Assembly (NCBI GenBank): GCA_024278555.1
Contig: JAJRSX010000097.1
Coordinates: 1-26,150, forward strand
Source: a bacterium
GTDB lineage: Bacteria; CG2-30-53-67; CG2-30-70-394
Length of the DNA: 26,150 nt
Direction: 5' to 3'
Made by a program: the position numbers and the translations under genes. Shown one piece after another: positions 1-26,150 of the stretch (position 1 is its first letter; each line of letters opens with the position of its first letter). The notes beneath the pieces were generated by a model. It did no database searches, was not told where the DNA came from, and worked only from the letters and a program-made list of their open reading frames with translations.

Positions 1-2
1 GC

Positions 3-734
3 GACGCCTCGGTGGAGGAGCCGAAGGGGGCGCGCATCCAGCAGGTGGCGACCCGCTGCCGCGCCGCCCACGCGGCGGGACGCGAGATCCTCTGGGTCGC
101 CGGCCCGGCGGTGGTCCACACCGGCGGCGGCGACGCCCTGGCGCGCCTGGTCGCGGCGGGGTGGGTCGATCGCCTCTACACCGGCAATGCCCTGGCGGTC
201 CACGATATCGAGGAGGCCCTCTACGGCACCGCCCTCGGCAAGGAGACCGCCACCGACCGCCCCACCGACGGCGGCCACTGCCACCACCTGCGCGCCATCA
301 ACCGGATCCGCGCCGCCGGCTCCATCGCCGCGGCGTGCGCGTCGGGCCTCCTCACCCGCGGGGTGATGCACGCCTGCTGGAAAAGGGGGGTCCCCTTCCT
401 CCTCGCCGGCTCGATCCGCGATGACGGCCCCCTGCCGGACACGATCACCGACGTGATGGTGGCGCAGCAGGTGATGCGCGCCGGCCTCGGCCGGGTCGGG
501 TTGTGCATCATGGTCGCCACCACCCTGCACGGCATCGCCGTGGGCAACCTCCTGCCTGCCACCTGCCAGGTGGTGATGGTCGACATCAACCCGTCGGTGG
601 TCACCAAGCTCGCCGACCGAGGCACCAGCCAGGGCGAGGGGTTGGTCACCGATGCGGCGTACTTCCTCAGCGCGTTGGAGGCGGCGCTGAACGGGCAGCG
701 CGCCGGGGGCGCGGGGATGGGGGATGGGGGATGA
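3..734 (+). CDS. TIGR00300-family (LOR/SDH domain) ornithine cyclodeaminase-like protein, 5' end missing
   Basis: The frame is open to the left edge, so only about 240 C-terminal residues are visible; the family is roughly 400 residues long. Sequence seen: an N-terminal stretch with WVAGPAVVHTGGG and LYTGNALAVHDIE, a middle segment GHCHHLRAINRIR, then MVATTLHGIAVGNLLPA and VDINPSVVTKLADRG near the C-terminus. These match my memory of the TIGR00300 'LOR/SDH conserved region'. That family includes the C-terminal half of cyanobacterial AgrE/ArgZ and the archaeal ornithine cyclodeaminase (MMP1218 type), which convert ornithine to proline plus ammonia using NAD. The next gene encodes the other half of AgrE, which supports an arginine-to-proline role. 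The last residues (GMGDGG) and the stop codon are encoded by the G-rich repeat that fills the following spacer, so the native C-terminus may have been altered by it. The family is well supported; the exact reaction is inferred. Confidence 0.8.
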   Translation, partial: DASVEEPKGARIQQVATRCRAAHAAGREILWVAGPAVVHTGGGDALARLVAAGWVDRLYTGNALAVHDIEEALYGTALGKETATDRPTDGGHCHHLRAINRIRAAGSIAAACASGLLTRGVMHACWKRGVPFLLAGSIRDDGPLPDTITDVMVAQQVMRAGLGRVGLCIMVATTLHGIAVGNLLPATCQVVMVDINPSVVTKLADRGTSQGEGLVTDAAYFLSALEAALNGQRAGGAGMGDGG

Positions 735-845
735 GGGGTGGGGGGTGGGGGGTGGTGCCAGCCTGCGGCCGGCGGAATGGTTGTTTGAGGCCGTCCCCAT
801 CCCCCATCCCCCATCCCCCATCCTCGTGAGCGTAGCGAGCCCCTC
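712..845 (+). repeat. Junction repeat, copy 1 (G-tract / GC core / facing C-tract)
   Basis: A G-tract of GGGGAT and GGGGGT units covers the last codons of the upstream gene and its stop. Next comes the core GGTGCCAGCCTGCGGCCGGC, a short variable part, then a C-tract made of several CCCCCAT units that is complementary to the G-tract. It ends with a GAGCGTAGCGAGCCCC-like segment directly before the next start codon. The 20-base core recurs with one difference in copy 2 (6315-6479). The two tracts could pair into a long stem, and the G-tract could also fold as a quadruplex. This is read from the sequence; function unknown. Confidence 0.7.
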
Positions 846-1691
846 ATGCCCATTTCCGCCCGCATCCTCATGTGCCCCCCCGACCACTACGGGATCCGTT
901 ACGAGATCAACCGGTGGATGGACCTGGACCGCCCCGCCGACCCGGAGGCCGCCGCCGCCCAGTGGCGCTCCCTGCGGGCCGCGGTGGCCGACCTGCCGGG
1001 CGTGGCGGTGGTGGAGATCGCCCCGCGGCCGGAGCTCCCGGACATGGTCTTCACCGCCAACGGCGGCCTGCACGTCGACCACCGCGTCGTCCTGGGGAGC
1101 TTCCGCCACCCGGAGCGCCAGGGGGAGACCCCCCACTTCGCCGCCTGGTTTGCCGCCCAGGGCTACCGGCTGGTGACGCCACCCGACGGCCTCTTCCTGG
1201 AGGGGGCGGGCGACGTGGTGCGCACCGCCACCGGCTGGATCGCCGGCTACCCGCAGCGCTCCAGCGCCAGCGCCCACCGATGGCTCGCCGAGGTCCTCGG
1301 AGAGGAGGTCATCTCGGTGGAGCTGGTCGACCCCCGCTACTACCACCTCGACACCTGCCTGGTGGTCCTCGGCGAGCAGTGCGCCGCCTGCGCCCCCGAG
1401 GCTTTCGACGCCTACGGCCTGACGGTCCTCCACGACCGCTTCGAAGATTTGATCGAGGTCGACCCGGCGGAGGGCGAGCGGTTCGCCTGCAACCTGGTGG
1501 CGTGGGCGGGCCACGCCATCCTCCCGGCCGGCTGCCCGCGCCTGGCCGCGTCGCTCGTGGAGCGCGGCTGGACCACCGTCGCGGTCGACACGAGTGAGTA
1601 CATCAAGGCGGGCGGCGCCTGCCGCTGCCTCTGCCTCACCCTGCCGGCGCAGGGCACGGTGGTCTCGGGGCTCGCTCCGTTGCAGGGGTGA
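846..1691 (+). CDS. Stand-alone arginine dihydrolase / dimethylargininase-fold amidinohydrolase
   Basis: 281 residues covering one guanidine-modifying (DDAH/amidinotransferase) fold. Seen: CPPDHYGIRYEINRWMD at 10-26, DMVFTANGG at 66-74, FLEGAGDV at 117-124, YYHLDTC at 165-171 (His167 as general base), and SEYIKAGGACRCLCL at 250-264 with Cys261 as the likely nucleophile. In cyanobacterial ArgZ/AgrE an Asn near position 71 and a Cys near 264 belong to an arginine dihydrolase site (arginine to ornithine, CO2 and 2 NH3). Here FTAN places Asn at 72, so dihydrolase is more likely than plain DDAH or deiminase. The preceding gene encodes an ornithine cyclodeaminase-type protein, which would consume the ornithine. 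No good Shine-Dalgarno is seen: the start follows a junction repeat directly, so translation may depend on upstream ribosomes. DDAH is the main alternative function. Confidence 0.82.
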   Translation: MPISARILMCPPDHYGIRYEINRWMDLDRPADPEAAAAQWRSLRAAVADLPGVAVVEIAPRPELPDMVFTANGGLHVDHRVVLGSFRHPERQGETPHFAAWFAAQGYRLVTPPDGLFLEGAGDVVRTATGWIAGYPQRSSASAHRWLAEVLGEEVISVELVDPRYYHLDTCLVVLGEQCAACAPEAFDAYGLTVLHDRFEDLIEVDPAEGERFACNLVAWAGHAILPAGCPRLAASLVERGWTTVAVDTSEYIKAGGACRCLCLTLPAQGTVVSGLAPLQG

Positions 1692-1747
1692 GGCCTGGGA
1701 CGGCGTCGCCACGGAATCCCCGGAACGACACGGAAGGGCGGAACCGA

Positions 1748-1775
1748 AGTAGAAAGTAGAAGGTAGAAAGTAGAA
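1748..1775 (+). repeat. Tandem heptamer repeat AGTAGAA x4
   Basis: Four consecutive 7-base units AGTAGAA, the third reading GGTAGAA, followed by a G-run. They lie in the 333-base non-coding stretch between the arginine dihydrolase gene and the antitoxin gene (1692-2024). Upstream, at about 1710-1737, are loose CACGGAA-like words. No ORF or RNA gene is recognisable in this stretch. AT-rich purine repeats contrast with the GC-rich surroundings. Confidence 0.75.
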
Positions 1776-1847
1776 AGGGGGGGCGCCGAGCCTGAAGGAA
1801 TGGCGTCCAACGCGGCGCGGGGAGAGATCGTCGCGGGTGGGGGCTCA

Positions 1848-1881
1848 ACGCAGAGACGCAAAGGGGCGAGAGACGCAGAGG
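1848..1881 (+). repeat. Interspersed CGCAGAGACGCAAAGG-type repeat fragment
   Basis: ACGCAGAGACGCAAAGG is followed by a second AGAGACGCAGAGG. The same word family appears in reverse orientation at 25935-25962 (CTCTGCGGCTCCGCGTCTCTGCG) and, with ACAGAG words, in the arms of the inverted repeat at 3778-3927. I recall such words as common small intergenic repeats in environmental bacteria. No function is known to me. Confidence 0.5.
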
Positions 1882-1964
1882 GGGGGGACGAAGCCGATAA
1901 AATGGGGTCGAGGGAGGTCAATCGGCAGCAGATGGAGTCGACGATTATGGGGTAGAGGTTCCGG

Positions 1965-1999
1965 TTGACGGAGACTCTATTTGGGACCATAAATGGTCC
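1965..1999 (+). promoter_or_regulatory. Sigma-70 promoter overlapped by a palindromic operator of the yefM/parE-type operon
   Basis: A -35 box TTGACG (1965-1970) lies 17 bases before CATAAA (1988-1993). The -10 box sits inside the palindrome GGACCAT-AA-ATGGTCC (1984-1999, two perfect 7-base arms). An antitoxin or toxin-antitoxin complex bound there would block RNA polymerase, as is usual for YefM/Phd autoregulation. The antitoxin ATG follows 25 bases after the palindrome. Confidence 0.6.
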
Positions 2000-2024
2000 A
2001 TCTCATCTTTATGGAGCTACCGCG

Positions 2025-2306
2025 ATGAAGCTCGACAGAGCGGTCAAGCCGATCAGTTACCTGAAGGCCCACGCGGCCACGGTGATCCGCGAGGTGGCCG
2101 AATCACGCACCCCCTACGTGATCACCCAACGGGGGGAGGCCAAGGCGGTGGTCATGGACGTGGAGAGCTACGACCAGCTTCGCGAGAGCCTTGCCCTTCT
2201 GAAGATTCTCGCCATGGGTGAGCATGGCGGCGACAAGGGCCACAAGCGGCCCGCGCGTGCCGCGATCTCTGATCTGCGGCGACAGCTCCGCAGCGATTAC
2301 GCATGA
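2025..2306 (+). CDS. Type II antitoxin, YefM/Phd family
   Basis: 93 residues starting MKLDRAVKPISYLKAH. The family pattern is clear: VKPISYLKAHAATVIREVAE (N-terminal DNA-binding fold), PYVITQRGEAKAVVMDVESYDQL, then a C-terminal toxin-binding tail with LALLKILAMG. It should neutralise the ParE/RelE-like toxin encoded next and repress the operon at the palindrome just upstream. A longer reading from TTG at 1965 would translate through the promoter and operator. I prefer ATG 2025 because GGAG sits about 9 bases before it and the family motif begins there. Its last bases overlap the toxin start by four (ATGA), typical of a coupled pair. Confidence 0.88.
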   Translation: MKLDRAVKPISYLKAHAATVIREVAESRTPYVITQRGEAKAVVMDVESYDQLRESLALLKILAMGEHGGDKGHKRPARAAISDLRRQLRSDYA

Positions 2307-2629
2307 AGCGGTACCGCGTCTTGCTCGCCTCGGAGGTGGAGCGCGACCTGGCGGAGATTCTCGACCACATCGCCCGCCGTGAGGCGGTCGCCGCGGCGGG
2401 CCGCCTCCTCGACGAAATCGAGGCGCTGTGCGCCACCCTGGGTGAGCTGCCGACGGGCGGCCACTGCCCCCCGGAGCTGGCGGGTGTGGGGGTGACCCGC
2501 TATCGCGAGCGCCACCACGGGCCGTACCGGATCTTCTACGAGGTAGGACGGGGTGAGGTCGTGGTTCTCGCCATCCTCGATGGCCGCCGCGACCTCCTGT
2601 CGCTCCTCGAGTGGCGGCTTCTGCGATAG
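2303..2629 (+). CDS. Type II toxin, ParE/RelE family
   Basis: 108 residues: MKRYRVLLASEVERDLAEIL (strand plus first helices), then TRYRERHHGPYRIFYEVGRG and VVLAILDGRRD, the usual RelE/ParE core. The C-terminus ends in LLSLLEWRLLR. RelE-type members cut mRNA on the ribosome and ParE-type members poison gyrase. The partner belongs to the Phd/YefM group often coupled with ParE-like toxins, so either target is possible. The start overlaps the antitoxin stop by four bases, implying translational coupling. The frame is intact, so the module looks functional. miaA starts 9 bases downstream. Confidence 0.85.
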   Translation: MKRYRVLLASEVERDLAEILDHIARREAVAAAGRLLDEIEALCATLGELPTGGHCPPELAGVGVTRYRERHHGPYRIFYEVGRGEVVVLAILDGRRDLLSLLEWRLLR

Positions 2630-2638
2630 GCATCTCTC

Positions 2639-3568
2639 GTGCCCGGCCCACCTCTCCTCGTGATCGCCGGCCCCACCGGGGTGGGGAAGTCCTCCGTCGC
2701 GGTGGCCGTAGCGCAAGCGGTGGGCGGCGAGGTGGTGGGGGCGGACTCGATGCAGGTCTATCGGGGGATGGACATCGGCACCGGCAAGATCCGGGAGGCG
2801 GAGATGGAGGGCGTCCCGCACCACATGATCGACGTGTGGGAGCCCGAGGCGCGCGGCTCCGCCGGCCGCTTCCTCGGCGAGGCGCGGGCGGCGATCGGTG
2901 CGGTCCACGGCCGCTGCTGCCTGCCGATCCTCTGCGGCGGCACCGGCCTCTACATTCGCGCGGTGGTCGACGGCCTGGCGGAGGGTGCGGCGCGGGACCG
3001 CGCGATCGAGCTCCAGCTTGAGGCGCGCCTGGCGGCGGAGGGGGCGGAGGCGCTGCATCGGGAGCTCGCCCGTCTCGACCCGGCCGCGGCAGGTCGCATC
3101 CCGGCCAGCGACCGGTTTCGCCTCATCCGCGCCCTCGGCGTCTGCCTCGCCACCGGTCGCCCCTTTACCGAACTCCAGGGCAAGGGGACCCGCGCTGCCG
3201 GCTACCGCACCGCCTACCTCTGCCTCACCCGGCCGCGGGCCGAGCTCTACGCCCGCATCAACGCCCGGGTGGAGCAGATGTTTCGCGACGGCCTGGTGGC
3301 CGAGGTGCGGGGGCTCGCGCCGCGCCTCGGCCCCACCGCGCGCGGGGCGATCGGCTACCGCGAGTGCCTCGCCTTGCTCGCCGGCGAGCTCACCGAGGGG
3401 TCGGCGATCGCCGCCGTCCAGGCCGCCAGCCGCCGCTACGCCAAGCGCCAGCTCACCTGGTTCCGTGGCGTGGCCGGGGTGCGCTTCGTCGACCTGGCGG
3501 AGCCGGGTGCCATGGCGGAGGTCCTCACCGTAGCCCGCGCCCTCCTCTCCCCCGAACCGCCCGCATAG
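2639..3568 (+). CDS. miaA: tRNA dimethylallyltransferase MiaA
   Basis: 309 residues, the normal length. It transfers dimethylallyl from DMAPP to N6 of A37 in tRNAs reading UNN codons; MiaB can then methylthiolate the product. Seen: P-loop GPTGVGKSS at 11-19, ADSMQVYRGMDIGTGK from 35 with the substrate-binding Asp36, PHHMIDVWEP, CGGTGLYIRAVVDGL, and the C-terminal pair ELYARINARVEQMF and GAIGYRE typical of the family. The start is GTG 2639, 9 bases after the toxin stop; no earlier in-frame start keeps the spacing sensible. It follows the toxin-antitoxin pair in the same direction and may read through from that promoter. A small GC hairpin follows the stop. Confidence 0.96.
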   Translation: MPGPPLLVIAGPTGVGKSSVAVAVAQAVGGEVVGADSMQVYRGMDIGTGKIREAEMEGVPHHMIDVWEPEARGSAGRFLGEARAAIGAVHGRCCLPILCGGTGLYIRAVVDGLAEGAARDRAIELQLEARLAAEGAEALHRELARLDPAAAGRIPASDRFRLIRALGVCLATGRPFTELQGKGTRAAGYRTAYLCLTRPRAELYARINARVEQMFRDGLVAEVRGLAPRLGPTARGAIGYRECLALLAGELTEGSAIAAVQAASRRYAKRQLTWFRGVAGVRFVDLAEPGAMAEVLTVARALLSPEPPA

Positions 3569-3569
3569 A

Positions 3570-3583
3570 GCCGCCTTGGCGGC
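3570..3583 (+). terminator. Small GC hairpin after miaA
   Basis: GCCGCC-TT-GGCGGC begins two bases after the stop codon. There is no T-run behind it and the loop is very tight, so termination is only a possibility. Confidence 0.25.
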
Positions 3584-3681
3584 GGCCCCTCCTCCACATC
3601 GCGCCTCAATGCGTCCCCCCCCTCCGCCACATCGCTGAGAGGGTCAGCGGAGATAGCAATGCAGGCCAAGGTGGGACCGTC

Positions 3682-4102
3682 CGTAGGGCGGGCTTCGGCC
3701 CGCCGAGAACCGTAACTTCTTGAGAACTACCTATCCCCTTGGCTCATGACGGGCGGCGTGGTTCGTAAGGGATTTTTCACCACAGAGACACAGAGGGCAC
3801 GGAGAACTCCATCAGAAAACAACGGGGGTGTGCAGAGAACTGTGTAAGTGGATTTCAAGGAACCCTGAGGTAAGGAGGAAAGCACCTCTCCTTTGCAATT
3901 CTCTGTGCCCTCTGTGTCTCTGTGGTGAGATCGCCCTCCAGGCTCGCGCCGTGATCACCTGGTGACTCCCTCCACCCTGTTGGCGGTATCCCCTCCCCCC
4001 AAAATCTTGCCCTCTTTCCAATTGCCCATCGTCGGTCATGAGCTAGGAGCAGTAGGCATTTCTTGAAATGGCGGCGTCGGTCGGCTGAAGCCGACCCTAC
4101 GG
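3682..4102. repeat. Nested inverted-repeat island, about 420 bp, non-coding
   Basis: Three arm pairs are nested symmetrically. The outer pair on the left is CCGTAG + hairpin GGCGGGC-TTCG-GCCCGCC (3682-3704). On the right, read on the minus strand, it is CCGTAG + GGTCGGC-TTCA-GCCGACC (4079-4102). The middle pair is GCTCATGAC (3742-3750) and its exact complement GTCATGAGC (4035-4043). The inner pair has 29-base arms at 3778-3806 and 3899-3927 with one mismatch. The island fills most of the gene-free stretch 3569-4149 and contains no credible ORF. It could be a large cruciform or RNA fold, or an accumulation of small palindromic repeats. Confidence 0.75.
3778..3927. repeat. Inner inverted repeat with CACCACAGAGACACAGAG arms
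   Basis: Left arm 3778-3806 and right arm 3899-3927 are reverse complements at 28 of 29 positions, separated by 92 bases. The interior holds a smaller AAGGAG...CTCCTT inverted pair. The arm word is one I recall from intergenic repeats in many environmental genomes. The interior is too short for a transposase, so a mobile element would have to be non-autonomous. Confidence 0.8.
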
Positions 4103-4124
4103 TCTGGTAACCCGATCTTGTTTC

Positions 4125-4155
4125 CGCTGATCCTCAGAGCGTGAAACGATCAGCG
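4125..4155 (-). terminator. Hairpin at the 3' end of the TPR gene
   Basis: CGCTGATC (4125-4132) and GATCAGCG (4148-4155) are perfect 8-base arms around a 15-base loop and include the gene's stop codon. Neither side has a T-run, so it may be a terminator helped by Rho or only a 3' stabiliser. Confidence 0.4.
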
Positions 4156-4881
4156 CCGCATCTGCTTTCTGCGTACCCGCGGCTGCGGCCCGCGGGGGCG
4201 CTGGCCCATCATCGCGCCGGGAGGCCGCTCCAGGTGGAACTGGTACCACATGTCGCCGTAGTGCTTCATCTTCAACGGCTTGCGGTTCTGCACCGCCTTC
4301 AGGTTCGCCTCCAGGCGGGCATCTCCTTCGAGCCTCTTCAGCGCCTGGATGAGGACCTCCTGGGCCTCCTCCCGCCGCCCGAGCTTGAGGAGGCAGTAGG
4401 CGTAGAGGGAGGCGAGCATCCCCTCCTTGCGGTTGGTTGCGACCGCCTTCTTGAAGACCTTGTCCATCTCCTCGATGCGCTTCTTGCGCATGTACGCCAC
4501 CGCGAGCATGCCGCGCGCCATCCAGTGGCGGTTGGCGCTCCTCTCCAGGTAGGGGAGGGCGTCGTCGAATTTGCGCTGGGCGTAGAGGATGACGCCGATC
4601 TGGCCGTCCACCTGGCCGCGCAGGAGGAACTGCCAGCGGGTGAGGGGGTAGGTCCCCTTGAGAATCTCCACCGCGCGCTGGGCGTGGCCCTTGGCAAGCA
4701 GATCGCCCGCCGCCTTCATCTGCTGCTCCATCTTCTTGCCGATGGTGCGTGACAGGAGGAAGTTGGAGGCGAGGAAGAGGAGGAGCCCCACGGCGAGGCC
4801 GTACCCCACGTACCAGTGGAGGGCGAGGCAGACCGCGATGGAGGCGGCGAGGAGAGAGAGGGAGATGAAGAGGCTGATCAT
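4150..4881 (-). CDS. Membrane-anchored TPR-repeat protein, function unknown
   Basis: 243 residues from ATG 4881. The reading frame extends upstream to 5004, but that part is Arg-rich, without family features, and runs against the tRNA promoter. From 4881 the protein begins directly with two hydrophobic spans (about residues 2-21 and 25-44), an obvious membrane anchor. The rest is helical pairs spaced like TPRs: GDLLAKGHAQRAVEIL, RGQVDGQIGVILYAQRKFDDALPYLE, YMRKKRIEEMDKVFKKAV, and LYAYCLLKLGRREEAQEVL. The tail is basic (RRKQMRR). It probably scaffolds partners at the cytoplasmic face of the membrane. No enzyme motif is seen and its neighbours give no hint of a pathway. No clear ribosome-binding site precedes the chosen start, so start confidence is moderate. 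Confidence 0.75.
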   Translation of the reverse strand: MISLFISLSLLAASIAVCLALHWYVGYGLAVGLLLFLASNFLLSRTIGKKMEQQMKAAGDLLAKGHAQRAVEILKGTYPLTRWQFLLRGQVDGQIGVILYAQRKFDDALPYLERSANRHWMARGMLAVAYMRKKRIEEMDKVFKKAVATNRKEGMLASLYAYCLLKLGRREEAQEVLIQALKRLEGDARLEANLKAVQNRKPLKMKHYGDMWYQFHLERPPGAMMGQRPRGPQPRVRRKQMRR

Positions 4882-4997
4882 GCGATGCGTGCGGGTAGGC
4901 CGTAGCGGGTTGGAGAAAAAGGGTGCGCAATCTATCACGGCGGCGCGGCGACGGGCGAACCGCGGCCGCCGTCCGCGAATCCACGGTCTCTCCTTTC

Positions 4998-5027
4998 TTG
5001 ACACCTCCCGGCGATCGCAGGTACAAC
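4998..5027 (+). promoter_or_regulatory. Sigma-70-type promoter of tRNA-Ala
   Basis: A perfect -35 TTGACA (4998-5003), an 18-base spacer and TACAAC (5022-5027, four of six consensus bases). Transcription would begin near 5034, about 35 bases before the tRNA. It faces away from the TPR gene. Confidence 0.55.
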
Positions 5028-5069
5028 CGCCACCCCTCTGAAGTCGGGGGGGGATCCGGGGGTTATCGT

Positions 5070-5145
<76 letters not shown>

Positions 5146-5167
5146 ACCTCCTCTCAGTGTGGTGGTC

Positions 5168-5191
5168 GACCCCTCCCGAGCGCGGGGGGTC
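5168..5191 (+). terminator. Possible terminator hairpin after the tRNA
   Basis: GACCCC (5168-5173) pairs with GGGGTC (5186-5191), extendable by a wobble pair. No T-run follows. It sits about 22 bases after the tRNA and 110 before gap. Confidence 0.3.
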
Positions 5192-5303
5192 GTGTCGATA
5201 GAGCGTCCTTCACCCTGCCGCGGCGCTCCTCCATGATGGCGGCCACTGCCCGGGAGGGCCTGCCGCCGTCTTTCGCCAACCTCGTCAGTCTGGAGACCTC
5301 GTC

Positions 5304-6314
<1,011 letters not shown>

Positions 6315-6479
6315 GGGGCGCCTGCGGCGCCCCAGGGGGTGGGGATTGGGGGATGAGGGGGCGGTGCCGGCCTGCGGCCGGCGATGACATCTTCGTGAAC
6401 GCTCCCCATCGTCATCTCATCCGGCCCGAAGGGCCCCCCACCCCTCACCCCCCATCCCCGCGACCGAAGGGAGCCCCCC
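6315..6479 (+). repeat. Junction repeat, copy 2, between gap and pgk
   Basis: It begins directly after the gap stop with a perfect hairpin GGGGCGCC-TGC-GGCGCCCC (6315-6333), then AGGGGGTGGGG and a G-tract. The core GGTGCCGGCCTGCGGCCGGC differs from copy 1 by one base. A variable segment, a C-tract of CCCCAC and CCCCAT units and GCGACCGAAGGGAGCCCC end just before the pgk ATG. That last segment also supplies the GGAG ribosome-binding site of pgk. The same order is seen in copies 1 and 3. Confidence 0.8.
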
Positions 6480-7661
6480 ATGGACCGCAAGACCCTCGAC
6501 CAGGTGGAGCTGACCGGCAAGCGCTGCTTCATGCGCTGCGACTTCAACGTCCCGATCCACGACGGGGTGATCGCTGACGACGCCCGCATCCGCCGGGCCC
6601 TGCCGTCGATCGAGTACGCCCTCGACCACGGGGCGCGGCTGCTCCTCGCCTCCCACCTCGGCTCCCCCAAGGGGCGCGACCCGGAAAAGTCCCTGGCGCC
6701 GGTGGCCGCCCGCCTCTCCGAGCTCCTCGGCCGCGACGTACCGTTGGTCGCCGACTGCATCGGCGACGAGGTCCAGCGCCGGGCGGCGGCCCTGGCCGAC
6801 GGCGAGGCGCTGCTCCTGGAGAACCTCCGCTACCACGCCGGCGAGAAGAAGAATGAGCCGGATTTTGCCCGGGCGCTGGCCGAGGGGGTGGAGGTCTACT
6901 GCAACAACGCCTTCGGCACCTCCCACCGCGCCCACGCCTCGATGGTGGGGATGGTGGCCCACTGCCCGGTGGCCGTCGCCGGCTTCCTCCTGCGCGACGA
7001 GGTCGACTACTTCTCCTCGGTCCTCGCCGACCCGGCCCACCCGTTTGTCGCCATCGTCGGCGGCTCCAAGGTCTCCTCGAAGATCGGGGTACTGGAGCAC
7101 TTGGTGGATCGCGTCGACCGCTTCCTCATCGGCGGCGGCATGGCCTTCACCTTCCTCGCCGCCCAGGGCAAGGAGGTGGGCGGCTCCCTGGTGGAGCGGG
7201 AGATGGTCGAGACCGCCCGCACCATCATGGCCAAGGCCGAGGCCCACGGCGTCGGCTTCGACCTGCCGGTGGACTGCGTGGTCGCGTCGGAGATCCAAGA
7301 GGATGCGGAGATCCGCATCGCCGACGTGAACGACATCCCCGTCGACCGCAAGGGGCTCGACATCGGCCCGGACACGGTGCGCGCCTGGGAGCCGATCCTG
7401 CGCGACGCCAAGCTCGTCGTCTGGAACGGCCCCATGGGGGTCTACGAGCTGGAGGCGTTCCGCTCCGGCACCGCCCACGTCGCCCACATCCTCGCCGAGT
7501 CGAAGGCGACCACCATCATCGGCGGTGGCGACACCGCCGACGCGGTCAAGCGGGTGGGGGAGGCGGAGCGGATGACCTTCATCTCCACCGGCGGCGGGGC
7601 GTCGCTGGAGCTCTTGGAGGGTAAGACCCTGCCGGCGGTGGCGGTCCTCGACCCTGCGTGA
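6480..7661 (+). CDS. pgk: Phosphoglycerate kinase
   Basis: 393 residues, normal for bacteria. It transfers phosphate from 1,3-bisphosphoglycerate to ADP. Seen: MRCDFNVPI near the N-terminus, ASHLGSPKG, LLLENLRYHAGEKKNE, GTSHRAHASMVG, GGSKVSSKIGVLEHL, GGGMAFTFLAAQG, WNGPMGVYE and the C-terminal STGGGASLELLEGK nucleotide loop. One oddity: the usual NDAFG reads NNAFG (YCNNAFGTSHRAH), an Asp-to-Asn change next to the substrate site. The frame is intact, so this is a substitution and not decay. GGGAG in the tail of the junction repeat precedes the ATG. tilS starts 39 bases downstream. Confidence 0.98.
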   Translation: MDRKTLDQVELTGKRCFMRCDFNVPIHDGVIADDARIRRALPSIEYALDHGARLLLASHLGSPKGRDPEKSLAPVAARLSELLGRDVPLVADCIGDEVQRRAAALADGEALLLENLRYHAGEKKNEPDFARALAEGVEVYCNNAFGTSHRAHASMVGMVAHCPVAVAGFLLRDEVDYFSSVLADPAHPFVAIVGGSKVSSKIGVLEHLVDRVDRFLIGGGMAFTFLAAQGKEVGGSLVEREMVETARTIMAKAEAHGVGFDLPVDCVVASEIQEDAEIRIADVNDIPVDRKGLDIGPDTVRAWEPILRDAKLVVWNGPMGVYELEAFRSGTAHVAHILAESKATTIIGGGDTADAVKRVGEAERMTFISTGGGASLELLEGKTLPAVAVLDPA

Positions 7662-7700
7662 GCGGCTGACCGCGGCCCCCGTGACCGTTACCCTGCGGCC

Positions 7701-9065
7701 ATGGGTCTTGAAGGTCGATTGCTGGCACACCTCAGGCGGGAGCGCCTCTTCGAGAGGGGCTCCGCCGGGGTGGTGGCCTGCTCCGGCGGCGGCGACTCCA
7801 CGGCGCTGGTCCGTCTGCTCGCACGTCTCGCCCGGCCGCTGCCCCTGACCCTCACGGTCTGCTGTGTCGATCACGGCTTGCGCGGCGCCATCTCGGCGGA
7901 GGAGGCCGCCTTCGTGGAGGGGGTGGCCGCGGAGCTGGGGCTCCCCTTTCGCCTCTGCCGCCTCGACCCGGCCGCCCTCCGGCGGCCCGGCTGCTCCCTC
8001 CAGGCCGTGGCGCGGGAGGCCCGCTACGCCGCCCTGGAGGCGGTGCGTGGGGAGGTGGGGGCGGGGTGGATCGCCACCGGACACACCGCCGACGACGTGG
8101 CCGAGACGGTGGTGATGAATTTGCTGAAGGGCTCCGCCCGCCCCCTGGGGATCGCGGCGCGGCGCGGCCGGGTGGTGCGGCCGCTCCTCCCCTTTGGCCA
8201 CGCCGAGCTCACCGGCTGGCTCGCGGCGCAGGGGCTGGCGTGGCGCGAGGACGCCTCGAACCGCGACCTCCACTACCTGCGCGCCCGGGTGCGTCACGAG
8301 GTCGTGCCGGTGCTCGCCGCGGTGAACCCGGCCCTGGCCCGGGTCCTCGGCCACACCGCCGAGCTCCTCGGCGAGGAGGAGCGCTACCTGGATGCCCAGC
8401 TCGCCCCCCACCTCGACCTGATCGAGCCGGTGGCGGGCGGGGTGGAGGTGGCGGTGGCCGCGGTCGCCGCCCTGCCCCTGGCCCTGCGCCGGCGCCTCCT
8501 GCGCACCGCCTGCCACCGGATCGGCCTGGTGAAGGAGCTGGGGTTCGTCCACGTGGAGCAGGTGCGCACACTCCTCGACGGCGAGGCCGGCGCCGGTGAG
8601 GTCCACCTCCCGGGCGGCCGGGTGGCGGCGCGGCAGTACGGCCGCCTCTACCTCGGCAGTGCGCGGCCGTCGCCGCCCGTCGCCGACTTTGAGGTGGCGG
8701 TGGCGGCGGGGCGGGCGGAGCTCCCCGAACTCGGCGTGGCACTGGAGCTCACCCGCCAGCGGCCACCGGGCGACGCCCTCGCCCTCGACGGGCGGATCTT
8801 GGAGGGTCGCCTGGTGGTGCGGACGCCGCGGCCGGGCGATCGCCTCAGGCCTGCCGGCATGGGGGGGCGGAGGAAGCGGCTCGCGGCCCTGTTCGTCGAC
8901 GCCAAGCTCCCGGCCGCCGAGCGGCCGCGCACGCCGCTGCTGGTGGCCGACGGCGAGATCGTCGCGGTGGGGACGTGGCGCCTCGCCGAGGGGTGGGTGC
9001 CGGCCCCGGATGCGGAGAGGGTGTGGTTGCGGTACACACCCCTTCCCGCCGTCGGTAGTGGATGA
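7701..9065 (+). CDS. tilS: tRNA(Ile)-lysidine synthetase TilS
   Basis: 454 residues, in the family range for the long form. It joins lysine to C34 of tRNA-Ile(CAU) using ATP, so that it reads AUA and not AUG. Seen: the PP-loop SGGGDST at 28-34, CCVDHGLRG, the substrate region GHTADDVAETVVMNLLKGS, RPLLPFGHAEL, and WREDASNRDLHYLRARVRHEVVP, the classic TilS signature. A C-terminal part around 390-450 (PRPGDRLRPAGMGGRRKRLAALFVDAK) is the small tRNA-binding domain. rlmN starts 4 bases after its stop, implying coupled translation. Confidence 0.96.
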   Translation: MGLEGRLLAHLRRERLFERGSAGVVACSGGGDSTALVRLLARLARPLPLTLTVCCVDHGLRGAISAEEAAFVEGVAAELGLPFRLCRLDPAALRRPGCSLQAVAREARYAALEAVRGEVGAGWIATGHTADDVAETVVMNLLKGSARPLGIAARRGRVVRPLLPFGHAELTGWLAAQGLAWREDASNRDLHYLRARVRHEVVPVLAAVNPALARVLGHTAELLGEEERYLDAQLAPHLDLIEPVAGGVEVAVAAVAALPLALRRRLLRTACHRIGLVKELGFVHVEQVRTLLDGEAGAGEVHLPGGRVAARQYGRLYLGSARPSPPVADFEVAVAAGRAELPELGVALELTRQRPPGDALALDGRILEGRLVVRTPRPGDRLRPAGMGGRRKRLAALFVDAKLPAAERPRTPLLVADGEIVAVGTWRLAEGWVPAPDAERVWLRYTPLPAVGSG

Positions 9066-9069
9066 CCTA

Positions 9070-10146
9070 ATGAAGCTGACGACCCCCGACATCGATGGAG
9101 CGGCGCCCCGCGCCGCTCACCGTACCGAGCTGGTGGGGCTCACCCGCGAGGAGCTCACCGAGTTTGCGGTGGCCAACAACATGCGCCCCTTTCGCGGCCA
9201 GCAGCTCGTCGAGTGGATCTACCGCCACGGGGTCAACGACTTCGCCGCGATGACCAACATCGCCCGCGTCGATCGCGAGCGGTTCGCCGAGATCGCCACC
9301 ATCTCCACCCTCTCCGTGAAGCGTGAGGAGCGCTCGACCGACGGCACCCGCAAGTTCCTCTTCGAGCTCGCCGACCGCAAGACCGTGGAGACGGTCCTCA
9401 TCCCCGAGGGGGAGCGGCGGACCCTCTGCCTCTCCACCCAGGTGGGGTGCGCCATGGGGTGTCGCTTCTGCCTCACCGCCCAGCAGGGGCTGGAGCGCCA
9501 CCTCACCGCCGGGGAGATCGTCGACCAGCTCCTCTCCGTCCAGCGGCTCACCGGCGAGCGGATGACCAACGCCGTCTTCATGGGCATGGGCGAGCCGCTG
9601 CACAACTTTGACGCGGTCGTGCGCGCGGTGCAGGTCCTCACCGACGACCGCGGTATCGGCCTCTCCGCCCGCCGGGTGACCGTCTCCACCTCCGGCCTGG
9701 TGCCCAAGATCCACGACCTCATCCACGCCCAGGGGGTGCGCTTCGCCCTCGCCGTGTCACTGAATGCGACCACCGACACCGTCCGCGACGAGGTGATGCC
9801 GATCAACCGCCGCTACCCGATCCGCGAGCTCGTCGGCGCCCTGGAGGCGTATTCGCGTGAGCGGCGCGACATGGGGTTCGTCGAGTACGTCTTGCTCGGC
9901 GGGGTGAACGACACGGTCGCCGATGCCCACCGTCTGGCGAATCTCCTCAGGCGGGTGCGGTGCAAGATCAACCTGATCCCGTACAACGCGGTGGCCGGGG
10001 CGGCGTACGAGGCGCCCACCGGTGAGGCGGTGGAGGATTTCCGCCAGATCCTCCTCGCGGAGGGGTACTCGGTCTTTACGCGCAAGGCGCGGGGGGACGA
10101 TATCAGCGCCGCCTGCGGCCAACTCCGCCAGGAGACGGGCGGCTGA
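9070..10146 (+). CDS. rlmN: Dual-specificity 23S rRNA A2503 / tRNA A37 C2-methyltransferase RlmN
   Basis: 358 residues. A radical-SAM enzyme that methylates C2 of A2503 in 23S rRNA and A37 in some tRNAs. Seen: the cluster motif CAMGCRFC with Cys127, Cys131 and Cys134 (CxxxCxxC), the glycine-rich GMGEPLHN, RVTVSTSGLVPKI, LAVSLNATTD, and C-terminal ARGDDISAACGQL whose Cys349 corresponds to the transient methyl carrier. The open frame extends upstream to 8596 inside tilS. ATG 9070 is chosen because it follows the tilS stop by four bases and gives the family length. A 383-base non-coding spacer with hairpin repeats follows. Confidence 0.96.
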   Translation: MKLTTPDIDGAAPRAAHRTELVGLTREELTEFAVANNMRPFRGQQLVEWIYRHGVNDFAAMTNIARVDRERFAEIATISTLSVKREERSTDGTRKFLFELADRKTVETVLIPEGERRTLCLSTQVGCAMGCRFCLTAQQGLERHLTAGEIVDQLLSVQRLTGERMTNAVFMGMGEPLHNFDAVVRAVQVLTDDRGIGLSARRVTVSTSGLVPKIHDLIHAQGVRFALAVSLNATTDTVRDEVMPINRRYPIRELVGALEAYSRERRDMGFVEYVLLGGVNDTVADAHRLANLLRRVRCKINLIPYNAVAGAAYEAPTGEAVEDFRQILLAEGYSVFTRKARGDDISAACGQLRQETGG

Positions 10147-10153
10147 TGCACGC

Positions 10154-10240
10154 CATCTTTGCGTCACGTCCTCGGCCGTTCCGCCTCAACGTAGCGCTGC
10201 TACGCCTCGGCGGCCCGGCCTGCGGGTCGACGCAAATCTG
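10154..10240. repeat. Palindromic spacer repeat, copy 1 (after rlmN)
   Basis: Outer arms TTTGCGTC (10158-10165) and GACGCAAA (10229-10236) enclose a central hairpin CGTAGC-GCT-GCTACG (10190-10204). It shares CATCTT-GCG-CGTCCTCGGCCG and CCTC-ACGTA with copy 2 at 10314-10390. I recall similar hairpin repeats scattered in other proteobacterial genomes. With copy 2 it accounts for much of the gene-free stretch 10147-10529. Confidence 0.6.
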
Positions 10241-10313
10241 ACGCACCTCAGCCGCCCTACAGATGGGAGCGTGGCGGTGTCTGGCAACGGGGTGACGGGC
10301 GCGTCTGGCACTG

Positions 10314-10390
10314 CATCTTCGCGCCGCGTCCTCGGCCGGGATCCTCGACGTACAACCGGTACGCCTGCGGGCCGCTCCGTTGTTCGGTCT
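10314..10390. repeat. Palindromic spacer repeat, copy 2
   Basis: CATCTTCGCGCCGCGTCCTCGG is close to the start of copy 1, followed by CCTCGACGTAC and a central hairpin CGTAC-AACCG-GTACG (10349-10363) where copy 1 has CGTAGC/GCTACG. The central stem differs in sequence but keeps pairing, which points to selection on a fold. A related TCTGGCA word occurs twice between the copies. Confidence 0.55.
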
Positions 10391-10394
10391 TGGA

Positions 10395-10423
10395 CCCCAT
10401 GGTAGCGTCGCGCCACCATGGGG
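10395..10423 (+). terminator. Perfect 9-bp hairpin upstream of ftsH
   Basis: CCCCATGGT (10395-10403) and ACCATGGGG (10415-10423) enclose an 11-base loop. No T-run follows. It could end rlmN transcripts or bind a regulator upstream of ftsH. Confidence 0.4.
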
Positions 10424-10427
10424 CTCG

Positions 10428-10526
10428 GTGGACAACTGGGCCCGCCGTGCCGATCTTGTGCCGTGCGGACCGGTGGTGGTCGCCCTCGCCGAGGGCCTGC
10501 CGGTCGATCGTGACTGGAGTCTCTGA
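10428..10526 (+). CDS. Possible 32-residue leader ORF or gene remnant before ftsH
   Basis: A GTG-initiated frame of 32 codons ends three bases before the ftsH start. It has G/C-ending codons like real genes here and a plausible protein texture (VPCGPVVVALAEGLPVDRDW). I do not recognise it. It could be the 3' remnant of a gene once lying between rlmN and ftsH, a short peptide coupled to ftsH translation, or chance. The perfect hairpin just upstream limits how far a coding remnant could extend. Confidence 0.25.
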   Translation: MDNWARRADLVPCGPVVVALAEGLPVDRDWSL

Positions 10527-10529
10527 CGC

Positions 10530-12338
<1,809 letters not shown>

Positions 12339-12600
12339 GGGGCGCGCTGGGCGCGCCCCAGGGATGGAGGGTGGGGGGTGGGGGAAGGACGGCCCTGCGG
12401 GTCGAACCATTGAGATCGCCAACTCGAAACGACGATTTCGTCGGCCAGAGGCCGGCGCCTCTATCGGGCCCCCGGGGTGTGTGGCGGATTCCGCACCTCC
12501 CGCACACATGCCAATGAATCCCGACGAGCAGAGTCGTGGTTGCAGCCCGGCAGGCCGCCCCCCCCTCCCCCCTCCCCCATCCCCCACCCCCGACGCGCCG
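12339..12600 (+). repeat. Junction repeat, copy 3, between ftsH and folP
   Basis: Directly after the ftsH stop comes GGGGCGCGC-TGG-GCGCGCCCC (12339-12359), then AGGGATGG and a G-tract of GGGTGG units. The middle is longer and diverged (CGGCCCTGCGGGTCG, then GGCCAGAGGCCGGC). A long C-tract (CCCCCCCCTCCCCCCTCCCC with CCCCCAT units, about 12558-12590) ends at the start of conserved folP sequence. The order hairpin, AGGG, G-tract, spacer, C-tract matches copies 1 and 2. The C-tract is in frame with folP. Confidence 0.7.
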
Positions 12601-13446
12601 CGCGCCCTGACCGCTGGCCCCTACCGCCTCCCCCTTGGTCCCAGGCCGCTGCTCATGGGGGTGGTGAATGTTACCCCCGACTCCTTCTCCGACGGCGGCC
12701 GCTTCCTGGAGCCGACCGCGGCGATTCGCCACGGGGTCCGGCTGGCGCAGGAGGGGGCGGCGATCCTCGACCTCGGGGCCGAGTCGACCCGCCCGGGTGC
12801 GACGCCGGTCCCTGTCGACGAGCAGCTCCGGCGCCTCCTGCCGGTGGTCCGTGGCCTGGTAGGGGAGGTGGCGGTGCCCCTCTCCATCGACACCACCTGT
12901 GCGGCGGTGGCCGCGGCGTGTCTCGACGCCGGTGCGACCATGGTCAACGACATCTCCGGCCTCACCTTCGACCGCGAAATGGCGGCCACGGTGGCGGCGA
13001 CCGACGCCGCCCTGGTCCTCATGCACTGCCCGGCGCCGCCGGCGGTGATGCAGGCCCACGCCCGCTACGACGACGTGGTGGCCGAGGTGGTGGGGGCCCT
13101 GGGGGCGGCGGTCGGTCGCGCCGAGCAGGCGGGGATCGGTCGCGATCGGCTGGCGGTCGACCCGGGCCTCGGCTTCGGTAAGTCCGCTGGACACAACTGG
13201 GATATTTTACGCCATCTCGACGCCCTCGCCGGCCTCCATCTGCCACGGCTCATCGGTGCATCGCGTAAATCATTTATTGGTATCGCCCTCGGTGACGAGA
13301 AGGAGCCTGTGGGGGTAGGTGATCGTCTGGAGGGCTCTCTGGCGGTTGCCATGTGGTGTGCCCTGGCAGGTGTGGAGCTGCTTCGTGTCCACGATGTTGA
13401 CGCCACGGCCCGAGTGTTGAAAATGGCTGAAATGCTTATTAGTTAG
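12514..13446 (+). CDS. folP: Dihydropteroate synthase FolP (start uncertain)
   Basis: It condenses p-aminobenzoate with dihydropterin pyrophosphate in folate synthesis. Seen: LLMGVVNVTPDSFSDGGRFL, DLGAESTRPG, SIDTT, ATMVNDISGL, DPGLGFGKSAGHNWDIL and GASRKSFIG, a complete TIM-barrel set. Conserved sequence begins only about 45 residues after the chosen ATG. The intervening residues (such as PPLPPPPSPTPDAP) are the C-tract of the junction repeat read in frame. Candidate starts are ATG 12508 and 12514; neither has a good ribosome-binding site. No ATG or GTG lies between the repeat and the first motif, so the protein probably carries a repeat-derived proline-rich extension or uses a rare start such as CTG. 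Base composition becomes visibly less GC-rich after about 13190. The hairpin and T-run at the stop may end this transcript. Confidence 0.9.
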   Translation: MNPDEQSRGCSPAGRPPLPPPPSPTPDAPRALTAGPYRLPLGPRPLLMGVVNVTPDSFSDGGRFLEPTAAIRHGVRLAQEGAAILDLGAESTRPGATPVPVDEQLRRLLPVVRGLVGEVAVPLSIDTTCAAVAAACLDAGATMVNDISGLTFDREMAATVAATDAALVLMHCPAPPAVMQAHARYDDVVAEVVGALGAAVGRAEQAGIGRDRLAVDPGLGFGKSAGHNWDILRHLDALAGLHLPRLIGASRKSFIGIALGDEKEPVGVGDRLEGSLAVAMWCALAGVELLRVHDVDATARVLKMAEMLIS

Positions 13447-13456
13447 CCGTTTTTTT
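13425..13456 (+). terminator. Intrinsic terminator at the folP stop codon
   Basis: GGCTGA (13425-13430) pairs with TTAGCC (13443-13448, one G-U pair) around a 12-base loop, followed by G and seven Ts (13450-13456). It is the only hairpin I found with a real T-run. The stem is short and overlaps the folP stop, so efficiency may be partial, which would leave cdaA partly separate from ftsH-folP. Confidence 0.45.
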
Positions 13457-13536
13457 CGATTCCCGCTGTCCCCCGCCAACCTCACCGATCCAGCCCATCC
13501 ACCCGACACCGTATTTACGTTGCCCGCGAACCCGCC

Positions 13537-14358
13537 GTGGAACCCCTCGATCAGCTCCTCCACGTCATCGCCGGCGTCCGTGTGCCGCAGGACCTGATCG
13601 ACATCGGTATCGTTGCCTTTGTCATCTACCGCGTCCTCCTTCTGGTGAAGGGGACCCGGGCGTTGTACATGCTCTACGGGGTGGTGGTGATCGCCGGGGT
13701 CGCCTATCTCTCGGCGTGGGGTCAGCTCTATGCGATCAACTGGCTGCTGTCGCACGTCTGGTCGTATTTGCTGCTCGCCATCGTGATCATCTTCCAGCCG
13801 GAGATCCGCCGCGCCCTGGCGGAGATGGGGCAGCGGCCTCTGCGCCACGGGAGCCGTGCGGGCCGCTGGGAGGTGGTGATCGACGATCTGGTCACCGCCG
13901 CGGCGAACATGGCGGAGCAGCGGATTGGGGCGCTGATGGTGATCGAGCGCAACACCCCGATCAGCGACCTCATCCAGGTGGGGACGCCCCTGAACGCGAT
14001 CCTCACCAAGGAGCTGTTGAAGTCGATCTTCGTCCACGGCTCGCCCATCCACGACGGCGCGGTGGTGATCCGCGACGGCGAGGTGGTCTCCGCCGGCTGC
14101 TTCCTGCCGATCAGCCTCTCCTCCGGCATCGCCCAGGAGCTCGGCACCCGCCACCGGGCGGCGATCGGCCTCACCGCCGAGTCGGACGCGGTGGTGATCG
14201 TCGTCTCCGAGGAGTCGGGGACCATCGGCCTGGCGGTGGAGGGGCGGATCCTCCGCCACCTCGACCCGGCCCGCCTCCACCGCCGCCTCTCCGAGCTCCT
14301 CCTGCCCGCCCTGTCCACCTACCGCCGGCGCTGGCCGTGGCGCCGCGCCGCCGCCTGA
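13537..14358 (+). CDS. cdaA: Diadenylate cyclase CdaA (membrane, DisA_N domain)
   Basis: 273 residues. It makes c-di-AMP from two ATP. Three hydrophobic helices at about 20-37, 42-60 and 73-86 precede the cyclase domain. The catalytic motifs are intact: DGA at 173-175 (SPIHDGAVV) and RHR at 205-207 (GTRHRAAIG). The next gene encodes its usual regulator CdaR and then comes glmM, the conserved cdaA-cdaR-glmM block that links c-di-AMP with cell-wall precursor synthesis. The GTG 13537 start gives the family N-terminus; no strong ribosome-binding site is seen. The tail is basic (RRRWPWRRAAA). Confidence 0.95.
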   Translation: MEPLDQLLHVIAGVRVPQDLIDIGIVAFVIYRVLLLVKGTRALYMLYGVVVIAGVAYLSAWGQLYAINWLLSHVWSYLLLAIVIIFQPEIRRALAEMGQRPLRHGSRAGRWEVVIDDLVTAAANMAEQRIGALMVIERNTPISDLIQVGTPLNAILTKELLKSIFVHGSPIHDGAVVIRDGEVVSAGCFLPISLSSGIAQELGTRHRAAIGLTAESDAVVIVVSEESGTIGLAVEGRILRHLDPARLHRRLSELLLPALSTYRRRWPWRRAAA

Positions 14359-14367
14359 TCCCCCGCC

Positions 14368-16086
14368 TTGTTCGAGAACCTCCCCCTCAAGCTCCTCTCC
14401 ATCCTCCTCGCGTCGCTGGTGTGGCTCTTCGTGATGGGGGAGGAGCACTCGGAGCGCAGCTACACGGTGCCGGTGCAGATCAGCCGCCTCGCCGAGGGGC
14501 TGGTCCTCCTCAACGAGGAGGACTACGTGGTCGAGGTGCGGGTCTCCGGACCGCGCGGCATCCTCAACAACCTCTCCGACGACGACTTCGCCGCCACCCT
14601 CGACCTCGCCCCGTACGGCAAGGGGGAGGTGGACGTGCCGATCCCGAAGGAGGCGATCCTCTCCCCCAAGGGGGTGAGCATCACCCGTATCCGGCCGGCC
14701 ACCATCCGCGTCCACCTCGATTCGGTGGTGGAGAAGGAGATCCCCCTGAAGGGGGTGGTCCACGGCGATCCGGCGGCCGGCTACGAGGTGGGTGGGGTGG
14801 AGCTGGAGCCGGCCTCTCTGCGCCTCACCGGCCCGGAGAGCCTGCTGGCGCAGATCACCGAGATCCCCACCACCCCGATCGACGTGACCGGCCTCACCGG
14901 CAACGCCACCCTGCCGGTGCAGGTGGACTTCCAGCGCCACCTCGTCTCCTGGCCGCCGCGACCCCTCCTCGCCCAGGTGAAGGTGAGCCCGCGGATGGTG
15001 ACCCGGACCCTGCCGGTGGCGATGGAGGTCACCGGCAAGGTGCGTGACGGCTACCAGGTGACCAAGGTGGAGGTGGCCCCGGCGTCGGTGTCGGTGCGCG
15101 GGCCGCAGCGGGTGGTGGAGCGGCTCGCAAAGGTGAGCGCGGGGGAGGTGGAGGTTACCGGCCGCCACCGCTCCCTGAGCCGGAGGCGGACCCTGGCGCC
15201 GCCGGCGGACGGGGTGACCTTCCCGGAGGGGGATCGCGTCTCCCTGCGGGTCGAGATCACCGAACGGCTGGAGGAGCGGGTGGTCGAGGTCCACGCCAAC
15301 CTGCACGGTGAGGTCGATCCGGATTACCAGGTCGGTGCGGTGCAGGTCGTCCCTGATCGCGTTCGTCTCCGTGGCCCCCACCACACGGTGGCGAAGATGA
15401 AGCGGGTCGAGACGGTGGCGGTGGAGATCGACGGCGCCCGCCGTCTCATCACCGCCCACCCGCACCTCCGCCTGCCCACCGGGGTACGGCGGGTCGACGA
15501 TGGCTCCACCCTCACGGTGATCGTCCCGGTGGAGGAGCGAATCATCAGCCGCACCCTGCCGGTCCATCCCAACTTCAACGACGACCTCCCTGCCGGGCTT
15601 CGGGTGAAGCGGCTCACCACGCGGCCGTCGGAGGTGGAGGTCACCGGACCCGCGCGCCGTCTTCGCGACCTCGACCAGGTGGCGACGCGCGCCCTCGTCT
15701 ATCCGAAGGCGCCGGGGACCTATCCCATGCCGGCGGTGGCCCTCGCCCTCCCCGAGGGGGCCTCGAAGGTGGTCCCGGGCCAGGTGGCAATCTCCCTCAC
15801 CCTGGCGACGCCGTCGCTGCGTCGCCGCCTGCCGGTCCACCCCACCCTTGAGGGGGTACTGCCCGCGGGGCTTCGTCTCACCGAGGTGGTGGTGAAGCCG
15901 GGTCAGGTGGAGGTGAGCGGCCCCGAGGCGAAGCTGGAGGCGGTCACGGAGCTCGCCACCGAGCCGATATCCCTAGCACGGGTGGGGGCGACCCGGTCGC
16001 TCACCGTCCACGTTGTCGCCCCGGCCGGGGTGGAGGTGGCCACCCCGGAGGTGGCCGTGACCCTGACCATCGAGTCGGAGAGGTAG
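14368..16086 (+). CDS. cdaR: CdaR/YbbR-domain regulator of diadenylate cyclase with six repeats
   Basis: 572 residues with one N-terminal membrane anchor (LKLLSILLASLVWLFVMG, about 7-24), the rest outside the cytoplasm. The outer part is six YbbR-type modules. Each has an x-G-P turn at strikingly even spacing: residues 60-62, 154-156, 244-246, 335-337, 426-428 and 517-519, about 91 apart. I recall that Bacillus CdaR has fewer such modules (about four), so this is long. The start is TTG 14368, nine bases after the cdaA stop, where the family opening MFENLPLKLLS begins. CdaR binds CdaA in the membrane and tunes its activity. glmM starts 10 bases downstream. Confidence 0.9.
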   Translation: MFENLPLKLLSILLASLVWLFVMGEEHSERSYTVPVQISRLAEGLVLLNEEDYVVEVRVSGPRGILNNLSDDDFAATLDLAPYGKGEVDVPIPKEAILSPKGVSITRIRPATIRVHLDSVVEKEIPLKGVVHGDPAAGYEVGGVELEPASLRLTGPESLLAQITEIPTTPIDVTGLTGNATLPVQVDFQRHLVSWPPRPLLAQVKVSPRMVTRTLPVAMEVTGKVRDGYQVTKVEVAPASVSVRGPQRVVERLAKVSAGEVEVTGRHRSLSRRRTLAPPADGVTFPEGDRVSLRVEITERLEERVVEVHANLHGEVDPDYQVGAVQVVPDRVRLRGPHHTVAKMKRVETVAVEIDGARRLITAHPHLRLPTGVRRVDDGSTLTVIVPVEERIISRTLPVHPNFNDDLPAGLRVKRLTTRPSEVEVTGPARRLRDLDQVATRALVYPKAPGTYPMPAVALALPEGASKVVPGQVAISLTLATPSLRRRLPVHPTLEGVLPAGLRLTEVVVKPGQVEVSGPEAKLEAVTELATEPISLARVGATRSLTVHVVAPAGVEVATPEVAVTLTIESER

Positions 16087-16096
16087 GAGGACAACC

Positions 16097-17452
16097 ATGG
16101 AACGCAAGATCTTCGGAACCGACGGCGTGCGCGGGGTGGCGAACGTCTATCCCATCGACGGGGAGACGGCCATGCGCCTCGGCCGCGCCGCCGCCCACAT
16201 CTTCAAGCGCGGCGCCGACCGCCGCCACCGGATCGTCATCGGCAAGGATACGCGGCTCTCCGGCTACCTCCTCGAGTTCGCCCTCGCCTCCGGCATCTGC
16301 TCCATGGGGGTCGACGTCACCTTTGTCGGGCCGCTCCCCACCCCCGGCATCGCCTTCATCACCAAGGGGCTCCGGGCGGACGCCGGGATCGTCATCTCCG
16401 CCTCCCACAACCCATACATGGACAACGGCATCAAGTTCTTCGGCCCCGAGGGGTACAAGCTCCCAGATCAGGTGGAGCGGGAGATCGAGGAGCTGGTGCT
16501 CACCGGCAAGATCGACGACATCCGCCCCACCGCCGAGGAGGTCGGCTCCGCCTTTCGTCAGGAGGACGCGGTCGGCCGCTACGTCTCCTACCTGAAGACC
16601 GCCTTCTCCAACCACCACGACCTGGAGGGGGTGCGGATGGTGATCGACGCCGGCCACGGCGCCACCTACCGGGTGGCGCCCCTGGTCTTCTCCGAGCTCG
16701 GTGCGGAGACCATCGTCATCAACGACGCCCCGGACGGCACCAACATCAACGACGGCTGCGGCTCCACCCAACCGGAGGGGATGCGCGAGGCGGTGAAGGC
16801 GTACCGCGCCGACTTCGGCGTCGCCTTCGACGGCGACGGCGACCGGGTGATCATGGCCGATGAGCGTGGCGAGTTGGTGGACGGCGACCACTGCCTCGCC
16901 ATCGCGGCGCTGGCCATGCAGCGCGACGGCAGCCTCCGCGACGACACGGTGGTCGCCACGGTGATGTCCAACCTCGGTCTGGAGGTCTGCATGCGCGAGC
17001 ACCAGATCCGGCTGATGCGCACCCAGGTGGGGGATCGCTACGTCGTCGAGGAGATGGTCAAGGGCGGCTACAACCTCGGTGGTGAGCAGTCGGGCCACGT
17101 CATCTTCCGCGACTGGAACACCACCGGCGACGGGGTCCTCACGGCGCTCAGGATCATCGACATCTGCCGCGGCCAGGAGCGGCCGTTGTCGGAGCTCTCC
17201 GCGGTGATGGACGACTACCCGCAGGTGATCCGCAACGTGGTGGTGAAGTCCAAGCCGGCCATCGACGGCCTCGACGGCGTCGGTGAATCGATCCGCGACG
17301 CCGAGGCCACCCTCGGCGACCGTGGCCGCGTCCTGGTGCGCTACTCCGGCACCGAGCCCAAGGCGCGGGTGATGGTCGAGGGGGAAGACGACACCACCGT
17401 CGCCCGCCTCGCCGACCAGATCGCCGGGCGCCTCGCCGAGGCGATCGGCTGA
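16097..17452 (+). CDS. glmM: Phosphoglucosamine mutase GlmM
   Basis: 451 residues, normal length. It converts glucosamine-6-phosphate to glucosamine-1-phosphate for UDP-GlcNAc. Seen: FGTDGVRG at the start, the phosphoserine loop SASHNP with Ser103, the metal-binding DGDGDR, the sugar-binding GGEQSGH, and C-terminal RYSGTEPKARVM for phosphate binding. AGGAGGACAACC precedes the ATG, the best ribosome-binding site in the window. It is the last gene of the cdaA-cdaR-glmM block. CdaA in other bacteria interacts with GlmM, so co-expression fits. It converges on accA, and its stop codon lies in the loop of a perfect hairpin. Confidence 0.98.
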   Translation: MERKIFGTDGVRGVANVYPIDGETAMRLGRAAAHIFKRGADRRHRIVIGKDTRLSGYLLEFALASGICSMGVDVTFVGPLPTPGIAFITKGLRADAGIVISASHNPYMDNGIKFFGPEGYKLPDQVEREIEELVLTGKIDDIRPTAEEVGSAFRQEDAVGRYVSYLKTAFSNHHDLEGVRMVIDAGHGATYRVAPLVFSELGAETIVINDAPDGTNINDGCGSTQPEGMREAVKAYRADFGVAFDGDGDRVIMADERGELVDGDHCLAIAALAMQRDGSLRDDTVVATVMSNLGLEVCMREHQIRLMRTQVGDRYVVEEMVKGGYNLGGEQSGHVIFRDWNTTGDGVLTALRIIDICRGQERPLSELSAVMDDYPQVIRNVVVKSKPAIDGLDGVGESIRDAEATLGDRGRVLVRYSGTEPKARVMVEGEDDTTVARLADQIAGRLAEAIG

Positions 17453-17462
17453 CGCCGATCGC
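17441..17462. terminator. Perfect hairpin between convergent glmM and accA
   Basis: GCGATCGGC-TGAC-GCCGATCGC has a 9-bp perfect stem and a 4-base loop. The loop contains the glmM stop codon (17450-17452), and accA ends at 17463, directly after the other arm. Neither side has a T-run. Symmetry lets it act on both transcripts. Confidence 0.5.
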
Positions 17463-18410
17463 CTATCCCAGCCGCCCCATCGAGCGGAACTTGGCGTAGC
17501 GCTGCTCGACGAGGTCGTCGCGATCGAGCGGGGTGAGCTCGGCCAGGGCCTCACGCACCTGCTCGGCGACCGCCGCGGTGGTCATCTCCGGCTGGGTGTG
17601 GGCGCCGCCCACCGGCTCGTCGATGATCCCGTCGATGATCCCGAAGCCCAGGAGGTCCTTGGCGGTGAGCTTCAGGGCCTCCGCCGCCTTCTCCGCCTTG
17701 GTGGCGTCCTTCCACAGGATCGCCGCGCACCCCTCCGGCGAGATCACCGAGTAGATCGAGTGCTGGAGCATGTAGACGCGGTTCGCCACCGCGATCGCAA
17801 GGGCACCGCCGGAGCCGCCCTCGCCGGTAATCACCGTGACCACCGGCACCGGCAGGCGGGACATCACCCGCTGGCACTCGGCGATCGCCTGCGCCTGGCC
17901 CCGCTCCTCCGCGTCGAGCCCCGGGAATGCCCCCGGCGTATCGACGAAGGTGATCAGGGGCAGGCGGAACTTCGCCGCCATCCGCATCAGCCGGATCGCC
18001 TTGCGGTACCCCTCCGGCTTGGGCATGCCGAAGTTGCGGCGGATGTTCTCCTTGGTGGTCCGCCCCTTCTGGTGGCCGATGATCACCACCCCAATCTCAC
18101 CGATGCGCCCCAACCCGCCCACCAGGGCCGGGTCGTCGGCGAAGGCGCGGTCGCCGGCGAGCTCCTGAAAGTCGTCGGTGAGCCGGGCGATGTAGTCGAG
18201 GGAGAAGGGGCGCTTCGGGTGGCGGGCGAAGCGCGCCGTGTCCCACGGGCTAAGCTGCTCGTCGGCGGCGCGGCGCAGGTGGGTGTACTTCTCCTCCAGC
18301 TCCTTGAGCTCGGCGGTGAGGTCGAGCCCCTCCTCCTCGTGCAGCAGCCGCAGCTTGCGGATGTGCGCCTCCAGGGTGGAGAGGGCCTCCTCTTTCGGTT
18401 GTTCACTCAT
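17463..18410 (-). CDS. accA: Acetyl-CoA carboxylase carboxyltransferase subunit alpha
   Basis: 315 residues, normal. With AccD it moves the carboxyl from biotin to acetyl-CoA, making malonyl-CoA for fatty-acid synthesis. Seen: an N-terminal coiled-coil-like region (EEALSTLEAHIRKLRLLHEE), ARHPKRPFSLDYI, FGMPKPEGYRKAIRLM, FVDTPGAFPGLDAEERGQ, the oxyanion region GEGGSGGALAI, and SVISPEGCAAILWKD. GAGG about 8 bases before ATG 18410 supports the start. It is last in the run dnaE, antitoxin, toxin, accA, with 54 bases after the toxin gene. In Geobacter-like genomes I recall dnaE directly next to accA. Confidence 0.98.
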   Translation of the reverse strand: MSEQPKEEALSTLEAHIRKLRLLHEEEGLDLTAELKELEEKYTHLRRAADEQLSPWDTARFARHPKRPFSLDYIARLTDDFQELAGDRAFADDPALVGGLGRIGEIGVVIIGHQKGRTTKENIRRNFGMPKPEGYRKAIRLMRMAAKFRLPLITFVDTPGAFPGLDAEERGQAQAIAECQRVMSRLPVPVVTVITGEGGSGGALAIAVANRVYMLQHSIYSVISPEGCAAILWKDATKAEKAAEALKLTAKDLLGFGIIDGIIDEPVGGAHTQPEMTTAAVAEQVREALAELTPLDRDDLVEQRYAKFRSMGRLG

Positions 18411-18464
18411 GCAGATCGCCTCGGCGGCGGCAATCTACTACGGCGGCGGGGGGGCGAGAAGGCG

Positions 18465-18854
18465 TCAAACCGTCCTGCGGATCGCCCCTCGGATCCACGG
18501 TTCAAGGTGGTCGAAGTCCGAGCGCCCCGCCTCCAGGAGGCCGACGAGAAAGGTGTGCGCCGCCTTGGCCTCGACCTGGAGCCGCCATCCGTTGAGGCGC
18601 AGAAAGACATCGGTGGCGAAGAAGGCCACCCGCTTGTTGCCGTCGACAAAGGGGTGGTTCATGAGCAGGGACTCGAAGAGGGCCGCCGCCATCTCCACGA
18701 GATCTGCGTAGTAGCCCGTCCGCGGGCGGTAGAGGGCGCTCTCCAGGAGGCCGAGGTCCCGAACCTCCGGTGGTCCGCCGAAGCGCTCCACCAGCCGGGC
18801 ATGGATCGCCAGGACCTCGTCCAGCGACAGGTGACGGACCGCGTCACCGGCCAA
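18465..18854 (-). CDS. doc: Death-on-curing (Doc) family toxin
   Basis: 129 residues, close to P1 Doc (126). Doc proteins are Fic-fold kinases that phosphorylate EF-Tu and stop translation. The motif HPFVDGNKR at 67-75 fits HxFxx(A/G)NKR. LLESALYRPRTGYYADLVEMAA and FLRLNGWRL are also typical. The start is taken as TTG 18854, because homology begins there and AGGAG lies about 12 bases upstream. The open frame runs further upstream, but only as a shadow of the antitoxin. It overlaps the antitoxin 3' end by 11 bases, so translation is coupled. The active-site residues are present, so the toxin should be functional. Confidence 0.88.
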   Translation of the reverse strand: MAGDAVRHLSLDEVLAIHARLVERFGGPPEVRDLGLLESALYRPRTGYYADLVEMAAALFESLLMNHPFVDGNKRVAFFATDVFLRLNGWRLQVEAKAAHTFLVGLLEAGRSDFDHLEPWIRGAIRRTV

Positions 18855-19056
18855 GGCGGCGCCCCAGCTCCTCGTTGGCGGTGATGGAGTCCTCCAGGTG
18901 TGCCAGGACCTCAGGCCGGACCCTCCGCCGCCGCAGGTAGTCGCGTACCGCCTCGGTGAGGAGACCGGAGATGTTCTGGTGCGACTCCCGCGCCAACGCC
19001 CGCAGCTCCTCCCACGCCTCGGCATCGATCTTCGAGCTGATCTTGATGGCAGCCAT
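18844..19056 (-). CDS. Ribbon-helix-helix-type antitoxin paired with Doc
   Basis: 70 residues: MAAIKISSKIDAEAWEELRA forms the strand and first helix, ESHQNISGLLTEAVRDYLRRRR the second helix and basic end, and RPEVLAHLEDSITANEELGRRLGR a tail for toxin binding. This looks like a CopG/RHH-type DNA-binding antitoxin and not Phd, the usual Doc partner. An in-frame ATG at 19083 would add nine residues (MTTPDISQP), but it lies on the palindrome and -35-like TTGACA, so I prefer 19056. Neither start has a strong ribosome-binding site. The gene begins about 65 bases after dnaE ends, on the same strand. The RHH assignment is by pattern and moderately sure. Confidence 0.75.
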   Translation of the reverse strand: MAAIKISSKIDAEAWEELRALARESHQNISGLLTEAVRDYLRRRRVRPEVLAHLEDSITANEELGRRLGR

Positions 19057-19078
19057 GGGTTGAGAGATATCCGGGGTC

Positions 19079-19093
19079 GTCATGACATGTCAA
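19079..19093 (-). promoter_or_regulatory. Overlapping palindromes and TTGACA upstream of the RHH-Doc module
   Basis: On the minus strand TTGACATGTCATGAC contains a perfect 10-base palindrome TGACATGTCA (19083-19092), an overlapping 8-base one GTCATGAC (19079-19086), and a -35 consensus TTGACA (19088-19093). The best -10 is weak (TATCTC, 18-base spacer). This is a plausible autoregulated promoter inside the dnaE-accA transcript. Confidence 0.45.
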
Positions 19094-19122
19094 GACGAAT
19101 GGTTTTGGCGTCGCGAAGAACA

Positions 19123-22100
19123 TCACCGGAAGCCGATCTCGATTGCCTCGCCCATCTCCTGGCGGAGCTCGGCGAGGAGGTCGTCGGAGGGGTGGATGGC
19201 GAGGTCGCGGCCGGCGCGGATGCGGACGCGGTCGCCGCCGGGGAGGTGCAGGTGGAGGAAGAGCGGGGTGTCGCCCGGGTGCTGGCTCAGGATCTGGCGC
19301 AGGACCCGGTAGTCCTCCGGACCCTGGCGGCTCCGCCTGAGGGTGATCTCCGCCGCCTGGGCGACGCTGGCCCGGTGGTCCGCCAGAGGTACCAGGGAGT
19401 CGGCACGCAGGGAGGAGCCGCGCTCGCCCACCTGCAGGCGGCCGGAGATGACCACCGGCTCGCGCGAGGCGAGGAGGTGCTCCACCTCCCGGTAGATGCG
19501 GGAGAAGAGCATCACCTCCAACAGCCCGGTCATCCCCTCGACGGTGAGGATGGCGAAGCGGTCGCCCTGCTTGTTCACCTTGGTGACCACCTTCTGGATC
19601 AGCCCCACCACCGTCGCCTTGCCCTCCTCCTTCCACGTCTGGAGGGTGGCGATGTCGCAGGTGGCGTAGCGGCGGATCTCCTCCCTGTAGTGGGTGAGGG
19701 GGTGGCCGGAGATGTAGAAGCCGAGGGCCTCCTTCTCGTGCTCCAGGCGCAGCCGCTCGGGCCACGGCTCGACCGGCGCCATCTCCGCTACCAGGTCGCT
19801 GGTGGCCACCTCCAGGGTGTCGAGGAGGCTCCCCTGGCCCGACGCCTGCTCCCTGAGGGCCTGGCTCGCCGCGGCCAGGGCCGGCTCCAGGTTGGCCATG
19901 AGCTGTGCCCGGTTCGGGTGGATCGAGTCGAAGGCGCCGGACTTCACCAGGGCCTCCATCATCCGCCGGTTCGGGTGGACGTGGGCGATCCGCTCGCAAA
20001 ACTCCACCATCGAGGTGAAGGGGCCGCCCTCGCGCCGTGCCGCCACCACCGCGTCGATCGCCCCGGCGCCCACGTTCTTCACCGCCGCCAGGCCGAAGCG
20101 GATCGCCTTGCCCTCCACCCGGAAGGCGCCGGTGGAGAGGTTGACGTCCGGCGGCAGGACGTCGATGCCGCTCTCCCGGCAGTGGTGGACGTACTTCACC
20201 ACCTTGTCGGTGTTGTCCATGTCCGCGGAGATGATCGCGGCCATGAAGGCGACCGGGTGGTGCGCCTTCAGGTACGCCGTCTGGTAGGTGACCACCGCGT
20301 AGGCGGCGGAGTGCGACTTGTTGAAGCCGTACTTGGCGAACTCCGCCATCAGCCCGAAGATCGCCTCAGCCTTGTCGTGGTCGACGCCCCGCGCGTCGGC
20401 GCCGCTGAGGAACCGCTCGCGCTGGCGCGCCATCTCCGCGGCGTCCTTCTTGCCCATGGCCCGGCGCAGGAGGTCCGCCTCCCCCAGCGAGTAGCCGGCG
20501 AGGACGGCGGCGATCTGCATCACCTGCTCCTGGTAGAGGATGAGGCCGTAGCTGTCCTTGAGGATCGGCTCCAGCTCCGGCAGCAGGTAGGTGATCGGTT
20601 TGCGGCCGTGGCGGCACTCGATGAAGTCATCCACCATGCCCGAGCCGAGCGGCCCCGGGCGGTAGAGGGCGACCAGCGCCACGATATCTTCGAAGCGGCG
20701 CGGTTGCAGCTTGATGAGGTACTCGCGGATGCCGCCCGATTCGAGCTGGAAGATGCCGGTGTTGTCGCCGCGACACAGCAGGTCGAAGGTCGCCGGGTCG
20801 TCGAGGGTGAGGTCGTCGAGGATGAGCGGCGGCGCCCCCCTCGCCTGAAGCTCCTCATTGGCGAGCTTCACCCCCTGGTCGATCACCGTCAGGGTCTTGA
20901 GGCCGAGGAAGTCGAACTTCACCAACCCCACCTTCTCCACGTACCGCTTGTCGTACTGGGTGACCACGTCGCCTTCAGGGGTGACGAACAGGGGGGTGTG
21001 CTCGCGAAGCGGTCGGTCGCCGATGACCACCCCGGCGGCGTGGGTGGAGGCGTGGCGGTTGAGCCCCTCCAGGTCCAGGGCGTAGCGGACTACCTCGGCG
21101 ATGCGCTCGTCCCCCTCGGCCAGCTCGCGCAACCGCGGCTCCTGCTCCAGGGCCTCCTTGAGGGTGATGCCGAGCTCGTTGGGGACCAGCTTCGCCAGTT
21201 TGTCGCACTCGGCGTAGGGGAGTTCCAGGACCCGCCCCACGTCGCGCAATATCGCCCGCGCCTGCATCGTCCCGAAGGTGATGATCTGCGCCACCGCCTC
21301 CTTGCCGTACCCCTTCTCCACCGAGTACTTACGGCGCACGTAGTCGAAGACCTCGCCGCGCCGGTCCATGCAGAAGTCCATGTCGATGTCCGGCATGGAG
21401 ACCCGCTCCGGGTTGAGGAAGCGCTCGAACAGGAGGTCGTAGGGGAGCGGGTCGAGGTCGGTGATCCCGAGGCAGTAGGCGACCAGGGAGCCGGCGGCCG
21501 AGCCGCGCCCCGGCCCCACCGGGATGTCGTGCGCCTTGGCGTAGCGGACAAAGTCCCAGACGATGAGGAAGTAGCCGGGGAAGCCCATCTCCTCGATGAT
21601 GGAGAGCTCGTGGTCGATCTGGGCTTCGTAGTCGGCGCGCGTGTGACGTTCCGGCGGCCGTTGCGCCAGCCGCCGCTCCAGCCCCTCGGCCACCAGGTGG
21701 CGGACGTAGTCGATGGGCCGCGCGAACGGTTCGGGGATCTCGAAGGAGGGGAGGTAGGTGTGGGAGAGGTCGAGCTCGAAGGTGCACCGCTCGGCGATCG
21801 CCGCGGTGTTGGCGATCGCCTCCGGGACATCGGCGAAGAGCTCCGCCATCTCCGCGCGGGTGCGGAAGTAGAGCTGGTCGGTGGCGTAGCGCCACCGGTT
21901 CGGATCGGAGCGGGTGGTGGACTGTTGCAGGCACATGAGGATCTCGTGCGCCGCGGCGGTCTCCCGCGCCAGGTAGTGGCAGTCGTTGGTCGCCACCAGG
22001 GGAATCCCCAGCTCGGCGCCGAGCTCGATGAGCCCCTGGTTCACCTCCTCCTGGCCGTCGATCCCGTGGCGCTGGAGCTCCAGGTAGAAGTTGCCGTCGC

Positions 22101-22611
22101 CGAGGATCTCCCGGTATTGCGCCGCCGCCTGCCGCGCTCCCTCCCGATCACCGTTCCGCAGCAGCCGCGGCACCTCGCCGCCGAGGCACGACGAGAGGCC
22201 GATGAGCCCCTCGGCTCGCGACCCGAGGACCTGCTTGTCGATCCGCGGCTTGTAGTAGAAGCCGTCGAGGTAGCCGGTGGAGACCAGGGAGAGGAGGTTT
22301 TTGTAACCGGTCTCGTTGGTCGCCAGGAGGACGAGGTGGTAGGTCTGCGGCATCCCCACGTGGTGGCGCTTGTCCTCCAGTGTGGTGGGCGACAGATAGA
22401 CCTCGCAGCCGATGATCGGCTTGATCCCCTGCTTTTTCGCCGCGAGGAAGAAGTCGACGGCGCCGAAGAGGTTGCCGTGGTCGGTGATCGCCACCGCCGT
22501 CTGGCCGTCGTCCACGGCGCGGGCGCACATCTCCCCCACCTTCATCGCCCCGTCGAGGAGCGAGTACTGGGTGTGGCAGTGGAGGTGGACGAAGGGGGGA
22601 GCGTCGCTCAT
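19123..22611 (-). CDS. dnaE: DNA polymerase III subunit alpha
   Basis: 1162 residues, the normal size of the replicative polymerase of this class. Seen: N-terminal PHP domain (HLHCHTQYSLLDG at 9-21, VAITDHGNLFGAVDFF), the palm motif PDIDMDF near 405 carrying two catalytic Asp, GPGRGSAAGSLVAYCLGIT, the fingers and helix-hairpin-helix region (LYRPGPLGSGMVDDFI, GYGLILYQEQVMQIA, FNKSHSAAYAVVTYQTAYLKAHHP), and an OB fold near 1000-1045 (VVGLIQKVVTKVNKQGDRFA). The PHP HLHCH keeps histidines that E. coli has lost (HLRVH). The ATG at 22611 matches the family start; no strong ribosome-binding site is seen. Confidence 0.98.
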   Translation of the reverse strand: MSDAPPFVHLHCHTQYSLLDGAMKVGEMCARAVDDGQTAVAITDHGNLFGAVDFFLAAKKQGIKPIIGCEVYLSPTTLEDKRHHVGMPQTYHLVLLATNETGYKNLLSLVSTGYLDGFYYKPRIDKQVLGSRAEGLIGLSSCLGGEVPRLLRNGDREGARQAAAQYREILGDGNFYLELQRHGIDGQEEVNQGLIELGAELGIPLVATNDCHYLARETAAAHEILMCLQQSTTRSDPNRWRYATDQLYFRTRAEMAELFADVPEAIANTAAIAERCTFELDLSHTYLPSFEIPEPFARPIDYVRHLVAEGLERRLAQRPPERHTRADYEAQIDHELSIIEEMGFPGYFLIVWDFVRYAKAHDIPVGPGRGSAAGSLVAYCLGITDLDPLPYDLLFERFLNPERVSMPDIDMDFCMDRRGEVFDYVRRKYSVEKGYGKEAVAQIITFGTMQARAILRDVGRVLELPYAECDKLAKLVPNELGITLKEALEQEPRLRELAEGDERIAEVVRYALDLEGLNRHASTHAAGVVIGDRPLREHTPLFVTPEGDVVTQYDKRYVEKVGLVKFDFLGLKTLTVIDQGVKLANEELQARGAPPLILDDLTLDDPATFDLLCRGDNTGIFQLESGGIREYLIKLQPRRFEDIVALVALYRPGPLGSGMVDDFIECRHGRKPITYLLPELEPILKDSYGLILYQEQVMQIAAVLAGYSLGEADLLRRAMGKKDAAEMARQRERFLSGADARGVDHDKAEAIFGLMAEFAKYGFNKSHSAAYAVVTYQTAYLKAHHPVAFMAAIISADMDNTDKVVKYVHHCRESGIDVLPPDVNLSTGAFRVEGKAIRFGLAAVKNVGAGAIDAVVAARREGGPFTSMVEFCERIAHVHPNRRMMEALVKSGAFDSIHPNRAQLMANLEPALAAASQALREQASGQGSLLDTLEVATSDLVAEMAPVEPWPERLRLEHEKEALGFYISGHPLTHYREEIRRYATCDIATLQTWKEEGKATVVGLIQKVVTKVNKQGDRFAILTVEGMTGLLEVMLFSRIYREVEHLLASREPVVISGRLQVGERGSSLRADSLVPLADHRASVAQAAEITLRRSRQGPEDYRVLRQILSQHPGDTPLFLHLHLPGGDRVRIRAGRDLAIHPSDDLLAELRQEMGEAIEIGFR

Positions 22612-22698
22612 GGTCGGGAGCGGCGATCCTAGCGCCCACCGAGGGGGAACCGAAGGGGGAGCGCTGCCGTAGACGGCCGGCTATTGACGACGAGCAGG

Positions 22699-22740
22699 GG
22701 GGAGGCGGGGGCGCCCGGTATCGGCACCTCCCGCCTCCCC
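22699..22740 (-). terminator. GC-rich hairpin between the haem/MopE gene and dnaE
   Basis: GGGGAGGCGGG (22699-22709) and CCCGCCTCCCC (22730-22740) are perfect 11-base arms around a 20-base loop, 18 bases after the stop of the upstream minus-strand gene. No T-run is present. It resembles the G-tract/C-tract pairing of the junction repeats. Confidence 0.5.
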
Positions 22741-22757
22741 TGACCCACCGCTACCGC

Positions 22758-23633
22758 CTAGTCGTCGTGGTGGCGCCGGTGGTGATCCTTCTTCTCTTTC
22801 TTCTCTTTCTTCTCCTTCTTCTTGTGATCGTCCTTCTGGTGATCATCGTCTCCACCATTCCCCGTGGGGGGGCAGATGGCGTCGCTGCCGTCACAGTCCT
22901 CGTCGATACCGTTGCCGCAGATCTCCATCGCGCCCGGGTGGATCATGGGGTCGGCGTCGTTGCAGTCGCTGCCGCCGCAGGCGGCCTCGGTGAAGCCGTC
23001 GCCGTCCATGTCGGGGCAGGTGGGCTGGCACCCCTCGTCCACCATGCCGTCACAGTCGTTGTCGATCCCGTCGCCGCAGACCTCGGTGGCGGCCGGGTTG
23101 ATGGCGGCATCGTTGTCGTCGCAGTCGACCGGGCCGCAGGCGCCGCCCTCCACGGCGAAGCCGTCACCGTCGGCGTCGGTGCACGCCGGGGCGCAGCCCA
23201 CGGCGCTCGGATCCTGGGCGTCGATCAGGCTGTCGCAGTCGTTGTCGATGCCGTCGGTGCAGATCTCCGCGGCGGCCGGGTTCACCATCGCGTTGGTGTC
23301 ATCGCAGTCGACCGGGCCGCAGGCGCCGCCCTCCACGGCGAAGCCGTCACCGTCCGCGTCGGTGCACGCCGGCGTCGAGCAGGGGCTGTCACCGGGACAG
23401 AAGAAGCAGAGGTCGCCGGCGAGAAATGCGTCCTTCTGGGGGGTGGAGATCTTTTTCCCCGCCGGGTCGTGGCACAGGAGGCAGGGGTCATTGCCCGGGA
23501 AGTTGGAGAATGGTTGCGATGGGCAGAAGGCGTCTACCTGCATGGCGTAGGAGGGGCGTGCTTCGGCAGCCGGGGAGAGGGCCGCCAGCAGGCCGATGGT
23601 GGCGGCTATAGTGAGGAGCTTCGTGGTTTTCAT
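22758..23633 (-). CDS. Secreted protein with one CxxCH haem motif, three MopE-type metal-binding repeats and a His/Lys/Asp-rich tail
   Basis: 291 residues. A Sec signal peptide covers about 1-25 (LLTIAATIGLLAALSPAAEA). A short Cys-rich part follows with CLLCH at 51-55, a c-type haem attachment motif, and CFFC at 76-79. Then come three MopE-like units at about 92-140, 152-200 and 207-250, each with DxDGDGF, C-G-DC(D/N)D, NPAA-E-C and DGIDNDCDG, resembling the putative metal-binding repeat PF11617 of Methylococcus MopE and calcium-type DxDxDG loops. The tail (260-291) is DDDHQKDDHKKKEKKEKKEKK followed by HHRRHH. It should act outside the cytoplasm, binding haem and Ca or Cu. The role is not known; electron transfer or metal capture at the cell surface is an inference. 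GGAG lies 11 bases before the ATG and a sigma-54-type promoter lies farther upstream. Confidence 0.85.
   Translation of the reverse strand: MKTTKLLTIAATIGLLAALSPAAEARPSYAMQVDAFCPSQPFSNFPGNDPCLLCHDPAGKKISTPQKDAFLAGDLCFFCPGDSPCSTPACTDADGDGFAVEGGACGPVDCDDTNAMVNPAAAEICTDGIDNDCDSLIDAQDPSAVGCAPACTDADGDGFAVEGGACGPVDCDDNDAAINPAATEVCGDGIDNDCDGMVDEGCQPTCPDMDGDGFTEAACGGSDCNDADPMIHPGAMEICGNGIDEDCDGSDAICPPTGNGGDDDHQKDDHKKKEKKEKKEKKDHHRRHHDD
23119..23372 (-). repeat. 71-bp near-identical duplication inside the MopE-repeat gene
   Basis: Bases 23119-23189 and 23302-23372 differ at one position only (G versus C in the CGTC-CGTCGG context). They encode the DADGDGFAVEGGACGPVDCD part of the first two protein repeats. 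Third codon positions are identical, so the copies are recent or gene-converted. The third protein repeat is clearly diverged. Confidence 0.9.
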
Positions 23634-23749
23634 GGTGAAAAGGTCTCCGAGAATCAGGGTTTTGGGGAAAAGAGGTGCACAACCGGGAGGGTTCGAAGAG
23701 GCGCGCTCTCCCCGATGCCGCCACGGAGTGACCCGCTCTGCTGGCGGTA

Positions 23750-23765
23750 AGCAAGCCGTGTGCCA
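23750..23765 (-). promoter_or_regulatory. Sigma-54 (RpoN) -24/-12 promoter of the haem/MopE gene
   Basis: The minus strand reads TGGCAC-ACGGC-TTGCT, an exact match to TGGCAC-N5-TTGCW. Transcription would start near 23738, giving a leader of about 105 bases before the ATG. I looked for a GEMM c-di-GMP riboswitch in that leader and saw none. Confidence 0.7.
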
Positions 23766-23782
23766 TAGCTGTCGTGTCGGCG

Positions 23783-23881
23783 TGTCCTGGACATAGCCCT
23801 CGCGAAATCAAGAGGTTGTCTTCTCGTTGGTGTATGCGGTGGAGGGGGACGGTGGCGATGGTGTCGCCCCTAGACCGACAC
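23783..23881 (-). promoter_or_regulatory. Possible enhancer-binding-protein sites upstream of the sigma-54 promoter
   Basis: Two dyads lie in the gene-free stretch 23634-24002: TGTCC-T-GGACA (23783-23793) and GTGTCG-N9-CGACAC (23861-23881). The second is about 100 bases upstream of the -24 box, the usual distance for activator sites. More GTGTCG half-sites occur at 23774 and, in reverse, at 23943. The regulator is not in this window. Confidence 0.4.
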
Positions 23882-24002
23882 TCGCATGGGAAGTTCCGGG
23901 TAAAACCCGTGCGGTTGTTGCGTTGACGCTATAGGAGATTACCGACACGCCATCGCGGGGCCGCCTATTTCCCTCTTCACCGCCGCGGAGTAGGAAGGGG
24001 GG

Positions 24003-25016
24003 ATGGGTGGAACCAACACCACGCCCGCAGCCGAGAGGAGCCTCTTCCTCTGCCTCCAGGGGCTCGGCAACCTCATCCTGGCCGAGCCGGCGATCGCCGC
24101 GGCCGAGGCGCGCCGCCCGGAGGCGACGGTGACCGTGCTGGTGCGGCGGCGGGCCTACATGCCGCTGATCGCCGCCCACCCGGCGGTGGACGAGGTGGTC
24201 GCCCTCTCCCCGGCGACCCTGCTCGCCCTGCGTCGCCGCCGCTTCGACCGGAGCTACACCTGCTTTCCGGCGAACGACTACCGCTTCGACCTCATCACCC
24301 GCCTGGCAGGGGCGCGACAGCGGGTCGGCCACCGCTACCCGCTGCGCAAGCGGCTCCGGTTGCCGGCCACCTACACCCGCGAGGTCCCGGTGGCGGTGGC
24401 GGACGACGTGCAGCAGAACCTCAACCTGGTGGCCGCGGGGCTGGATGCCCGGCCGCCGCGCCTGGCGGTGGCGCCGGTGGCGGCGCCGACACCCCTCCTC
24501 GGGGTCCACCCGGGCTCCTCCACCGCCCACCGCATGGCCCTCAAGCGGTGGCCCGCCGGCCACTTCCGGGGGGTGATCGAACGGGCCCTCGGCGAGCGAC
24601 CCGACCTCACCGTGTGGCTCTTTGCCGGCCCGGAGGAGGGCGAGCTGGTGGCGTCGATCGCCGCCGGCCTCGGAGAGCGCGTGGTGGTGGTCACCGACCT
24701 GCCGCTGATGGAGGTGGCACAACGCATCGCCGCCTGCACCTGCTTCCTGGCCAACGACTCGGGCCTCATGCACCTCGCCGTCGCCGTCGGCGTCCCCACG
24801 GTCGGCCTCTTCGGCCCCACCGACCCGGCGCGCACCGCGCCGCGTGGCCACATCGCCCTGCAGGCAAGGGGCGTCGACTGCGCTCCGTGCTGGCCCCTGC
24901 GCGGCGTCGGCCACCGTCCCCCGTGTGCCCACGCCGAGCCGCTCTGCATGGTCCGGCTCACCCCCGACCAGGTGTGGTCCGCGATGGCCCCGCGCCTCAC
25001 CGCGGACGTCCCATAA
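24003..25016 (+). CDS. Glycosyltransferase family 9 (heptosyltransferase-like)
   Basis: 337 residues, the size of WaaC/WaaF-type ADP-heptose transferases. Seen: N-terminal FLCLQGLGNLILAEPAI where family members have a G-(L/I)-G-D/N loop, a middle GVHPGSSTAHRMALKRWP for nucleotide-sugar binding, and ANDSGLMHLAVAVGVPTVGLFGPTDPART, the GT9 signature. The C-terminus carries several cysteines (CAPCWP, PPCAHAEPLCM), a common GT9 ending. It probably adds a sugar to the lipopolysaccharide core or another surface glycan at the inner membrane. No other glycan gene lies near it, so the acceptor cannot be named. GGAAGGGGGG immediately precedes the ATG. It is divergent from the haem/MopE gene across about 370 bases. 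Confidence 0.9.
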   Translation: MGGTNTTPAAERSLFLCLQGLGNLILAEPAIAAAEARRPEATVTVLVRRRAYMPLIAAHPAVDEVVALSPATLLALRRRRFDRSYTCFPANDYRFDLITRLAGARQRVGHRYPLRKRLRLPATYTREVPVAVADDVQQNLNLVAAGLDARPPRLAVAPVAAPTPLLGVHPGSSTAHRMALKRWPAGHFRGVIERALGERPDLTVWLFAGPEEGELVASIAAGLGERVVVVTDLPLMEVAQRIAACTCFLANDSGLMHLAVAVGVPTVGLFGPTDPARTAPRGHIALQARGVDCAPCWPLRGVGHRPPCAHAEPLCMVRLTPDQVWSAMAPRLTADVP

Positions 25017-25084
25017 GGCTCGGCGTGGTGAATTCGGGTGGCCGCCCCGGGGAAGGGTGGCCACCCGTGGGTCGCGACGGAGGT

Positions 25085-25183
25085 CTACTCGCCGGAGGCC
25101 GTGAGGTTGCCGACCCCGAACTCCTGCCATGTCACCGTGCCGTCGCGGTCGGTGTCGAGGGTGTGGTAAAAAAGATCCTTCAA
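25085..25183 (-). pseudogene. C-terminal relic of an EF-hand protein
   Basis: The minus strand encodes LKDLFYHTLDTDRDGTVTWQEF and a short tail GVGNLTASGE before a TAG. DTDRDGTVTWQE is a canonical 12-residue EF-hand calcium loop. Farther upstream the frame continues only as a shadow of the CBS-domain gene, with no start or second EF-hand. I read it as the remnant of a truncated gene. A chance match is possible but unlikely given the complete loop and flanking helix. Confidence 0.5.
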
Positions 25184-25210
25184 ACGTCCCCCACGGTCCA
25201 AGGAGCCACC

Positions 25211-25684
25211 ATGAAGATCGCCGACATTCTGAAGCGAAAACGGTCTCAAAAGGTCGTCACCATTGGCCAGGACAAGACGATCGCCGACGCCGTGGTGCAG
25301 CTCAACGCCCGCGGCCTCGGCGCACTCCTGGTGGTCGACGACGACGAGAAGGTGGTGGGGATCTTCACCGAGCGCGACGTCATCCGCGCCCTCAACCATG
25401 GATCCTGGGGGGAGGTGGCGGCGATTGTGGTGAGCGCGGTCATGACCCGCGACGTGGAGTGTGTCGCCCCGCATACCGAGACCCTGGACGCCCTCGAACA
25501 GATGGAGAAGCGTCGCTGCCGCCACATGCCGGTCCTCGACCAGGACGTGGGGAAGGTCGTCGGGGTGGTCTCCATCCGCGACCTCCACGGCGCCGCCCTC
25601 GACCGTCTCCAGTTCGAGCACGAGGCGATGAAAGAGGTCCTCACCGCTACCGGCGTCTCGGTCTACGTGCCGCCGGTTCAGTGA
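25211..25684 (+). CDS. Two-CBS-domain protein
   Basis: 157 residues consisting of a tandem CBS (Bateman) pair. The first is about 8-60 (VVTIGQDKTIADAVVQLNARGLGALLVVDDDEKVVGIFTERD in pattern, ending FTERDVIRAL). The second is about 74-130 (VMTRDVECVAPHTETLDALEQM, then RHMPVLDQ and VGVVSIRDL). Such stand-alone proteins bind adenosine nucleotides or SAM and regulate partners. No catalytic domain is attached. AGGAG seven bases before ATG 25211 fixes the start; the open frame extends far upstream only as a shadow of the glycosyltransferase gene. No partner is evident next to it. Confidence 0.92.
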   Translation: MKIADILKRKRSQKVVTIGQDKTIADAVVQLNARGLGALLVVDDDEKVVGIFTERDVIRALNHGSWGEVAAIVVSAVMTRDVECVAPHTETLDALEQMEKRRCRHMPVLDQDVGKVVGVVSIRDLHGAALDRLQFEHEAMKEVLTATGVSVYVPPVQ

Positions 25685-25691
25685 GGATCGA

Positions 25692-25712
25692 TCTCACGCC
25701 GAAGGGGTGAGA
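25692..25712 (+). terminator. Weak hairpin after the CBS gene
   Basis: TCTCAC (25692-25697) pairs with GTGAGA (25707-25712) around 9 bases. No T-run follows. Confidence 0.25.
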
Positions 25713-25713
25713 G

Positions 25714-25929
25714 CTAAAGGACGAGCCCCTCCTGCTCCCCCTTCACGCCACGCCGACCCATCGCCTCGGCGAGCCCCTCGAGTTCCGGCGGCAAGGTCTG
25801 CCGGGCGAGGATGGTCTCCAGCTTCACCGGGTCGAGATAGGCGAAGTGGTCATGAAGCTCGCGCGGGGACGAGCGCGGCGCCTCACCGCGGCCACCGATC
25901 TCGCGCTCCGCCAAGAGACGCGCCACCAC
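25714..25929 (-). CDS. Possible small protein of 71 residues, unrecognised
   Basis: A GTG-initiated frame with codon use like genuine genes here. The middle (LHDHFAYLDPVKLETILARQ) and end (LPPELEGLAEAMGRRGVKG) look like real helical protein, but I cannot name a family. Six bases upstream of the start lies a repeat of the CGCAGAGACGCAGAG type (25935-25962). The gene may therefore be a 3' remnant whose front was replaced, or a short intact gene. It lies between the CBS gene and the transporter end. Confidence 0.35.
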   Translation of the reverse strand: MVARLLAEREIGGRGEAPRSSPRELHDHFAYLDPVKLETILARQTLPPELEGLAEAMGRRGVKGEQEGLVL

Positions 25930-25934
25930 TCCGT

Positions 25935-25962
25935 CCCCTCTGCGGCTCCGCGTCTCTGCGCG
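25935..25962 (-). repeat. Interspersed GCAGAGACGCGGAG-type repeat fragment
   Basis: On the minus strand it reads GCGCAGAGACGCGGAGCCGC followed by AGAGGGG, the same word family as 1848-1881 and related to the inverted-repeat arms at 3778-3927. The rest of the stretch 25963-26033 shows only GC-rich sequence without a recognisable feature. Confidence 0.45.
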
Positions 25963-26033
25963 AGGTCCCCACCTTCAAGGCCGAGCCATCTCTCGGTCCA
26001 CCTCCGGCGGCGCCCCCGCCCCTGCGTGACCCC

Positions 26034-26150
26034 CTACGTGGCGTAGAGGTGGCACCGGACCCGGTGGTCGGCGGCGATGGTGTGGTCGGCGGGGAGCTCG
26101 CGGCTGCACTCGGGGAGTACCTCGGGGCAGCGCGGGTGGAAGGGGCAGCC
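26034..26150 (-). CDS. C-terminal end of an oligopeptide/dipeptide ABC-transporter ATPase (OppF/DppF type), truncated by the window
   Basis: Only the last 38 codons are visible, ending at TAG (26034-26036). They read GCPFHPRCPEVLPEC, then RELPADHTIAADHRVRCHLYAT. GCxFxxRCP..C....H.VxCHL is the characteristic Cys-rich C-terminal oligopeptide-transporter extension (oligo_HPY) found after the ATPase domain of Opp/Dpp proteins. The ATPase motifs themselves lie beyond the right edge, so OppD versus OppF cannot be decided. Confidence 0.8.
   Translation of the reverse strand, partial: GCPFHPRCPEVLPECSRELPADHTIAADHRVRCHLYAT

Follow-up and report, generated by a model that had tools for sequence, protein, structure and literature searches.

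Background

The Pfam name of PF11617 comes from MopE. MopE and CorA (Methylococcus capsulatus and Methylomicrobium album; PF11617; PDB 2VOV) are secreted copper-acquisition proteins of methanotrophs. In MopE* the copper site consists of His132, His203 and Kyn130, a kynurenine; the crystal model begins at Gly47, with a disordered segment before it, and calcium protects purified MopE from proteolysis (PMC3423442). PF11617 itself has been described as matching a small region only, without specificity (PMC6189053). Among extracellular cytochromes, PgcA of Geobacter sulfurreducens is a secreted, tethered triheme protein whose three haem domains are accompanied by (PT)x linkers and a lipid anchor (PMC11520253). 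With the exception of a paper on the c-type proteome of M. capsulatus, we found no publication that joins MopE with extracellular cytochromes.

The protein described here is encoded in the window, by which we mean the whole stretch of 26,150 nucleotides that was analysed. It is likewise predicted to be secreted, and it has in common with MopE/CorA the repeat D-x-D-x-D-G...IHPGA.E...DGxD-x-CDG. Unlike them, it lacks the domain that carries the MopE* copper site, and outside the repeat it adds a haem motif and a charged tail. PF11617 is named as copper-binding, and proteins like this one are easily annotated accordingly; in the window protein and several relatives from the same phylum, the repeats are coupled to predicted c-type haem sites. 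The likeness to PgcA is one of working, not of descent: small monohaem units and extended linkers in an exported protein. In contrast to PgcA, the window protein has a single haem motif, which it combines with disulfide repeats and a charged tail.

The gene and its product

All the elements that an earlier note had named in this gene are present (Table 1). That note left the strand unstated; the gene is on the minus strand, where the frame from 23633 to 22758 bears the mark of coding sequence (GC at the three codon positions 0.64/0.49/0.89), and GGAG stands about 11 nt upstream of the ATG. An overlapping plus-strand ORF (22767-23750) was discarded, its corresponding values being 0.85/0.51/0.64.

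Table 1. Features of the gene and its product in the window
Feature	Position	Strand	Basis
Complete gene, 291 aa, secreted CxLCH-module/MopE-repeat protein	22758..23633	minus	ORF and translation
Predicted Sec signal peptide, residues 1-25 (MKTTKLLTIAATIGLLAALSPAAEA), predicted cleavage after AEA	23559..23633	minus	sequence read by eye
N-terminal module, residues 26-80	23394..23558	minus	invariant V-x3-C...P...C-x-L-C-H...T...A...F-C
CLLCH, haem c attachment motif, residues 51-55	23469..23483	minus	sequence; family conservation
CFFC, residues 76-79	23397..23408	minus	sequence; family alignment
MopE (PF11617) repeat 1	23220..23309	minus	E 6.8e-11
MopE (PF11617) repeat 2	23034..23126	minus	E 1.7e-13
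MopE (PF11617) repeat 3, contains His232 (MIHPGA)	22881..22967	minus	E 3.1e-12
Charged tail, residues 258-291, GNGGDDDHQKDDHKKKEKKEKKEKKDHHRRHHDD	22761..22862	minus	sequence; family-linked

The gene lies between dnaE and a glycosyltransferase gene. There is no cytochrome or secretion cluster around it; the setting (dnaE, accA, glycosyltransferase) is a housekeeping one. Elsewhere in the window are a Fic/DOC family gene (18465-19025, minus strand), with accA and dnaE to either side, and a pair consisting of a PhdYefM antitoxin and a ParE toxin (1965-2629, plus strand).

In Pfam, the protein matches PF11617 over three stretches with 121.7 bits (E 1e-35), above the gathering cut-off of 27 bits. 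Repeats 1 and 2 are an internal duplication of 154 nt with 86% identity. The repeats also match the acidic double-disulfide repeat of NCBIfam NF033662, weakly, at 23 bits against a curated cut-off of 41 bits. They pass directly into the tail with no domain between, and the 34 residues of the tail include 10 K, 2 R, 8 D, 3 E and 6 H.

The earlier note had proposed that the protein could bind copper or calcium, and perhaps mineral or polymer surfaces. The alignment with MopE* (PDB 2VOV; E 2.6e-5) covers chain residues 6-46 only, and the copper-site domain is absent from it. Since this match precedes Gly47 and the copper ligands are elsewhere, the copper site known from the MopE* structure falls outside the PF11617 stretch, and copper binding through the repeat is not supported. 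Calcium binding by the repeats is plausible from the D-x-D-x-D-G motif, considering also the protective effect of calcium on MopE (PMC3423442).

A sparse family with a conserved CxLCH module

The N-terminal module of about 55 residues has no model in Pfam or NCBIfam. We found it in 11 homologues from Desulfobacterota-type metagenome-assembled genomes, making 12 sequences with the window protein. Three full-length relatives (L015, L016 and L017) came from a scan of genome contigs and the others (L099, L100, L102, L103, L104, L119, L120 and L121) from profiles of the module. All the homologues have signal-like N-termini as well. The window protein conforms to the family pattern of an invariant V-x3-C, CxLCH and F-C followed by MopE repeats and a charged tail. 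The outliers are L099 (without MopE repeats and tail) and L100 (without the tail), where another domain takes the place of the remainder of the protein. L101 (contig C221 of genome G061) has the module as two paralogues in tandem, which are fused to a ITWVACTPEQIGP domain; a charged tail is absent. A plasmid search gave partial matches in Persicobacter, to the MopE part alone.

The family is sparse, being present in at least about 1% of the sampled Desulfobacterota-type species. An even sample of 395 genomes from the phylum of G060 has at least four matches, the seed being among the four, and in the order of G369 at least six of 136 genomes match, three of which were known before. In the phylum of the window itself (8 genomes) only the window's copy has the module, and in a wider set around the host genome, G000 (386 genomes), it is the sole module among the matches listed. 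The presence of the module here and its absence from G001, a genome of the same genus, suggest horizontal gain or loss. The combination of elements is thus unusual, as had been remarked before, but it is not unique, since a sparse family has the same architecture. This family is rare and apparently undescribed, and its members are probable cell-surface cytochromes.

The haem-attachment motif proposed in the earlier note holds up well: CxLCH is kept in all 12 sequences, whereas homologues lacking CxxCH would have spoken against it. One cysteine before the motif and one after it (C37 and C79) are likewise kept. In window numbering the invariant residues are V33, C37, P41, C51, L53, C54, H55, T64, A69, F78 and C79. 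The "CFFC pair" fared less well. The four letters are there, but they are not one motif, as C79 is invariant while C76 varies. C76 and a cysteine at the position of C85 are both present in four members (the window protein, L103, L104 and L119) and both absent in the other eight, a split with a chance of 1 in 495 by simple counting that ignores kinship. Since C76 tracks C85 rather than C79, we discarded the idea of a thioredoxin-like redox pair.

No second histidine or methionine is conserved across the 12 modules, so that a conserved distal ligand, as looked for in class-I cytochromes c, is lacking. The module of L015 has no histidine or methionine besides the histidine of CxxCH, and there is no further histidine ahead of the tail of this protein. 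Pfam finds no class-I cytochrome c domain in the window protein. An AlphaFold2 model of the module (pLDDT 80, pTM 0.60) gave no match to the PDB by Foldseek or VIA, including any to the class-I fold by Foldseek; the whole-protein model (mean pLDDT 43.7) was uninformative. A profile of the module searched against the PDB gave weak matches, mostly to cytochromes, the best being cytochrome c6 at E 0.056 and none significant.

The stretch that separates the tail from the MopE repeats differs among relatives. In five (L015, L016, L102, L103 and L104) it consists of about 80 residues of Ig-like character; L015 and L016 match Big_6 weakly, and the others were judged by alignment. In four more it is a class-I cytochrome c domain, matching Pfam Cytochrome_CBB3 above cut-off (L119, 1.3e-7; L120, 7.5e-7; L121, 9e-7; L017, 2.5e-7). 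Of the other members, ten have MopE repeats, and all but one of these end in the charged tail. One scan gave 65 complete MopE ORFs; both of those with the module (L015 and L016) had 60% or more charged residues among their last 25, and in the remaining 63 this was never the case. The tail is therefore linked to the module and not to MopE repeats in general.

The wider family has no common gene neighbourhood. The exception is found in two close relatives (G369 and G329), where a DsbA-like gene with CPYC lies directly 3' of the family gene, which fits a disulfide-rich product. These DsbA-like genes are at L114 5654-6583 (minus strand), where CPYC was seen, and L115 3675-4595 (plus strand).

Proposed function and its alternatives

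What might such a protein do? On balance we favour a secreted, probably cell-surface, monohaem c-type protein serving surface redox chemistry. After Sec export, the Ccm system would attach haem to C51 and C54, with H55 as the proximal ligand. A disulfide between C37 and C79, and in the four-member subset another between C76 and C85, would close the module. Each MopE repeat may fold around two disulfides, probably with Ca2+, giving a stalk, and the Asp/Lys/His polyampholyte tail would tether the protein to the cell surface, matrix or metal. The haem would then be a tethered redox centre outside the cell, working alongside the multihaem cytochromes of the organism. Our confidence is kept moderate because the sixth ligand is not conserved, the fold has no significant match, and the haem is a prediction.

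The main rival is a disulfide protein without haem: a structural surface component, such as a calcium-stabilised adhesin or part of a matrix, in which all the N-terminal cysteines, C51 and C54 included, form disulfides. The module has an even number of cysteines in either case, MopE repeats are a typical feature of giant adhesin-like proteins (the host genome has a frame of 3553 aa with such repeats), an Ig-like region replaces the second haem domain in five members, and the DsbA-like neighbours would suit such a protein too. We nevertheless consider it rather unlikely. The histidine right after CxxC is invariant in all 12 sequences while most of its neighbours vary, and a disulfide needs no histidine. 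Moreover, four relatives have a genuine cytochrome c domain in addition, and Ccm would act on an exported CxxCH. In favour of the monohaem reading are the invariant CxLCH with C37 and C79, the cytochrome c domain of these four relatives, the signal-like N-terminus, the multihaem cytochromes and haem c maturation genes of the host, the chains in the host and its phylum that join MopE repeats to many CxxCH, the link between tail and module, and the DsbA-like neighbours; against it stand the missing cytochrome profile and fold matches, the lack of a conserved distal ligand, the housekeeping neighbours, the lack of a neighbourhood common to the family, and G001, which is without the module.

If haem is attached, its coordination is a separate question. 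With no second conserved histidine or methionine, the haem may be five-coordinate, and small-molecule or peroxide chemistry may take place beside electron relay. That the protein performs sensing or such chemistry instead of electron relay seems improbable to us. That a sixth ligand is not conserved in the module or elsewhere speaks for it; yet the N-terminal amine, a histidine of the tail or a partner could provide one, and the domains fused to the protein in relatives are small cytochromes c of class I, a type that usually transfers electrons. Least probable of all, and very doubtful, is copper acquisition in the manner of MopE/CorA. The PF11617 repeats are present, the tail with its many histidines could be a binding site for Cu(II) or Ni(II), and His232 of repeat 3 aligns with His26 of MopE*, a possible Cu(II) ligand according to the authors of that structure (PMC3423442). 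However, the homology stops short of the domain with the copper site, PF11617 is small and unspecific (PMC6189053), and the tail of one relative, L102, has no histidine at all.

Returning to the favoured monohaem reading, a broader suggestion can be made, more tentatively. The module might be a minimal c-type haem domain, undescribed so far, that supplies no sixth ligand itself and serves generally to cap secreted MopE stalks. The payload of these would vary (nothing, an Ig-like region or a second cytochrome) while the charged tail is kept. Together they would make up a modular system for redox chemistry at the surface, with a scattered occurrence among distantly related bacteria. If haem attachment is true, the window protein would offer a compact and easily expressed model of tethered extracellular haem, and the module would allow surface cytochromes of a little-known class to be recognised from sequence.

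Related proteins with MopE repeats and haem motifs

Cytochrome c maturation genes, whose presence in the genome the earlier note had suggested checking, do occur in the host: G000 has three matches to PF01578 over the cut-off. There are also 17 matches to PF09699 (doubled CxxCH) and 22 to PF11617. On contig C132 (L117; L006 253-1965, minus strand) the host encodes a secreted ORF of 570 aa with one MopE repeat and about ten CxxCH motifs. Single chains with MopE repeats and ten CxxCH are found in two other genomes of the same small phylum, G001 (contig C138; L135 4546-8034, minus strand) and G007 (contig C6; L136 15262-17406, minus strand), where they adjoin multihaem cytochrome genes. Like the window protein, these fusions combine CxxCH with MopE repeats in a single secreted chain; they differ in that about ten CxxCH lie in a multihaem domain and the N-terminal CxLCH module is absent.

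Some Myxococcota MopE proteins (L070, L073, L074 and L080) also have a single CxxCH soon after the signal peptide, followed by MopE repeats. Their motif is GCxGCH and the sequence of their module differs from that of the window protein. L070 ends in a hydrophobic/Arg stretch like a membrane anchor, in contrast to the charged tail of the window protein. A chain of 1403 aa in the same-genus genome G001 (L135 121-4329, minus strand), with MopE repeats and seven CxxCH, has a C-terminus (...EKEHHHDHDRDD, with HHHDHDRDD) that resembles this tail.
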